Source: Methylobacter sp.
Lineage (GTDB): Bacteria; Pseudomonadota; Gammaproteobacteria; Methylococcales; Methylomonadaceae
Assembly (NCBI GenBank): GCA_030679035.1
Contig: JAUXTH010000036.1
Coordinates: forward strand, 1-64,000
Length of the DNA: 64,000 nucleotides
Reading direction: 5' to 3'
Shown: one piece after another, positions 1-64,000 of the stretch
How the letters are laid out: every line of letters starts with the position of its first letter
How positions within the stretch are numbered: position 1 is the stretch's first letter
Made by a program: the position numbers and the translations under genes
Notes under the pieces: generated by a model
Told to the model about the DNA's origin: nothing
Databases searched by the model: none
The model's input: only the letters and a program-made list of their open reading frames with translations

Positions 1-142
1 TCTTTTGGCGAAGCAAAAGAAAGTAACTCGCCCTCGGGTGCGAGAACCCGATTAAAAATAAACCGTCGCAACAGCGACACTTTAATAATAAAAATGTTAA
101 TGCAGTCTAAATTCGAATAACTGCGTAACATCAGTTATTAAT
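1..142 (-). repeat. Half of a MITE-like element, cut by the window edge
   Basis: Bases 1-137 are the reverse complement of 50170-50306 with only two mismatches and no gap seen. The right end carries the 16-base terminal repeat TGCGTAACATCAGTTA (122-137) plus TTAAT, exactly as at 50489-50509. The rest of the element lies outside the window. The end at 142 touches the ribosome binding site of the next gene (GGTGA at 143-147), so any promoter for that gene must lie in or beyond the element. Confidence 0.85.
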
Positions 143-153
143 GGTGAATAAGA

Positions 154-483
154 ATGAAAAAAATAACACTGATTTGTTCAAGTTTATTGTTGGCAACAAG
201 CTCTGCCGTTTTTGCAGTTGAAAATCATGGAAAGGCCGCACTTGAACGTGCGAATGCGGCGGCTAAAGCAAGTGATGCAAAAGAAATTGTGAAGCAGGCA
301 AGCGCGGCATTAGAACATAGCTTGGCATCAGCTATAGTGCTTAAAGGCGTTTCACAAAAACACATGCAATCTGCTTCCAACCATCTGGAAGAAGCTATTA
401 ATGCGGGTAATTTGGGTCAAGCAGATCAAGCTAAAACACATGTTAACGCAGCAATAACCGAAATCCAGGGAGCTAATTCATAA
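154..483 (+). CDS. SmbP-like small exported metal-binding protein
   Basis: A 109-residue protein with a clear Sec signal peptide (about residues 1-21, cleavage after VFA). The mature part is short, helical and rich in Ala, His, Glu and Asp, with heptad-like spacing of HG, EH, KH, NHLEE and THV. This matches the general plan of the Nitrosomonas small metal-binding protein SmbP, a periplasmic four-helix protein that binds copper and other divalent metals. The family call is by resemblance only. The start is supported by GGTGA seven bases upstream and a hairpin terminator follows, so it is monocistronic. The element end at 142 lies directly against the ribosome binding site. Confidence 0.65.
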   Translation: MKKITLICSSLLLATSSAVFAVENHGKAALERANAAAKASDAKEIVKQASAALEHSLASAIVLKGVSQKHMQSASNHLEEAINAGNLGQADQAKTHVNAAITEIQGANS

Positions 484-516
484 AGTAAATTTAATAGAGG
501 TATATTGAATTTAACG

Positions 517-545
517 GAAGCCGGTTTTATACCGGCTTCTTTGTA
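517..545 (+). terminator. Rho-independent terminator of the SmbP-like gene
   Basis: GAAGCCGGT, a five-base loop, ACCGGCTTC, then TTTGTATTT: a nine-base perfect stem with a T-rich tail 35 bases after the stop codon. Confidence 0.8.
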
Positions 546-651
546 TTTAACAGAATGCTATCTCGAGCGTGTTGTTTTTGCAGGGGCGGGTTGACTGAAA
601 TCGTCAGTGCGTAGATTGGGCTGACGCAAGGAAGCCCAACTGATCGGAGCT

Positions 652-675
652 GCATGCTGTTTATGCCCGACATTT
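652..675 (+). repeat. REP-like hairpin repeat, copy 1
   Basis: The core GCATGCTGTTTATGCCCGAC also occurs near 41231 and 60880 on this strand and at 55208-55232 on the other strand. In the best copy the ends pair (GCCGGGCA with TGCCCGGC) around a nine-base loop. Apart from this core, nothing was recognised between the terminator at 545 and the next gene at 794. Confidence 0.7.
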
Positions 676-793
676 CAATCCGCCTACAGCTTTGTAATGG
701 CCGACGCTAACCGTTAAAATTAGGCTTAATTGGCCTGGGCGAATGCCTTCTTATTCGTTTAGGTTTCTGTTTATTAAATTTAAAGAGCTCTTA

Positions 794-1684
794 ATGAGAA
801 TATTCGCTGTTTTGTTGTTGCTTGTAATTTCAAGCGTCTCTAATGCTGGACCTGTTGATACAAATCCCACAGTTACCTCCTCAGACCTGATTCATAAGGA
901 AACGGCTGATAAGGAAGCAAAATTAAAAGATACGGGGCGAATTGTTAAGGAACTAGCCTATTCATCAACACTCGATAAAAATCAAGTTAGTACGTGGTGC
1001 CAGAGACGTATACCTGAAATTATCGATTCTTTTTCATCAGGCCCCAACAAATTGATCAGCGTCGGCGAATGTACATGCAAAACAATCGGTACCGTATCGA
1101 TGGAGCAACAGTTCGAGTGCGAATTCCCATACTCGTACAGTGATGGTTCGCAATTAACTGAAAACACCCAGAAACCGGCTCAACCACAAAAGACGCGAGA
1201 GAAAAATGCAGCCGCAGTTTCACAAGGTCTTGTGCTGAAAAGTGACAAGAAAACTGGGATTACTGGCGACGAGCAGAAAAAATTAGACGCCGAAAAAAAG
1301 ACGCAACGTGCTGCTGAAAAAGCTCAAAAAGAAAAAGAAGAAGCTGAAGGCCAGGAAAGGCAAAAACTCGAAGAAAAGAGACAAGCCGACATCAATGACC
1401 CTCAGAAGAGGCATAGTTGTAGGCACATCGTAACCGCTACCGGAAATGCGTCCACAGAAGCTGATGCCAGGGCTCAAATACAGTTGGAGTCTTCCGGCAA
1501 AACGGGCGTAACTGGGGTCGGTGACTCTTATACGGTGGTCAGTAGTACCATCATCTGTAAAAAACAGACTACGAAACTTAACCCGGAATACAAGTGTATC
1601 GGCAAGCAAGTAAATAATGTCAGAAGCATCGGTGAATGTGGATCAAGCGCCGATTCGCAAGGGTCTTCCAAATCGGCGAAATAG
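794..1684 (+). CDS. Exported Lys/Glu-rich protein of unknown function
   Basis: Start placed at 794, where a Sec signal peptide begins (MRIFAVLLLLVISSVSNAG) and AAAGAGC lies upstream. An in-frame start at 743 would put 17 residues ahead of the signal and is less likely. The mature protein has a cysteine-containing globular part (about residues 60-125), a highly charged K/E/Q stretch (about 170-210) predicted as a single long helix or coiled coil, then a C-terminal part with paired cysteines (SCRH, IICK, YKCIG, GECG). I do not recognise a family. Conserved cysteines and the signal suggest a periplasmic or secreted disulfide protein. Confidence 0.6.
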   Translation: MRIFAVLLLLVISSVSNAGPVDTNPTVTSSDLIHKETADKEAKLKDTGRIVKELAYSSTLDKNQVSTWCQRRIPEIIDSFSSGPNKLISVGECTCKTIGTVSMEQQFECEFPYSYSDGSQLTENTQKPAQPQKTREKNAAAVSQGLVLKSDKKTGITGDEQKKLDAEKKTQRAAEKAQKEKEEAEGQERQKLEEKRQADINDPQKRHSCRHIVTATGNASTEADARAQIQLESSGKTGVTGVGDSYTVVSSTIICKKQTTKLNPEYKCIGKQVNNVRSIGECGSSADSQGSSKSAK

Positions 1685-1760
1685 CTTTATTTGTGGCTGG
1701 TTTCGCGTATCAAACCGCCCCGCCGATTACAGCCTGTCGGAGCGTGGTGGATTGCCTAGT

Positions 1761-1840
1761 GCGGTAGGCTGAATGTAATGAAACCCAGCGAGTTTGTGGC
1801 ATCAAATCTGGGTTTCGCGATGCTCTACCCAGCCTACCGC
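1761..1840. repeat. Palindromic intergenic repeat (GCGGTAGGCTG ends)
   Basis: The element starts GCGGTAGGCTG and ends CAGCCTACCGC, with an inner AAACCCAG/CTGGGTTT pair. On the minus strand it is read as VGWVEHRETQ, a peptide I recognise from many proteobacterial annotations of such repeats. Its right end forms the 3' end of the truncated hydrolase gene at 1802-2098. Confidence 0.7.
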
Positions 1841-2098
1841 GCTTCTATCCGATCCGAAAACTTCGCTCGGTTTTTTAAATTTTCCGGTCAAATTGCGGTC
1901 GGTAGCGAAAAAAGTTTTAACAACCGCATAATTTTTCGATTCTAAATCATCGTCTTGTCCAAAATCCCTTATACTTTCGCCGATTCCGCTAGCATTGGAA
2001 TAGAACTCATCCTCTGGCTGAGTCGCAATGTTTCGGTCTGTAGCGCATCCAATCAGAAAAGCTATAGCAAATATATTTATAATTCTTGTTGTGTACAT
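1802..2098 (-). pseudogene. Truncated DUF900-type alpha/beta hydrolase lipoprotein, 5' end only
   Basis: The 98-residue reading frame begins with a lipoprotein signal (lipobox LIGC at residues 15-18). It then has VVKTFFATDRNLTG and KPSEVFGSDR, which resemble the N-terminal signature (FFATDRxLTG...FGxxR) of DUF900 alpha/beta hydrolases. Homology stops after GSDR. The remaining residues, AVGWVEHRETQI, come from the palindromic repeat at 1761-1840. The hydrolase catalytic domain is absent, so I treat this as a gene remnant whose 3' part was lost at the repeat. Confidence 0.6.
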
Positions 2099-2187
2099 TT
2101 AACTATCCCCAAAATTAATAATAAAAACGAGATAAATTATTTCAGACTTTGAGCAATATTTTCGATATATATTTATGTTCTATATCT

Positions 2188-2964
2188 CTAATGATTTAAC
2201 GAAGCTCGATAGCTTTTGATCAAAAACCAACACATGCCGAGAGCCAGCGACCGCCCGAGACGAGCAGTTTGCTCTTCGGATAGTCCCATCGGACGATGCG
2301 AACCCGGACTGACAAATCCGTAAACGCCAGCCAGTCCTCTTTCTTCTTCTAGAGTAATAAATCCTACATTTCTCAAAAATCCAAGCACAGAGCCCCATTT
2401 AGTCAAATCGTAAGGTGGAGAGCCGGACGATTGTCGAGTAGCGGCAATTGCCTTGGCCAGCGTTTCGAGGGCAACGCGGATGTCGTTCAGGCAGGCGTTG
2501 TAATTGGCTGGGGATGATCTAAAGGATTCGGAAGATGCATTTATTTTGTTCTCGATAGCACCGTCTTCATCAAGACCGGAGTTTTTCAGTTCTTCAAGGA
2601 GATCGTCGTCGAGAGGACGAGCATCGCTGATTGATGGATCTAACTGAATCAGCTTCTTGTTTTCGATTTCATATCCATCCAGTTGCAAACAACGATAAAG
2701 GTCATCGAAGCGTTCGTCGTAAATGCCTTTCCTAGGAGCACTCCCTCTAAAGCTGCTGCTAGTTCGAGCGATTTCTTCTACTAAAGACAATATGTTGCCG
2801 TCGCTTTCTGAAAGCAGACAATCCTTAAGTACAGTAATCGCGCTGACATATCTGTCTCCAAAGTCAGCGGTAATTCCGTGTTTCTCTATCAGCAATTCGA
2901 TGGAATCGGTACTTTGAAGCCCGAGATATTGTACGAGCGAATAGCGCGTTCTTATGCCGATCAT
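2188..2964 (-). CDS. Unknown protein with HEPN/Abi-like C-terminal domain
   Basis: A 258-residue soluble protein. The start is well supported by AGGAG seven bases upstream. The N-terminal half (to about 105) is unrecognised. The C-terminal part, from SSPANYNACLNDIRVALETL to RLGRSLALGMCWFLIKSY, contains a KWGSVLGFLR helix and a conserved-looking GSHRP motif. It is reminiscent of the helical C-terminal domain of abortive-infection and HEPN proteins, where R/H residues can be catalytic. The assignment is from memory of pattern and is weak. The location among toxin-antitoxin remnants and repeats fits a stand-alone defence or stress gene. Confidence 0.45.
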   Translation of the reverse strand: MIGIRTRYSLVQYLGLQSTDSIELLIEKHGITADFGDRYVSAITVLKDCLLSESDGNILSLVEEIARTSSSFRGSAPRKGIYDERFDDLYRCLQLDGYEIENKKLIQLDPSISDARPLDDDLLEELKNSGLDEDGAIENKINASSESFRSSPANYNACLNDIRVALETLAKAIAATRQSSGSPPYDLTKWGSVLGFLRNVGFITLEEERGLAGVYGFVSPGSHRPMGLSEEQTARLGRSLALGMCWFLIKSYRASLNH

Positions 2965-3091
2965 CCTATCTCCTCTCTCAATTTAACAAATAAAAAATTA
3001 ACAACTAACCTAATCCCACTCTCGCAAAAAACAAGTTCCGTAGGGTGGTTTCGCGCCAGCAAACCGCCCCACTCGCGCAACGTCGATTATA

Positions 3092-3184
3092 ATACCAATC
3101 CCAATAAGTTCTCATGCCATCCCTTCTCCAGCGGGAGAAGGCTAGGTTGAGGGGGTTAAAACAAAAACTTATTGGGATTGGTAT
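3092..3184. repeat. Short MITE nested in another repeat, 19-bp perfect terminal repeats
   Basis: ATACCAATCCCAATAAGTT (3092-3110) is perfectly inverted at 3166-3184. The interior holds a CCTTCTCC/GGGAGAAGG hairpin and a purine-rich tail. The flanks (CGATTATA before, TAACCTGTCG after) match a contiguous version at about 1724-1736 (CGATTACAGCCTGTCG). This suggests insertion into an older repeat with duplication of TA. Confidence 0.75.
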
Positions 3185-3200
3185 AACCTGTCGCCGTGTG

Positions 3201-3225
3201 GTGGATTGCCTAACGGCGAATCCAC
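3201..3225. repeat. Hairpin repeat GTGGATT-GCC...GGC-GAATCCAC
   Basis: A 25-base palindrome with a short loop. A second copy is at 42023-42049 and a partial one at about 1746-1756 (GTGGTGGATTGCC). Confidence 0.65.
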
Positions 3226-3441
3226 TTACAGCTTTAATATATCAAAACCGATTGAGAGTATATCCCTACAAATCACAAAAAATGGTGGACAATAAAAAAA
3301 CGCCAAGCCTTACAGCTCTACTGTTCTTAAGCAGTCTATCGGTTGCAAATGCATATTTTCCATATGTAAAGTGTAGTTATCGACTTCACCTGCAACCCGA
3401 TTAAAAACAAAACTAATATCCGTGAATGCGGGCTACCGCTG

Positions 3442-3654
3442 TTGACGGCAAGATTGATGTTTAACAGAGGAATGCTGGTGCGCGAAGACACCCGCAAGAC
3501 ATACTCTGACCGGCGTTTTATCGGCTATAACACAATAGAGGGGCGATTAATGGTAGTGGTATTTTGTACGCCCTCCGATGACTGTATCCACATTATTTCT
3601 TTTAGAAAGGCGAATCGACGTGAGCAAACGAAATTTGAAAACCAAGCCCTCTGA
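3442..3654 (+). CDS. brnT: BrnT-type toxin, damaged or unusual 5' end
   Basis: Residues LVREDTRKTYSDRRFIGYNT, EGRLMVVVFC and HIISFRKANRREQ are characteristic of BrnT, the RelE-fold mRNA-cleaving toxin of type II BrnT/BrnA systems. BrnT-like sequence (VVIDFTCNPIKNKTNI...) continues in frame upstream to 3370, but no ATG, GTG or TTG precedes it. The only nearby ATG (3364) is followed at once by TAA. The first usable start is TTG at 3442, which removes about 24 conserved residues. The toxin may be inactive, or it may start at a non-standard codon. It overlaps brnA by 35 bases. Confidence 0.6.
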   Translation: MTARLMFNRGMLVREDTRKTYSDRRFIGYNTIEGRLMVVVFCTPSDDCIHIISFRKANRREQTKFENQAL

Positions 3655-3958
3655 AATCGACTGGGCAGCAGTGGATGCCGCGCCTTTGGCTGACGTGCCG
3701 GATGAGGACAGCCCGGAATTAACCTCTGCGGAATTCTCTGAACTGCGGCCATTGGCCGAGGTATTGCCAGCGCTGAACTTAAGCAAGCAGCGCGTCACCA
3801 TTATGTTGGATGAAGCGGTAGTTCAGGCATACAAGGCTAAAGCAGGCGGGCGTGGATATCAGGCGCTTATTAATGACACATTGCGTCGGGCATTGGAGGC
3901 CGATAGTGTGAAAGAGGCGTTGCGAGAGGTGATACGGGAAGAGTTGCATCGGGCTTGA
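3620..3958 (+). CDS. brnA: BrnA-type antitoxin
   Basis: A 112-residue protein, starting at GTG 3620 (SKRNLKTKPSEIDWAAVDA), which is where BrnA proteins normally begin. The earlier in-frame ATG at 3578 lies inside the toxin gene. The N-terminal half is acidic and probably unfolded until it binds the toxin. The C-terminal half, with RVTIMLDEAVVQAYKAKAGG and YQALINDTLRRAL, is the ribbon-helix-helix DNA-binding domain of the BrnA/DUF4415 family. In the known system BrnA neutralises BrnT and the complex represses the operon. It looks intact even though its toxin partner is 5'-damaged. Confidence 0.75.
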   Translation: MSKRNLKTKPSEIDWAAVDAAPLADVPDEDSPELTSAEFSELRPLAEVLPALNLSKQRVTIMLDEAVVQAYKAKAGGRGYQALINDTLRRALEADSVKEALREVIREELHRA

Positions 3959-4000
3959 TTACTTGCCAAATATCCTCCCAACCTTCTTTGTCGCGTTCCT

Positions 4001-4419
4001 TTAGTTACGGGAAGTTTTACTTAAGCTTTTCTGACGAAGTTCAATAATTTTGCTGACAATTTGCTTGAACAAGACGGGCGGTAAAAATCCATAGTCGTAA
4101 GTTCCATCTTTTCCTGAGATAGGCCGTAAATCATATCCCGGCCATAAAAATTCATTGAAGTCATCAAGAATAATCCATGACCGTTCTCCATCCAGCCCAA
4201 GATGCTTTTTTACCTTAGGCGGAATTTCAATGGCGACAGCCGGATTAATAGGGGGAGTGTGCGTGCGGTGATTGTTCGGCTATCGTTCTCATTTTTGACT
4301 ACCAGAATAATGGCACAAGGTCTGTTTTTTAAGCCTTCGTTTTTTCCGGCTTTGTATTCATTCCGCCATAAATATGAATAGGAAATAACAAGCCCACATT
4401 CTGGTTCCGGCAGCGCCAT
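4001..4419 (-). pseudogene. PemK/MazF-family toxin gene with a frameshift
   Basis: The first frame (4419 down to about 4260) reads MALPEPECGLVISYSYLWRN...NRPCAIILVV, the start of a MazF/PemK-family growth inhibitor. A second frame resumes HTPPINPAVAIEIPPKV, then LGLDGERSWIILDDFNEFLWPGYD and YDYGFLPPVLF, ending at TAA (4001-4003). The break lies near 4255-4265 and looks like a single-base change. Joined, the two pieces give a protein of normal family length (about 139 residues). This is either a real inactivating mutation or a sequencing error. It starts seven bases after its antitoxin gene. Confidence 0.75.
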
Positions 4420-4425
4420 ATTGGG

Positions 4426-4689
4426 TTAATCCATCAAGGCATTCAGATGATCGTGTGCGGAATCCATCTGTGCGGTAGCAATTGCATTAATAGTTTGTTC
4501 CGGTAGTTCACTTATATGATAAGCGTGCCGTGACTGGGCTTTGAGTAGTAAATATTCATTAAAATCATGTTCGGAAACGAAATAGCCGCTGGTTCGCCCA
4601 TGACTTGTAATCGCTATGGCTTCCCGTTGAACTTGCTCTTTGTATTGCCCGAAATTTTTGACAAATTTGGTTGCTGGAACTTCTTGCAT
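4426..4689 (-). CDS. Phd/YefM-like antitoxin of the MazF pair
   Basis: An 87-residue protein. The start is set at 4689 by GAGG eight bases upstream; an alternative in-frame ATG at 4707 has no such site. The N-terminal MQEVPATKFVKNFGQYKEQVQ and AIAITSHGRTSGYFVS pattern is typical of the Phd/YefM antitoxin fold, which binds operator DNA through its N-terminus and the toxin through its C-terminal tail. It lies directly upstream of the frameshifted MazF-family gene, in the usual antitoxin-first order. Confidence 0.7.
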   Translation of the reverse strand: MQEVPATKFVKNFGQYKEQVQREAIAITSHGRTSGYFVSEHDFNEYLLLKAQSRHAYHISELPEQTINAIATAQMDSAHDHLNALMD

Positions 4690-4816
4690 GACGCACCTCA
4701 ACTGCACAAAATACGTATATTACGGAAAATACGCAATATGTCAATTGATCCTGGAAAAGTCATTTTGTCCACGTTATGATTTTATAAGCTCAAAGATTTT
4801 GCTACGCTTTTCCAGG

Positions 4817-4854
4817 CAATAAAAAACCCGCTAAGCCTTTCGGCTTGCGGGTTC
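4817..4854 (-). terminator. Terminator of ssrA
   Basis: Read leftward: AACCCGC-AAGCC, loop GAAA, GGCTT-(A)-GCGGGTT, then TTTTTATTG. A strong GC stem with a T-run 23 bases past the CCA end of tmRNA. Confidence 0.85.
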
Positions 4855-4876
4855 TATATCTTATCGGTTTAGTAAT

Positions 4877-5267
4877 TGGTGGAGGCGGCGGGAATTGAAC
4901 CCGCGTCCGCAAGTACTCCGCCACAAGGTCTACATGCTTATCCCGCTCTTTAATTTAGCTAGTGACTACCCGTCGGGCCAAGAAAATCACCAGCGATTCC
5001 GTAAGGTTTTAGCGCATCCATACCGGACAGACTTCAGCGCGATCTTATGTGAATGACCTCTGAGCGCCTCTCATACCTAAAAGGTACTAAAAACTCCACC
5101 CGCATAAGCACAGATGGTCAAAGGAATGGTGCTGTGTTTAAGCAGCTAAAGCCATTGAGTAGTTTTCGTCATTTGCGAATACTTTAGTTTCAGTAGATTT
5201 TACGAGGTGTACTGTCCTCGGCATGCACTCTAGGTTTCGCTACCCACGTCGAAGCCATGTCGCCCCC
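4877..5267 (-). ncRNA. ssrA: Transfer-messenger RNA (tmRNA)
   Basis: About 391 nt in the one-piece form. It begins GGGGGCGACATGG with CTTCGACGTGGG, and ends with a T-arm-like GGTTCAATTCCCGCC and CCTCCACCA, which pair as an alanyl-tRNA-like acceptor. The reading frame for the proteolysis tag (5138-5176) starts GCA AAT GAC GAA AAC and translates ANDENYSMALAA followed by TAA. With SmpB it rescues stalled ribosomes and adds this tag, which is recognised by ClpXP. A consensus promoter precedes it and a terminator follows. Confidence 0.97.
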
Positions 5268-5278
5268 GTGATGTGTAT

Positions 5279-5307
5279 ATTATATGAATTGGCTAAAAAT
5301 TGTACAA
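5279..5307 (-). promoter_or_regulatory. Sigma-70 promoter of ssrA
   Basis: On the minus strand TTGTAC (5302-5307), a 17-base spacer and a perfect TATAAT (5279-5284) lie 11 bases before the mature 5' end. Confidence 0.75.
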
Positions 5308-5397
5308 TTATTTTTTGGGGAGAGTGTTTATGAGGGAGGGTGATAGTTGGCAGCCCTCGTTGTTACACCTAAGTGTCTGCGCGATAGCCTCTAGGTT

Positions 5398-5519
5398 CGT
5401 CATTCCGGCAAGGAATGCCGGAATGACGAGCACAGGGATGTGAAAGTAGATAATAAACATTCTGCGAGTACAGGCGTTGCCATCCATGGCTCCTGGATCC
5501 CGGCATTCCCTGCCGGGAT
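5398..5519. repeat. Two palindromic CATTCCGGCA-type repeats
   Basis: CGTCATTCCGGCA at 5398-5410 is perfectly inverted at 5416-5428. A second, shorter hairpin, ATCCCGGCA/TGCCGGGAT, is at 5497-5519. These are of the common intergenic REP type. They fill the 270-base gap between ssrA and the GTPase genes, which holds nothing else I recognise apart from the ssrA promoter. They may also stop transcription from the right. Confidence 0.7.
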
Positions 5520-5538
5520 GACGACGAAAGGGGCTGCG

Positions 5539-7155
5539 CTAATCAATCAGCATTCGTGACAAGGGGCTGTTGCTGTCTATTGATGGGTGTCGGTCAGCGA
5601 CGCCGCAAAGCTCAATAATTCCGTCTAGCTGCTTGATCTGCTCGGCATGCTGATTGCCGATGTTTTCTATCACCAGCAACACTTCGCCATCGATCATGTT
5701 GATGGCGTTGATTAAGCCTTTGTTTAGCCCCCTTAAGGCGCTTTTTTCCAACGAGGGCTTTAATTTTTTCAGGATGAAAAACGGCGTCAGCCAAGTGATG
5801 GCGATTAACAGGCTGCTATGTATCGCAAAATCTACGCCCAAATAAGCTACCTCGGTCATGTTGCTGGTGTAATAGCCGATAAAAACCTGATAGCCAACCC
5901 AGCAAATGGCGGCAAGCGGCAGGATGATTTCGCATAGGCGCATGAACTTTAAAAAGCTGCGATGCAAGGCATTGCCGGGATTTGCCAAGGCCTGTCTGGC
6001 GGCCAGTTCGGTTTGTGCCTGGACGATTTTGGGGGCTTTTTCGCGTAGCGCGGACAGCTGTTTTTTAAGCGGACTCACCGGTATGCCCAGCTGGTCGGAA
6101 TTGCTGACAAATTCATCCAGCGCGTCGTCGAAACGGGCTTCGGCCCAGTCATCCCATAAGTTTAACTTAGCGCCGGTTGCTGCATATTTGCCGGCTGAGG
6201 GGTTGCTTAATAAATCGGCCGCGTGGTCGGCATAGTGGCGCGCCAACTGCTGGATAGGCCATGTAAACCCCTGTTGCAGCACTTGAGCTGACCGCTGCCA
6301 TTGGTCTTTCCACAGTTCCGGCAATTGCTGAAAAGCCGATGCGGAACCCAATAACCGGCCGGTATTTTGCAGGTTTTGCTTTAACTCGTCTTTTTTAATC
6401 TGTGAGCTTCTTTGCTCCAGTTGCGCAACGATATGCTCGGTCGCCAACGAGCTAATGGTCGATTCCAATGCCGTAAACTCGTCGGCTTGCAGGCCTTCGG
6501 CGCAGGCGGTCTTGAAGATGACCGGATCGGCAAACCCTGCTTTGCTAAGTTGCAGCTTGAAATCCTCATACTGTTCGGTCTGGCCTCTGTCCCACTGGTT
6601 CAGGACAAACAGCCACGCGTGTCTGCCGCCTTCCGCCAGCAGCAAACGCCAGGCTTTTTCATCCCGATAGCGTTCGGGGCTGACTACATAAATCAGCACG
6701 TCGATATGCGGCAACCATTCCAACACCTGATGTCTATTGCTTTGCTCGGTGCTGTCGAAATCGGGCATGTCGATCCAGACCACATGTTTCCTGGACTCAT
6801 TGTCATGCTCGGCGGTTTTGATTTGCGCCAGCGGCAGTTGTTCGGGCAAATGCTTTATCGCAACGCTATGGTGATGATAGAGCGTGACTTCCCGCGAAGT
6901 AGGGCGTTCGACTCCGGCTCTGGCGATGGCTTTGCCTGCCAGACGGTTCAGCAGGGAACTCTTGCCCACGCCGGTGCCGCCCATGAATGCGACGATCAGC
7001 GGCCTGGAGCCGTTATGATTGAACAGGGTATCGGGCGATCTGGCGTCGACATCGCTTAACTGGTGCGCTGCATCGCTATTAATCCAGCCTGCTGCCAGCG
7101 CCTGATTGGCCCAGCGTTTTGTGGTGTCTACCAAACTAGAGTAATCGTAAGCCAT
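5539..7155 (-). CDS. Membrane-associated P-loop GTPase (downstream gene of a pair)
   Basis: A 538-residue protein with a canonical GTPase domain: G1 GGTGVGKSS (59-67), G3 DMPDFDS (129-135) and G4 NQWD (186-189). A helical region follows, then two probable membrane spans near residues 395-415 and 430-450 (LPLAAICWVGYQVFIGYY and HSSLLIAITWLTPFFIL), with a soluble tail. The layout (Era/dynamin-like GTPase head, helices, C-terminal membrane hairpin) resembles YfjP/DUF697-type proteins that act at the inner membrane. Its start overlaps the upstream GTPase gene by 20 bases, which argues for translational coupling. The specific role is unknown. Confidence 0.75.
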   Translation of the reverse strand: MAYDYSSLVDTTKRWANQALAAGWINSDAAHQLSDVDARSPDTLFNHNGSRPLIVAFMGGTGVGKSSLLNRLAGKAIARAGVERPTSREVTLYHHHSVAIKHLPEQLPLAQIKTAEHDNESRKHVVWIDMPDFDSTEQSNRHQVLEWLPHIDVLIYVVSPERYRDEKAWRLLLAEGGRHAWLFVLNQWDRGQTEQYEDFKLQLSKAGFADPVIFKTACAEGLQADEFTALESTISSLATEHIVAQLEQRSSQIKKDELKQNLQNTGRLLGSASAFQQLPELWKDQWQRSAQVLQQGFTWPIQQLARHYADHAADLLSNPSAGKYAATGAKLNLWDDWAEARFDDALDEFVSNSDQLGIPVSPLKKQLSALREKAPKIVQAQTELAARQALANPGNALHRSFLKFMRLCEIILPLAAICWVGYQVFIGYYTSNMTEVAYLGVDFAIHSSLLIAITWLTPFFILKKLKPSLEKSALRGLNKGLINAINMIDGEVLLVIENIGNQHAEQIKQLDGIIELCGVADRHPSIDSNSPLSRMLID

Positions 7156-8872
7156 GGCGCTTTTCTGTCAGTTGTGATTCTGCGGCACGCAGCTGGTCAG
7201 GGGAGATATTAAAATGGGTCGCCATCGATAATTGCTCTGGCAGCTGCAACAGTTTGTTGCGCAGGCTATCGACAAATAACACCTGTTTGACGGTATTGAA
7301 TTGGTTTTGTTTTAACTCGGTTTCCACTTTGTGCATATGGCTGCCGACCGCGCTTTCAGCCAATAACGATGTCAGGGTCAGCATTGCCGGGGCGATAACC
7401 AAGTCATGTAGGCCGATGCCGCCCATTTGCAGGGTCAAGGCAATTACGGCGGCATCGGCAGTGGCTCGGGTTGCCCGTAAGCTGTTTAACACCACCGGCT
7501 GTTCTTGCAGTTTGTAATACAGACGATGCGCGGCGCTGTCTACATCTTGCTGAAATGATAGATGATAATTCTTTGCCGCCAGCCCGAAATCCTGTAACAG
7601 GTCTGGGCGCTGGCTACGCAACACGCTGTTGACCTGTCGCCACCATTGCCCCTGCTGGCTTTGGTCAGCCTTGTCCATCAGTTTGTCTGCCAGCTGAATC
7701 AGCGTATGTTCGGCTATTTGATTCAGCAAGGCAATTTCGTAACTGCTGTCGGCAATGTGCAGTCTTTTGCGACCCAGTTTCATGATTTGCCTGACCGGCC
7801 AAGTCAGGATTTTTCGGGTTCCGGCCAGGATGCGGGCCAGTCCGGGGATTTCCATTAAATTCAGCAATTCGGTCATCGCCAGCTGAAAGGTTTCGTAATG
7901 ATGCGGATGATTCAGGTAGTCGCGCTGGTAGCTTTCCATCGCTTGCTTAAGCATCAGATCGACTAATTCAGCCCAATCGTTCAACGCCTGATGTTCGGCA
8001 AAAACCGGTGCTAGCCAAGTCTGCCAATGCCTTTTCAATAACTCCTGTTCAAAACGAGGGTGTTTGTCATGCTTTACGTGATTCGCCAGTTGCTTAAGCA
8101 GCTGTTGCCTGGACTCAGGCCACACAGGCAGCCCTCCCGGTTTCTGGTAGTACAGCGAAACGACCTCGGGAAACTCATCGGTTCTGGCTTGTCGCCATTT
8201 TTCCTGTAATGACTGGATAATGATCGATTCGGAACCCTCAACCAGTTTATTCAGGCAAATAATGGTCGGCTGATGCAGTTCTTCAACCGCGGCCATGATG
8301 TCCCAGACCGATTGGTCCGCGTATTTTTCCTTGCTGACCACCAGGATCACCATATCCGCCAGGGCAATCGACCTGATGACGCCTTCCCGGTAAGTGGCCG
8401 AGTCTATCGAATCGAAATCGGGCGTATCCCACAATACGCCATACGGCAGGAGTCCTGAATCGGTGGGATTTTGCGTTAACGAATAGCAATCGTGCCGGTC
8501 TTTGCTAAGTTGGGTTTGCTGCAACTGCTGGAAACGACCGAAATAACGTTGCAGGCCGGTGCAGTCCGCAACACTGATACCGTTGCAAAAGCCCTGGGGA
8601 TGGATGGTGTAGCCTGCCAGGGGGCTGACTCCGGCGGCGCTGCTGTTTAACAACACGTTGGACAGTGAGCTTTTTCCGGCCTGAGTCGGCCCCACCACGG
8701 CCATGTGTAACAACGGCTGCGACGCTTCAATCAGCTGGCCCTTGCGTATGAAGGCTTCCGCCAAAATCAGCTGATCGATTCGCTGTTGATAGCTGGTTTT
8801 GACATTCTCATTGCCCTGTTGAGCCAAAACCGCTTGATAACGTTGTTTTAATAATTGAATAAATTCCAGCAT
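7136..8872 (-). CDS. P-loop GTPase (upstream gene of a pair)
   Basis: A 578-residue protein with G1 GPTQAGKSS (61-69), G3 DTPDFDS (149-155) and G4 NKL (208-210). It has long helical stretches and, near residues 470-515, an alternating hydrophobic segment (AAVIALTLQMGGIGLHDLVI, PAMLTLTSLLAESAVG) that may insert in membrane. It is only distantly similar to its neighbour, but the G3 motif PDFDS is shared. The tandem arrangement, like that of paired bacterial dynamin-like proteins, suggests a hetero-oligomer. No substrate or pathway can be named from the sequence. Confidence 0.75.
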   Translation of the reverse strand: MLEFIQLLKQRYQAVLAQQGNENVKTSYQQRIDQLILAEAFIRKGQLIEASQPLLHMAVVGPTQAGKSSLSNVLLNSSAAGVSPLAGYTIHPQGFCNGISVADCTGLQRYFGRFQQLQQTQLSKDRHDCYSLTQNPTDSGLLPYGVLWDTPDFDSIDSATYREGVIRSIALADMVILVVSKEKYADQSVWDIMAAVEELHQPTIICLNKLVEGSESIIIQSLQEKWRQARTDEFPEVVSLYYQKPGGLPVWPESRQQLLKQLANHVKHDKHPRFEQELLKRHWQTWLAPVFAEHQALNDWAELVDLMLKQAMESYQRDYLNHPHHYETFQLAMTELLNLMEIPGLARILAGTRKILTWPVRQIMKLGRKRLHIADSSYEIALLNQIAEHTLIQLADKLMDKADQSQQGQWWRQVNSVLRSQRPDLLQDFGLAAKNYHLSFQQDVDSAAHRLYYKLQEQPVVLNSLRATRATADAAVIALTLQMGGIGLHDLVIAPAMLTLTSLLAESAVGSHMHKVETELKQNQFNTVKQVLFVDSLRNKLLQLPEQLSMATHFNISPDQLRAAESQLTEKRHGLRLL

Positions 8873-9000
8873 AAAAAGCTAGCTCAGGATTATAATGTCC
8901 GACTATTTTACTTTGTTTGACGATTCGGCGTTATATAATAACTATCGCAATCCATGTAAATATCATGACATGCGTCCTACTTAAACTTGAGGTTATCTTT

Positions 9001-9423
9001 ATGAAGAAATTACCTATTCTTCTGCTCATTCTCTGCTGCACATCGTTAATCGCATGTAGCAAGGGTTCTCAAATCAACGGCCATACGACCCGCACCGCCT
9101 ATAGGTCAATAAAGGCGCTAAAAAACCGTTTATCTCCCGATGTCCGTATCGAATTTGAAGTCTCTTTTTGGACGCTTCGCGACTCCATTAAAAATGACAA
9201 GGAATTTCTTAATACTATTGACGGTAAAAAACCTGAAGAGATCATTGCATTGGGCAAAGAAATTTATCAGCAACGGAAAAATTCCGGCTATGCAGGCTAT
9301 GAAAAATATGCAAACTGGGATGAAATGATCGCCAAATTTGGCAAGGAAAGAATCGATCAGGACAGCCATAAAATCAAAGAAGACGCTAAAGACGAAGCCA
9401 ACGGGGTTTTGTACAAGCTTTAA
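9001..9423 (+). CDS. Small lipoprotein of unknown function
   Basis: Start placed at 9001, where a lipoprotein signal begins (MKKLPILLLILCCTSLIAC, lipobox LIAC with Cys19), with GAGG about ten bases upstream. An earlier in-frame ATG at 8917 would bury the signal. The mature part (about 122 residues) is helical and charged, containing DGKKPEEIIALGKEIY. This pattern reminds me of DUF6694-type lipoproteins, but only loosely. The gene diverges from the GTPase pair and converges on the DUF2959 gene with two bases between stops. The product is probably attached to a membrane facing the periplasm. Confidence 0.6.
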   Translation: MKKLPILLLILCCTSLIACSKGSQINGHTTRTAYRSIKALKNRLSPDVRIEFEVSFWTLRDSIKNDKEFLNTIDGKKPEEIIALGKEIYQQRKNSGYAGYEKYANWDEMIAKFGKERIDQDSHKIKEDAKDEANGVLYKL

Positions 9424-9425
9424 CA

Positions 9426-10118
9426 TCATCGGCTGGGCAAGGCTTTTTGATCGGTTAGCGCCGCAACAAATTGACTTGCCTCAGCAATCGTCTGTTCCAT
9501 GGCTTGGATAAGCTGGGAAATATCAATACCGATTTCAATAAATTCATGCCTTAATGCCGCAATAGCCTGGGCATTAAGGTTGTGTTTCAAATATAAAACC
9601 TGATCTTTAAATGCCGCCAGCACCGGCTGGATTTTAGCTTCGGCTCTTTGCATGGATTTGATCAGCCGGACGTAATTTTGCCTGGATATCTTGAGCTGTT
9701 GCTTGCTGTGGGCGCGCAGGTTTCGGTTGGTGTATTCGTTAAGTTCGTTTTCCCATTCTACAAACAGCGCCTCGCTGACCTGTTCAATCGCCCTGATTCT
9801 ATCGCTGACCGCATCGGATTTGGCGCAGCAAAATTGATATTGTCTGTTGAGCAGATTGTATTTATGATCCAGCGCCGTTTCATTGACGCAGACCAGGGTT
9901 CTAAATCGCTCCAGCGCATGTTCAAACTCGTCCCTAGTTTCCTGCAAGCCCACGCAGGCCTGCTCGACATGAGAGACGACTATGTCGCGCTTATGCTCGC
10001 CAATGGATTCCCTGGCACTGTAATAAACGGTGCGGATTTTTTTGGAGAGAAAGCCCCTGATTAAATTTAACAATATTTTTACCAAATCGATGGATGGCGG
10101 CTGATTATGATCGGCCAT
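9426..10118 (-). CDS. DUF2959 family protein
   Basis: A 230-residue, nearly all-helical protein without a signal peptide. Diagnostic stretches are YYSARESIGEHKRDIVVSHV, EALFVEWENELNEYTN, QMRAEAKIQPVLAAFKDQV (here QRAEAKIQPVLAAFKDQV) and LYLKHNLNAQAIAALRHE, all characteristic of DUF2959. The predicted shape is a long antiparallel coiled coil. The function of the family is not established. It lies 59 bases downstream of cysS on the same strand and could be read from the cysS transcript. Confidence 0.75.
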   Translation of the reverse strand: MADHNQPPSIDLVKILLNLIRGFLSKKIRTVYYSARESIGEHKRDIVVSHVEQACVGLQETRDEFEHALERFRTLVCVNETALDHKYNLLNRQYQFCCAKSDAVSDRIRAIEQVSEALFVEWENELNEYTNRNLRAHSKQQLKISRQNYVRLIKSMQRAEAKIQPVLAAFKDQVLYLKHNLNAQAIAALRHEFIEIGIDISQLIQAMEQTIAEASQFVAALTDQKALPSR

Positions 10119-10177
10119 TAGAACCTTTATTTGTTTTTATGTAGAGCCAAGGCCGTGCGCAGCAAGCCCTACGGCCA

Positions 10178-11635
10178 TTATTCACGTCGCCAGCTGGTGG
10201 TACCGTCGGGGGAATCTTCCAAAATTACGCCCTGGTCTTTCAAGTCATTACGGATTTTATCGGCCAAGGCCCAGTCTTTTGCTTTTTTTGCAGCAATGCG
10301 GTCTTGGATTTGTTGGTCAACTATTTCTTCGGAGACACCGCTCCCTTCTATTAACTCTGGAGCATCAACATGGGTTGCAGTCAAAAGATTATGCACATTA
10401 AGCGTAACATTACCTTTCAGCCAACCATCAGGGCCATTTTGTAATATTCCCAGCAAACTGCCTAAATATTTCAAAGTAGCAGCCAATGCGATTTTATTTT
10501 CAGGCTTATGTTTTTTAGCTTTATTCAACTCATTAGCCAAACCAAATAAAACTGCCAATGCTTCCGGCGTATTAAAGTCATCATCCATCGCTTGCTCAAA
10601 ACGAACTTTATAATCATCTAGCACAATAAAGTTTTCAGGTATTTTGTCATCCGGCAAAGCATCACGCAAAGCAATGTAAAACCGATCCAAACCGGCTTTT
10701 GCATCATTAAGTGATTCATCCGAATAATTCAAAGGGCTGCGGTAATGGCTGGTCAGGATAAAGAAACGTATTATTTCGGGCCGGTACTTTTTCAGCACCT
10801 CGCGCACGGTAAAGAAATTACCCAGCGACTTGGACATTTTCTCATCGTCAACGCGGACAAAGCCGTTGTGCATCCACAGGTTCACAAACTTCTCGCCGGT
10901 CGCGCCTTCCGACTGGGCTATCTCATTTTCATGATGCGGAAACTGCAAATCCATGCCGCCGCCGTGTATGTCGAAATGATTGCCCAGGCAACAGGTAGCC
11001 ATCGCCGAACACTCGATATGCCAGCCGGGACGGCCCAAGCCCCACGGCGAATCCCACGCTGGTTCATTGGCTTTCGCCATTTTCCACAACACAAAATCCA
11101 TAGGATTACGTTTTGCCAGATCCACATCGACCCGCTCACCGGCCTGTAAATCATCCAGGTTCTTGCCCGATAACCGCCCGTAATCCTTAAACTTGTTCAC
11201 CGCATAAAACACATCGCCATTGGCGCCGACATACGCCAAGTCCTTGTCCACCAGGGTTTTAATCATTGCAATAATGTCGTCGATGGACCGGGTCGCCCTC
11301 GGCTCAAGGTCGGGCGGCAAAACAGCCAGCGCCCGCTCATCCTCGTGCATCGCGTCGATAAACCGCTCGGTCAGCTTGCCGTAGTCCTCGCCGTTTTCGA
11401 TCGCGCGCTGAATGATCTTGTCGTCAATATCGGTAATGTTGCGCACGTAGGTCAGCTCATAACCCTGATAGCGAAAATAACGCGCAACCGTATCGAACAC
11501 CACCATGACCCGAGCATGACCGATATGACAATAATCATAAACCGTCATGCCACAGACATACATGCCGACTTTACCCGCTACGCGCGGCTGAAACGGTTCT
11601 TTTTTTCGGGTCAGGGTGTTATATATTTTCAACAT
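10178..11635 (-). CDS. cysS: Cysteinyl-tRNA synthetase
   Basis: A class I synthetase that charges tRNA-Cys with cysteine in the cytoplasm. The start at 11635 gives the usual N-terminus [15 protein letters not shown] and 485 residues, a normal length; an ATG five codons earlier is less likely. Visible signatures are [15 protein letters not shown] (catalytic HIGH and zinc Cys), the zinc-site region CSAMA...[17 protein letters not shown], and the KMSKSLGN loop, followed by the C-terminal anticodon-binding helices. It is an essential gene and looks intact. Confidence 0.95.
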
Positions 11636-11837
11636 GTGAGCTATGTGCAAAACCCATTAAAAACGGGCGGAATTAAAAGCCTGAACGGCTAAAAAGGAAA
11701 AATAACCTGCCATAAAAATCATTAGCGAATGGGCAGATTAGCTGCAAACATTATTGCAGACTTGGCTTAATATACAAAACCCAATTCAACGCAGTGGATA
11801 GTTGCGGCGCAGAGGGTAGGGTGCCCAAAAATAGAAG

Positions 11838-12971
11838 TTAAAACTCCTGATCCAGAAACTTCCCGGTCTTTGCCAATGCCGGAAGCAGATGCTGATCCGC
11901 ATAGGCCGAACCGGTTTTTTCCAGCGTTTTTTGATTGATTTTTCTCGCCGCGTCCGGGGCATGGCCATGGCCTGCCAATATCTCATCCAGCATCGGTTGA
12001 TAGCCGGGCAGCCAAGCCTCAAGCTCGTCAAAGGAATTCCGTAGCGACTTAAGGATCTGCATGCCGGAGTAATCCAAATCGCCCCAGAACCAAACCGGCA
12101 AAGTTTCGCTACCGGTAACCAGCCAATTCAAAAAGCGTTGAGTAGCCGCGCCCGCCAAACTGCCGTGTCCGGCGAAATACACCGACGCGCCTGTGGACGA
12201 ACGCAAACGTTTGGCAGTCCCCCTAAAACCCGAAGAAAATACCAGAGCCAGCCCGGAAAAACGCCCCGTTTTATCCCGCGTCGCGAGATCGAAGCTGACC
12301 AGATTTTCAATAAACAGTGCACCATCGAAATTATTCTCCGGTAGAAACACTTGTAGCTGAATCGGCGCTTCGGGAAATGGGCATTCGTCGGCATTCATGA
12401 TTGCCGTAACCAATGTCTGGCGCTTATCCAACACCTTCGATTGCCCCCAGAACAGCCGGGCGGAAACTTCGCGCAGCAACAGCGGTTCGTCGACAAGTGC
12501 AGACAGAAGATTCAGGCGCTCGACTATCTCCTCGGCAGTCTTGCCGGGAATTTCCAGTTTTTGCTTGGCGACGCAGTCTTTCACGGCATCGTCGGCCTTG
12601 AGCCTGTCGAACACCGCTTCGCGCCACTGTTGCTGGGCTGATTTTACCGGCTCCAGGCGGGCGGTAGTTTTGCGAATTGCAGCTTCGTCGGTAATTTGCA
12701 GGCGCGGATTCAACTCGTAACCCGCCTTTCCTTGCTGGGGCCGGTCGGTCTTGATGCTAAACCAGCGCCAAGCCTGCATCTGTTCAAGCTGCGACCAATA
12801 GTATTCCTTATCCGCTTCAAATTCCGCATCGAACAGCGCCGGAAAGTTGCGGCGATCCAGTTTTAGCGGCTGCATCGCCCTGCCCGTCGTCTGCATCTTG
12901 TCGAGTTTATCGACCAGCAAATTCAGCAATTTCGTTATCTCAGGCTGTTTCAGCCACTGCGGCTCTGTCAT
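11838..12971 (-). CDS. jetD: Wadjet nuclease subunit JetD
   Basis: A 377-residue protein with an N-terminal DUF3322-like arm (to about 190) and a C-terminal DUF2220 Toprim-type nuclease domain. Likely metal ligands are Glu222 (LFIENLVSFD) and Asp298/Asp300 (FWGDLDYSGM). In characterised Wadjet systems JetD cuts closed circular plasmid DNA after the JetABC motor has extruded it. Here it is the last gene of jetABCD on the minus strand. It is separated from jetC by 96 bases that contain a palindromic repeat, whereas the other genes overlap. The product appears complete. Confidence 0.85.
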   Translation of the reverse strand: MTEPQWLKQPEITKLLNLLVDKLDKMQTTGRAMQPLKLDRRNFPALFDAEFEADKEYYWSQLEQMQAWRWFSIKTDRPQQGKAGYELNPRLQITDEAAIRKTTARLEPVKSAQQQWREAVFDRLKADDAVKDCVAKQKLEIPGKTAEEIVERLNLLSALVDEPLLLREVSARLFWGQSKVLDKRQTLVTAIMNADECPFPEAPIQLQVFLPENNFDGALFIENLVSFDLATRDKTGRFSGLALVFSSGFRGTAKRLRSSTGASVYFAGHGSLAGAATQRFLNWLVTGSETLPVWFWGDLDYSGMQILKSLRNSFDELEAWLPGYQPMLDEILAGHGHAPDAARKINQKTLEKTGSAYADQHLLPALAKTGKFLDQEF

Positions 12972-12988
12972 CCTAAAACCAACTATTA

Positions 12989-13049
12989 GTCCACGAAAAA
13001 CACAAAAAGCACGAAAATTTATTTCGTGTCTTTCGTGATTTTCGTGGAC
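12989..13049. repeat. CACGAAA palindromic repeat between jetC and jetD
   Basis: GTCCACGAAAA-CAC...GCACGAAAA on the left is imperfectly inverted as TTTCGTGTCTTTCGTG...TTTTCGTGGAC on the right (about 29 bases per arm). The same unit recurs at 52750-52835 and as a worn copy around 24412-24487. Confidence 0.75.
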
Positions 13050-13067
13050 AAATTGATTGTTCTAAGG

Positions 13068-16000
13068 TCATCCGTTCGCTTGCTCCTCGGCTTCAAACTC
13101 AAGCCGGGTTTGCTCGCGAATCTGCTGGCGGCGAAGCTCCCACAATTCTCGCAACTTGTCGGGATTCAAATCGCGTTCATCGGCTTCGGAAATGAAATCG
13201 ACCTCGCCGTTGCCCTCGGCTTCGGTCCGGGTAAAACTCCATTCCTTGGTGAATTCGGTCTTGATCGCTCCGGCGTGCTTGGTCGGCATCGCACAAATCA
13301 ACTGCATGCCGAGGCTGTCGCGGATGAAGCGGATCACGTCGTGGGCGCGGCGCTCGTCCATTTTGGCGAACGATTCGTCGTTGACCAGCAATTTCAGGTT
13401 CATGCCTTTGTCGAAATGTTTCAGGCGATTGGTCACCACGGCGGCGCGGACGATATAGGCCGGTGTTTCCAGTTGTCCGCCGGAACCGGTGCCCCACTCC
13501 GACAACGCAACACGGGAACCGCTGTCGGAATCCTTCCAGATTTCGTAACGGCGGTAATTGCGGTAATCGGCCACACGCTGCAATTCCTTCAACGCGCGAT
13601 CCTGATCATCCGAAAGCAGGAAGCCGACCAGCCGGTCGCGAATCTTGCACTGTTCGGGGCTCAGCTCGTTGGTATCGAACAGGTCGCCGGACTCCTGCGA
13701 TTCCGACATATCGTAGGCTGCGCAAAAGAAATCGTAATATTCCTTAAACTCCGGCACCCACACCGACCAGTCCAGTTGGAACCGGTCTGTGCCGAATTTA
13801 AGCCGGTTCAGTTCGGTGTTTAAAATCTTCAGGGTCTTCACGCCCTGATCGACGGCGTTACGGATCTCGTAACAAAACTGCTTGGTGAACACATCCTTGA
13901 ACGACGATTCGGCGGTGCGCAGTTTATCCAGGTTTTTGACGAAGCCGATCTCACGCTGTTCCCGCAGTTGCTGATTAAGCCGCCCGAACAGCTGAACCAA
14001 CTGCCGGTACTGGCTGGCAAAGTCGGCGTCGCGCAATTCGCTGTCGTATTGCAAATGCAGCTGCTCATGACTGCGGGCATGCTGGTTGTAGTCGGCGATG
14101 TTTTCATGGATCAAACCGAAGGCTGCCGTAGCTTCAATCAGTTTTTTGCCGTGCTTGTCCTGCAACTGGCTGTTGGATAACGCGGTTGAATCGGCGATAG
14201 CATCAACCGCTTGCCGCAACGCGGTCAACGACAGGCTTTCATTGACCGAAGCTATCCATTTCAACGGTTGCAGGTCAGTGTCTATCTGGTGCTGCCTGTC
14301 GGCCAAGCCTTGTTCCAGCACGTCCGATTTTCTTTGCTGCTGCTCTTTGTCGCCCTGAAATTTGCCCACCTGGCGGTTGGCAAGGTTCACCTGCTTTTCC
14401 AGATCGGCAATCAGTTGATCCAGCGTGTTTTTCTCGGCCTCCAGCTGGTCGACTTCGGTCAAATCCAGGCGCGCCAGATCGGCATGCGCGGCCTGGCTGT
14501 CGTGAACCGTCTTCTCCAGCTTCGCGACATCGGCAAAATTAGGCGTTTGCAAATCGCGAAGCGAGCCGAGCAAACCGTTCAACTGCATACCCTCGGCTTT
14601 TAATGCCTGCAATTCCTGCTCGGCCTTGCCGTGCGCCTCCACAGCATTTTGCCGCGCTTGGCGCTGGGCTTCCTTGCCGAATACCAGCACATCGACTTCG
14701 CAGGTAAACAGGGTCCGCGAACCGGCCGCCTTGCCGTCTTTCATTAGTCCGCGCGGCGTATGGCGCAATTGTTCGACGTTATCGACCTTGACGACACTGC
14801 CGTATTGTTCGACCAAATAGGCATAAGCCAGCGGATGGTCGGTATGCAATTCGTGGATGATGGAATCTTTCGGTACAAGTTCCGGTTTGGCCTTGCGTTT
14901 ACACATCGCACCCTGAACCACCTTGGCACGCAAGTGGTGTTTTTTAACGAACTCAATGGCTTCCGCTTCCCAGTTTTCATCGACGACAAAGTTGAAACGC
15001 GCACCGCCGATATAACCTTCGATAGCCGTTTGCCAGGACAGGTCCTTGGGTTCGATCAGGTCGCACAAGACCTGGGCGCGGGCCGCGGGCAATTCGCTGC
15101 GGAAGGCTTTCAGCGCCAGCGCGATTTCACGGGGATAGTCCGCGCCGCCTTCGGCCAGATTGGCCTTGCGCTCGGCCAGCTTTTTTTCCTGGGTCTGGGC
15201 TTCGTCCAGTCGTTTTTGCAGTTGCCAGATCTGGCTTTGCACTGCGGCGACAAAACTGTTTTCGGTACCGGCCAGGGCTTGGTAAAGCCGTTCAAATCCG
15301 TCGTTCAAGCCTTCCAAGGCTCGCACCGTGACCAATACATCATGCGGGTCCTGCTTTGCCAGCAGCTGCTGCTCAAGCTGTTTGCACGGCGTTTGCCCGA
15401 CAGCAGTCATCACCTCGGCCAGCAACTCTGCCGCTGCCGACAACTCGCGTTTTGACGCTGGAAACTCCATGCCGATAATATTCTGCGCGGCGGCCTGCAA
15501 ATGCCCGGCCTGTTGCAAAACTTGTTGCAGGCCGGCAATCGCCGCTTTCGCCTCCAGCTGAACCGCGTCCAGGCGTTCGGTAATGCGCCGTTTCTGGTCG
15601 GCCGCCGCAATGCCGCTCAAACGGGCGGCCAGCTGAATCTGGCTGTCGACATGGCCTTTCTTGTCGCGGTTCAACGCGTCTATCCGGGCGTTTGCAGCCT
15701 GGATATTTTTGTCCAGTTCGGCTATTGCCGCCTTGGCTTGCTGTATCTGCATCCGGTCGCCCTGCAACAGCCGCTGCGAATGCGCCAGCTGGTACTGGAC
15801 GGCGGTTTCATATGCCGCATTGGCTTTTGTCAGCGCTTTTTCAATACCTTCAAGTCGGACCACATTGGCCTGCAACCGGTCGCCTTCGATGCGCAATTGA
15901 TGCACCTGCCGCATCAATCCGCTGATCTGGGTAATGCGTTGCGGCAATTGCTGGATGTCGTATTCCAGAATCTGGGTTTTGACCAGATCGTCGACGCTGC

Positions 16001-16676
16001 CGATCGGTTTATGGGCGATGGACCCGCTCCAGGCTTTGGCGGCCAGTTCCGCTTCCGAAAACGACACGTTGCGCTGGCCGCGGAACCGGCCGTACAGCTG
16101 GCACAGGTATTCGCGCTTGGCGTCGCGCAGATTCAGCACCTGCGGGTAGCGGGCTTTCAAGTGGTTTTCTATTTTTTCGACCTCGACCACGCACATATTG
16201 TCGTTGCCGTCGTAATTAACCAGATCGCCCAAACCGAGCGCCGCATCGTCGATCAGCAATAAGGCCAATCGTTCCTGCACCGCCTGGCGGCGATCGCCGG
16301 AACCGTCGACGCGCACCGCCGCACCGATCAGCGCGGTAAACGGCTTGCCGTCTTCTCCCTCGTCCGGCTTGAACACCGCCGCGACATAACCGTGCGCGCC
16401 GTCGGGACGGGCGAACAGGTTGTCCTCGGCGCCGACGATGTAGGACCACAAGGTGCGCTTGCTTTTGCTGCCGCGCGAGGTTTGCGTGGTTTCGTCCTGG
16501 CCGGGGTTGTAACTGTAGATATTCTGGTGCGCGGCGGTCATCACCGTTTGCAGCGCATCAAGCAGCGTCGATTTGCCGGAACCGGTGGGCCCGGTCAGCA
16601 GGGTCATGTTGCCCATCTCGTATTCGTCGCTGCGTAGCGCACCCCAGTTAACCAGAATCAGTTTATCGAGCTTCAT
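13068..16676 (-). CDS. jetC: Wadjet SMC-like ATPase JetC
   Basis: A 1202-residue MukB/SbcC-like ATPase: Walker A TGPTGSGKSTLLDAL (about 29-43), two long coiled-coil arms (about 270-470 and 690-950) around a hinge-like globular part (about 520-660), signature-like GSGGQLETP and Walker B KLLVNDESFAKMDE near the C-terminus. In Wadjet, JetC with JetA and JetB forms a loop-extruding condensin that senses small circular DNA. The start codon overlaps the jetB stop (TATGA). Composition is GC-rich and similar to jetA/B. Both ATPase halves are present, so it looks functional. Confidence 0.9.
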   Translation of the reverse strand: MKLDKLILVNWGALRSDEYEMGNMTLLTGPTGSGKSTLLDALQTVMTAAHQNIYSYNPGQDETTQTSRGSKSKRTLWSYIVGAEDNLFARPDGAHGYVAAVFKPDEGEDGKPFTALIGAAVRVDGSGDRRQAVQERLALLLIDDAALGLGDLVNYDGNDNMCVVEVEKIENHLKARYPQVLNLRDAKREYLCQLYGRFRGQRNVSFSEAELAAKAWSGSIAHKPIGSVDDLVKTQILEYDIQQLPQRITQISGLMRQVHQLRIEGDRLQANVVRLEGIEKALTKANAAYETAVQYQLAHSQRLLQGDRMQIQQAKAAIAELDKNIQAANARIDALNRDKKGHVDSQIQLAARLSGIAAADQKRRITERLDAVQLEAKAAIAGLQQVLQQAGHLQAAAQNIIGMEFPASKRELSAAAELLAEVMTAVGQTPCKQLEQQLLAKQDPHDVLVTVRALEGLNDGFERLYQALAGTENSFVAAVQSQIWQLQKRLDEAQTQEKKLAERKANLAEGGADYPREIALALKAFRSELPAARAQVLCDLIEPKDLSWQTAIEGYIGGARFNFVVDENWEAEAIEFVKKHHLRAKVVQGAMCKRKAKPELVPKDSIIHELHTDHPLAYAYLVEQYGSVVKVDNVEQLRHTPRGLMKDGKAAGSRTLFTCEVDVLVFGKEAQRQARQNAVEAHGKAEQELQALKAEGMQLNGLLGSLRDLQTPNFADVAKLEKTVHDSQAAHADLARLDLTEVDQLEAEKNTLDQLIADLEKQVNLANRQVGKFQGDKEQQQRKSDVLEQGLADRQHQIDTDLQPLKWIASVNESLSLTALRQAVDAIADSTALSNSQLQDKHGKKLIEATAAFGLIHENIADYNQHARSHEQLHLQYDSELRDADFASQYRQLVQLFGRLNQQLREQREIGFVKNLDKLRTAESSFKDVFTKQFCYEIRNAVDQGVKTLKILNTELNRLKFGTDRFQLDWSVWVPEFKEYYDFFCAAYDMSESQESGDLFDTNELSPEQCKIRDRLVGFLLSDDQDRALKELQRVADYRNYRRYEIWKDSDSGSRVALSEWGTGSGGQLETPAYIVRAAVVTNRLKHFDKGMNLKLLVNDESFAKMDERRAHDVIRFIRDSLGMQLICAMPTKHAGAIKTEFTKEWSFTRTEAEGNGEVDFISEADERDLNPDKLRELWELRRQQIREQTRLEFEAEEQANG

Positions 16677-17356
16677 AGGGTTTGCTCCCCGCTTTCCGGC
16701 TCAACGGCCGCTTCGGCAAAGCCTTCGGCCTCCAACGCCGCGGCCAGCACATCTTCGCCGATAATGCCGAGGATGGTCGGGCGTATCGCAATCAGCGCGT
16801 CTTCATCGTGCATCGCGAACAATGCGCCGTATTGGATAAGGCGATGGCGTTTCAAGTCCTTCAGCAGCCGGTCGCGGTCGCCGAGGTTATCCGGCAACGG
16901 CCGCTTGATCTGGATTTGCAGCGTGGTCGCCAGCTCCTCAAAACGGATCAATACATCACCGTTGTCGCTCAAGCGGCCGCCGCCTTCTGCTAGGCCTTGC
17001 TGGTACAAAAACCGCAAAGCCAATGCTGAGGCGACGAAATCGGCGGACAGCCGGGCGCGCAATGATGGCGCAGGATCGTTATCGTCTTCGGCTAACCCCG
17101 GAATCTGTGCGCCGGGCGCGTAAAGCCTGAAAAACTCGTTTTGCAGGTCGTGGATCAGCCGAAAGCCCGACAGCGCAAAATATTCGGCCAGCAGGTTTTC
17201 GATGCGGCAGGCATCGTCGTAGCAACGCTGTTCTACGCCGTCTTCATCGCGGACGATAATGCCCCAGGCGAACAGCCGCGCGGCGATTTCCTGGAAGCGT
17301 TGCAGTTTTAGGTTTTCCGGCTCCAGCCGGTCAAGCAGGGTTTGGGTCAGAGTCAT
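16673..17356 (-). CDS. jetB: Wadjet subunit JetB (MukE/MksE-like)
   Basis: A 227-residue protein (start at ATG 17356; a TTG four codons upstream is possible). It is predicted to be two winged-helix domains, as in MukE/MksE and DUF4194 proteins. In the Wadjet complex JetB bridges the kleisin JetA and the ATPase heads of JetC. The coding sequence begins inside the jetA 3' end (about 26-base overlap) and its stop overlaps the jetC start, so the three are one translational unit. The identity rests partly on position between jetA and jetC. Confidence 0.8.
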   Translation of the reverse strand: MTLTQTLLDRLEPENLKLQRFQEIAARLFAWGIIVRDEDGVEQRCYDDACRIENLLAEYFALSGFRLIHDLQNEFFRLYAPGAQIPGLAEDDNDPAPSLRARLSADFVASALALRFLYQQGLAEGGGRLSDNGDVLIRFEELATTLQIQIKRPLPDNLGDRDRLLKDLKRHRLIQYGALFAMHDEDALIAIRPTILGIIGEDVLAAALEAEGFAEAAVEPESGEQTL

Positions 17357-18773
17357 GATTGAATTCAATTTGATAATCGCTGCCTGTGTAGTAAGCGTTG
17401 TGTAATCGGCTGGGCAATTTCTTTGCGTTCAGCGTTTCGTCGCGGGAGGAGCGCACCGCTTCGACCATCTGCATGGCCTGCAATACATCGGTTGCGGTCT
17501 GCATCGGCAGGCTGGACAGCCGCACCGAGCGCTGCTGCAAGCGCAGTTCGCCGCGAATGTAATCGACGACGTCCTGGTTCGACAGCGTGAAGGCTGCCGC
17601 CTCGCTACGCTGCATCGCCGCCTGCAAGCGCGCATCGCGGCTGACTTTGGGCAGCGCGGTGACGGTCAGCGCCTTGCGCCGTTGCGAGGCGCTGCGCAAT
17701 TTGAACGCCGCCGGGTCCAGCAGGCGGATTTCGCTGACGGTGATGGCCGCGCCCAGTTGTTCCAGGAAGCCGGTCTGTGCGTCGCCTTCAAGCGTTGCGG
17801 CCTGCGCGATGGCCCGGCTATAGGCTTGCCGGCTTTGCCCGCCTTGCAGCATCAAGGCCTGCTGGACGATGCCGGCGGCGCGGCGCATATAGATGTTCAT
17901 CGCCTTGATCAGTTCCGGGTGCTTGGCGGTGCAGGCGATTTCCACCCGGTCTTCGATGCGATCCAGCAACCAGTCGAAAATCGCGGTATCGGCCCGCTCC
18001 TGATGGATCCACGCGGCAATATCCTGCAACTGGCTTTCGAAGGCGTTGACCTTGTCGCCTTCCATATTGCGCAAGCGGCTTAAACTGTCTCGAATCGCCT
18101 GCCGGTGGCGCTCGACATTGTCGGCGGTCAGCTGTTTTTTAAATTCCTTCTCGAAACGGTCCAGAAAAGCAATGAACTCATCCCAAGGCGTATTGGTCGC
18201 TTCTGACATCAGGCGGCGCACCAGTTCCTGAAAATAATCGACGCCCTCGGACAAGTCGCTGATGATTTTTTCGGCATAATCGTAGGCATCGACCAGATCG
18301 TAGGCATCGATATTTTTGCGTGCCGCTTCCAGCGCATTACGGCAACTGCGTACATTGCGCTGGCGGCTGCGGGAGCGCAGGCGATCCAGCGACCACAAGG
18401 CCTCGGCGAACAGTTTTCCGGCGCGGGTTAAGCGATAGGCGGTAACCAAACCGGCGCGGTCGCCGAAGGTTTCCAGCCAGCCGTCTTTCAGCAGGGCGCG
18501 TATCAGCGCGTTGGTCAGTTGCTGGTCGTCGGCGTTATCCAGTCCCGACAGTTCGTCCTCGTCCTGGACGCTGACGGCCGCGATGTTGTTGATCAAACCC
18601 TGCACGGTCGGGGCCAACAAATCCTTTAAGGCTTCGCGGGTCAGGTTTTGCGAATAATCGGCGCTAGGCCCATGCAGGCTCTCATACAGGGAGCGCAGGC
18701 AAGCCACCACCAGTTCGCGGCGTTTTCCATTCAAAGGGCGGAAAAAGTTTTGACGTTCAGCTTCGAAAAACAC
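17331..18773 (-). CDS. jetA: Wadjet kleisin-like subunit JetA
   Basis: A 480-residue helical protein beginning MFFEAERQNFFRPLNGKRRE. It matches what I recall of the JetA family of the non-type-I Wadjet systems (DUF5716-like), rather than the DUF3375 JetA of type I. An N-terminal winged-helix-like part (to about 125) is followed by helical bundles and a C-terminal part with INRGE-like charged helices, in keeping with a MukF/MksF kleisin. It is the first gene of jetABCD; the 284-base gap upstream, shared with the divergent cyclophilin gene, should carry the promoter. The subtype assignment is tentative. Confidence 0.8.
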   Translation of the reverse strand: MFFEAERQNFFRPLNGKRRELVVACLRSLYESLHGPSADYSQNLTREALKDLLAPTVQGLINNIAAVSVQDEDELSGLDNADDQQLTNALIRALLKDGWLETFGDRAGLVTAYRLTRAGKLFAEALWSLDRLRSRSRQRNVRSCRNALEAARKNIDAYDLVDAYDYAEKIISDLSEGVDYFQELVRRLMSEATNTPWDEFIAFLDRFEKEFKKQLTADNVERHRQAIRDSLSRLRNMEGDKVNAFESQLQDIAAWIHQERADTAIFDWLLDRIEDRVEIACTAKHPELIKAMNIYMRRAAGIVQQALMLQGGQSRQAYSRAIAQAATLEGDAQTGFLEQLGAAITVSEIRLLDPAAFKLRSASQRRKALTVTALPKVSRDARLQAAMQRSEAAAFTLSNQDVVDYIRGELRLQQRSVRLSSLPMQTATDVLQAMQMVEAVRSSRDETLNAKKLPSRLHNAYYTGSDYQIEFNHDSDPNPA

Positions 18774-19057
18774 CGGCTATCCCAAAATGTATGCTACAGG
18801 AATGCCCCCAAAAGCTGTTGGCGCTAAAAGGGTTAGCGGAAGATTATATCAAACATACACGGCAATCAGCTTATACTCAATCGCAGATCAAAAGCAGGAT
18901 CACAAAAGCTAGAATTGTGCTACAGCGTTGTAAGCATCTTGCCGATTAAAGGGGAGGGTGGTTAAACAAAACAGTTCAACCTACACAAGTACATGCTTCT
19001 CTTTCAAGACAAAAACACTTAAAATCTGTACTTTGCATCAATCCTTAAGGAAAAATC

Positions 19058-19639
19058 ATGCGCACTTTCATTTTCTCCATGATGCTGCTTCTAACCACAA
19101 CATTCTCATTTGCAACGGAAAATAAAATGTCTGATACCCCATCAAAAGTTAAATTAACCACGTCTCTGGGTGAAATTATTATTCAGCTCAATCCTGAAAA
19201 AGCGCCTATTTCATCAGCCAATTTTCTGACTTACGTTAATGAAGGCTTTTACAACAGCACCATTTTCCATCGCGTCATCCCCGGATTTATGGCGCAAGGC
19301 GGCGGCTTCGATACTGATTTCAACCAAAAAGCGGTACACGACCCGATCAAAAACGAAGCCGATAACGGCTTGCCGAACAAACGCGGTGCCATAGCGATGG
19401 CGCGCACCAATGTTCCCGATTCGGCAACTGCCCAGTTTTTTATCAACTATAAAGATAACGCCTCATTGAATCATACCAGTCCGACACCAAGCGGCTGGGG
19501 CTATGCGGTATTCGGCGAAGTCATTGAAGGTATGGATGTTGTCGATGCCATGGCTAAACAAGCTACCGGTAACCGTGGCGGACACCAGGACGTGCCAAAA
19601 ACCGACATCGTCGTCGAAAAAGCGGAAGTTTTAAAATAG
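19058..19639 (+). CDS. Periplasmic cyclophilin-type peptidyl-prolyl isomerase
   Basis: A 193-residue protein with a signal peptide (MRTFIFSMMLLLTTTFSFA), so the product is probably periplasmic. The cyclophilin fold is shown by FHRVIPGFMAQGGGFDTDF (catalytic Arg in FHRV), MARTNVPDSATAQFFIN and WGYAVFGEVIEGMDVVD. It speeds cis-trans isomerisation of X-Pro bonds during protein folding. It resembles PpiA more than cytoplasmic PpiB because of the signal. A good ribosome site (AAGGA) lies ahead. lpxH follows after 86 bases, so co-transcription is plausible. Confidence 0.9.
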   Translation: MRTFIFSMMLLLTTTFSFATENKMSDTPSKVKLTTSLGEIIIQLNPEKAPISSANFLTYVNEGFYNSTIFHRVIPGFMAQGGGFDTDFNQKAVHDPIKNEADNGLPNKRGAIAMARTNVPDSATAQFFINYKDNASLNHTSPTPSGWGYAVFGEVIEGMDVVDAMAKQATGNRGGHQDVPKTDIVVEKAEVLK

Positions 19640-19725
19640 GTACAAGGCAAAAGGTTCAAGGCGCAAGGCGAATAAGTCGCAATTTGAACCTTGAGCCCTG
19701 TCTCTTGAACCTTGGGTCTTTTACC

Positions 19726-20451
19726 TTGAACCTCGACATCCTATTCATCTCAGACCTCCACATCTCCCTGGAAAAACCTGAAATCACCCGCCGGTTTCTT
19801 TCGTTTTTGAGCGACAGGGCACCCAAAGCGGCCGCCGTTTACATACTGGGTGATCTTTTCGATGCATGGATAGGCGACGACGACTTTACCCCGCCCAACA
19901 ATAAAATCCGCACTCAGTTTAAACAGCTGACCAGTTCAGGCACCCCTGTTTATTTACAGCTAGGCAACCGTGACTTTTTGCTGGGTAAGCGGTTTTCCGA
20001 GGATACCGGCGTTACGCTACTCGATGAGTACGCGGTGATCGATTTGTACGGCACGCCGACGCTGCTCACCCACGGCGATTTGCTGTGTACCGATGATTTG
20101 CCCTATCAGGCATTTCGCGCCAAATCGCATACCCCGGAATGGCAGCAGGGCGTGCTGTCCAAGCCCTTGTTTTTGCGCTTGCTGGCGGCGCGTTGGTACC
20201 GCGTCCGCAGTTATTTCCACAAACGCAAAAAATCTCAGGACATTATGGATGTTAACCAGGACACGGTGGTTAACATCATGCGTGAACGGCGCTGCCTGCG
20301 CTTGATTCATGGGCATACGCATCGGCCTGCGGTTCATGATTTTACAATAGACGGCCAAGCTGCTCAGCGCTTTGTGCTTGCCGCATGGAGCAAGAATGCA
20401 GCCGAAGTCTTGTGTTGGAACGGCAGCGGCTATCAAATTGAAGCCCTTTAA
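19726..20451 (+). CDS. lpxH: UDP-2,3-diacylglucosamine diphosphatase
   Basis: Cleaves UDP-2,3-diacylglucosamine to lipid X in lipid A synthesis, at the inner face of the membrane. Metal-binding motifs of the calcineurin-like fold are all present: SDLHIS, GDLFDAWIGDD, GNRDFLLG, THGDLL and HGHTHRP. The start is set at TTG 19726 (NLDILFISDLHIS), giving 241 residues, the normal family length. An upstream TTG at 19684 would add 14 residues encoded by a CTTGAACCTTG-rich repeat between the genes. Confidence 0.9.
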   Translation: MNLDILFISDLHISLEKPEITRRFLSFLSDRAPKAAAVYILGDLFDAWIGDDDFTPPNNKIRTQFKQLTSSGTPVYLQLGNRDFLLGKRFSEDTGVTLLDEYAVIDLYGTPTLLTHGDLLCTDDLPYQAFRAKSHTPEWQQGVLSKPLFLRLLAARWYRVRSYFHKRKKSQDIMDVNQDTVVNIMRERRCLRLIHGHTHRPAVHDFTIDGQAAQRFVLAAWSKNAAEVLCWNGSGYQIEAL

Positions 20452-20609
20452 TGGATCGGTCGAATGGCCTTCCCAATTAACATTTGAATCAATGCCAATC
20501 CGGCAGTCGCATCCGTGGCGGACTATCGTTTAAAATTTAAAACTATCGCAGTCAGCCTGTGTTTTATCAAAACGTTACGGGAATCGCCTTCCTCTAACAC
20601 CTTTAAAAG

Positions 20610-20637
20610 TTGACTTTTGGGGCAAAATCATTAAATT
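20610..20637 (+). promoter_or_regulatory. Possible xoxF promoter in a 310-base leader region
   Basis: TTGACT (20610-20615) and TAAATT (20632-20637) are spaced by 16 bases, leaving an untranslated leader of about 120 bases before xoxF. No other gene or known riboswitch pattern was seen between 20452 and 20762. The assignment is by eye. Confidence 0.35.
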
Positions 20638-20762
20638 TAGGCCCCTAGAGTGAAAATTTCCTGTCTCCATGGAACATGAAAAACACCCTAAAAACTAATA
20701 TTAGTCCTAAAAAACATAATCACTATTCTGTCAAATTAACAGGATACCAGGAGAAATATAAT

Positions 20763-22619
20763 ATGAAGAAGCCTTTGAAAAGTTGGCTGCTTGCTTCAAG
20801 TGTGGCTGCTTTATTAGCTGCACCTGCAGTTTCAACTGCTAACAGCGATCTTGAAAAACTCACCCAAAACCCTGCCAACTGGGCAAGTTGGGGTGGTGAT
20901 TACGCAGGTACTCGTTACAGTAAATTAAGCGAAATCAACGCTACTAACGTGAAGAACTTGCAACCAGCCTGGTCTTTTTCTACAGGCGTCTTACGCGGAC
21001 ATGAAGGCGGCCCTTTGGTTGTCAACGATGTTCTGTACATACACACTCCTTTTCCTAACACTGTTTACGCAATTGACCAAAAAACTCAATCCGTAATCTG
21101 GGAATTTACACCAACACAAGATGCTGACGTGACTATTCCTGTCATGTGCTGCGACACTGTCAACCGTGGTTTAGCTTACGGTAACGGCAAAATCTTCTTA
21201 CAACAATCTGATACCGTTTTAACTGCGTTAGACGCTAAAACCGGTAAACGTGTATGGAGCGTGCAAAACGGCGACCCTAAATTGGGTATGACCAATACTT
21301 CTGCACCGTTAGTTGTTAAAGATACCGTTATGACCGGTATTTCTGGTGGTGAGTTTGGTGTTCGTGGTTTCTTAGCGGCTTACAACATCAACACTGGCGA
21401 GTTGGTCTGGAAAGGCTACAGCATGGGTCCAGACAAAGACACTCTGATTGATGCCAAGAAAACTACTACCTGGAAAGACGGCAAAGTTGCTCCTGTTGGC
21501 GAAAACTCAAGCTTAAGCACTTGGCAAGGCGACCAATGGAAAATCGGTGGCGGTACAACTTGGGGCTGGACAAGCTACGACCCTAAATTGAACTTGATCT
21601 ATTACGGATCAGGCAACCCATCTACTTGGAACCCTGTACAACGTCCAGGCGACAACAAATGGTCCATGTCATTATGGGCTCGTGATGCTGACACTGGTGC
21701 GGTTAAATGGGTTTACCAAATGACTCCACACGATGAGTGGGACTTTGACGGTATCAACGAAACAGTTTTGGTTGACCAAGAAGTTAAAGGCAAAATGCAC
21801 AAAACTATCGTGCATTTCGACCGTAACGGTTTTGGCTACACGTTAGATCGTGAAACTGGTGAACTGCTTGTCGCTGAAAAATTCGACAAATCGGTTAACT
21901 GGGCAACTCATGTCGACATGAACACCGGTCGCCCAGAAGTTGTAGCTAAGTACAGTACTCAGCAAAACGGTGAAGACGTTAACACAACAGGCGTTTGCCC
22001 TGCTGCGTTAGGAAGTAAAAACCAACAACCGGTTTCTTACTCTCCACAAACCGGCTTGTTCTACATATCTGGTAACCATTTGTGCATGGACTACGAACCA
22101 TTCGAAGTTTCATACACAGCAGGTCAACCATATGTTGGCGCTACTTTAACCATGATGCCTGCCGGTGCAGACGTTATGACTGGTAAACCAGACAATTCAA
22201 CCAACCTGGGTCAGTTTACAGCTTACGATGCCAAAACAGGTAAAATCGCTTGGTCTAACAAAGAACAATTCTCTGTTTGGTCAGGTTCAGTTGCAACAGC
22301 TGGCGGCGTAGTATTCTACGGCACACTGGAAGGCTACCTGAAAGCGGTTGACGCTAAAACAGGTAAAGAACTGTACAAGTTCAAAACACCTTCCGGCATC
22401 ATCGGTAACGTTAATACTTGGGAATTCGGCGGCAAGCAATATGTTGGCGTTCTTTCAGGTATCGGCGGTTGGGCAGGTATCGGTATCGCTGCCGGTCTTG
22501 ACACTGGTGAAGCAAACTCAAACTCTGAAGGTTTGGGAGCTGTGGGCGCATACAGAAGCTTAAGCTCTTTCACTAAACTGGGCGGTACATTGACTGTATT
22601 CACATTACCCAGTAACTAA
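20763..22619 (+). CDS. xoxF: Lanthanide-dependent methanol dehydrogenase XoxF
   Basis: A PQQ quinoprotein that oxidises methanol to formaldehyde or formate in the periplasm. The start at 20763 has AGGAG nine bases ahead and opens a Sec signal (cleavage near residue 26). The 618-residue precursor has eight propeller repeats, the adjacent-cysteine ring Cys129-Cys130 (VMCCDT) and WDFDGINE at 326-333. The extra Asp two residues after the catalytic Asp (Asp327, Asp329) is the accepted marker of lanthanide-binding XoxF against calcium-type MxaF. Codon use is strongly biased, as expected for a highly expressed gene. A terminator follows before xoxJ. Confidence 0.95.
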
Positions 22620-22645
22620 ATCGATCTGATTTTTTAGATTGTATT

Positions 22646-22682
22646 AAAAGCCTCGGTTGATTTTCAACCGGGGCTTTTTTTT
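22646..22682 (+). terminator. Terminator after xoxF
   Basis: AAAGCCTCGGTTGA, short loop, TCAACCGGGGCTTT and a run of T: strong stem with one wobble, 27 bases past the stop. It probably reduces read-through into xoxJ, giving unequal levels of enzyme and accessory protein. Confidence 0.85.
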
Positions 22683-22741
22683 GCCTGTTTATGCAGTAAA
22701 CTATGAGACCTTAACTGTTCGATACACCCAAGGAGATTTTA

Positions 22742-23611
22742 ATGAGGACTTTACCTCACATTAACACCACACTCGCCATCCTGTTCTTGGCCGCCTTCAG
22801 CTTTAACGCCTCATCCGAAGAAAAATTCAAGGTCTGTGCCGACCCGTTGAATCCTCCTTATTCCACAAAAAACAAAGATGGTTTTGAAAACAAAATTGCC
22901 GAACTGTTTGCCAAAGAGCTCGGGCAGACCATTGAATACACCTGGATGCCGCAGCGAATCGGCTTTATCCGCAACACCTTAAATGCGCCGGTAAAAGACA
23001 CCGACGTGGAAAGCAACGACTATAAATGTGACGTCATTATGGGAGTTCCGGCAGGTTACGAACTCACCTTAACGACTTCGCCATACTATCAATCGACTTA
23101 TGTGCTGTTAATCGCCAAAGGGCGGGGCTGGGACGATATTACCGATGCCGCCCAATTAGCCGATCTGCCGGAGCAAAGACAAGAAGCATTAAAAATTGCG
23201 ATGTTTGACCGTGGCCCAGGAACGACCTGGATGCAAAAAAACGGCCTGCTGGATGTGGGCATACCTTATCAATCAATGACAGGCGACGGTGAAAACAATG
23301 TGGCCATGCAGATAGAAAAGGACCTTAAAGCGAAGAAAATCGACATGGTTATCCTGTGGGGGCCTATGGCAGGCTATGTCGTGGCACAAAGCTCAAAAAA
23401 CAGTTACGCAATGATTCCAATGAAATCAACCCCGGATATGAAATTTGAATTTGCGATGGCGATGGGTGTTCGTAATGGCGATAAAGCAAGAAAGGAGACC
23501 CTTAACAAGCTGATAGCGGACAAAGCGGATAAGATTCGAGCCATCATGAGCAGTTACAATTTTCCGTTGCTACCGCTCCCTAAGCAGGCCGTTCGTGAAG
23601 GCGACGATTAA
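22742..23611 (+). CDS. xoxJ: XoxJ, periplasmic binding protein of the XoxF system
   Basis: A 289-residue protein with a signal peptide (cleavage near SFNASSEE) and a solute-binding-protein fold. FKVCADPLNPPYS near the N-terminus, KCDVIMGVPAGYELTLTTSPYYQSTYVL and LWGPMAGYVV are typical of the MxaJ/XoxJ quinoprotein-dehydrogenase-associated group. XoxJ is thought to help activate or mature XoxF rather than to feed a transporter. It follows xoxF at 122 bases. No xoxG cytochrome gene is in the window, so the electron acceptor must be encoded elsewhere. Confidence 0.9.
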   Translation: MRTLPHINTTLAILFLAAFSFNASSEEKFKVCADPLNPPYSTKNKDGFENKIAELFAKELGQTIEYTWMPQRIGFIRNTLNAPVKDTDVESNDYKCDVIMGVPAGYELTLTTSPYYQSTYVLLIAKGRGWDDITDAAQLADLPEQRQEALKIAMFDRGPGTTWMQKNGLLDVGIPYQSMTGDGENNVAMQIEKDLKAKKIDMVILWGPMAGYVVAQSSKNSYAMIPMKSTPDMKFEFAMAMGVRNGDKARKETLNKLIADKADKIRAIMSSYNFPLLPLPKQAVREGDD

Positions 23612-23820
23612 TGCCGGCTGATACTTATCCAAGTGGAAGCGGAAATATTTTTGCCGACTTTGGCCTGATGCAGAAGAAGCCCATGCTTGGGGTTTGCCGG
23701 ATCAACAGAATAGTACAAATCGTAGAATGGAAAGTGTTGAGCCTATCTGATGCCGCTGAACTCATGGGGACTCGACCAGTCCAAGGTTTCTGCTTTGATG
23801 CGTGAGCGGTTGCTCAGCAA
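23611..23820 (+). pseudogene. Decayed XRE-family (HigA-like) antitoxin
   Basis: Pieces of a small XRE regulator can be read across at least two frame changes: SGSGNIFADFGL, then PDAEEAHA, CRINRIVQ and SDAAELMG, then GLDQSKVSALMRERL. This order is the standard pattern of a HigA2-type antitoxin (NVFADLGL...DAEEmLaKA...AAelmGldQsKVSaLmrG). The extra G in ATGGGGACTCGACC breaks the helix-turn-helix frame. Its ATG overlaps the xoxJ stop (TAATG). No cognate toxin is next to it, since the following MazF pair is on the opposite strand. Confidence 0.65.
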
Positions 23821-24149
23821 GACTTACAACCAAGTTGCACGCAAATTTCTCTGTGGATGCGCTCAAATGCTTCCGGTTTGAGGCTGCCCAACGTAACTAT
23901 GACGGTGTCGCGGTTCAGAGAAAACAGCCTAGTGCCTCGAATCCAACTTGTTTTCGGCAATCGGCCTTCAACAAGGTCATCGTCTTGTAGCAGAATGGCA
24001 TCATCATGCCCTGACTGAGAGGTAACTGCTGCTGCGAGAAAATCACCAAAAGCATCTGGCGTGGTCAGCAGCAATACCGGGCGACGCTTTTGGTGAGTCA
24101 GGTCAGAAAATGGAAATGGGATTTGGACGATGTCATAGATTTTTAACAT
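23814..24149 (-). CDS. PemK/MazF-family toxin
   Basis: A 111-residue protein (start at ATG 24149, MLKIYDIVQIPFPFSD). The MazF/PemK fold is shown by GDIV-like YDIVQIPFPFSD, KRRPVLLLT, LPKTSWIRGTRLFSLN and the ending GSLKPEAFERI. Family members cut mRNA at short specific sequences. It overlaps its antitoxin gene by 17 bases, which indicates coupled translation. Unlike the MazF-family gene near 4.2 kb, this one has an undamaged frame. Confidence 0.8.
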   Translation of the reverse strand: MLKIYDIVQIPFPFSDLTHQKRRPVLLLTTPDAFGDFLAAAVTSQSGHDDAILLQDDDLVEGRLPKTSWIRGTRLFSLNRDTVIVTLGSLKPEAFERIHREICVQLGCKSC

Positions 24150-24339
24150 CGTTCCAAATCTCGTCATCCTGATTATCCCAAATGTGCCTCATCACAATTT
24201 CTTGAGCGCGTGTCAGGTCAGACATCTCTGCGCGATCCGCATTTTTACTGCTCAAATATTCGATAAAATGCAACGCTTCCAGCGCCAAAGATTCCGGTAA
24301 CGGTTTGGCGACCTCATAAATTTGTTCGGCGATTGACAT
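24133..24339 (-). CDS. Antitoxin of the MazF pair (DUF2281-like)
   Basis: A 68-residue protein starting at ATG 24339 (MSIAEQIYEVAKPLPESLAL) with AAGGAGG upstream. EQIYEVAKPLPESLALEALHFIEYL is typical of small DUF2281-type antitoxins. The acidic C-terminus (IWDNQDDEIWNDVKNL) would wrap the toxin. An in-frame ATG six codons earlier overlaps the ribosome site and is less likely. Confidence 0.65.
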   Translation of the reverse strand: MSIAEQIYEVAKPLPESLALEALHFIEYLSSKNADRAEMSDLTRAQEIVMRHIWDNQDDEIWNDVKNL

Positions 24340-24492
24340 CAACACCCTCCTTAACAAATGATATTTAAATTAGCTTAGCTTCCAACTTCCGCAAAGGCAA
24401 GAAAGAAGTGAAGACACGAATCCGTGGTGCACTAACACAAAAATGGATGAGGAAATTAGCGGGCTTATTTCGTGCTTTTCGTGGACAGTAAA

Positions 24493-25962
24493 TTATTTAC
24501 GATTAAACAATCCAACCAGATAGGCAAATCTGACTGCCCGTTCATGCGACAGCTGATTCCACTGAAAACGCCATTTCCAGTTACCTTCGATGGTGCCGGG
24601 AATATTCATGCGATGCTCGGAACCCAGCTCCAGAATATCCTGCATCGGGATTACCGCAAGGTTCGCAACCGACGCCAATGCCGCATGAATCAGCGCACAA
24701 TGCAACGGCATTGCCGGACTGCCGAGATAATCGTAAATGTAGTTTTTCTCATTATCGCTAATACTCTGCAACCAACCTAAGGTTGTGTCGTTGTCATGAG
24801 TGCCGGTATAAACGACGCAGTTTTTTTCATAATTGTCCGGCAAATAAGGATTGTTGGGGCCGTCGCCAAATGCAAACTGCAAAATCTTCATACCCGGCAA
24901 ATCAAATTCATCCCTTAAGGCCTCGACTTCGGGAGTAATGATGCCCAAGTCTTCGGCAACCAGCGGAATCGAGCCGTGCTCTGCTTTGATGGCATTCAAC
25001 AACGCCTTGCCCGGTGCCTTGACCCATAGTCCATTGATTGCTGTATCTTCAAAGGCAGGTATTTCCCAGGCAGCTTCAAGTCCCCGAAAATGGTCGATCC
25101 GGATAATATCGAACAGCTCAAGCTGGGTTTTCATTCGTTCGACCCACCAATGAAATCCGGTTTTCTTTAGGAAGTTCCAGTTATAGTGCGGGTTTCCCCA
25201 ACGCTGCCCGGTTTCAGAAAAATAATCAGGCGGTACGCCAGTCACGACCGACATTTCGCCGGATTCATCGAGCTTAAAAACCTCACGGTGAGCCCAAACA
25301 TCCGCGCTGTCGTAAGATACGAAAATAGGGATGTCGCCAAACAAAAACACGCCATGCCGGTTGGCATAGGCTTTTAATTCCAGCCATTGCCGGAAAAATA
25401 CATATTGCTCAAACTTAATGCATTCAATTTGTGTTTTTAACCGGCGACGCGCCTCTTTTATGGCTTTTGCATCTCGTTCCTTGAAATGCCCAGGCCACTG
25501 ATTCCAGCATTGCTGCTTGAATTCAACCCTGAGCGCCAGGAACAAGGCGAAATCATCAAGCCAGAATGCTTTATCCCGGCAAAACTGTTCAAAATCATGG
25601 CTATCCTTTGGCTGGGCTCGCTCAATGAATCCATGATAAGCCTTGGTTATCATGCACCTTGTGGCGCAGTTTCCGGCGCATTCTGTACATTTATCGGCGC
25701 GTTGCAGCCAACCCTGCGTCACTAGCCACTCAATATTGATTAATTCCGGATTGCCTGCGTGGGCGGACAGACATTGATAAGGCGAACCATCCGCATGAGT
25801 CATGCCTATAGGCAAAACCTGCCATACGCTAACTCCGGAATCATGCAGGAATTTTACAAAATGGTAAGCTTCCTGCCCTAAATCGCCTTGTCGCCCCGAA
25901 CCCGGTAGCGAGGAAATATGCAGCAGGATGCCGGCGCGGCGTTTATTTAAGATGTCATTCAC
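24493..25962 (-). CDS. malQ: 4-alpha-glucanotransferase (amylomaltase)
   Basis: A GH77 enzyme that disproportionates maltodextrins, releasing glucose and longer glucans during glycogen turnover. It has 489 residues from a GTG start. Key regions: GILLHISSLPGSGRQGDLG near the N-terminus, IRIDHFRGLEAAWEIP (catalytic nucleophile Asp in RIDHF), VAEDLGIITPEV (acid/base Glu) and YTGTHDNDTTLGW. It lies 46 bases beyond the GH57 gene, in one leftward unit with GH57 and glgC. Confidence 0.93.
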   Translation of the reverse strand: MNDILNKRRAGILLHISSLPGSGRQGDLGQEAYHFVKFLHDSGVSVWQVLPIGMTHADGSPYQCLSAHAGNPELINIEWLVTQGWLQRADKCTECAGNCATRCMITKAYHGFIERAQPKDSHDFEQFCRDKAFWLDDFALFLALRVEFKQQCWNQWPGHFKERDAKAIKEARRRLKTQIECIKFEQYVFFRQWLELKAYANRHGVFLFGDIPIFVSYDSADVWAHREVFKLDESGEMSVVTGVPPDYFSETGQRWGNPHYNWNFLKKTGFHWWVERMKTQLELFDIIRIDHFRGLEAAWEIPAFEDTAINGLWVKAPGKALLNAIKAEHGSIPLVAEDLGIITPEVEALRDEFDLPGMKILQFAFGDGPNNPYLPDNYEKNCVVYTGTHDNDTTLGWLQSISDNEKNYIYDYLGSPAMPLHCALIHAALASVANLAVIPMQDILELGSEHRMNIPGTIEGNWKWRFQWNQLSHERAVRFAYLVGLFNRK

Positions 25963-26008
25963 GCTCAGTGATCTCTTGTTTAAGTCAAGTAGGGTACGCT
26001 TCTATCAA

Positions 26009-27703
26009 TTATGCAAGCTCGACACCCGGCCGCATTGCGCCGCCCATAGCCGGAGCGCCGGAACCCTGCGTAAATGACATCGCCAGATAAGCGGGTGGTT
26101 CTTCATCCAGCAGTCTATACAAGTTAGCCAAATTAAGCCGGAATTGCTTTTCAAAATTACTGACGGCTTCCCCCGGGTTGTAATCACCAAACCACCAGAA
26201 CCAGTCGGAGCCCTCGCAAACGGCCAGTTGAAGTTCAGCCTGCCGAACTTGTTTATCCGTTAATCGGCCGGCTGAAATCACCTTGTCGAATGTCCATTTG
26301 GCATCGCCGAGCATATCCCAGCCGCGATTCTTATCGGCATCGCCTATCCAGGTCGAGAACGTGCCGTAAACCCAGCTGCCAGCAACCATTTTCGCCAGCG
26401 GTTTGACTTCAACCTTGTTTTCCAGGCATTCCGAAAAAGTGGTCAATTCAATGCCCGGATGATTGGCCAGCCGATGATACAGGGCGCTGAGAAAGTGATA
26501 ACCGTTATCCGGATAATATTCCCAGGCATTCTCGCCATCCATGATAATTGAAACTACCTTGTCGCCGGGTTCATGCACTGCAATATTTTCCAGATGGTGA
26601 ATCAAATCGCCAACCGCATCATCGGCGTGCCATTTTGAATATTCGAAACCGATCAGGTCGGACAAGCCGTCATCCCGGAAAAAACAGGCTATATCGGTTT
26701 TGTTAAGCTTGAAAGGATGATGTATTCCCGACTGTTTGGTGTTTTCAGCAAGATTCAAACTGTTATGCAGCACAGAACCGCCGCTTGCGGTCCAATCAAA
26801 GCCGAAATCGCCCAATATTTTTAGTGTCTGATCGCTGATACCGCCTTCCGAAGGCCAACAGCCTTTAGGTTCAAAACCGAATAAGCGCTTAAAGGTTTGC
26901 AAGCCTTTTTCAAGATGCCACATTACCCGTTCTTCTCCCCCCGGATAGGCATCCAACTCCGGCAAAGGAGCATTCGGCATCGCCTCATGGGTGGTATTCA
27001 AGTCCAGCAACAGCGGCATGATAGGATGGGCATAAGGCGTCACGGAAAGCTCAACCTGTCCTTTTCTGGCTAATGCTTTATACCGACAGATAACACTGCT
27101 CAGTTGTTCGGCAATGACCTCTACAATTTCGATCCGGTCGTGCAGGGTATAGCCGGAGCCTTTCTCTATCAGGCGTTTTACCCGGCTATCCGTTAACTTG
27201 ACGGTTTCCCCCATCCAAATCAGATGATACCAGGCCAGAATATCGCTGATAAACTGGGAGTTGACATAAGTTAAGGAAGCATAATGGTGCTCAAGCCAAT
27301 CGGCCATTTCAACCAAGCGTTTGAAAGCCGGATAGCGGTTGATTTGCCGTTCCCGGTTCGCGCGCATGCAGTCTTTAACCAGTTTCATGCGTTGTTCGAG
27401 ATCTGCCGGGATGCTCGGATCGACCAGCGCCGCCAATAAAGGATCGGTGATCGAAATGCGGTCATGCAAATAGCCGTTGACTTGCCGGGCATATTCCTCG
27501 ATTTGTTCCAGCAGGATGGGCGCAAAATTCACGACCGCCTTGGCCTTAGGCACCGCTTCCAGATGCGCGACCATATCCACATAATCTTTAATAACATGCA
27601 GATAGGTCCACGGCAGCTTAAATTCACCGGTCTGTAAGTCCCTGTATTCCGGCTGATGCATGTGCCAGCACAACACCAGTTTCAATTTAGCTTTATCTGA
27701 CAT
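26009..27703 (-). CDS. Glycoside hydrolase family 57 protein
   Basis: A 564-residue retaining alpha-glucan hydrolase or transferase of family GH57. The N-terminal signature [11 protein letters not shown] is present, followed by the usual regions [18 protein letters not shown] (nucleophile region) and [13 protein letters not shown] (acid/base Asp region). The product is cytoplasmic, without a signal. The start overlaps the glgC end by 11 bases. Family members are alpha-amylases, amylopullulanases or 4-alpha-glucanotransferases; the cluster suggests trimming of glycogen, but the exact activity cannot be read from the sequence. Confidence 0.85.
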
Positions 27704-28973
27704 AGTGTCTTTTTTGCCCCAGCATGTCTGTCGTAACCAAAACGACTCCGCCGGGGCTCACATGGAACCTTTTTTCGTCTTCCGCCCTGTTTTCACCGAT
27801 GATCGTGCCTTCCGGGATTTCACAGCCTTTTTCTATGATCGCCTTGGTAATTCGGCAATGGCGGCCGATATTAACTTCCGGCAAAACGATGGTATCTTGC
27901 AAGGTCGTGTACGAATTAACGCGGACATTCGAAAACAACAGGGAATGTCTGACTTTTGCCCCGGAAATCACACAGCCGCCTGAAACCATCGAGTCCACAG
28001 CCTGTCCGCGCCGGTCGTCATTGTCAAAAACAAACTTGGCAGGAGGTGTTTGCGCCTGATAAGTCCAGATAGGCCAGGTTTTATCGTATAAATTCAAGTC
28101 CGGGTTTACGCCAATCAATTCCATATTGGCAGACCAGTACGCATCGATAGTACCTACGTCGCGCCAGTAACTTTGTTCCCCGCTTTGCAAGTCCAGAAAA
28201 GGATAAGCATTAACGATATATTTCTCGATTACGGCGGGAATAATATCTTTACCGAAATCACGGGTTGAGCCTTTGGTGTCGGCATCTTTCAGCAATTGTT
28301 CAAACAGGAATGCGGCATTAAAAATATAGATCCCCATCGACGCCAATGCCGTATTTGTTCGGCCCGGCATAACAGGGGGATGCTCGGGTTTCTCCACAAA
28401 AGCCCTGACTCGCCGGTTTTCATCGACATCCATTACGCCAAAGGCCGTTGCATCTTCCAGCGAGACTTCTATACAGCCTATCGTTAAGTCGGCGTTTTTT
28501 TCAACATGGTCGGCAAGCATCGCGCCGTAATCCATTTTATAAATATGGTCGCCGGCCAGCACTAGAATATGTTCAGGATCACGGCTACGCAAAATATCAA
28601 TATTCTGGAAAACAGCGTCAGCTGTCCCTTTATACCAGGAATTCTCATCGTGCCGTTGCTGGGCAGGCATCAAGTCGACATACTCACCAAATTCGCCGCG
28701 CAAAAACCCCCAACCCTGCTGAATATGCCTGATCAGAGAATCGGCTTTGTATTGGGTCAAAACGCCTATCTTGCGGATACCGGAATTCATGCAGTTTGAC
28801 AGCGGGAAATCGATGATTCGAAACTTACCGCCGAATGGCACCGCCGGCTTGGCGCGCCAGTCTGTCATGTTCATTAACCGTGACCCGCGACCGCCGGCCA
28901 ATATGAGTGCAATGGTATTGCGGGTTAAATGACTAACATTATGCTCATGCTTTTGATTACTTGACGCTGACAT
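27693..28973 (-). CDS. glgC: Glucose-1-phosphate adenylyltransferase
   Basis: Makes ADP-glucose from ATP and glucose-1-phosphate, the committed step of bacterial glycogen synthesis. It has 426 residues. The nucleotidyltransferase domain has [25 protein letters not shown] (split: [11 protein letters not shown] then [15 protein letters not shown]) and [11 protein letters not shown]. The C-terminal left-handed beta-helix ([29 protein letters not shown]) provides the allosteric site. It is first in the leftward operon glgC-GH57-malQ, and diverges from glgB over a 91-base gap that must hold both promoters. Confidence 0.95.
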
Positions 28974-29064
28974 TTTTCATCTCCATGTGGAATAGACTGA
29001 CAACTCTTGATGTGTTTGGTAACATTCACGCAACTATTATTCCACTACGCCGAGGCTATTCATA

Positions 29065-31239
29065 GTGAAAAAGCAATCTAAGTACGCACTTGATTCAGAT
29101 GCTCTAAAAATCATGGAAGCCAGACATCATGATCCTTTTTCAATTTTGGGTCGCCATCTCAAGAACAATCATATTCAGGTTAAGGTGTATCTGCCTTACG
29201 CAGAAACAGTGTGCTTTAGTCACAACGGCGCTGAATTAAACCGGCTACCCGATACGGACTTTTTTGAATATAGCGCCGACAATGTCATATTGCCAGAACA
29301 TTATCGATTGTCCTGGGTTGATAAAGACGGCAACAGCCACGAAAACCATGATCCCTATGATTTCGGCACCCAATTGCCGGCATTCGACCAACACTTATTC
29401 GGCGAAGGCAAGCACTGGCATATTTATCAAAAGCTGGGCGGACATCTGCACAGCGTCGACGGCATCGACGGGGTTTTGTTTACGGTCTGGGCGCCCAATG
29501 CCGGGCGGGTCAGCGTGGTCGGCGATTTCAACCGCTGGGACGGACGCTGCAACCCGATGCGCAGCCTGGGCGGCAGCGGCATCTGGGAGCTGTTCATGCC
29601 GGGTTTGCAAGCCGGCTGTTATTACAAGTTCGAGATATTAAACAGGCATACTAACGAGATTCTGTTAAAAACCGATCCTTACGGTCAGCAGTTTGAGTTC
29701 CGCCCTAATACCTCGTCAATCGTCATTGATGAACACAGCTATGTCTGGAAGGATCAGCAATGGATAGAAGACCGCATCGGTCAGAATTGGCTGCACGAGC
29801 CGATGTCCATTTATGAGGTTCACCTGGGTTCTTGGCGGCGCGATAACCTGGGTAATTTCCTCAATTACCGTGAATTGGCTGTGCAGCTGGTCGACTATGT
29901 CAAGGAAATGGGCTTTACCCATGTTGAATTATTGCCGGTGACTGAGCACCCGCTGGATGCCTCGTGGGGTTACCAAACCACCGGCTATTTCGCCCCGACC
30001 AGCCGTCACGGCACGCCGGACGATTTCCGCTATTTTATCGACACCTGCCATCAAAACGGCATCGGCGTGATTCTGGACTGGGTGCCCGCGCATTTCCCCA
30101 AAGACAGCTTTGCGCTGGCCCGTTTTGACGGCAGTGCGCTGTATGAGCACGAAGACCCGCGCAAAGGCGAGCACCGCGATTGGGGTACATTGATTTACAA
30201 CTACGGGCGCAATGAAGTTAAGAACTTTTTGCTGTCCAGCGCCATTTTCTGGCTGGAGGAATTCCATCTTGACGGTCTGCGCGTCGATGCCGTAGCCTCG
30301 ATGCTGTACCTGGATTATTCCCGTAACGATAATGACTGGGTTCCCAATATGTATGGCGGTAACGAGAATCTGGAAGCCATCGATTTCCTGAGAGATCTCA
30401 ATACCGTTACCCATGACCAGCACCCCGGCACGGTGATGATGGCCGAAGAATCGACGTCCTGGCCGCAGGTAACCCGGCCGACCTGGACCGGAGGCTTGGG
30501 TTTTTCGATGAAATGGAATATGGGCTGGATGCATGACACGCTGGCGTACATGAGCCAGGAGCCGATACACCGCAAGTATCATCACGACCAGCTCACATTT
30601 GGAATGCTTTACGCCTTTACCGAAAACTTCTGCCTGCCTTTTTCCCATGATGAAGTGGTGCATGGCAAAGGCTCGCTGGTCAGCAAAATGCCGGGGGATG
30701 AATGGCAGCGCTTTGCCAATCTTCGGCTGCTGTATACCTTGATGTACACCTATCCGGGCAAAAAACTGCTGTTTATGGGCTGCGAATTCGGGCAGGGCAC
30801 CGAATGGAATTTTAACAAGGCCTTGGACTGGTATGTGCTGGATTATCCGCATCACAAGGGTGTGCAATCCTTGGTAAAAGACCTGAATCAGCTTTATAAA
30901 AAACACCCGGCCTTATATCAGCATGATTTCGATCATCAGGGTTTTGACTGGATCGATTGCCATGATGTGCAACAATCCATCATCAGTTACCGACGCAAGA
31001 CCGAACAGGAAGACTTGATTGTCGTGCTCAACTTTACTCCGGTAGCCCGTGAACAATACCGCATCGGCGTACCGGTGGCAGGCACTTATACGGAAATATT
31101 CAATTCCGATTCCGGTTACTACGACGGCAGCAATGTCGGCAATGGTGCGGCATTGTCTGAACCTACGGCGTGGATGAATCAGCCCCACTCTATCAGCCTG
31201 ACTTTACCACCCTTGGGGGCCGTAATCTTAAAACTATAG
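29065..31239 (+). CDS. glgB: 1,4-alpha-glucan branching enzyme
   Basis: A GH13 enzyme that introduces alpha-1,6 branches in glycogen. It has 724 residues from GTG 29065. Domains: N-terminal carbohydrate-binding module (to about 220, [11 protein letters not shown] and [21 protein letters not shown]), catalytic barrel (about 240-620) with [16 protein letters not shown] (nucleophile Asp), [10 protein letters not shown] (acid/base Glu) and [15 protein letters not shown] (transition-state His-Asp), then a C-terminal beta domain. Length and motifs are normal. It starts the rightward unit glgB-glgA. Confidence 0.95.
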
Positions 31240-31273
31240 CTATCGGTTAACTACTCAACTATCAAATAAAATA

Positions 31274-31524
31274 GAACGCGGATGACGCAGATGATTATGA
31301 TGAACACTGATTAAAAAGCATAAGACAAACTTCGCTTCGCCTTTGCGAAGCGTCCTTTACGGTACTTTTATAGCCGCAGAGTTTCAACGGCTGAATAGCC
31401 TTAGAGTCTAAAACAAGAGGTACTGCCGAATCTGTGGCAGTTTATTTTTTACGAGTTACCTTAGCTACGCTGAATAGTTACAAAAAATCTTACTTAATCA
31501 TAATTATCTGCGTCATCCGCGTTC
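31274..31524. repeat. MITE-like inverted-repeat element between glgB and glgA
   Basis: GAACGCGGATGACGCAGATG plus ATTATGA at 31274-31300 is inverted at 31498-31524 with one mismatch. Weaker similarity extends outward on both sides to about 31247 and 31550. The interior has a GCTTCGCCTTTGCGAAGC hairpin and no reading frame. It fills most of the 335-base gap and probably separates glgA from glgB transcription, or supplies a new promoter. Confidence 0.7.
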
Positions 31525-31574
31525 CATCTTTCTAACTGTTGAATAATTACCATTGATAATAAAAAACCAACACA

Positions 31575-33008
31575 ATGAAAAAAATACTTTTTGTCACCAG
31601 CGAAGCTCATCCGCTGATTAAAACCGGCGGCTTGGCCGATGTTTCCGGCAGCCTGCCTAAGGCGTTGTCGGAATTGGGTGAAGATGTGCGCATCATCATG
31701 CCCAATTATCAGGACATCAAAGCCAGCGAAGAAATTCGCTACCTGAGCACGGTTCATGTGAATAATTATGCGGTGAATATTCTGGAAACCCGGCTGCCGG
31801 ACACCGACGTTATCGTTTGGCTGGTAGATTCCCCCGAGCATTTTAACTTTCCAGGCAATCCCTATGTTGATGAACAAGGCAAGCCTTGGGAAAACAGCGC
31901 TGAACGTTTTGCCCTGTTTTGCCGTGTCGCCGTAGAAGTTGCGATGAACCGGAGCTGGTTGGATTGGAAACCCGACATCGTCCACTGCAACGACTGGCAA
32001 AGCGGGCTGGTGCCTGCGCTGCTGTCTCTGGAATACAGTCGCCCCGCTACCGTTTTCACCATACACAACATGGCATATCAAGGCATATTCCCAAGCGCGA
32101 CCTATCTGTCGCTGAACTTGCCCGGCCAACTTTGGAACCCGAACGGCATAGAGTTTCATGACATGCTGTCATTTCTTAAAGGCGGCCTGATCTATTCCGA
32201 TCGCATTACCACGGTAAGCCCGACCTATGCCAAGGAAATCCAAACCGCCGAGTTTGGCTATGGACTGGAAGGCCTATTAAGTTACCGCAAAGATTTCCTG
32301 AGCGGCATCATCAACGGCATCGATACCGAGCACTGGAACCCTGAAACCGACACCAGTATCAGCCAAACGTTTAATCACTTAACGTTGAATAAAAAGCTGC
32401 TCAATAAAACGGCTCTACAGGAAAAACTATCCCTGCCCGTAGACAAAAACATTCCTCTGTTCGGGCTTATCAGTCGTTTGGTAGAGCAAAAAGGCATCGA
32501 CTTGGTGCTTGATTGTCTGCCTGATATGCTGACCCACCCACTGCAATTTGTACTGCTCGGCGGCGGTAACAAGAGCTTTGAACAGCGCTTGTATAATTTT
32601 GCCGAAGAACATCCCGATAAAATATCGGTCATCATCGGCTATGACGAAACGCTGGCGCATCTGATTGAAGCGGGCGCAGATATTTTCCTGATGCCATCGC
32701 GCTTTGAACCCTGCGGCTTGAATCAGATCTACAGCCAACGCTACGGCACCGTGCCTATCGTCAGAAAAACCGGCGGCCTAGCCGATACCGTCGTCGATAC
32801 CGTCCCTGAAACGCTGGATAACAATACCGCAACCGGTCTTGTGTTCAATGAGGCAAGCCCCGGCGCATTGATGGAAGCCATTAAGCGCTCGCTGATTTTA
32901 TACAGCCACCCTAAAACCTGGAAAAAGCTGCAAACCAACGGCATGCAAAAAGATTATTCATGGAGCAAAAGCGCCAAACAATATCTGGCCTTGTACGACC
33001 AGCTGTAG
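31575..33008 (+). CDS. glgA: Glycogen synthase (ADP-glucose)
   Basis: A GT5 glycosyltransferase that extends alpha-1,4-glucan from ADP-glucose. It has 477 residues, normal length. The N-terminal VTSEAHPLIKTGGLADVSGSLPKAL contains the KTGGL substrate loop. WKPDIVHCNDWQSGLVPA and FTIHNMAYQG mark the first Rossmann domain. The C-terminal RFEPCGLNQIYSQRYGTVPIVRKTGGLADTV carries the catalytic Glu and the second KTGGL. It acts with GlgC and GlgB in the same cluster. Confidence 0.95.
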   Translation: MKKILFVTSEAHPLIKTGGLADVSGSLPKALSELGEDVRIIMPNYQDIKASEEIRYLSTVHVNNYAVNILETRLPDTDVIVWLVDSPEHFNFPGNPYVDEQGKPWENSAERFALFCRVAVEVAMNRSWLDWKPDIVHCNDWQSGLVPALLSLEYSRPATVFTIHNMAYQGIFPSATYLSLNLPGQLWNPNGIEFHDMLSFLKGGLIYSDRITTVSPTYAKEIQTAEFGYGLEGLLSYRKDFLSGIINGIDTEHWNPETDTSISQTFNHLTLNKKLLNKTALQEKLSLPVDKNIPLFGLISRLVEQKGIDLVLDCLPDMLTHPLQFVLLGGGNKSFEQRLYNFAEEHPDKISVIIGYDETLAHLIEAGADIFLMPSRFEPCGLNQIYSQRYGTVPIVRKTGGLADTVVDTVPETLDNNTATGLVFNEASPGALMEAIKRSLILYSHPKTWKKLQTNGMQKDYSWSKSAKQYLALYDQL

Positions 33009-33177
33009 AGACTTGGTGGGCGTAGTAGAATGGGTACCGACGGCATGAGAACAGATATTTACTCCTGGCAATATCTGCATTCACCTCATTCCTGTGGCTT
33101 ATACAGGAGGTAGAGTATCAACAGTAGGCCACTCTACCCATCCTACTCACTGCATTAAATAAATTCGAGATGCTTCT

Positions 33178-34014
33178 ATGAACAGAAGATCCTTCCTTAA
33201 ATCAGCACTTTCCGGCGGTGCGCTTGCCCTTGCCGGGAGTTATCCGATATTCATCGAGCGAAACATCGTGCAAGTGAATCGGTACAAGATTCCAATCCCT
33301 AATCTGCCGCTTTCGTTCCACGGGTTTACGCTCGCCCACGTGACGGATGTGCATTTGGGTTATCTTGTTTCCCCGTCGTTTGTTGAAGAAATAGTTCAGC
33401 GGACAAACAGCTTAAACACGGATGCGATCGTATGCACCGGCGATTATGTCCATGAACGGAACACGATTGAGGAAATCGACAAAGTATGGCCTATTTTGTC
33501 CAAGCTAAGCGCAAGGTACGGCGTCTATTCGGTATTGGGCAATCATGATCATTGGGCCGACAATAGTAGATCCCTGTATTGGCTGGAACGATCAGGGCAG
33601 AATATTCGGCATCAATGCAAGCCTATTTACAAGGGTCGCGACAGGATTTTGATCGGCGGGGCAGGGGACTTTTGGGGCGACGAGCTAAAGATCGACAAGG
33701 TGTTTTCCAGCTCGGATCAAGGCGATTGCAGGATACTGTTGTCGCATAATCCGGATTCAGTCGATACGGAGTTTGAAACGCCGCTGTCTTTGGTGCTGAG
33801 CGGTCATACCCACGGCGGGCAGGTTGTAATACCTTTTTGGGGGGCGCCCAGATTGCCGGTAGAAAACAAAGCCTATTCCAGCGGCCTTATCGCCACGCCC
33901 AGAACCCCGCTTTTTATAAGTCGGGGAATCGGTTGGGCAATTTTGCCGGTGAGGTTCAATTGTTACCCGGAAATAGCGGTGTTGGAATTGGTAAATCCAC
34001 GGTTGCTGGCATAA
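33178..34014 (+). CDS. Tat-exported metallophosphoesterase (YkuE-like)
   Basis: A 278-residue protein with a twin-arginine signal (MNRRSFLKSALSGGALALAG), so it is exported folded. The calcineurin-like metal sites are complete: TDVHLGYL, TGDYVHE, LGNHDHWAD, LLSHNPD and LSGHTHGGQVVIP. The family includes YkuE and LpxG-like enzymes acting on phospholipid or UDP-diacylglucosamine headgroups. The substrate here is unknown. It stands alone; the 169-base gap before it holds a loose GTAGTAGAATGGGTA/TACCCATCCTACTC inverted repeat. Confidence 0.8.
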   Translation: MNRRSFLKSALSGGALALAGSYPIFIERNIVQVNRYKIPIPNLPLSFHGFTLAHVTDVHLGYLVSPSFVEEIVQRTNSLNTDAIVCTGDYVHERNTIEEIDKVWPILSKLSARYGVYSVLGNHDHWADNSRSLYWLERSGQNIRHQCKPIYKGRDRILIGGAGDFWGDELKIDKVFSSSDQGDCRILLSHNPDSVDTEFETPLSLVLSGHTHGGQVVIPFWGAPRLPVENKAYSSGLIATPRTPLFISRGIGWAILPVRFNCYPEIAVLELVNPRLLA

Positions 34015-34066
34015 CAATTTGAGTATGGAAGGGAGCGACTAAAATAAGGATAATGAGGATAAAATA

Positions 34067-34168
34067 ATGAACAACCAAAACACATGTTTGATTTTTGCCC
34101 ACCGTGGCAGCCTAGTAGGGTACGCTGTGCGTACCATTCATCTTAATTGTTTTATATTTTTGGAATAA
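34067..34168 (+). pseudogene. Duplicated 5' fragment of the ugpQ gene
   Basis: The frame begins MNNQNTCLIFAHRG, nearly the same as the start of the phosphodiesterase at 34686 (MNNQDACLIFAHRG). The DNA is about 85 percent identical over roughly 44 bases, then diverges into SLVGYAVRTIHLN and a TAA stop. The divergent tail includes a TAGGGTACGC/GCGTACC palindrome. It marks the left edge of an inserted toxin-antitoxin segment. Confidence 0.7.
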
Positions 34169-34176
34169 CAAAGCTT

Positions 34177-34395
34177 ATGACTCGATTACTTGAAAAAGCC
34201 TTTTCAGAAGCATCCATGTTGCCTGAATTACAACAAAACATGTTGGCAAGATGGATTATTGATGAATTATTGGCTGAAAAAAAATGGGATGCGCTTTTTT
34301 CTGAAACGGAAGATTCATTAGCCCAATTGGCGGATGAGGCTTTAAACGAATATAAACAAGGCAAAACTCAAGTTATGAATTTGGATGAGTTGTGA
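34177..34395 (+). CDS. Antitoxin of a RelE/ParE-type pair
   Basis: A 72-residue protein starting at ATG 34177 (MTRLLEKAFSEASMLPELQQ). LPELQQNMLARWIIDELLAEKKWDALFSETEDSLAQLADEAL is the pattern of small antitoxins that pair with RelE/ParE toxins. Its stop overlaps the toxin start (GTGA). An in-frame ATG at 34147 would overlap the ugpQ fragment and lacks a ribosome site. Confidence 0.7.
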   Translation: MTRLLEKAFSEASMLPELQQNMLARWIIDELLAEKKWDALFSETEDSLAQLADEALNEYKQGKTQVMNLDEL

Positions 34396-34661
34396 TTTCA
34401 CGAACAACTGAAAAATTCAGGGCATTGTTTGCGCTTTTGCCTGCTACGATTAAAGCTCAAGCAAAAGAAGTCTATCGGCAATTTAAATGTGACCCTTATC
34501 ATCCTGGTCTTCAATTTAAACGGGTTCACTCAAGTAAGCCGGTTTATTCGGTAAGAATAAATTTGGATTACCGCGCGGTAGGAATAATACAAGACAGTGA
34601 AATCGTTTGGTTTTGGATTGGTTCCCATAATGTTTATGAAAAATTGCTTAAAAAACTATAA
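34392..34661 (+). CDS. RelE/ParE-fold toxin
   Basis: An 89-residue protein starting at GTG 34392, within the antitoxin stop codon. FKRVHSSKPVYSVRINLDYRAVGIIQDSEIVWFWIGSHNVYEKLL is the usual C-terminal half of the RelE-like mRNA interferase fold (RVxxxxxYSVRIxxxYRAxG, GxHxxYxkL). It ends 24 bases before ugpQ, so this module separates ugpQ from its original upstream region. Confidence 0.75.
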   Translation: MISRTTEKFRALFALLPATIKAQAKEVYRQFKCDPYHPGLQFKRVHSSKPVYSVRINLDYRAVGIIQDSEIVWFWIGSHNVYEKLLKKL

Positions 34662-34685
34662 GCAAGTTAAAGGGGATATAAGGCC

Positions 34686-35450
34686 ATGAATAACCAGGAC
34701 GCATGCTTGATCTTTGCCCACCGTGGCGGGAATAAAGAGGCGGGAGCTTTAATTGCCGAAAATACCCGCGCTGCTTTTAATCATGCGCTGCAATACCCGA
34801 TAGACGGTATTGAAACCGATGTGCAGTTGAGTCTGGATGAGGTGCCTGTGCTTTGGCATGACTGGGAGCTGGATAAGCTGGGTCATCCTGGAAAAAGCAT
34901 CGACGATTTTAATTTCGCGCAGCTTGAGCAAATGGATTTTGCCGGATACTGCTCGCCCGATGCGGCACCGGAAGGCGCGTTGAGCCTTAAGGAGTTTGTC
35001 GATAGTTTCCGGGGGCGTTGCGGTCTGGATATTGAGCTTAAAAGTCGCGACGGGGAATCGCGGCAACGGCTGGAAACTAAAATCCTGCAAATGCTGGCGA
35101 TCATCGGCAGATCGGCTGTCGATGGCGTGTTTATTTCCTCGTACAGTCTGCCCGGCCTGATTTTCGCCCATCAACACGCGCCGGATTTGCCGCTTTACTA
35201 CCTGCTATCCGACCATCACACCCAGGCCGATATTGAACAGTTCCTCAATGAACATGGTTTCCTGGCCGGTTTTTGCCTGCCTATCGACATCCATAACGAG
35301 GCCATTGCCAAGCTTTTGCGAGAGCAGGGCAAAGGCGTCGGCGTTTATACCTGCAACAGTGTCGAGGAGATTCGAAAGGCACTGGGTTTGAAGGTCAATA
35401 TCCTGATTACCGATTACCCGCAGCTGGCATTGCGGATGCGCGAGTTGTGA
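34686..35450 (+). CDS. ugpQ: Glycerophosphodiester phosphodiesterase
   Basis: Releases sn-glycerol-3-phosphate from glycerophosphodiesters in the cytoplasm (no signal). It has 254 residues with FAHRGGN...AENTRAAFNHAL (catalytic His and metal Glu/Asn), GIETDVQLSLDEVPVLWHD (metal Glu/Asp and second His) and LDIELKSR. It overlaps glpD by four bases (GTGA), so its product feeds straight to the next enzyme. The name ugpQ (cytoplasmic form) is preferred over glpQ because the signal peptide is missing. Confidence 0.9.
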   Translation: MNNQDACLIFAHRGGNKEAGALIAENTRAAFNHALQYPIDGIETDVQLSLDEVPVLWHDWELDKLGHPGKSIDDFNFAQLEQMDFAGYCSPDAAPEGALSLKEFVDSFRGRCGLDIELKSRDGESRQRLETKILQMLAIIGRSAVDGVFISSYSLPGLIFAHQHAPDLPLYYLLSDHHTQADIEQFLNEHGFLAGFCLPIDIHNEAIAKLLREQGKGVGVYTCNSVEEIRKALGLKVNILITDYPQLALRMREL

Positions 35451-37015
35451 AGCGGGACTTTGTGCAACTGGCCGGGCAGCATTTTGATGTGCTGGTTTGC
35501 GGCGGCGGCATTTACGGCGCGTGGACGGCGTATGATTCCGCTTTGCGGGGGCTTAAGGTCGCCATCGTCGATCAGGGCGACTGGGCCTCGGGAACTTCAT
35601 CTGCTTCCAGCAAGCTGATACACGGCGGCCTGCGCTACCTGGAATCGCTGGATTTCAAGTTGGTCAAAAAAGCTTTGCGCGAACGCGAGATGCTGAAAAA
35701 AGCTGCGCCGCACCGTGTCTGGCCGCTACGTTTTGGCGTCCCGGTTTTTAAGGACAGCCGGCTAAACAGCATTCGCCTGAAAATTGGTTTGATGTTGTAT
35801 GATTTTTTGGCCGGAACGCTGAACTCCGGCCAGGTTCATCGTCATTTTAATCGAAGCGCGTTCTCTGAGCGGTTTCCCTGCCTCAATCCTGATTTATTAA
35901 CCGACGGTTTTACCTATAGCGATGCACAGACCGACGATGCCCGTTTGGTTCTGGAATTGATTGACGGTGCGTTATCGGCCGGGGCGGTGTGCGTGAGTTA
36001 CTGCAAAGTAACCGGCTTTATTGAAGATAAGGGGCGAGTCTGTGGCGCTAAAGTTCAAGACAGGGTCTATGGTAAAACCGCCGAGGTTTTCGCCCGCCAG
36101 ATCGTTAATACTATCGGTCAATGGACGGCTGAAAGCGGCTGTCGATTAACCAAAGGCGTGCATCTAATCTTGCCCAAGGCGCTGGGCAATGAAGCGTTGT
36201 TGCTGACCGCTAAATCGGACGGGCGGGTGTTCTTCATGATTCCGTGGTACGGGCTGACGTTGCTGGGCACCACCGATACCGATTATGCCGGCGATGTCGA
36301 TCAGCTCTCTGTCGAAGCGGAAGAAGCCGAGTATCTGCTGACCGAGGCCAATCGTGTGCTTAGTGTAAATTGGACTGAGGCCGACATTATTGGTTGTTAT
36401 GCAGGATTGCGCGTTTTAAAGCAGAGTTCAAAAGCAACGCCGTCTGCGGTCAGTCGCGACTGGGAACTGAAAGTCGCCGATAACGGCCTGTTGACTTCGA
36501 TCGGCGGAAAAATCACGTCGGCTAGGGAAGACGCGGCGCAGATCGTCAATAAGCTATGTGAAAATTTAGGCGTTAACGCACCTTGCGGAACAAGCGGCAG
36601 GCCGTTTCCGTGGCTGCCGGATCAGGACTATCGGCAGTGGTCGGATGCGACTTTGATCAAGGCCGTAGCGTTGGGTATAGACAATGAAAGTGCCCGGTGG
36701 CTGATACGGCGGCATGCAAAACGCGTGTCGATGATTTTCCAATTAATAGAACAGGATGCCGCGTTGGCTAAGCGGATAACCTCCACGCTGCCTTTTATAG
36801 TCGCCGATTTGGTGTTCTGTGCCGGCAATGAAATGGTTGTGCATCTGGACGACCTGCTCAGGCGGCGGATTCCGTTGCTGATCTTGGCGAAAATGACTCA
36901 AACAGAATTGCGTCATCTCGCCGAGGTTACCGCAAGAGTGCTGAGATGGGATGAGGCTACCTTAAATAACGAGCTCGAAATATGCATCAAAAAAAACATG
37001 AGCCTTAGAAAATAA
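35447..37015 (+). CDS. glpD: Aerobic glycerol-3-phosphate dehydrogenase
   Basis: A membrane-associated flavoprotein that oxidises glycerol-3-phosphate to dihydroxyacetone phosphate and passes electrons to quinone. It has 522 residues from a GTG start. FDVLVCGGGIYGAWTAYDSA is the FAD-binding Rossmann motif, SSASSKLIHGGLRYLE the family signature and FFMIPWYGLTLLGTTDTDY the substrate region. The C-terminal helical domain is complete. It is coupled to ugpQ by overlapping stop and start codons. Confidence 0.93.
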   Translation: MKRDFVQLAGQHFDVLVCGGGIYGAWTAYDSALRGLKVAIVDQGDWASGTSSASSKLIHGGLRYLESLDFKLVKKALREREMLKKAAPHRVWPLRFGVPVFKDSRLNSIRLKIGLMLYDFLAGTLNSGQVHRHFNRSAFSERFPCLNPDLLTDGFTYSDAQTDDARLVLELIDGALSAGAVCVSYCKVTGFIEDKGRVCGAKVQDRVYGKTAEVFARQIVNTIGQWTAESGCRLTKGVHLILPKALGNEALLLTAKSDGRVFFMIPWYGLTLLGTTDTDYAGDVDQLSVEAEEAEYLLTEANRVLSVNWTEADIIGCYAGLRVLKQSSKATPSAVSRDWELKVADNGLLTSIGGKITSAREDAAQIVNKLCENLGVNAPCGTSGRPFPWLPDQDYRQWSDATLIKAVALGIDNESARWLIRRHAKRVSMIFQLIEQDAALAKRITSTLPFIVADLVFCAGNEMVVHLDDLLRRRIPLLILAKMTQTELRHLAEVTARVLRWDEATLNNELEICIKKNMSLRK

Positions 37016-37429
37016 TCATCGGTGCTTCTTGGAGTTGCCAAGCGGTTGAGGTGGTAATCTATTAGAAATGAATTCAAGTGTATTTTTTAAAGATGCAGTA
37101 TTTGCGGTTATACTTTTAATGTTATAAATCACGGGCAAAAAGTCCGACCATTCTATTTGACCTCTTTTGAACATTGGCATGAAAACGATATTAATTAGGA
37201 GGAAGCATAAACCTTGTAAAATTCGGTTCGGAATGCTTTTTTTGGGGGACCGCCAGAACGGCGGTGCTAGTAATTATTGGAGGGGTAATCATGGGGATTT
37301 TCACAGTGCTTTATTTTTCTTTAAAGGCTGTTTCATTGCAAGCCCTTATTTTTTTAAAGAATATTAAATGATCGACTCAAAGGCTTCTTTCCTGGCATTA
37401 GCGTGCGGTTTTAGCCAAAGACACTAAAA
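37016..37429. other. 414-base gap, AT-rich, no recognised gene
   Basis: A GGACCGCCAGAACGGCGGTGC hairpin (CCGCC/GGCGG) near 37250-37270 follows a T-run, and GGAGGGG lies at 37279. A 66-residue frame at 37167-37367 has no family features. The structured leader in front of the transport genes could be regulatory, but I could not match it to the conserved core of the cobalamin or c-di-GMP riboswitches. Confidence 0.4.
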
Positions 37430-38218
37430 ATGAAGCGCAACTGGCCTATTTTTTTTATCTTTTCCGTATTTATTGCCGGGGGGGACTGGTCTGCCCATTC
37501 CGATGTGCGACCAACGTATTATTTCTATAATACAGAAACAAATATCAATAACTTTGCCTCATTAAAAATGGGTTTTGATATTTATTTGGTGAATCATGGC
37601 GGTTATTTTTTACAGCCATTTGATCTGAGAGAAAATTTCGAAGCGGTAATCCATGAAAAAAAAGGCGATATTTATTTATTGTCCAGTTGGCATTTAAAGG
37701 AATTACAACGGAAGAAGGTGCCGCTGGAAATTGCCTTGGTTGGCACATCAAAGGGTAACACAACGCAAAGGAAGGTATTAAGTGCGAAAAAAGACATTGT
37801 CAATTTCGCCATGCTTAAAAATACCGTGGTTGCTGCCGCCGGCAGTGACGAATATGTTCATAGCGTATTGAAGCAGATACTTGGCAAGGAGCAGGAAGCG
37901 CTACTTAAAGACATCAAAATACTTATTGTGCCTAAAGACATTGATGCGGTCATGGCGGTGGGTTTTGGCATGGCAACCGCTGCCATTTCTGCCGAAAGCG
38001 GTTTAGACAAGCTGGCGATGATGAATCCCAACCAATTTAAGGAATTACATAGCTTAGGTTTTAGCGAAAAGGATTATTTATTAATTGCGGCAACCTTGAA
38101 AAAACCGGACCAACAAGAAACACAATTACTTGAGGTGTTACGCAAAATGTCGGAGGAAGAAGCGGGTGAAGCAAATTTGAAGATGCTGGGCATTGATGGT
38201 TGGAGGGCAGTGCAATGA
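37430..38218 (+). CDS. PhnD-like periplasmic substrate-binding protein
   Basis: A 262-residue exported protein (signal to about residue 23). MKGFDIYLVNHGGYFLQPFDL-like text (MGFDIYLVNHGGYF), AMLKNTVVAAAGSDEYVHSVLKQIL and KDIDAVMAVGFGMATAAI follow the PhnD/SsuA-like solute-binding pattern (PF12974 type). No permease or ATPase gene is adjacent. It is first in a three-gene run with another binding protein and a TonB-dependent receptor, so it may hand its ligand on from the outer-membrane receptor, or sense it. Ligand unknown. Confidence 0.6.
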   Translation: MKRNWPIFFIFSVFIAGGDWSAHSDVRPTYYFYNTETNINNFASLKMGFDIYLVNHGGYFLQPFDLRENFEAVIHEKKGDIYLLSSWHLKELQRKKVPLEIALVGTSKGNTTQRKVLSAKKDIVNFAMLKNTVVAAAGSDEYVHSVLKQILGKEQEALLKDIKILIVPKDIDAVMAVGFGMATAAISAESGLDKLAMMNPNQFKELHSLGFSEKDYLLIAATLKKPDQQETQLLEVLRKMSEEEAGEANLKMLGIDGWRAVQ

Positions 38219-38270
38219 AATGCATATTAATAAGTGCCGCGCATTTTATCGGTAACGGCTGGAACCCATT

Positions 38271-39206
38271 ATGAAACCTATTAATTTTTATAATGTTTTT
38301 ATTCTTTTGGCTGTGTTTTTTGCCGGCACCGGGTTTGCTCAATCAAATAAAATCCTGATCGTTAACAGCGAGAAAACTGTTTTTCGATATGAAAAAATTG
38401 CTACAGAATTTAAAAAAGTCTTACAACAAAACGCCTATTCATGGACTGAGTTTAATTTAGACGACCATGCCAATGCCGACGCGGATTTGAAGCAGCTTGT
38501 CCAGCAAGAAAATCCAGCGCTAATTTATTGCATAGGTACCCAAGCTTATTCGTTAGCACGTAATGTTGCCCCTAACAAAAAACTGCTGTTTTCAGCTGCT
38601 ATTAATTGGCGAAGATTGGATGTTGGTGTAGGAACTTATGGCATTGCTAATGAGTTGTCATCGGCACAAGAAATGTCGTTGTTACATTATTTCTTTCCAA
38701 CGATTAAAACAATCGGCTTACTCTATAGCGATAAATTCAGCCGTGAGTACGTGGAAACCATTAAAAAAGATGCCTTGAACTCAGGTATCAATATCATTAA
38801 CAAGTCCATTAATGATGCGCAAGAGATCAGCGAGGTACTTAATGACTTGCTGCCGCAAATAGATATGTTTTGGATTATTTCCGATCCTGTTGTTTTAAGC
38901 AACAAAGAGTCGGTGCGACAAATTTTCCAAGCGGCGCAACAACAAAACAAACCCGTTTACGCCTACAGTGATGTGTATATAGAACAAGGTGCAGTTTTGG
39001 CAATTTCTGCGGATATCGCCACGATTGGGCGGCAATCGGCGGGTTTAGCCATGATGGTGGATCAGGGTAAAGTACCTGCGGGTACCGTGCAAAGCCCGGC
39101 AGGATCAACAGTTACTTTAAACAAATGCGCTCTCGACGCATTGAAGCTTCAGTTCAATCAAGACGCCCTCGATTCGGTTAATAAAATTGTGGGGTGCGAG
39201 CAGTGA
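38271..39206 (+). CDS. ABC-type substrate-binding protein (PF04392 type)
   Basis: A 311-residue exported protein (signal MKPINFYNVFILLAVFFAGT, cleavage near GFAQ). NPALIYCIGTQAYSLARN, FPTIKTIGLLYSDKFSREYV, LLPQIDMFWIISDPVVLSN and VPAGTVQSPAGSTVTLNK are characteristic of the ABC_sub_bind/TrpX-like family. In several proteobacteria such a gene lies next to a TonB receptor without ABC partners, as here. The stop overlaps the receptor start (GTGA), which is strong evidence for one operon. Confidence 0.75.
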   Translation: MKPINFYNVFILLAVFFAGTGFAQSNKILIVNSEKTVFRYEKIATEFKKVLQQNAYSWTEFNLDDHANADADLKQLVQQENPALIYCIGTQAYSLARNVAPNKKLLFSAAINWRRLDVGVGTYGIANELSSAQEMSLLHYFFPTIKTIGLLYSDKFSREYVETIKKDALNSGINIINKSINDAQEISEVLNDLLPQIDMFWIISDPVVLSNKESVRQIFQAAQQQNKPVYAYSDVYIEQGAVLAISADIATIGRQSAGLAMMVDQGKVPAGTVQSPAGSTVTLNKCALDALKLQFNQDALDSVNKIVGCEQ

Positions 39207-41215
39207 TTAAATATTTATCTACCCTGCTGGTTGGCGTCTTGCTCTTGAATTCAAGTGTTTATGCAGATGAGTCGGCAGAGCATGATAGCCTGGAAAAAGA
39301 ATTGGCGTATCTTGCTGCAGAAAGAAAAGTAGTGGTCACTGCCTCGAAAATAGAAGAACATGTGGACAAGACTATCGCAACAACTACCGTCATTACCCAA
39401 GACGATATTGCGCATATCGGCGCACGCAATTTGTTGGATGTGTTGCGTTTGGTTCCCGGCATCGGTATTACGCAAACTCAAATTGGAGTTCGTGAGATTG
39501 AAGTTCGCGGCGTTAAAACCTTGCTGTCTGAAAAAGTGCAGATTATGTTGAACGGTCATCCGTTGGATCATAACCTGCAAAATGCCGGCAGTACTTTGCT
39601 CTATGATGATCTACCGGTTGATACGATCAAGCGCGTGGAAGTTGTGCGTGGGCCGGGGTCGGCTTTATACGGCGCTAATGCTTTTCTTGCCGTCATCAAC
39701 ATCATCACCCAAAGCGCCAAGGATTTGAATGGGGTGCAAACCTCAGCCGGTTGGGGGAGTTTCGATACCCAGCAATATCGGGCATCCTGGGGCAAGCAGT
39801 TTAAAAATAGCGCTGAAGCGGCGTTGCATTTTAATTTTACCGATACTAACGGTATTAATTCGCCGATTCCGGCCGACAGTCGGAGTGTTCAAGGTCTTAG
39901 TTCTAACGCACCCGGTAAAAGTCAGCTTACTGAAGGCCGCTACGATCTGGAATGGCAACTAGGTTATCAGGACTTTAAACTGGACGGGCGTTATATCAAT
40001 AAAAAAGCCGGCACATTCTTTGGAACAGCTGCTGTACTTAGCGATTCTAGGACTCAACAAGATTATAACGATTATTTCCTGCGTTTGAGTCGAGCGTGGA
40101 AGATTAAAGATAATTTCACTGTAGATACCCAGCTATTTCACGATTTTTTTAGCTACGATAATATATGGCAAATTGCCCCGGCTCAATTTATTCGTAACGG
40201 GGTTCAGGACACCCGTACCGGGGGGGAAATTCAAGCTAATTATCATATCAGCGATGCCCAAACCTTGATCAGCGGGTTTTCTTATGCAAAAGAGCAGCAG
40301 GGACATCTTATAGATCAAGCAGGATCCGATCCGGCGCACCTGACACAGGTGCTACCTAGTACCGAAGCAAGAACACGTAACCGCTGGGGTGTGTACATTG
40401 AAGATGTGTGGGATCCATTAAAAAACTTAAGGATGACCGTCGGCGCACGATATGATCGATACAGCGACTTTGGCGGCACATTTAATCCCAGGATGGGCTT
40501 TAACTGGGAGTTTATTAAAAATTATTCACTCAAATTTTCTTACGGTAGCGCTTACCGTGCACCAGCTTTCGGTGAACTCGGTTCTGCCAACAATCTTGTA
40601 TTATTGGGCAATCCAGCGCTTCAACCGGAAGTAGTTAAAACCTTTGAATCAGGTATTATTGCTCATCCCATAAAAGGATTGACGGCTCAGACGACCTATT
40701 ATCATTCTTCAATTAATCAACTTATATCACCAGTTGCCGGCCAATCAGCTGTTTTTCAGTACGCCAACAATGGCAGCGTGATTGCCGAGGGGGTTGAATT
40801 AGAGGCCCGTTATGATTTTGACGGCAAGCTGCAAGGTTCCTATATCAGCGCCAATCATGTCTTGCAGCATAGCGTTCAGCTTGGTCAACAGCTAGCGGAT
40901 GTACCTCGGCAGCGCACCAATTTCACAGCCAATTGGGCTTTTGATAATACCTGGAGCAGCTTTGCGCATGTCCTTATCAAAGGCAATACATCACGCAATT
41001 TAGGTGATGTGCGCAACGATGTGCCTGGATACGCCTTATTCGATCTGGGCTTACTGGGCAAAAATATGTTCGGCAAGCAAGTCGACATCAGTTTTAATGT
41101 CTACAACTTATTAGATAAACGTTATTACGATCCGGCTCCCGCCAGCTTGAATTTTATAGGCGATTATCAAATGTCTGGAAGAGCGTTTTTTGGACATGTC
41201 AGTTTGAAATTTTAA
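39203..41215 (+). CDS. TonB-dependent outer-membrane receptor
   Basis: A 670-residue protein. The start is chosen at GTG 39203, giving a clean signal peptide (MIKYLSTLLVGVLLLNSSVYA); GTG 39194 is possible. The plug domain has TTTVITQDDIAHIGARNLLDVL, RLVPGIGI and VEVVRGPGSALYGANAFLAVINIIT. The 22-strand barrel ends in the aromatic C-terminus VSLKF. The class is that of CirA/FepA/BtuB-like receptors for metal complexes or small organics; ligand not predictable. Co-transcribed with two periplasmic binding proteins. Confidence 0.88.
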   Translation: MIKYLSTLLVGVLLLNSSVYADESAEHDSLEKELAYLAAERKVVVTASKIEEHVDKTIATTTVITQDDIAHIGARNLLDVLRLVPGIGITQTQIGVREIEVRGVKTLLSEKVQIMLNGHPLDHNLQNAGSTLLYDDLPVDTIKRVEVVRGPGSALYGANAFLAVINIITQSAKDLNGVQTSAGWGSFDTQQYRASWGKQFKNSAEAALHFNFTDTNGINSPIPADSRSVQGLSSNAPGKSQLTEGRYDLEWQLGYQDFKLDGRYINKKAGTFFGTAAVLSDSRTQQDYNDYFLRLSRAWKIKDNFTVDTQLFHDFFSYDNIWQIAPAQFIRNGVQDTRTGGEIQANYHISDAQTLISGFSYAKEQQGHLIDQAGSDPAHLTQVLPSTEARTRNRWGVYIEDVWDPLKNLRMTVGARYDRYSDFGGTFNPRMGFNWEFIKNYSLKFSYGSAYRAPAFGELGSANNLVLLGNPALQPEVVKTFESGIIAHPIKGLTAQTTYYHSSINQLISPVAGQSAVFQYANNGSVIAEGVELEARYDFDGKLQGSYISANHVLQHSVQLGQQLADVPRQRTNFTANWAFDNTWSSFAHVLIKGNTSRNLGDVRNDVPGYALFDLGLLGKNMFGKQVDISFNVYNLLDKRYYDPAPASLNFIGDYQMSGRAFFGHVSLKF

Positions 41216-41227
41216 CATCAGCCGGGT

Positions 41228-41250
41228 TCGGGTATGCTGTTTATGCCCGA
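41228..41250 (+). repeat. REP-like hairpin repeat, copy 2
   Basis: TCGGGTATGCTGTTTATGCCCGA, with ends that pair, 13 bases after the receptor stop. It may protect or end the transcript. Confidence 0.7.
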
Positions 41251-41290
41251 CGACATTTTGATGGTTGGGCATCGCTGCCATTAAGTTAAG

Positions 41291-41368
41291 TCGTTCGTGG
41301 TGAGACTGTCGAACCATAAACGGCTTAACCGTCCACCCTTCGACTAGCTCAGGGCGAACGGTTAAGCC
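41291..41368. repeat. Compound intergenic repeat (GTTCG...CGAAC, CCCTTCGACTAGCTCAGGG)
   Basis: The stretch contains GTCGTTCGTGGTGAGACTGTCGAACC and GCTTAACCGT...ACGGTTAAGC pairs around CCCTTCGACTAGCTCAGGGC. This is the CTGAGC-TCGAAGGG type of repeat common in proteobacteria. A short relative occurs inside the coding sequence at 45569-45592. Confidence 0.65.
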
Positions 41369-41481
41369 TAGCAACTTGTCCCGCCTTAAGTGGGAAGCTG
41401 ACTTTACGTTAGGTCGGCAAAGTTTTAATATCATTTCAACGGTAGTGTAAAATCGAAAATCTTTTAATAGTGGAGATAGCC

Positions 41482-41925
41482 ATGACGACACATGTATACG
41501 AAACAGACATTGTTGCTTGGGCGAACGAACAGGCGCGACTGGTACGTACTGGGCAATTTGAATTGCTCGATTTGGAACACATCGCTGAGGAGATAGAGGA
41601 CGTGGGCAAAAGCGAACAACGTGAGTTAGCAAGTCGAATGGTTATTCTTTTAGCTCATTTGCTCAAGTGGCAGTTTCAACCGGAGCGGCAAGGTCGTAGC
41701 TGGCAAATTACCATTCGTAACCAGCGTCGGGCAGTTCAACTGCATCTAAAGCAAGTACCGAGCTTGAAGGTAAAGTTAGATGATGCTGAATGGTGGGAAA
41801 TTGTATGGGGTGATGCTATTTATCAAGCATCAAAAGAAACTGGCTTAGACAATTTTCCTGAAACATGCCCATGGTCAATTGAAGATATTCTCTCGGATGA
41901 GTGGATGCCAACATTGCCAAATTAG
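41482..41925 (+). CDS. DUF29 family protein
   Basis: A 147-residue protein starting at ATG 41482, with GGAG eight bases upstream; an in-frame ATG four codons earlier overlaps that site. YETDIVAWANEQARLVRTGQF, LDLEHIAEEIEDVGKSEQREL and LLAHLLKWQFQPERQGRSW are the standard DUF29 signatures. The predicted fold is a compact helical bundle. DUF29 proteins are frequent in cyanobacteria and methanotrophs and have no assigned function. Confidence 0.88.
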   Translation: MTTHVYETDIVAWANEQARLVRTGQFELLDLEHIAEEIEDVGKSEQRELASRMVILLAHLLKWQFQPERQGRSWQITIRNQRRAVQLHLKQVPSLKVKLDDAEWWEIVWGDAIYQASKETGLDNFPETCPWSIEDILSDEWMPTLPN

Positions 41926-42225
41926 TGTGTTGTAGCATGCCCTACCTACGGGACTTTAAAACGCCCTTATTCTAGCCGTTGCGTTTAAACGATTGTTAGA
42001 CATAGCTTGTAATTCGTAGAGCGGTGGATTGCCTTTCGGCGAACCCACCACCTATGAGTTAGAGTTTTACATCCACATGTCGTCTCTCCTTTAAAAATGG
42101 TTAACGTGAAGACTCATTGCTTATTGCAAATGAGCGCCGATTTGCCCCTATATTAAAAACACAGTCAGGCAGGGGCGATCCTGGCTATCTAGCAAGTGAT
42201 TATCTAAAAAATGCAAAAATTTTCA
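41926..42225. other. 300-base gap with a hairpin repeat
   Basis: GGTGGATTGCCTTTCGGCGA with ACCCACC (42023-42049) is a second copy of the hairpin repeat at 3201-3225. The rest carries no gene I can support; a frame at 42117-42386 lies mostly opposite the next gene. Confidence 0.5.
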
Positions 42226-43539
42226 TTATCCGTTGTAATGCGCCATTAAATCCGGTAGCGGAATATATTTATCGGGAACAGGTACATGATCTTCAGGGAA
42301 TGCAGTCAGGATTTCTTGAATATTTTTTAAAAACAAGTCCACAAGTACAGTATGTTGCAACTTTTCAAAAGCACACAGCCCGATAATACCGACCTCTGTC
42401 CCTAGCGGTATATTTTTAGGGTTTTTTTCAGGATCGCTATGTATATCGGTATTCGAGAATGGTTGAGCGTCTTTTCTGGCAAGAAAGTTTATCGAATCAG
42501 GCCCCATAGCCACATAGCATTTTCTTGTTACGTTCCATGCTAGCAAGCTTTCGTTTTTATAATAGATAAAAAATGTTTCATCGCCATCGGTTACGGTGAT
42601 TTTCCCAACATCGAAACCGCTTGTTTCTCTCACTTCTTTGTTGGCGATTTTGCCTTCGAATAATTTATAACTGAGTAGTGAAAAGCTATCCAGAAATCTC
42701 AGAAATTCATTGTAATTTTTAGATTCAATCATGTTTCGCCCCAAGTTCCAGGCAAAGCCGACCGTCCATTGAATAAATTTATCCCGATTTTTGTCAGATA
42801 AAGTTGAACAATTTAAATTAGCACTCTGCACTGGATAACAGGCTATACCCGTTACATTGTTATGCGACTTGGCAAATCGCCGTGCCTGGTTTTCAGCATC
42901 ATTCACGTCTTCTGCCTGTACATGTGTTTTTTGATAATGTCCCGAATCATCGGTATCGGAAGTCAAGATAACAGGATTTATGGGTAACTTATGAATATTG
43001 AAAAGATTCATACTCATTTCAGGTACAGCCCGCCCAGAAGGATCTCCATTTATGACGGCAATTCCTTTTTGTGCTGAAATTATAAAAGGAATTAGAATAT
43101 TAATTGCCCCCATTTCTACGGGCATTAAATAACTTAACGGTTCTTGACCGGATTGAGTCAGGTACTCATCCATTTCCATAAAAGCATTTAATGATGCAGT
43201 TTGCCCGAAACCTTCAAACATTTTATCGGGTGAACCTAAAAGAGCTATGAAAGATATGTTTTTATTTGCCTCAAGGGCATCAGGGTTTACATAATACATA
43301 ACATCAGCATTGTTAATCATTTTGTCCATAAAAAGCAGGGTCAACCCAATTGATGCACCGCCGCCTGATCCTAAAAAGCATGCGCCATATACAATGTATC
43401 CAATATCTTTTTTCGTTAATTGATAATTGCCTAGGCCAAAATCTTTTACTTTATGGTCGTTTACACCCGCTTTTTTTATCGGTTTGTCTTTATTAAATGA
43501 TGATTTCTGAATTGAAATGTTATTAAAATCATTAAGCAT
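42226..43539 (-). CDS. DUF917-type (hydantoinase-like) protein
   Basis: A 437-residue cytoplasmic protein. After a 40-residue N-terminal extension the family pattern starts: LTKKDIGYIVYGACFLGSGGGASIG. It continues with PVEMGAINILIPFIISAQKGIAVINGDPSGRAVPEMSM and ends IGLCAFEKL. This is the layout of DUF917 proteins, which are often annotated as hydantoinase-like although activity is mostly unproven. It is AT-rich compared with neighbouring metabolic genes and stands alone, so recent acquisition is plausible. Confidence 0.7.
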   Translation of the reverse strand: MLNDFNNISIQKSSFNKDKPIKKAGVNDHKVKDFGLGNYQLTKKDIGYIVYGACFLGSGGGASIGLTLLFMDKMINNADVMYYVNPDALEANKNISFIALLGSPDKMFEGFGQTASLNAFMEMDEYLTQSGQEPLSYLMPVEMGAINILIPFIISAQKGIAVINGDPSGRAVPEMSMNLFNIHKLPINPVILTSDTDDSGHYQKTHVQAEDVNDAENQARRFAKSHNNVTGIACYPVQSANLNCSTLSDKNRDKFIQWTVGFAWNLGRNMIESKNYNEFLRFLDSFSLLSYKLFEGKIANKEVRETSGFDVGKITVTDGDETFFIYYKNESLLAWNVTRKCYVAMGPDSINFLARKDAQPFSNTDIHSDPEKNPKNIPLGTEVGIIGLCAFEKLQHTVLVDLFLKNIQEILTAFPEDHVPVPDKYIPLPDLMAHYNG

Positions 43540-44013
43540 AAAAACTTTTCCTTAAAATTAAATGAATTATGTCTGTTTCGGTTGAAGGTTATCTGCGTTA
43601 AATACAGAAAATTTTACCCGTATAACCTGGATAAATAATTCTGAACAGGGCAAGGGGATATTGTAAGCTATAACGTCAACAATGCGTGGCAAAAACTTAC
43701 GCAAATTTAGCGTAGCCATTTTCAGCGTTTGCGCGGCGTTGTCGGTGGTGCGATTGGAAGTCCTTGCCGCGTTGACTTCATCGTCACAGCGTCAACCTCG
43801 CAAGCGGTAGGCCTATCAGTCAATCTGTTAAGTTTTTTCGGTAGATGTATAGTCTCGTTCCAATATAGCTAACACTACAGATAAGGGGTATCATCGGAGT
43901 GGCTTGCAAGACGGTTAAAAATCTCATGCCGATAAAAATCACGGTTATCTGAAAGTGTGAGTTTGACACAATGACGATTTTTTGAACTTTTACCTTTAGA
44001 CAAAGAAGGTGAC
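43540..44013. other. 474-base gap, no gene recognised
   Basis: Upstream of both the DUF917 gene and the acyltransferase fusion. It contains a GC-rich stretch (about 43690-43810) with GTTGAC...GTCAAC pairing, but no RNA family, tRNA or coding sequence that I can recognise. The promoters of the two divergent genes should lie here. Confidence 0.4.
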
Positions 44014-46326
44014 ATGAACAAAACACCTTACCCTGATGACTGGCCTGACATAGACACCAAGCTCTACAATAGGTCGGTCAAGTTGTTTAATGCCGTCAAA
44101 AACATGTTGAGTGTCAGACTTGATCTTCACGCCGACCCGCAGTTTTTGGAAGGCGACATCTTTTTATTCAATCATTTTTCCCGGTTTGAAACGTTCATAC
44201 CGCAGTTTCTTATTTATGAGCAAACCGGGGCTTACAGTTGTGCGATTGCTTCCGGGGAGTTCTTTAAGGAAGATAATGTGCTGTCGCGGTATTTAAAACA
44301 TGTCGGCGTTTTCCCCCACAACCATGACCGTTTGTTTCCGTTGCTGGCCGGGCAGATTCTGCGCGGTCGCAAAGTCATTATTTTTCCTGAAGGCGGCATG
44401 GTAAAAGACCGCCGGGTCATTGATAAACGCGGCCATTACAGTATTTACTCCAGGGTTACCGGCAACCGGCGCAAGCTGCACACGGGGCCTGCTGTTTTGG
44501 GGCAGGGCGTGGAAACCTTTAAGGCGGCTATCCGCCACGCCCATAGCCAGAACGATGCTGCGCTGCTTCGGCAATGGAAGGATGTTTTGCAAATCGACAG
44601 CGTTGATCAGCTGATAGCAGTAGCGAATAAACCGACGCTGATGGTTCCCTCCAATATTACTTTTTATCCGATCCGTTCCTCCGAAAACCTGTTGTTTAAA
44701 AGCGTCGAGCTGTTTTCTAACGGCCTGAGCTTGCGCCAATCCGAGGAGTTGCTGATTGAGGGCAATATCATGCTGAAGAATACCGACATGGATATACGCA
44801 TGGGTGTTCCAGTCGATCCTTGTTGGGTTTGGGACTGGCGAACCCGTTATCTGATGGACAAGGTCATTCCGGAAATCAACACGATAGACGATGTTTTTAC
44901 GCTGAATTCCAGGCCTAAAAACTGGCGGCAGCGTTTATTGGGTACGTATTTTATAAAAAATGCCCAATGTTCCCGTGATCGATACATGGAAGGCATTTAT
45001 GCCAATGTTACTATCAATTTAAGCCATCTGGCGGCAACGCTGATCATGTATTACATCGGTCAGGGACAGACGCATATCGAGAAAGACAAGTTTTATAACA
45101 TCCTGTATATCGCGATCAAGCATTTGCAAAATAATACGGTGATTCATCTGCACCGAAGCCTGCTCAACCCGGATGATTACAGCGATCTGTTTAAGACCAC
45201 CAACAAGCGTTTCGAACAGTTTATGTGCGCGGCAAAAGAAGCCGGGCTGATCAAGGAAGATGAAAACTGTTACCATTTTTTGCCCAAGCTGTGCGTCGAG
45301 TCCGATTTTGACAGCATTCGCCTGGAAAACCCGATAGCCGTTTACAGCAACGAAGCGGCGCCGCTGCATACCGTTCTCGATGCCCTGATTGATGCGACAG
45401 GCGAATGTTGTCACGCCGATACAGACAAATTGGCTGCATGGCATTTTGAAGATGAATGCCGCACCTTGGCATGGGAGAAGCAGGCGTACTCAAAATCATT
45501 GTTTAGCGACATCAGTCATGAAGAAGCTGCCGTTGCCGATCCCACGCCCTTTTTCATCCAGCCGCCTGCCCTGAGCGGTGCCGAAGGGGAACGTGCCAAC
45601 GGCTACGGCGTTTTGCTTGTTCACGGTTTGCTCGCCAGTCCTGCTGAATTAAGGGCTTATGGTGAATATCTGGTTAAGCAGGGTTACATGGTATTGGGTA
45701 TTCGGTTAAAAGGCCACGGTACATCACCCTATGCGTTGCGCGACCAGCGCTGGGAGGACTGGTACGGTTGTGTGCAACGGGGTTTCAATATTCTTAAGGT
45801 GCATTGCCCGCGTATTTTTGTTGCCGGTTTTTCTACGGGCGGGGCATTGGCGTTAAAACTGGCCGCTGAACACTATCCTGAAATGGTCGGCGTTATCGCC
45901 GTTTCGGTGCCGGTAAAGTTCGTCAATCCTGCTTTTATGTTGGTGCCTCTGCTGCATGGCACCAACAAACTGGTTGGTTGGGTTTCGGCCTTTGAGGGCG
46001 TAAAGCCTTTTATCGATAATGAACCGGAACACCCCTCCATTAATTATCGCAACACGCCGGTCAGAGCGCTTTATGAACTGAGGCTGTTAATTGCGCAACT
46101 TGATGAGTTACTGCCGCAGATCAGCATGCCTGCATTGATTATGTATGGTGATGAGGATTCTGTGGTCTCTCCCAAAGGCGCGCCGATCATTATGGCTAAA
46201 CTGGGTTCCAAGCATAAGCAAATCCAAGCCATTAAATCCCATCGCCACGGGATTTTAATGGAAAACATTGGTGGAACTTGGCGTGTGATTGATGATTTTT
46301 TTAATGAGTTAATAAATATATCGTAG
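44014..46326 (+). CDS. Acyltransferase / alpha-beta hydrolase fusion protein
   Basis: 770 residues in two parts. Residues about 30-400 are a PlsC/GPAT-like acyltransferase: NHFSRFE (His54 to Glu59, so H-x4-E instead of the usual H-x4-D) and IIFPEGGMVKDRR near 126. Residues about 530-770 are a monoacylglycerol-lipase-like hydrolase: VLLVHGLLASPAELRAYG, IRLKGHGTSP, nucleophile elbow GFSTGG (Ser607), Asp in MYGDEDSVV and His in SHRHGI. The linker near 519-526 (PALSGAEGE) is encoded by a CCCTGAGC...CGAAGGGG repeat fragment. The neighbouring beta-oxidation genes suggest acyl-lipid remodelling. Confidence 0.8.
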   Translation: MNKTPYPDDWPDIDTKLYNRSVKLFNAVKNMLSVRLDLHADPQFLEGDIFLFNHFSRFETFIPQFLIYEQTGAYSCAIASGEFFKEDNVLSRYLKHVGVFPHNHDRLFPLLAGQILRGRKVIIFPEGGMVKDRRVIDKRGHYSIYSRVTGNRRKLHTGPAVLGQGVETFKAAIRHAHSQNDAALLRQWKDVLQIDSVDQLIAVANKPTLMVPSNITFYPIRSSENLLFKSVELFSNGLSLRQSEELLIEGNIMLKNTDMDIRMGVPVDPCWVWDWRTRYLMDKVIPEINTIDDVFTLNSRPKNWRQRLLGTYFIKNAQCSRDRYMEGIYANVTINLSHLAATLIMYYIGQGQTHIEKDKFYNILYIAIKHLQNNTVIHLHRSLLNPDDYSDLFKTTNKRFEQFMCAAKEAGLIKEDENCYHFLPKLCVESDFDSIRLENPIAVYSNEAAPLHTVLDALIDATGECCHADTDKLAAWHFEDECRTLAWEKQAYSKSLFSDISHEEAAVADPTPFFIQPPALSGAEGERANGYGVLLVHGLLASPAELRAYGEYLVKQGYMVLGIRLKGHGTSPYALRDQRWEDWYGCVQRGFNILKVHCPRIFVAGFSTGGALALKLAAEHYPEMVGVIAVSVPVKFVNPAFMLVPLLHGTNKLVGWVSAFEGVKPFIDNEPEHPSINYRNTPVRALYELRLLIAQLDELLPQISMPALIMYGDEDSVVSPKGAPIIMAKLGSKHKQIQAIKSHRHGILMENIGGTWRVIDDFFNELINIS

Positions 46327-46385
46327 GGGCAAGCCCTTGTGGTTGCCCTAGCCTAATGAGGGGCAGGCACAAGACCTGCCCCTAC
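46323..46385. repeat. Palindromic element, intergenic copy A
   Basis: Starts GTAGGGGCAAGCCCTTGTGG and ends ACAAGACCTGCCCCTAC; the two arms (about 27 bases) are imperfect inverted repeats. It matches the copies inside the FadN-type gene at 47665-47725 and 48850-48920. It begins at the stop codon of the fusion gene. Confidence 0.85.
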
Positions 46386-46417
46386 GGTGCGGAAAAATAA
46401 ATATAAAGGGGCGTAAA

Positions 46418-47557
46418 ATGAAAAATGTAGTTATCGCAGGGTATTGCAGATCGCCTTTTACACCGGCGCAAAAAGGCCAATTGGCCAAAGTCAGGCCGGA
46501 TGACCTTGTGGCGCAGGTCATCAAGGGCTTAATCCATGACACCGGCGTTGCCCCGGAGGATATTGAGGATTTAATTTTGGGCTGCGCGTTCCCGGAAGGC
46601 GAGCAGGGCATGAACCTGGCGCGATTAATCGTGCATCTTGCCGAGCTGCCTGTTACCGTTGCCGCTACCACAATTAATCGCTTCTGCGGCTCCTCAATGC
46701 AGGCCATACATAATGCGGCAGGCATGATCCAAATGAATGCCGGTGAGGTGTTTATCTGCGCCGGTGTCGAATCCATGAGTCGGGTGCCGATGGGCGGTTT
46801 CAACAACTTGCCTAATCCCAGTCTTTACAAAGCCTATCCCCAAGCCTATATCGGCATGGGCGAGACGGCGGAAAATCTGGCCTTGCAATATCATATAGAC
46901 CGCTTGGCCCAGGAAACTTTTGCCTTAACCAGCCAGAAAAAAGCGGGAGCGGCCCAGCAAAACGGTCTGTTCGCCACTGAAATAATTCCGATTAAGCGTT
47001 TGGATGGCGAAACCGTTCAATACGATGGCTGCATCAGGGCTGCTTCGACGCTACAGGCGCTGGCCGAACTGCAACCGGTTTTCCTTAAAAACGGCAGCGT
47101 GACCGCCGGAACTTCTTCGCCGGTAACCGATGGCGCGGCTGCCGTGCTGGTGTGCAGTGAGGAGTATGCAGACGCCCATGGCCTGGAAAAACTTGCCAGA
47201 ATCAAGTCCATCGCGGTATCGGGCTGTGCGCCTGAAATCATGGGTATAGGGCCTGTCAGTGCGACCCATAAAGCCTTGCAACGCGCCGGGTTGACCTTAC
47301 AGGACATCGACATCGTCGAACTGAACGAAGCCTTTGCCGCGCAATCTTTGGCGGTACTCAAAGATTTGCCGATTCCGCCGGAAAAATTAAATTTGGATGG
47401 CGGCGCGATTGCGTTAGGTCATCCGCTGGGCGCGTCAGGTGCCAGAATTACCGGAAAAGCCGCCAGCCTGCTGAAACGGGAAAACAAACAGTTCGCTCTC
47501 GCCACCCAATGCATCGGCGGCGGGCAGGGCATAGCGACTATTTTGGAGGCCATCTGA
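46418..47557 (+). CDS. Thiolase (acetyl-CoA acyltransferase)
   Basis: A 379-residue thiolase of the FadA/FadI type, cleaving 3-ketoacyl-CoA with CoA in beta-oxidation, or condensing acyl-CoAs in the reverse direction. TINRFCGSSMQAIHNAAGMI contains the nucleophilic Cys; ELNEAFAAQSLAVL (NEAF), GGAIALGHPLGASGAR (GHP His) and the final CIGGGQGIATILE (second catalytic Cys) complete the active site. Its stop overlaps the start of the next gene (TGATG), so the two are coupled, as subunits of a trifunctional complex usually are. Confidence 0.92.
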   Translation: MKNVVIAGYCRSPFTPAQKGQLAKVRPDDLVAQVIKGLIHDTGVAPEDIEDLILGCAFPEGEQGMNLARLIVHLAELPVTVAATTINRFCGSSMQAIHNAAGMIQMNAGEVFICAGVESMSRVPMGGFNNLPNPSLYKAYPQAYIGMGETAENLALQYHIDRLAQETFALTSQKKAGAAQQNGLFATEIIPIKRLDGETVQYDGCIRAASTLQALAELQPVFLKNGSVTAGTSSPVTDGAAAVLVCSEEYADAHGLEKLARIKSIAVSGCAPEIMGIGPVSATHKALQRAGLTLQDIDIVELNEAFAAQSLAVLKDLPIPPEKLNLDGGAIALGHPLGASGARITGKAASLLKRENKQFALATQCIGGGQGIATILEAI

Positions 47558-50001
47558 TGAACATCCAGAAAGTCGCGGTAATCGGTGCCGGGGTGATGGG
47601 GGCCGGTATCGCCGCCCATATCGCCAATGCCGGTATCCCCGTCTATTTGCTGGATATAGTTCCTGGGCAGGCACAAGGCCAGCCCCTACCAATGATATGT
47701 AGGGGCAATCCCTTGTGGTTGCCCTGTCCTGAAAACCGCAACAGCATTGCCGAATCAGCTATCGCCAAGCTGCTCAAAGCCGACCCAGCGCCGTTCATGC
47801 ATAAAAACAATGCCCGTCTGGTCACGCCGGGTAATATTGAAGACCATCTTGAATGGTTGGCCGATGTCGATTGGGTGATTGAAGCGGTGATTGAAAACCC
47901 GGCGATAAAACAGGCGCTCTACCAAAAACTGGATAACATCTGCCGTCCCGACAGCCTGATTTCATCGAACACGTCCACACTGCCGCTGAAGCTGCTGACC
48001 CGCGACATGCCGGATAGTTTCAAGCAGCGCTTCATGATCACCCATTTTTTCAATCCGCCCCGCTATATGCGCCTGTTGGAGCTGGTTTCAGGTGCCGAGA
48101 CTCGGCCGGAACTGGTGGCGTCCGTCAGCCGTTTTGCCGACACCCATCTGGGCAAAGACAGCGTTACCTGCAAGGATACACCGGGATTTATCGGCAACCG
48201 CATCGGTATTTACTGGCTGCAATGCGGTCTGTTGGAAGCGATCAAGCTGGGCTTGACCGTGGAGCAGGCCGATGCGGTGATGTCCGCGCCATTCGGCATA
48301 CCGAAAACCGGTATCTTCGGGTTGTTGGATCTGGTCGGACTAGACCTGATTCCGCATATTCTGGGCGGCATGAAGCTGGCTTTGCCTAAGGAAGATGCGT
48401 TTCATCAGGTCAATTTTCTACCCGAACTGGTTCAGACCATGATAGCTGACGGTTACACAGGCAGGAAAGGCAAGGGCGGTTTTTATCGTCTACATGAAAC
48501 CGGCGGAAAGCGCGTCAAGGAATCGATTAACCTGCAAACCGGCGCTTATCAGACTAGCGAAAAATTTGCCTTGCCGGTAATGCCCAAAACGCAAGATGAG
48601 CTCAGGGCTTTTTTGTCTGGCGATGACGATCTCTGTCGCTTTGCTTGGCAAGTGCTGTCCAATACCTTGGCTTATAGCTCCAGCCTTATCCCCGAAATTG
48701 CCGATGACATCGTCGCCGTCGATACCGCGATGCGCCTTGGCTATAACTGGAAATTCGGGCCGTTTGAATTATTGGATCGGATTGGCGTAGATTGGTTTGT
48801 CGACCGGTTGATTGCAGAAAACCGTAACGTGCCGCCGTTGCTGGCAACCGTAGGGGCGGGCCTTGTGCCTGCCCTTTCTGCATCAGCCGTATCAGGGCAA
48901 CCACAAGGGATTGCCCCTACAAACCGCAGCCTGTACAAGATTGATTCCGGCAAACGCATGTATGCCGATTTGTCTGGCAATTATCATAGCGTGCATCGGC
49001 CGGGCGGCATCCTGCTGTTGGCCGATATTAAATTACAGGCTCCGGCGGTGCTGGAAAACCCGTCTGCCAGCCTCTGGGATATTGGCGACGGCGTTGCCTG
49101 CCTGGAATTCCACAGCAAAATGAATACGCTGGATATGGATAGTCTGGCGTTGGTTCGGCAAAGCGTCGAAAAGGTCAAAAGCGATTTTTCCGCATTGGTC
49201 ATCCATAACGATGCCGACAATTTTTCCGCCGGGGCCAATTTAACCTTGCTGGTGAAGGCTATTCACGAGCAAGATTGGCCTGCGGTTGAACAATTGATCA
49301 AACAAGGGCAGCAGACTTATCGGGCCTTGAAATATGCGCCATTCCCCGTGGTCGCCGCGCCGTCAGGATTGGCTTTGGGCGGCGGCTGCGAAATCTTATT
49401 GCATTGCGATGCGATCCAGGCTCATGCAGAACTGTATGTCGGCTTGGTCGAAGTGGGCGTGGGTTTGGTTCCGGGTTGGGGCGGCTGCAAGGAATATCTG
49501 CGCCGCTGGCTGGAATTTGCAAGGCGTCCGGGTGGCCCGATGCCGGCCATTGCCCAGGCTTTTGAAACGATCGGCATGGCCAAGGTGTCCAAATCGGCAG
49601 CGGAAGCCAAAGAGATGCTGTTTTTGTCCACCACCGACGGCATTACCATGAATAAGGATCGTTTATTGGCCGATGCTAAAACCAAGGCATTGAAGCTGGT
49701 GCCAGGTTATACGCCGCCTAACCCCAGCATTTATCAGTTGCCCGGTGTCAGCGCGAAAGCTGCAATGGACATGGCGATCAATAATTTTAAACTTGCAGGC
49801 AAAATAACGGATTATGACGTGGAAATATCTCAGCAACTGGCAGAAGTGCTCAGCGGCGGGCAGTGCGATATCACCGAACCATTGAGCGAAGACGATTTGT
49901 TAAACCTGGAATTGAACGCGTTTTTGCATTTGGTTAGGCAACCGGGCACTCTGGCGAGGCTGGAGCATTTATTTAAAACGGGTAAGCCACTTCGTAATTA
50001 A
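47557..50001 (+). CDS. 3-hydroxyacyl-CoA dehydrogenase / enoyl-CoA hydratase (FadN type)
   Basis: 814 residues from ATG 47557. The order is dehydrogenase first (NAD motif VAVIGAGVMGAGIAAHIANAG; FFNPPRYMRLLELV; DTPGFIGNRIG), then a crotonase domain (about 520-800; NFSAGANLT, LALGGGCEILLHCDA). This order is that of FadN, opposite to FadB. Two extra peptides are encoded by palindromic elements: about residues 37-57 in the NAD domain and about 432-455 between dehydrogenase and hydratase. With the coupled thiolase it covers three beta-oxidation steps; no acyl-CoA dehydrogenase or ligase is in the window. Confidence 0.88.
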   Translation: MNIQKVAVIGAGVMGAGIAAHIANAGIPVYLLDIVPGQAQGQPLPMICRGNPLWLPCPENRNSIAESAIAKLLKADPAPFMHKNNARLVTPGNIEDHLEWLADVDWVIEAVIENPAIKQALYQKLDNICRPDSLISSNTSTLPLKLLTRDMPDSFKQRFMITHFFNPPRYMRLLELVSGAETRPELVASVSRFADTHLGKDSVTCKDTPGFIGNRIGIYWLQCGLLEAIKLGLTVEQADAVMSAPFGIPKTGIFGLLDLVGLDLIPHILGGMKLALPKEDAFHQVNFLPELVQTMIADGYTGRKGKGGFYRLHETGGKRVKESINLQTGAYQTSEKFALPVMPKTQDELRAFLSGDDDLCRFAWQVLSNTLAYSSSLIPEIADDIVAVDTAMRLGYNWKFGPFELLDRIGVDWFVDRLIAENRNVPPLLATVGAGLVPALSASAVSGQPQGIAPTNRSLYKIDSGKRMYADLSGNYHSVHRPGGILLLADIKLQAPAVLENPSASLWDIGDGVACLEFHSKMNTLDMDSLALVRQSVEKVKSDFSALVIHNDADNFSAGANLTLLVKAIHEQDWPAVEQLIKQGQQTYRALKYAPFPVVAAPSGLALGGGCEILLHCDAIQAHAELYVGLVEVGVGLVPGWGGCKEYLRRWLEFARRPGGPMPAIAQAFETIGMAKVSKSAAEAKEMLFLSTTDGITMNKDRLLADAKTKALKLVPGYTPPNPSIYQLPGVSAKAAMDMAINNFKLAGKITDYDVEISQQLAEVLSGGQCDITEPLSEDDLLNLELNAFLHLVRQPGTLARLEHLFKTGKPLRN
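47665..47725. repeat. Palindromic element, in-frame copy B
   Basis: Right half GGGCAGGCACAAGGCCAGCC...TAC, nine bases, then left half GTAGGGGCAATCCCTTGTGG...CCCT: the half-sites of copy A back to back. It is translated as about 21 extra residues (GQAQGQPLPMICRGNPLWLP, then C) within the Rossmann fold, between LLDIV and ENRNS. Confidence 0.85.
48850..48920. repeat. Palindromic element, in-frame copy C
   Basis: Starts GTAGGGGCGGGCCTTGTGCC and ends ACAAGGGATTGCCCCTAC; its reverse complement aligns well with copy A. It is translated as about 24 residues (GAGLVPALSASAVSGQPQGI, then APT) between LLATV and NRSLYKID. Confidence 0.85.
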
Positions 50002-50005
50002 AAAG

Positions 50006-50176
50006 ATGCCAACTGTTTTGCGTATTGGAGCCTATCGCTTCTTCTTTTTTGCGGGTGACCGACACGAACCTTCGCATATTCATGTCGAACGCGATGATAA
50101 TCTGGCCAAGTTTTGGCTTGACCCAGTACGCTTACAAAGTAGTGGTGGTTTTTCAAGAAATGAGATTACTAACTGA
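50006..50176 (+). pseudogene. DUF4160 gene cut short by the MITE
   Basis: A 56-residue frame, MPTVLRIGAYRFFFFAGDRH to LQSSGGFSRNEITN, gives the first two thirds of a DUF4160 protein (EPSHIHVERDD, AKFWLDPVRLQSSGGF). These are usually about 80-90 residues. The last codons and the TGA stop lie within the terminal repeat of the element starting at 50165. The missing 3' end is not found beyond the element, so it was deleted. DUF4160 genes often lie beside DUF2442 partners; none is seen here. Confidence 0.75.
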
Positions 50177-50509
50177 TGTTACGCAGTTATTCGAATTTAG
50201 ACTGCATTAACATTTTTATTATTAAAGTGTCGCAGTTGCGACGGTTTATTTTTAATCGGGTTCTCGCACCCGAGGGTGAGTTACTTTCTTTTGCTTCGCC
50301 AAAAGAAAGTAACCAAAGAAAAGGCGACCCGGTTGCCGCTTATTTCCTGCGCTCCTCGCTTTTGTCGAGGGTCAGCAGAAGGGGCTCCTGCCCCACTGCT
50401 GACGCGCGACATCCCTGCCGCGCCCCTAGCGGGCTAGTCTCGATAAAAGCTCCGGTGCTCGGCGCGGCAAACGGGAAAAACACGTCCGTGCGTAACATCA
50501 GTTATTAAT
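50165..50509. mobile_element. MITE-like element with 21-bp terminal inverted repeats
   Basis: About 345 bases. The ends ATTACTAACTGATGTTACGC(A) and (T)GCGTAACATCAGTTATTAAT pair over 21 bases with one mismatch; the inner 16 are perfect. The interior has GTGTCGCAGTTGCGAC, GGTTCTCGCACCCGAGGGTG and CTTTCTTTTGCTTCGCCAAA, followed by AAGAAAGTAACCAAAGAAAA, a stretch I know from many proteobacterial genomes. No transposase is encoded. The left half recurs inverted at 1-142. The right end meets the stop codon of the PfkB gene. Confidence 0.82.
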
Positions 50510-51402
50510 TAAGGCAGGGGTTGGTTGAATAACAAGGCATGTTCTTCCCGATCGGGCAACCCTAAACGCGCGCCCATTTTCGTACAGCACAAAGCGCCTG
50601 CGGCACTGGCGTATTGCAGCAGCACTTGCCATTCCATCCCGGCAGCCAGTGCCGCCGCAAATGCGCCATGAAAAGCATCCCCGGCCCCCGTGGTATCAAT
50701 CGCGGTAACAGGATAAGCGGGTAGAGCGCCCTGCTCATTGCCGCGTTGCCAAATCAGGCCCTGTTCGCCCAGCGTGATAACCACGCTGGGGGCAAGTTCA
50801 GCGAGTCGACTTAAGGCTTTGCGCTCGTCACCTGCGTATTGGCAGGCAAATTTTTCCGAACAAACCAGGTAATCGACGCGCCCTATCAAAGCCAAGGTGC
50901 CTTCATGCACCGAGCCTGCGTCCAATACCGTTGGGATGTTGGATTGCCGAGCCTTGTCAGCCAGAGGTAATGAGATCAGGGGTTCATGCCCGTCGAACAG
51001 CACGACCTTCGCCGGGACATGAGCCAGGTTCAAGGCATCGACGGGTAAGGCCTGCGTATCGCCCTTGTAATTAATTAGACAACGATTGCCGTCGGGCTTG
51101 ACCAATATCGTCGATAACGGCGTAGGAGAAGCGCCGCGCACGATCAGCTGCGTGTTGACGCTGTAATCAGAGAGTTCCTGAAAATGCTTGTCGCCGTAAA
51201 GATCGCGCCCCAGGTAACCGGCAAAGGCCGAAGTCAAACCCAGTTTGCTAACACAAACCGCTGCATTGGCGGCCGGGCCGCCGCCGCAACTGAGCAGGCT
51301 GTCGGCGACGATTTTTTCATCGGCGCCTGGATGCCAGCTTACCGAAAAAATCAAATCATAAGAAGCGTGGCCTACACACAGTACATCAACATTAAGGGTC
51401 AT
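50509..51402 (-). CDS. PfkB-family carbohydrate kinase
   Basis: A 297-residue ribokinase-like kinase that phosphorylates a sugar or nucleoside with ATP. SCGGGPAANAAVCVSKLG is the N-terminal PfkB signature and IDTTGAGDAFHGAFAAALAAG the C-terminal one, with the catalytic Asp in GAGD. TLGEQGLIW is the anion-hole side. The exact sugar is not evident. Its stop codon coincides with the right end of the MITE, so the last residues may have been altered by the insertion. Monocistronic on the minus strand. Confidence 0.85.
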   Translation of the reverse strand: MTLNVDVLCVGHASYDLIFSVSWHPGADEKIVADSLLSCGGGPAANAAVCVSKLGLTSAFAGYLGRDLYGDKHFQELSDYSVNTQLIVRGASPTPLSTILVKPDGNRCLINYKGDTQALPVDALNLAHVPAKVVLFDGHEPLISLPLADKARQSNIPTVLDAGSVHEGTLALIGRVDYLVCSEKFACQYAGDERKALSRLAELAPSVVITLGEQGLIWQRGNEQGALPAYPVTAIDTTGAGDAFHGAFAAALAAGMEWQVLLQYASAAGALCCTKMGARLGLPDREEHALLFNQPLP

Positions 51403-51630
51403 GGTTACAAGCCTGTGTAATGGGATTTTCCAGAAATGGGAAGGACGCTCAACCTGTCGATACCTAAGTATCCAAATATCTAGCCAAACGCTTAAGGGTG
51501 TCCAAGTCTATTAAAATTCGGCTCACCAAACAAATCAAAAAATGAAACCACGGCGACTTCCGGGTATAGAAGGAAGATCGCCGGGCATTTCTGGTATATT
51601 AAGGCAAGTCATAATCCAATCGTAATCACT

Positions 51631-52740
51631 ATGAACAATCACCCTACCATCCCCGCTACCGAGGCTTTTCGACTGCTTAGTACCAATAACCAAACGGCCG
51701 TCATTGATGTCAGGTCTGAGGGCGAATATGAAAAGGCGCACTTCGAAAACACGGTAAACATCCCGATACTTTCAGACGTCCATCGCCATGATGTGGGGCT
51801 AACCTATAAGACCGAAGGCTCTGAAGCCGCCAAGGCACTCGGGCATAAACTGGTCAGCGGCGAATACAAGGAACGGATGATTCAGCAATGGTGCGAATCG
51901 ATTAAAAGCCATCCCCAGCAACCCGCTTTGATCTTTTGCTGGCGCGGCGGCCTGCGCTCCCGATTAGCCCAGGATTGGGTCTATCAACAAGGGCTTGAAG
52001 TTATCCGGGTTGAGTCCGGCTATAAAGACTTAAGGCATGAGGCGCTTAAGATCATAGAAAATCCCGCTCCTTTTGTCGTCCTTTCAGGCATGACCGGATC
52101 GGGGAAAACCCGCCTGATCCATAAACTTCAACGCTTTGTCGATCTTGAAGCGCTTGCCAGCCATCGAGGCAGCGCTTTCGGTGGGCATGTCGGCAGAAGC
52201 CAGCCCCAGCAAGCCACGTTTGAAAACAAGCTGGCGCAGTCTCTTTACCAAATTGCGGGTAACTTTGTGCTTGAGGATGAAAGCCCCAATATCGGCCGAT
52301 GCCATGTACCTGATTTATTTTATGCCCGAATGGTCCCGGCACCGATGGTGATGATTGAAACACCCGCCAGGGTTCGGGCATTGGAAATCTTTAAGGAATA
52401 TATCCAAGCGCCTTTTGCAGGCGGCATGCCGTTGCAGGAACTGGAAAACAGCTTTGCAAAAAATGTCGAGCGGATCAGGAACAAGCTGGGCGGCCTGGAG
52501 TGCGATAACATTAAGACTATGCTGAACCAATCGTTCCAATTCGATGCATTGAATGAAGATTTTACAGACGCTTATCTCGATTGGATTGAGCGCCTGCTGA
52601 CGCACTATTACGACAAACTTTATATCCATTCGCTGTCTTTGAAATCACGGAAGACCTTGTTTAAAGGCTCGTGGCAGGACTGTTTGGATTTTTTAGTCGA
52701 TTCCCAAGAAAGAACATCTCTTCAAGAGATCGATCAGTAA
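51631..52740 (+). CDS. mnmH: tRNA 2-selenouridine synthase
   Basis: Replaces sulfur by selenium at the wobble 2-thiouridine of several tRNAs, using selenophosphate. It has 369 residues: N-terminal rhodanese domain (AVIDVRSEGEYEKAHFENTV; active Cys in LIFCWRGGLRSR) and C-terminal P-loop domain (VVLSGMTGSGKTRLIHKL; GSAFGGHVGRSQPQQATFEN). Both are intact. The selenophosphate source, a SelD domain, is encoded by the next gene, so the pair forms a self-contained selenium route. Confidence 0.93.
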   Translation: MNNHPTIPATEAFRLLSTNNQTAVIDVRSEGEYEKAHFENTVNIPILSDVHRHDVGLTYKTEGSEAAKALGHKLVSGEYKERMIQQWCESIKSHPQQPALIFCWRGGLRSRLAQDWVYQQGLEVIRVESGYKDLRHEALKIIENPAPFVVLSGMTGSGKTRLIHKLQRFVDLEALASHRGSAFGGHVGRSQPQQATFENKLAQSLYQIAGNFVLEDESPNIGRCHVPDLFYARMVPAPMVMIETPARVRALEIFKEYIQAPFAGGMPLQELENSFAKNVERIRNKLGGLECDNIKTMLNQSFQFDALNEDFTDAYLDWIERLLTHYYDKLYIHSLSLKSRKTLFKGSWQDCLDFLVDSQERTSLQEIDQ

Positions 52741-52749
52741 AAAATATGG

Positions 52750-52835
52750 CCCACGAAAATCACGAAAGACACGAAAGACACGAAAAAAACAGTCGAAAAA
52801 ATCGTATTACAAGATTTTTCGTGTCTTTCGTGGAC
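52750..52835. repeat. CACGAAA palindromic repeat, mnmH-selD spacer
   Basis: CCACGAAAATCACGAAAGAC, then repeated CACGAAA units, with TTTTTCGTGTCTTTCGTGG inverted on the right. Related to 12989-13049. Confidence 0.75.
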
Positions 52836-52875
52836 AATGCTTTTGGTAGATTCATTATCGGAAATCCTGTGCATT

Positions 52876-55146
52876 ATGAATAACGACTCAACGCCTATTG
52901 TTTCAGACCTGGTTTTGCTCGGCGGCGGGCATGCCAACATCCAGGTCTTGAAAATGATGGCCATGAACCCTATAGGCGGCCTCAGGATCACCTTAATATC
53001 CGACCAGACCCATTCGCCATACTCCGGCATGATACCGGGCTATTTGGCGGGCTATTATTCCTATGAGGAATGTCATTTCGATTTAAGACGCATCTGCGAG
53101 GAACTCGGCCAGCGTTTTATCAAGGCCAAAATCATCGGCATCGATACGCAAAGAAAAAAAATCCGGCTGGAGAACAGGGCGGAAGTCAGTTATGACTGCG
53201 CGTCCATTAACGTCGGCATAGCGCCTAAAAGCATAGAACACTCATCAGACGAGGCGGCTTTAAAACTGATCCCGCTTAAGCCGATTTCCAGGTTTATCGC
53301 GCATTGGGATCGGTTGATGGCCGACCTGAAGGCTTATAAAGACAGCGATTCGCTACATATTGCCGTTGTTGGCGCCGGTGCCTCGGGCGTTGAAATCTCG
53401 ATTATCCTGAAAATGTTAATCGACCAACATAAATGGAATGCCGAGGTGAGCCTTATCCACCGGCATGAATTCCTGGTTTCAGCCAAAGACGGTTTAGCCC
53501 AAAGAAGGCTGTCAAAAACGCTCAAAGATCTGGGCATAAAAGTCTTTAAAAACACCCAGGCGCTTAAGGAACAGGAAAATGGCCTGGTGCTTAAAAATGA
53601 ACAAGGGCTGACCCAGACTAAAGATTTTTATCGGGTGCTGACGGCCACCCAAGCTTCCGCGCCGCAGTGGTTTAAAGACTCGGGGCTACCGGTGAATCAG
53701 GACGGTTTTGTAAAAGTCACCGGAAACCTGCTGGTTGAACATGAACACGCCCTGTTTGCCGCCGGAGACTGCATACACTTTTCGCCGTCTCCATTGAAAA
53801 AAGCCGGCGTTTATGCGGTGCGGCAAGGCATGGTGCTTGAGCAAAATATCCGCGCTTTTTTCACCGGAAAGTCCGCGTTAAAAACCTTTAGCCCTAAGAA
53901 AAACGTGCTGTCTTTAATCACCATAGGCGATCATAAAGCCCTGGTTCATCAGGATAGCGCATCCATCCTCAGATGGATGTGGCCTTCATTGTTGTGGACG
54001 GTTAAGGACGGCATCGACAGGCGTTTTATGAAGCGTTTTCAAGCCAGGACTTTCAACGTAAAGCCCCGGCATTTTGATAAAGTCATGCCCGTGCCCAAGA
54101 CCACGCTGGTTCCTGAAGACTGGGAAAGCAATACCTGCGGCGGCTGCGGCAGCAAGCTTGGGGCTTCCACGTTAATGCTAAGCCTGAATAAGCTGGACAT
54201 TCCCAAAAACGACGCTGTTTTGCTGGGCGTCACAGATGGCGAAGACTGCGCGTTGACCCGATTTTCCGAGCATACCCTGTGCCTGCAAAGCATCGATCAA
54301 TTCCGCTCGTTTATTTCTGACCCTTACTTGCTGGGCCAAATCGCCACCCAACATGCATTGAGCGACATCTACGCGATGGGCGGCGTTGCCAAGACTGCCC
54401 AGGTCGGCCTGACACTCGGAGCCGCAAACAGGAAGATTCAGCAGGAAGACATTTTTCAGCTGATGTCGGGCGTGCTCGATATTCTGACCCAAAGCGGTGT
54501 CTCTCTTGTAGGCGGCCACACGGGTGAAGGCGCGGAACTTGCCATTTCCATTGCCGTCCAGGGCGAAGTAGCATTGGAGCAGGTTTTAAGGAAACAGCTC
54601 ACTAAACCAGGCAACCGCTTGATATTGACTAAACCGATCGGCACCGGCGTTGTTTTTGCCGCCAATATGCTGGCCCAGGCCAATGGCAAGCTGGTGGATC
54701 AGGCGCTTTCAAGCATGCTTGAATCCAACAAAACAGCCATGGAGATTATCAAATCCTTTGATGTTTCCGGCTGCACGGATATTACCGGTTTCGGCCTGCT
54801 AGGCCACGCGTTTGAAATGCTGGGAAAGAACAGCGATGCCGCTTTGGGCATTAAAATCGACTACAAGGCGATTCCCTTGTTCGATGACGTTAGTGAATTA
54901 TTTGCCAAAGGCTATTACGCCTCTATTGCGGAGGAAAACTATCAGTCTTTAAATTCTGTACTGACTGCGGAGATGAGTAATCAAAAGTTTCCTGCGCTGT
55001 TTGATCCCCAAACCAGCGGCGGCCTGTTGTTTTCAGTGCCATCCGATCAGACGGAAGCATGCCTGAAAGCCCTCCATCAAAACGGCGTGGTCAAAGCCAG
55101 TGTTATAGGTGAAGTTATTGATCAGCGGAAAATAATCGTGATTTGA
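52876..55146 (+). CDS. selD: NADH dehydrogenase-like / selenide water dikinase (SelD) fusion
   Basis: 756 residues from ATG 52876; an in-frame ATG at 52837 would add residues derived from the repeat flank. Residues 1 to about 400 are a FAD/NAD(P) oxidoreductase of the NDH-2/sulfide-quinone-reductase fold (LVLLGGGHANIQVLK, IAVVGAGASGVEISIIL, ALFAAGDCIHF). From about 415 it is SelD: CGGCGSKLG (Cys423, Lys426), LGVTDGEDCALT, TQHALSDIYAMGG, SLVGGHTGEGAEL and DPQTSGGLLFSVP. SelD makes selenophosphate from selenide and ATP. Such fusions are known; the flavoprotein half may generate or sense selenide. Confidence 0.92.
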   Translation: MNNDSTPIVSDLVLLGGGHANIQVLKMMAMNPIGGLRITLISDQTHSPYSGMIPGYLAGYYSYEECHFDLRRICEELGQRFIKAKIIGIDTQRKKIRLENRAEVSYDCASINVGIAPKSIEHSSDEAALKLIPLKPISRFIAHWDRLMADLKAYKDSDSLHIAVVGAGASGVEISIILKMLIDQHKWNAEVSLIHRHEFLVSAKDGLAQRRLSKTLKDLGIKVFKNTQALKEQENGLVLKNEQGLTQTKDFYRVLTATQASAPQWFKDSGLPVNQDGFVKVTGNLLVEHEHALFAAGDCIHFSPSPLKKAGVYAVRQGMVLEQNIRAFFTGKSALKTFSPKKNVLSLITIGDHKALVHQDSASILRWMWPSLLWTVKDGIDRRFMKRFQARTFNVKPRHFDKVMPVPKTTLVPEDWESNTCGGCGSKLGASTLMLSLNKLDIPKNDAVLLGVTDGEDCALTRFSEHTLCLQSIDQFRSFISDPYLLGQIATQHALSDIYAMGGVAKTAQVGLTLGAANRKIQQEDIFQLMSGVLDILTQSGVSLVGGHTGEGAELAISIAVQGEVALEQVLRKQLTKPGNRLILTKPIGTGVVFAANMLAQANGKLVDQALSSMLESNKTAMEIIKSFDVSGCTDITGFGLLGHAFEMLGKNSDAALGIKIDYKAIPLFDDVSELFAKGYYASIAEENYQSLNSVLTAEMSNQKFPALFDPQTSGGLLFSVPSDQTEACLKALHQNGVVKASVIGEVIDQRKIIVI

Positions 55147-55207
55147 TTCGACAGTAAGGACGCAATCCTTGCAACCCATAATCCACCGTCATATAAGGCA
55201 TGAGAAT

Positions 55208-55232
55208 GCCGGGCATAAACAGCATGCCCGGC
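55208..55232 (-). repeat. REP-like hairpin repeat, copy 4 (best palindrome)
   Basis: GCCGGGCATAAACAGCATGC then CCGGC: an eight-base stem with a nine-base loop between the convergent selD and TIGR04073 genes; it may end transcription from both sides. Confidence 0.72.
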
Positions 55233-55245
55233 AAAGCTGGAGGGG

Positions 55246-55575
55246 TTATTTAAAATAATCCCAAGGGTACACCGGCGTTAAAATAGGCTTATAGCCTGCC
55301 GGAACTGGAAAAGGCGCGCTAAGAAATTCATAAACGCCGACCAGCTCACGGGTTACCGTCATCCCCAAACCGGTAGCAAGGCCAATAGGGACACCAATCG
55401 CCCCCTGAGCCTTGGTTTCCTTAACAATATTGCCCGGTATCTCAAGAAAACCGGTAGTCATTCCCGCTAAACCCCGACCGAATTTTTGCGCCGAGTCATA
55501 CGCATAAGCATTAGAAAAAGAAAAAAGTGTTAAAACTGTAAAAACCGCCAATACATAAAACCGTAATTTTTTCAT
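55246..55575 (-). CDS. Exosortase-system-associated protein, TIGR04073 family
   Basis: A 109-residue exported protein (signal to about residue 25, cleavage after AYA). KFGRGLAGMTTGFLEIPGNIV, GLATGLGMTVTRELVGVYEFLSAPFPVPAGYKPILTP is the TIGR04073 pattern. The family co-occurs with PEP-CTERM/exosortase systems but lacks a known role. No exosortase or PEP-CTERM protein is encoded in the window. GGAG lies ahead of the start. Monocistronic. Confidence 0.85.
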   Translation of the reverse strand: MKKLRFYVLAVFTVLTLFSFSNAYAYDSAQKFGRGLAGMTTGFLEIPGNIVKETKAQGAIGVPIGLATGLGMTVTRELVGVYEFLSAPFPVPAGYKPILTPVYPWDYFK

Positions 55576-55665
55576 GTGCTGTTCTCCGTTATTTCTTTTA
55601 TTAGGAGCCCTATCTTAACCGATGATACGGACATTAATAGTTGAATATTTTCTCAGTCTCGCACG

Positions 55666-55848
55666 ATTACCTCAACACCCCCGCCGGGCTGGAATAACTA
55701 TCCAACACCTGCACATAATTAGCCCTTTCAAAGCGCTGGGATCAATCGCGTGCTGCTGGCTGACGCTGCCTTTTAGTTGGAGGATCGACTGGTAAAAACC
55801 GCCGGTTACTGCCAGGGATAGCTTGGTCCGACCATACAGCAAAACTGT
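55666..55848 (-). pseudogene. Decayed copy of the 3' end of the dihydroorotate-dehydrogenase-like gene
   Basis: About 85-90 percent identical to 61048-61176 joined to about 61313-61374; an internal piece of roughly 140 bases is missing. Translated, LLYGRTKLSLAVTGGF and QLKGSVSQQHAIDPSA are those of the intact protein. It lies in the same orientation as the intact gene and forms the left flank of the Fic/Gabija island. Confidence 0.85.
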
Positions 55849-55861
55849 AACCTTCCAAACC

Positions 55862-56878
55862 TCACGCTTCACTCCTCGTTTGCAGCCAGCACCTGGCCTT
55901 TTCGGATAAACGGTAGCGTTGCGTCGGGCTGCGGGGGGAATCGGGTTGTGTGCGGTCAAGCCAGCCACCTTCCATGGCTGGGTTTAGGTAGTTTGTCCTG
56001 AAAGTCGGCCGGTGAGAAAGGCCCAATGCTTTCATCAGGTCGGAACTACTCAGTTCACTGTTGCCAATGGCCTCAAACAGTATTTTTACTTGGTCGCTTA
56101 CATGATCGCTTACTTGGTCGGTATCAACCGCCTCGCGAATAGCATCTAGCAGGGATTGCAACATAAACTCGACAAACGGCGTGGCATCGGCGTGCTCATC
56201 CGCTTCGGCCAGCGCTCGATAATACTCGTCCTGCCGTTCGCGAATGACCGTTTCCACAGGCAAATAAACCAGCAAGGGTTTCCACTGTCGAAGAATCAGC
56301 GTTTGCCACAATCGCCCCATGCGGCCATTGCCGTCGGCAAACGGGTGAATAAATTCCAGTTCGTAATGAAACAGGCCGCTGCTGATTAACGGATGCTCTT
56401 CGCTACGTTTCAGCCAATCCAGCAAATCGGTCATCAGATAAGGCACCCGGTCGGCGGGCGGCGCCATGTGCACCAGATGCTCGCCCCGAAATATGCCGAC
56501 ACCACCGGAACGGAATACGCCGGGATGATCGACCAGGGCCGACATCAGCAAACCGTGAGCTGCCAGCAAATCGGCTTCAGAAGCCGGATGCCAGTTGTCC
56601 ATCGCCTCATAGGCGGCAAATGCGTTGCGGACTTCTTGAATTTCGCGCGGCAGCCCCAGAACGCGTTTACCGTCAATCACCGCAGTCACTTGTGCCAAGG
56701 TCAGTGTATTGTTTTCAATAGCCAGCGAGGCTTGAATAGTGCGAATCCGGTTTTCCCGGCGCAGGCGTGGCGCCAAGTTTTGCTCAGCCAAAATCGTATA
56801 GCGACCGATCAGTTCGCTGATTTCGGCAACCACATTCAGGATTACTGGGGTGATGGTATAGGGCGGTTGGTAACTCAT
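55862..56878 (-). CDS. Fic family protein (AMP-transferase type)
   Basis: 338 residues. The Fic active site is complete: HPFADGNGRMGR (178-189; catalytic His178). An inhibitory helix motif SLAIENN (51-57, S-x3-E-x-N) sits N-terminal, which makes it a self-inhibited class II Fic. FRSGGVGIFRG is the flap. After DQVSDHVSDQV (a seven-residue-type repeat) comes a C-terminal winged-helix domain (about 265-338). Fic proteins usually add AMP to target hydroxyls. The position next to a nuclease/helicase pair suggests a defence role, but class II Fic genes are also common alone. Confidence 0.88.
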   Translation of the reverse strand: MSYQPPYTITPVILNVVAEISELIGRYTILAEQNLAPRLRRENRIRTIQASLAIENNTLTLAQVTAVIDGKRVLGLPREIQEVRNAFAAYEAMDNWHPASEADLLAAHGLLMSALVDHPGVFRSGGVGIFRGEHLVHMAPPADRVPYLMTDLLDWLKRSEEHPLISSGLFHYELEFIHPFADGNGRMGRLWQTLILRQWKPLLVYLPVETVIRERQDEYYRALAEADEHADATPFVEFMLQSLLDAIREAVDTDQVSDHVSDQVKILFEAIGNSELSSSDLMKALGLSHRPTFRTNYLNPAMEGGWLDRTQPDSPRSPTQRYRLSEKARCWLQTRSEA

Positions 56879-56994
56879 TTAGGCCTAATTGATTTTGTTA
56901 ACCACGAAAACAGCTAAAATGGTGTTGCTGTCTGTACTCAATGAATCTGAGTCTAGACCGATTAATCGGCTTAAATGCTTTGACTGAAAAAAAA

Positions 56995-58752
56995 TCATTT
57001 TTGGCATGGATCGCCCGAAATATTTGCTTTACCAAACAGAGATTCGACTGCTTGCAGCGCTGAATTCGTTAACAACTGCGTAAACAAAATTGCAAGCCGT
57101 TTTTTGGGTCTTGAACACGCAACATAAAACAAGTTTCTGTTTCTCTCAAATGTTTCTTCTTTTCCACGCGGTACGTTACCAAACCATTGAAGCATTTGAT
57201 TCCAGTTATAATTATTCCAGCCCCTACCGCAAACAACTAATACATTCTCGAATTGAGCCCCTTTTACTCCATGTTTTGTGGAAAAAGGAGTTTTATCTTC
57301 TACATATTGGTATAGTTGCATCACTTCTTTGTACGACACTGATTTTATTTTATTGACCTTTTCAACAAAGCTTATTTCTTTCTCACCCGCAGAATTTTTA
57401 TCTTCTAGTGAATTAAAGTCATTGATCCGTGTTTCTGCTTCTTCAATTTTTGCTGACAATCTAGGATGTCTAGTGATTTTTAATAAGTCAATTACATCCC
57501 GAATGGTTTCTGAGTTTCTAGTTTCAATAAGTTTATTCAAATCAGAAGCCCATTGCTGCTTGTCGGATTGTTTAGTAAGTCGAGTATTTTTAGTATCTAA
57601 ACGTTTAAATATTTCTCCATAGCATCCTTTTTCAAAACTCTCGCATACAGGCTCAATAACTTCCAAAAAGAATTTCATATAATGATCATTCTTTTTCAGA
57701 TAATCATCTGGACTCGAAAAACACGACACAAGATTTTTGTAACCCTGTTCTGAAGCTAATACGTTATTTGTAAGCATTAATATTTTTGTTTTCTCGACTG
57801 TAAACTCCCATCCGCAATTTTCTAAAATAGAAATAGTATTTTGAAGATATTCGTGTGCAATTTCTGAGGGCAAATCTTCTTGCCAATGGTTCTGAGTTTG
57901 ACGTGTACCAATCCAGCCATTAGAGTGATAAATTCTAATTTCTCCTACGGATTTAGGATCAGACTCGTGCTGAGGTAAATCCGGCCTCATATTATTTAAG
58001 GCATCGACTATATTTTTTACTGATCTGAAATTTGCATTTTTCCCAATTTCTACGATTTTTTGCTTTTCACTTGTTATTAGGCCGCATGCGCTAGAACCAT
58101 ATATTTTTTGCCAATGATCTCCGAATAAGCCGATCAAAATACCAGAATCATTATCTATTAAATTATGAACAATGGCTGAGGCTAAATCCTTATTTGTATC
58201 CTGATATTCATCAATGAAAATAATAGGATATTTCGCTTTTATTAGTCTCTGAAACTTTGGAAAGGCCAGAAAAAAGGTCATCATTCTTATGACGTCATCA
58301 TGGTGAAGGCTGATTTCATACTCATCAATTTTGGGGTATCCCAAGTCGTAGATCACCCTCTGATTTTTAATACCACCAGCTTCTTCAATTCTTTTTGGCC
58401 AGTTTCCACCTAATTGGGATGTATGTTTGCACAACTCTTTTTGGAGACCTTGAAGCAAACTCCAGCAAAATCCGTGAATCGTATCTGTAAAAACGACAGG
58501 ATGATTATCTGTACGATCTTTTATTTCATCTTTTGCAACATTGGTATATGTAATACAAGCTATCTGCTGCCCTTTTTGAGAATAAGTTAAATACTTATTT
58601 GAAATCAAAAACTTTAATGCCTCAATCAGTGAATAGGTTTTTCCGGCACCGGCCCCAGCTTCCAAGCGAAAACATTTATCTTCATTGATTGCTTGAAACA
58701 TTTCCCTTAAGGCTTTCTCGGATGCTTCTTCTGCTGGGCTATGATAAATCAC
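56995..58752 (-). CDS. gajB: UvrD/Rep-like helicase, GajB-like
   Basis: 585 residues of superfamily 1A helicase. Motif I EAGAGAGKTYSL (about 31-42), motif Ia ACITYTNVAKDEIKDR, motif II IIFIDEYQDTNKDL, motif V HGVKGAQFENVLVV and motif VI LFYVACSRPKKRLAIL are all visible. Paired downstream of an OLD-type nuclease with a 14-base overlap, it matches the gene order of Gabija and class 2 OLD systems. It is longer than the Bacillus GajB I recall (about 494 residues). The gene is AT-rich against its neighbours, a sign of transfer. Confidence 0.8.
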   Translation of the reverse strand: MIYHSPAEEASEKALREMFQAINEDKCFRLEAGAGAGKTYSLIEALKFLISNKYLTYSQKGQQIACITYTNVAKDEIKDRTDNHPVVFTDTIHGFCWSLLQGLQKELCKHTSQLGGNWPKRIEEAGGIKNQRVIYDLGYPKIDEYEISLHHDDVIRMMTFFLAFPKFQRLIKAKYPIIFIDEYQDTNKDLASAIVHNLIDNDSGILIGLFGDHWQKIYGSSACGLITSEKQKIVEIGKNANFRSVKNIVDALNNMRPDLPQHESDPKSVGEIRIYHSNGWIGTRQTQNHWQEDLPSEIAHEYLQNTISILENCGWEFTVEKTKILMLTNNVLASEQGYKNLVSCFSSPDDYLKKNDHYMKFFLEVIEPVCESFEKGCYGEIFKRLDTKNTRLTKQSDKQQWASDLNKLIETRNSETIRDVIDLLKITRHPRLSAKIEEAETRINDFNSLEDKNSAGEKEISFVEKVNKIKSVSYKEVMQLYQYVEDKTPFSTKHGVKGAQFENVLVVCGRGWNNYNWNQMLQWFGNVPRGKEETFERNRNLFYVACSRPKKRLAILFTQLLTNSALQAVESLFGKANISGDPCQK

Positions 58753-60772
58753 TGCTTATCTCCTTCTGACTGGCTTCCTTTTTAATATCATTGGCTGCCA
58801 ACCACAATAAGCCATCCTCGATATATTTTGGAACTTTCCAGTTGGTTTTTTCTATTGCGTATTCTATGGCGAAATTTGCTTTACTTTTTTCTCCTATTTT
58901 CTCTGCTTTCTCAAAAGCATCTTTCTCAGCCTGCTTTTCATCCGTTTCATTCTCAAGACCAAACAATTCTCTATTCGCCAATATAAAGGCATCTTCAAAA
59001 CTACGCCCACAAGCAGTTAGACCTTCCTCGGGTATTTCAAAGGTGAGTCTTCGAAAACCTTTAACTTTATCAGTATCAGTTTTTACAGTGAGATTTGCTA
59101 GCGATGAATATCCAGTTTCATCAAACCATTCTGATAGTCCACCATTGCTTGAATGAGTGCCCTCCGAAAAAGGGCAACTTGAATAGACAATTTTACCACT
59201 TTTTGCAGATATTTCTTTCTTCACGCAGTCCAAATCAGTAACAACGAGAGTTTTTAATTCAAGAAAATCAAGAAACTTATAAAAATGGTGAGCATACGCT
59301 CCCCCAATTTCAACAACAGACAAATAACTCCGGCGGAGCTCTGTTGATTTAGAGCCATCAACTTTTCGTATGATTTCAGGCAACAGGATTCTTTCTGTAG
59401 TTCCCTCAACCATAATTGCCTTGTCTGCAAAATAGAGGTCACTTTTAGTTAATGTGAGATATTTATGAATAAATTCTTTATCTTTTTTGTGTTCTTCTGG
59501 TTCAAATGTCTTGCCTAAATCCTTAACAGTTGTCTCATTTTCCATTTTCGACATAAAGTAACGAATTGTGTCAAAATCCGCTTCGTTTGCAATATGTGTT
59601 GAATGAGTGCTTACTACGAATTGAACAGGCCACTTGGTTCCACTATTAAACAACTTTTCAAACTCTGTTACGATGTGATTAAGTTGTTTTATAAATACCT
59701 CTTGCATTTGAGGATGCAAATGAGCCTCTGGTTCTTCAATAAATATCAAATGACCTTTTGCTTCTTGCTCAACAGACTGATAATTTCTGAAAAACTCATA
59801 AATCTGAAATAGAATATAAATTAGATTTCTGGCGCCAAGGCCGTTATATGTTTCAGGTAATGAAAAATATTCGCCTTTTTTATAGTGAACCCTTGTATTG
59901 CTTTCCAAAAGAGATTTAACATTTAACTCAGTAGTAGCACTTAAATTGGGATCTTGGAGCCCTGGATAACCAAATATGGTAAGGGTCGGTAGTAATTCGC
60001 CGACTTTCGTTTGAAAATCGCTATCCACCTTTTTCTGGAGCTCCTCAACGACACTGTTAATTTCATCTGACTTTGTTTTAAATTCAGCTGGAGCATTTGC
60101 AAGTGATGAGCTTTTGAAGATATTACCAAGGGTTTTTCCTAGAACATCCTTTTCATTATGCGTTTCATCATCAAGCCCTCTTTGTGCATTGATAAAACTA
60201 GTCAATAGTAAACGTTTAAATTTGACAAAATCGAGTCTGGTTTTGTTAGTTTCATCTGTAGGATCAATTGCAAACACACAAGCTTCGTAATAGGAAATAA
60301 TTCTTCCCTTTAGGTCTTTGAAGAACGAAACATCAGAGCTTCCATCTAAGCCCTCAAAAAAACTCTTAATTTTTCCATCTCCCAGTCTGAACGATGCAAT
60401 AATCCTTGTCTTATAAATATCTTCGTCTAAATCAAGAATAAAGTCCCCGAGTAAACCATATCCGTCAACATCTGCTTTATAATCAACCAGTAGTTCTAGC
60501 TCTATTTTTGGCAATAAGTTCCTAATATCTTCATCAGGCTTGCCATCGGTTAAGGCTGCAAAAGCCTTACGGAAGTTATTTAATGATGACAGATTGAAAT
60601 CTTCAAATTTCACTTTAGGATTTGTTCCAGATAAAAAGCTTCGAAATATTTCTGTCAAGGAAGTTTTTCCTGAGTTATTTCTCCCAACAATCAAGGTAGT
60701 TCTGTCATTTAAGCTAAGTTTTACATCTTTTAAAAGCCTGTAATTTCTTATGTGTATTTCTTTAATCAGCAT
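58739..60772 (-). CDS. gajA: OLD-family ATPase/Toprim nuclease, GajA-like
   Basis: 677 residues. The N-terminal ABC/SMC-like ATPase has LIVGRNNSGKTSL (about 27-39), a central coiled region, and LIFIEEPEAHLHPQMQEVFI (Walker B) with FVVSTHSTHIANEADF. The C-terminal Toprim domain has AIMVEGTTERILLPE (Glu near 454) and VVTDLDCVK (Asp pair near 511). In Gabija, GajA is a DNA nicking enzyme held in check by NTPs and activated on phage infection, with GajB. The length exceeds typical GajA (about 578), so a related class 2 OLD system is possible. Confidence 0.82.
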   Translation of the reverse strand: MLIKEIHIRNYRLLKDVKLSLNDRTTLIVGRNNSGKTSLTEIFRSFLSGTNPKVKFEDFNLSSLNNFRKAFAALTDGKPDEDIRNLLPKIELELLVDYKADVDGYGLLGDFILDLDEDIYKTRIIASFRLGDGKIKSFFEGLDGSSDVSFFKDLKGRIISYYEACVFAIDPTDETNKTRLDFVKFKRLLLTSFINAQRGLDDETHNEKDVLGKTLGNIFKSSSLANAPAEFKTKSDEINSVVEELQKKVDSDFQTKVGELLPTLTIFGYPGLQDPNLSATTELNVKSLLESNTRVHYKKGEYFSLPETYNGLGARNLIYILFQIYEFFRNYQSVEQEAKGHLIFIEEPEAHLHPQMQEVFIKQLNHIVTEFEKLFNSGTKWPVQFVVSTHSTHIANEADFDTIRYFMSKMENETTVKDLGKTFEPEEHKKDKEFIHKYLTLTKSDLYFADKAIMVEGTTERILLPEIIRKVDGSKSTELRRSYLSVVEIGGAYAHHFYKFLDFLELKTLVVTDLDCVKKEISAKSGKIVYSSCPFSEGTHSSNGGLSEWFDETGYSSLANLTVKTDTDKVKGFRRLTFEIPEEGLTACGRSFEDAFILANRELFGLENETDEKQAEKDAFEKAEKIGEKSKANFAIEYAIEKTNWKVPKYIEDGLLWLAANDIKKEASQKEISSDLS

Positions 60773-60876
60773 GCTCGTAATCCATATTTATGCGGTTATC
60801 GTAAATCATCGGAATAAGCGACAAATTTATGTTCCCCCTTGAATGCCTGTTGACTTAATGAGACATAGTCCTGTGG

Positions 60877-60899
60877 TCCGGTATGCTGTTTATGCCCGA
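60877..60899 (+). repeat. REP-like hairpin repeat, copy 3
   Basis: TCCGGTATGCTGTTTATGCCCGA, between the GajA-like gene start and the right-hand flank of the island. The gap 60773-61048 also has TAGGGTACGTTTTACGCACC near 61021 and no gene. Confidence 0.68.
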
Positions 60900-61048
60900 C
60901 ATTTCCATGATCCAATATGACAACAGATTTTGATTTTGTCCGCCACCATATCATCAAGACACCTGAATGTCAGGCAACGAAAAGCTATTGCCTGACCTAC
61001 CCAGCTAGCTTACTTCTAATTAGGGTACGTTTTACGCACCCACCAAGA

Positions 61049-62062
61049 TTACCTCATCACCCCCGCCGGGCTGGAATAACTATCCAACACCTGCACATAA
61101 TTGGCGCGTTCATAAGCGCTGGGATCGATGGCGTGTTGTTGGCTGACGCTGCCTTTTAGTTGATTGATCGACTCGTATTCATGCTCGACCAGCCACTGTT
61201 CCAGCTCAGTCAGGATTTCGCTTAACCGACCTATGCCGTGCTTTAGCAATACACTGCAAAGATGTACCACATCGGCTCCTGCCAATAGCGCTTTCAGCAC
61301 ATCCGGCGTCTGGTGGAAACCGCCGGTTACCGCAAGCGACAGCTTGGTCCGGCCGTACAGCAGCGCTGTCCAGCGTATGCGCAACAAGGCTTCCGCTGAG
61401 GATGACAGTTCCAGTTTCGGCAGCACTTCCAGCGTTTCCAGGTCAATATCGGGCTGATAAAAACGGTTGAATAGCGCAATGCCGTCGGCCCCGGCCGCTT
61501 CCAGGCGTTTCGCAAAATGAATCGGCGAACTGAACTGGGAAGAGAGCTTCATGGTGATCGGCACACTGACCTGAGCTTTCAATTCCCGTAATATGTCCAG
61601 GTAACGGTTTTCGACTGCGTCGCCGCTTTCCTCGGCATTTGCCGCCAGATGATAGATATTCAGCTCCAACGCGTCAGCGCCCGCCTGTTGCAACTGCTTG
61701 CCGTACTCAACCCAGCCGCTCAATGACGTCCCGTTCAAACTGGCGACGACCGGAATCGCCAGCGCAGACTTGAGTTGTTGCAAATGCTCCAGATACTGTT
61801 CCTGATAAGTCTGGATGTTATTCGGCACCGGATGAAACGAGTCCGCTTCGCCATGGCCTATAGCCTGCTGATAAAAAAATCGCTCCATTTGCTGCGCTTC
61901 GGCGTCGATTTTTTCTTCGAACAGCGAATACATCACCAGCGCAGAGGCGCCTGCGTCTTCCAGTCTGCGTGCGCTGTCCGTATCCCTGCTCAGCGGCGAT
62001 GCCGACGGCACCAAGGGGTTAGCCAGTTTCAAGCCTAAGTAATCAGTCGTTAAATCAACCAT
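61049..62062 (-). CDS. Dihydroorotate dehydrogenase-like protein
   Basis: 337 residues with a flavin-binding TIM-barrel fold: LTTDYLGLKLANPLVPSASPL, VVASLNGTSLSGWVEYGKQL, ALELNIYHLA, VPITMKLSSQFSSPIHFAKRL, GADGIALFNRFYQPDIDL and LAVTGGFHQTPDVLKALLAGADVV. These are features of the PyrD-like group found beside nifJ rather than of true pyrimidine PyrD, which differs at the catalytic loop. The stop region was the site of the island next to it. It overlaps the upstream nifJ end by eight bases, so the two form an operon and probably share a redox role. Confidence 0.85.
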   Translation of the reverse strand: MVDLTTDYLGLKLANPLVPSASPLSRDTDSARRLEDAGASALVMYSLFEEKIDAEAQQMERFFYQQAIGHGEADSFHPVPNNIQTYQEQYLEHLQQLKSALAIPVVASLNGTSLSGWVEYGKQLQQAGADALELNIYHLAANAEESGDAVENRYLDILRELKAQVSVPITMKLSSQFSSPIHFAKRLEAAGADGIALFNRFYQPDIDLETLEVLPKLELSSSAEALLRIRWTALLYGRTKLSLAVTGGFHQTPDVLKALLAGADVVHLCSVLLKHGIGRLSEILTELEQWLVEHEYESINQLKGSVSQQHAIDPSAYERANYVQVLDSYSSPAGVMR

Positions 62063-64000
62063 TGTCGGTCTCCTTGGCAGTTTCGCTTTTGAGTTGGGCT
62101 TTCACCGCTGAAACGCTGGTCGATTCGTTCCATTCCAGCTCAGACAGTTGTTTGTAATAGTGATAACGATTTTTAACATCCTGCTGCGCCTGTTCCAAAA
62201 AACGCTCCGCGTCTTCAGGATGCGTTTGCCACAACATGCTGAAACGGGTTTCGGTTTTGACGAAATCGCGGTAAGGGATAGACGGTTCCGCAGAATCCAG
62301 GTGCATCGGATTCTTGCCCTGTTTTATTTTGCCGGGATCGAACCTGAACAACGGCCAATGCCCGCTTTTGACCGCCAAGTTTTGCTGCCTGTGGTTGTTG
62401 GACATATCCACGCCGTGCGCGATGCAAGGCGAATAAGCGATGATGATCGACGGGCCGTCGTGGGCCTCCGCCTCCAAAAACGCATTGAGGGTTTGCGTGT
62501 CTTTACCGGCATAAGCGACGTGAGCGACATAGACATTGCTGTAATCCATCGCCAGCAATGCCAAGTCTTTTTTGGCCGTGGCTTTGCCCCCGGCGGAGAA
62601 TTTAGCCACCGCGCCCAACGGCGTCGCTTTTGAGGTTTGCCCGCCGGTATTGGAATAAACCTCGGTATCCAGCACCAGGATATTGACATTGCGCCCGCTG
62701 GCCAAAACATGGTCGAGACCGCCGTAACCGATGTCGTAAGCCCAGCCGTCGCCGCCGATAATCCAGACGCTTTTTTTGCATAAGCTGTCCGCTAACTGGA
62801 GCAATGTTTGGGCGGCCTGGCTGGTTAGGGGTTGCAAGCGTCTTTTCAGTGCGGCAACCCGCTCGCGCTGCTCGTAAATCCCCGCTTCATCGGACTGGTC
62901 GGCGTTCAGTATCGCATCGACCAATTCGCCGCCTAACGGCTCACGCAACGAGGCCAGCAATTCCCTGGCGTGTTCGTTTTGCTTGTCGAGAGCGATCCGC
63001 ATCCCCAGGCCGAATTCCGCATTGTCTTCGAATAAAGAATTGCTCCACGCAGGCCCGCGGCCTTCCGCGTTTTTAGTCCACGGCGTGGTTGGCAGATTGC
63101 CGCCGTAAATCGAGGAACAGCCGGTCGCATTGGCAACCACCATCCGGTCGCCGAACAACTGCGACGCCAGTTTTATGTACGGCGTTTCGCCGCAACCCAC
63201 GCAAGCACCGGAAAACTCGAACAACGGCTGCAATACCATCGAACCTTTGATAGTGTTGGTTTTCAAAAGCCTGCGATCATATTCGGGTATCGACAGGAAG
63301 AAGTCCCAATTGTCGCGCTCTGTTTCGCGTAGCGGCGGTTGAGGCCGCATATTGATGGCTTTGCGGCTGGCGTTGGATTTATCCCGAATCGGGCAAATAT
63401 CGACGCATAGCGTACAGCCGGTGCAATCTTCCGGCGCGACCTGATAGGTGATTTCCAAACCGGCCGGAAAATCCTTGCCCAGCATCGGCGCATGCTTGAA
63501 GGTTGCGGGGGCGTCTGCCAAAACCTCGGTCGGATAAATTTTGCTGCGAATGACCGAATGCGGACAAACCATTACGCATTTGCCGCATTGGGTGCACAAA
63601 TCGGTTTCCCAGACCGGGATTTCCAGCGCCAGATTGCGTTTTTCATAAGCCGCAGTGCCGGTTGGAAAAGTGCCGTCAACCGGCATCGCGCTGACCGGCA
63701 ACGCATCGCCCCTGCCTGCAATAATTTCACCGGTCACTCGTTTGACAAAATCGGGCGCGGCATCGCTGACCTTGGATTCAATGTCGAATTGGCTGCTAAC
63801 CTGTGTTGGCAGTGGCACTGCATGCAAACAGGCCAGCGTCTCATCAATGGCTTTGAAATTCAGTTCGACGATATGTCGGCCTTTTTTGCCGTAAGTCTTT
63901 TCGACCGCGTGCTTGATCGCGGTAATCGCCTGTTCCTCTGGCAACACGCCGGATATCGCAAAGAAGCAGGTCTGCATGATCGTGTTGATACGCTTGCCCA
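62055..64000 (-). CDS. nifJ: Pyruvate:ferredoxin (flavodoxin) oxidoreductase, C-terminal part
   Basis: The frame is open through the window edge (residues GKRINTIMQT at the cut), so the visible 648 or so residues are the C-terminal half of a protein normally near 1190. Seen: gamma-domain end, two 4Fe-4S motifs CTQCGKCVMVCPHSVIRSK and CTGCTLCVDICPI, cluster-binding CVGCGETPY, and the TPP-binding part (GCSSIYGGNLPTTPW, GDGWAYDIGYGGLDHVLASG, EVYSNTGGQTSKATPLGA). It oxidises pyruvate to acetyl-CoA and reduces ferredoxin or flavodoxin. In a methanotroph it may serve low-oxygen fermentation or nitrogen fixation. Confidence 0.93.
   Translation of the reverse strand, partial: GKRINTIMQTCFFAISGVLPEEQAITAIKHAVEKTYGKKGRHIVELNFKAIDETLACLHAVPLPTQVSSQFDIESKVSDAAPDFVKRVTGEIIAGRGDALPVSAMPVDGTFPTGTAAYEKRNLALEIPVWETDLCTQCGKCVMVCPHSVIRSKIYPTEVLADAPATFKHAPMLGKDFPAGLEITYQVAPEDCTGCTLCVDICPIRDKSNASRKAINMRPQPPLRETERDNWDFFLSIPEYDRRLLKTNTIKGSMVLQPLFEFSGACVGCGETPYIKLASQLFGDRMVVANATGCSSIYGGNLPTTPWTKNAEGRGPAWSNSLFEDNAEFGLGMRIALDKQNEHARELLASLREPLGGELVDAILNADQSDEAGIYEQRERVAALKRRLQPLTSQAAQTLLQLADSLCKKSVWIIGGDGWAYDIGYGGLDHVLASGRNVNILVLDTEVYSNTGGQTSKATPLGAVAKFSAGGKATAKKDLALLAMDYSNVYVAHVAYAGKDTQTLNAFLEAEAHDGPSIIIAYSPCIAHGVDMSNNHRQQNLAVKSGHWPLFRFDPGKIKQGKNPMHLDSAEPSIPYRDFVKTETRFSMLWQTHPEDAERFLEQAQQDVKNRYHYYKQLSELEWNESTSVSAVKAQLKSETAKETDNG

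Follow-up and report, generated by a model that had tools for sequence, protein, structure and literature searches.

Two hairpin repeats interrupt, in frame, a fadN-type gene of a Methylobacter sp. genome. They belong to a dispersed family of GTAG-tagged REP elements and are, very probably, RAYT-type mobile hairpins which persist within genes only at permissive loops. These elements, organized as REPINs, would be non-autonomous mobile DNA, a class mobilized by RAYT (HUH tyrosine) transposases, and would have multiplied in the lineage of two genomes, here called G000 and G009. A gene-borne copy would survive only if it preserves the frame and falls in a surface loop. Of the two fadN copies, one would reside in the loop following strand 2 of the NAD-binding fold, the other in the linker joining dehydrogenase and hydratase, the predicted translation product of either insert being a flexible loop tolerated by the enzyme.

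Organization of the REP elements in the window

The window, that is the whole stretch of 64,000 nucleotides analyzed, corresponds to contig C189 of the 4.79-Mb genome G000. Three palindromes reported in an earlier note on this DNA were all found in place, at 46323-46385, 47665-47724 and 48850-48920. The window contains 7 copies of the motif GTAGGGGC, compared with 1.09 on average and never more than 4 in 100 shuffles. The palindromes fold with z scores of -5.25, -5.03 and -3.77 relative to dinucleotide shuffles, and none of 200 shuffles equaled any of the three. Each is made up by two REP units in inverted order, A (GTAGGGGCAATCCCTTGTGGTTGCCC) and B (GTAGGGGCGGGCCTTGTGCCTGCCC), both of which exist in variant forms. 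Both unit types fold into a hairpin with an unpaired GTAG foot, the anatomy of the 20-40 bp palindromes of the GTAG REP superfamily. All three window palindromes qualify as REPINs, in which two GTAG-tagged REP hairpins form an inverted pair.

The intergenic element, found also in G009, is formed by unit A at 46323..46348 (plus strand) and unit B at 46361..46385 (minus strand). The upstream gene, which spans positions 44014..46326 (plus strand) and encodes an alpha/beta hydrolase domain, takes its TAG stop codon (46324-46326) from the GTAG of this element. This gene, located two upstream of fadN, combines the REP-supplied end with an in-frame insert of 8 residues, PALSGAEG (45565..45588, plus strand), a member of the dispersed repeat family F2 described below; none of 11 relatives compared has it. 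The thiolase gene (46418..47557, plus strand) is the upstream partner of fadN.

The fadN gene (47557..50001, plus strand) encodes a 3-hydroxyacyl-CoA dehydrogenase / enoyl-CoA hydratase of 814 aa with both inserts. At site 1, unit B (47665..47689, minus strand) precedes unit A (47699..47724, plus strand), the two together being read as GQAQGQPLPMICRGNPLWLP (residues 37-56). At site 2, unit B (48850..48874, plus strand) and unit A (48895..48920, minus strand) have GTAG outside and are read as VGAGLVPALSASAVSGQPQGIAPT (residues 432-455). The predicted insert-derived FadN peptides are VGAGLVPALSASAVSGQPQGIAPT and GQAQGQPLPMICRGNPLWLPC. The earlier note has to be corrected on the pair at 47665-47724, which runs the opposite way, with GTAG inside, and is the sole such cluster among the 41 of G000; GTAG-inside pairs make up 3 of 41 clusters in G009. 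A trimmed cluster or a permuted circle may have given rise to the pair at 47665-47724.

Abundance and distribution of the elements

A strict pattern detected 56 units in G000 (0 with the reversed control pattern), 58 in G009, and 0-6 in each of the 21 other genomes of the genus, the REP expansion being confined to two of the 23 genomes monitored. A relaxed search, allowing up to four errors around sites located by strict searches, identified 76 units in G000, dispersed in 41 clusters: 34 GTAG-outside pairs, 6 single units, and the GTAG-inside pair at fadN site 1. As in REPINs, REP units form inverted pairs with conserved arms and a variable spacer, fadN site 1 being exceptional in order.

Most clusters are intergenic, only 10 of the 41 residing within an ORF of at least 120 aa. 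Three of the ten were dropped, L086 and L093 because N-terminal, ahead of the recognised domain, and L078 as a RAYT fragment. The remaining seven lie in recognisable genes (two in fadN, one each in mpl, recD, the cobJ-cbiJ linker, cbiG, and a RAYT-like gene on contig C143), and the set is thus not the intergenic-only one that the earlier note had named as evidence against its reading. If about 90% of a typical bacterial genome is protein-coding, as stated in PMC8049555, the 17% of clusters found in genes corresponds to a strong depletion. Further in-frame REP pairs were observed in G009, in a cobD-like gene (L207:3012-3082) and an hsdM-like gene (L218:4891-4946).

In a stop-free-frame test, 7 of the 41 elements of G000 lie in intact frames, and 2 (L097 and the window element at 46323) open a long frame only when removed; the corresponding counts in G009 are 7 and 3 of 41. 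A frame filter on REP insertions is weakly supported by these counts. The GTA frame is used by all 6 distinct GTAG-outside pairs in recognised genes of G000 and G009 (p 0.03, on small numbers, pairs at ORF ends or N-termini, namely L086, L093, L208, L209, L211 and L219, being left out). An element length of 3n+2 was found in 3 of 3 cases in genes versus 15 of 31 elsewhere, a difference which is not significant.

The inserts in the FadN protein

The fadN product features 3HCDH_N, 3HCDH and ECH domains and the invariant residues expected of a FadN-type protein; the name FadN is that of the earlier note, and the NCBIfam matches displayed score under their cut-offs. The reading frame is open throughout, and one insert falls in the NAD-binding fold, one between domains, both as the earlier note had it. 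Site 1 follows strand 2 of the fold (strand at residues 29-33, next helix at 63-74 in the model), and site 2 separates the dehydrogenase domains (Pfam, up to residue 311) from the hydratase domain (510-649). Of the insert sizes proposed earlier, about 21 and 24 residues, the second holds; measured against insert-free homologues, site 1 adds a net 19 residues, 66 bases being found where relatives have 9.

In an alignment of 30 fadN loci the REP inserts are restricted to G000 and G009, two of 15 same-genus fadN genes. The same peptides in repeat-free homologues, which would have spoken against insertion, are missing in the 13 other same-genus genes, and at least 6 residues at the site were found in none of 78 (site 1) and none of 80 (site 2) more distant homologues taken from named records. 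Conserved protein sequence as the source of the inserts was rejected on the latter figures.

The fadN genes of G000 and G009 differ with dS 0.438 and dN 0.034 (dN/dS 0.077) and by no indel, and dN/dS between G000 and 11 other same-genus genes ranges from 0.082 to 0.145. Purifying selection persists on fadN. Two inserts in one gene seem damaging at first sight, as though fadN were a dying pseudogene or the inserts errors of assembly. This is extremely improbable: the same inserts are present in G009, on which ground assembly error was rejected, and the pseudogene was rejected on the dN/dS of 0.077 and the absence of any frame change, HFFNP and other invariant residues being retained as well. 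The insertion into a functional gene envisaged in the earlier note is supported, as far as sequence comparison goes, by empty sites, the matching inserts of G009, purifying selection and the invariant residues kept.

The AlphaFold model of FadN has a mean pLDDT of 90.0. Values below 50 over at least 3 residues are found only at 38-55 and 435-454, within the inserts, which have no secondary structure. The low values are explained in part by the few or no residues that homologues have there (in 41 aligned homologues, none at 435-454 and no more than 7 at 38-55). The inserts are thus modeled as unstructured loops on a confident fold.

Different repeats in the same loops

A fadN gene is present in 15 of the 23 genomes of the genus. 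In-frame inserts were found in nine (G000, G009, G008, G015, G011, G019, G012, G021 and G003), and six genes are insert-free (G006, G007, G010, G013, G018 and G022). Besides the REP described above (REP-A), inserts were sorted into families F2 to F5, labels coined in this analysis, the copies in G011, G019, G023 and G015 being assigned by eye. Site 1 hosts REP-A in G000 and G009, F2 in G008 and G021 and, in short forms, in G011 and G019, and F5 in G023, which belongs to another genus. F5 elements reside near residue 348 in G003 and G011, F3 elements near residue 358 in G012 and G021. Site 2 hosts REP-A in G000 and G009, F4 in G008, G015 and G012. The family has 12 natural indel points, and three of the four insertion sites fall at most 2 residues from one of these, a figure to be taken as indicative, as the alignment included the inserts.

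F4 is a GTGG/GTAG-tagged REP with matches in 11 of the 23 genomes. F5 is a non-palindromic 48-base unit (16 codons), with matches in 20 of 23; some copies are spaced 48 bases apart, and the copies near residue 348 of fadN (L247, L250) are in frame in two species. A strict F2 pattern found solely the two fadN copies in the 23 genomes, a looser one matches in 22 of 23 (0 with the reversed control). Dispersal of F3 (PPLEKGG) was not observed, with 1 match in 223 loci and none in the window.

The adjacent thiolase served as control. It is full length in 26 of the 30 fadN loci, with gap totals of 0 in 20, 1 residue in five and 5 residues in one (L067, from another genus); the 4 partial loci have no gaps, and no insert was found in any of the 30. 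Few other window genes are shared beyond the fadN operon, and a control with them covered just four genes with at least 5 relatives.

Similar slots were found in two more genes. In mpl, aligned in 22 of 23 genomes, the REP occupies its slot in G000 and G009, an F5-like reverse copy does so in G015, and 19 genomes have nothing there; a second slot carries F2-type peptides in 7 genomes (the G012 contig stops before it). In recD, aligned in 17 of 23 genomes (the others being distant or without match), REP-A occupies the slot in G000 and G006, and an F2-like peptide does so in G019; G013 and G001 have other stretches there, 7-10 residues long, and in G009 and G012 the slot is empty. In cbiG (L074:4698-4723, L231, L238), the position taken by the present REP in G000 is taken by another GTAG unit in G009 and G012, as if families had been swapped.

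The slots may not have been hit independently, either because a single insertion spread between species through recombination of gene segments or because repeat families replaced one another at an old insert, an explanation that we regard as rather doubtful. A 56-bp pair with a nearly identical spacer is found at the same base in recD of G000 and of G006, despite the empty sites of G009 and G012; with the position and nearly the spacer in common, two insertions have no advantage, as an explanation, over exchange or over common descent followed by loss. At fadN site 2, REP-A (G000, G009) and the GTGG-tagged REP (G012, G008, G015), placed by eye, coincide to within one or two bases, a different GTAG unit marks cbiG in G009 and G012, and both F2 at site 1 and F3 are found on separate branches of the fadN tree. 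The tree groups G012 with G000 and G009 (0.996), yet several of its inner branches are weak, and swapping requires common ends, whereas F2 and F5, which occupy the same loops, have no ends in common with GTAG REPs on visual inspection.

The different peptides inserted in the fadN, mpl and recD loops of different species could also suggest that they have been co-opted, altering the activity or partner binding of the enzymes. This is very unlikely. Peptides of different families have neither sequence nor length in common, the model assigns them no structure, and 6 of the 15 fadN genes of the genus do without any; on these grounds tolerance fits better than function.

Conservation of the arms at shared loci

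Across the 24 elements that G000 shares with G009, differences affect 17 of 1173 arm sites (1.4%), 57 of 382 loop sites (14.9%) and 1411 of 14276 sites in the 300-base flanks (9.9%). Arms differ from loops with a Fisher p of 2e-22, and from half the flank rate with p 1e-10. No difference was found at 179 arm sites of the shared elements in recognised genes (fadN, both sites, mpl and cobJ-cbiJ). Orthologous units resemble each other more closely than units at different loci, mean differences being 0.73 versus 2.67 among the 15 B units and 0.24 versus 0.78 among the 29 A units, values reached in 0 of 5000 permutations in either case; A units are nearly uniform, and their result rests on few variants. 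The test included 44 units, the 46323 element being omitted, as one of its units was not recognised in G009. Each locus has therefore kept its own version, and homogenising conversion, or copying from a master element, was rejected as the cause of arm identity on account of these locus-specific variants.

The low arm divergence, its absence in gene-borne arms and the retention of locus-specific unit variants would be accounted for if the REP DNA, or the hairpin in mRNA, had a function in place, genes included, selection on nucleotides holding the copies and the peptide being a tolerated by-product. We consider this plausible, though somewhat short of probable. Elements were picked in G000 by resemblance to the consensus, and copies decayed in G000 were therefore missed. 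Two further shared elements, with 1 and 3 differences, bring the arm total to 21 of 1276, and single elements diverge more (4 of 51 arm sites at the N-terminal element L093, 4 of 50 at L096). A low mutation rate of hairpins, or an effect of repair, may have the same outcome. Moreover, of the 17 G000 clusters outside the shared set, 11 could be compared with the G009 place (the other six being three in L078, two in L095 and one in L097): two have the same REP, one another GTAG unit (cbiG), and eight no unit of the family, and many copies must therefore be dispensable.

Selection on nucleotides might hold individual REPs at their loci, copies within coding sequences included, while the permissive loops of conserved genes (fadN, mpl, recD) act as recurrent docking slots for unrelated repeats; we propose this combination only tentatively, as an unlikely one. 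If true, the in-frame entry, swap and exit of short repeats across Methylobacter species would steadily supply natural variation to protein loops. The close relatives, with their filled and empty sites, and the three genes with differing repeats per loop offer a natural experiment on mobile hairpins becoming protein sequence. As the arms are about 10-fold more conserved than the enclosed loop, the old question of how important single REP copies are to the host becomes testable.

Possible mobility and RAYT-like genes

Retention of RAYT-type mobile hairpins in permissive loops, the reading preferred here, is in line with a presence/absence pattern. Empty sites were found for recD in G009 and G012, and for one intergenic element in G009; no target duplication was seen at these empty and filled sites.

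A REP pair lies next to the RAYT-like gene of contig C143, on one side and close to a contig end, and a further REP lies within the gene. The putative product scores 69.8 bits with NF047646, against a curated cut-off of 80. No RAYT gene with this REP on both sides was found among 12 Y1_Tnp matches, 11 of which lack this REP in the stretch around the match. The RAYT connection of these REPs, drawn from sequence features, is at present a weak one, and movement by a RAYT enzyme is to be taken as putative. In three RAYT-like genes or fragments (L095:577-1152, L078:2887-3273, L218:2811-3353) an in-frame REP unit or pair was observed soon after the HUH motif (MPNHFHG).

Comparison with known repeats

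The kind of element is already known, as intragenic GTAG REPs and REPINs are described in PMC3733652 and PMC3116915, respectively. The first reports, in several bacteria, GTAG-tagged REPs wholly inside ORFs, in frame, and encoding 20-30 residues; some genes are hit twice, and REP ends supply the TAG stop of flanking genes. Of the earlier interpretation, insertion into a functional gene is supported; the novelty of kind that it implied is not. No description of such elements in methanotrophs, and no paper on slot-type insertion, was found among the open-access papers listed.

In-frame palindromic inserts, the RPE, add tens of residues to unrelated proteins in Rickettsia. The comparison with RPE made in the earlier note holds as an analogy: in-frame palindromes adding tens of residues are common to both. 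Hosts differ, and so do tags, GTAG here and CGTC there, the intragenic R. conorii repeats RPE-4 and RPE-6 being placed in the CGTC-tagged group in PMC3733652; the two are set apart by description.

With the REPINs associated with RAYT transposases, as presented in PMC3116915, the elements share inverted REP doublets of about 70 bp, the hairpin, conserved arms and a spacer. Placement is described there as extragenic, while here it is also intragenic, and the link to RAYT is putative.

The closest likeness is to the GTAG REPs of PMC3733652. Common features include the GTAG foot, the 20-40 bp palindrome, inverted dimers, mostly intergenic location, ORF-internal copies, genes hit twice and TAG stops supplied; recBCD genes are among the targets there, recB of two Xanthomonas species being hit at about the same site. 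The present elements differ in the host, a methanotroph ('methylo' has 0 matches in the main text of PMC3733652), and in the beta-oxidation gene targeted. Relative to the passages compared, they differ also because several repeat families occupy a slot across species, and arm conservation was measured at orthologous loci. What goes beyond the known kind is that, in some other species, the fadN, mpl and recD loops occupied here by REPs contain peptides derived from different repeats, and that the arms are conserved at shared loci.
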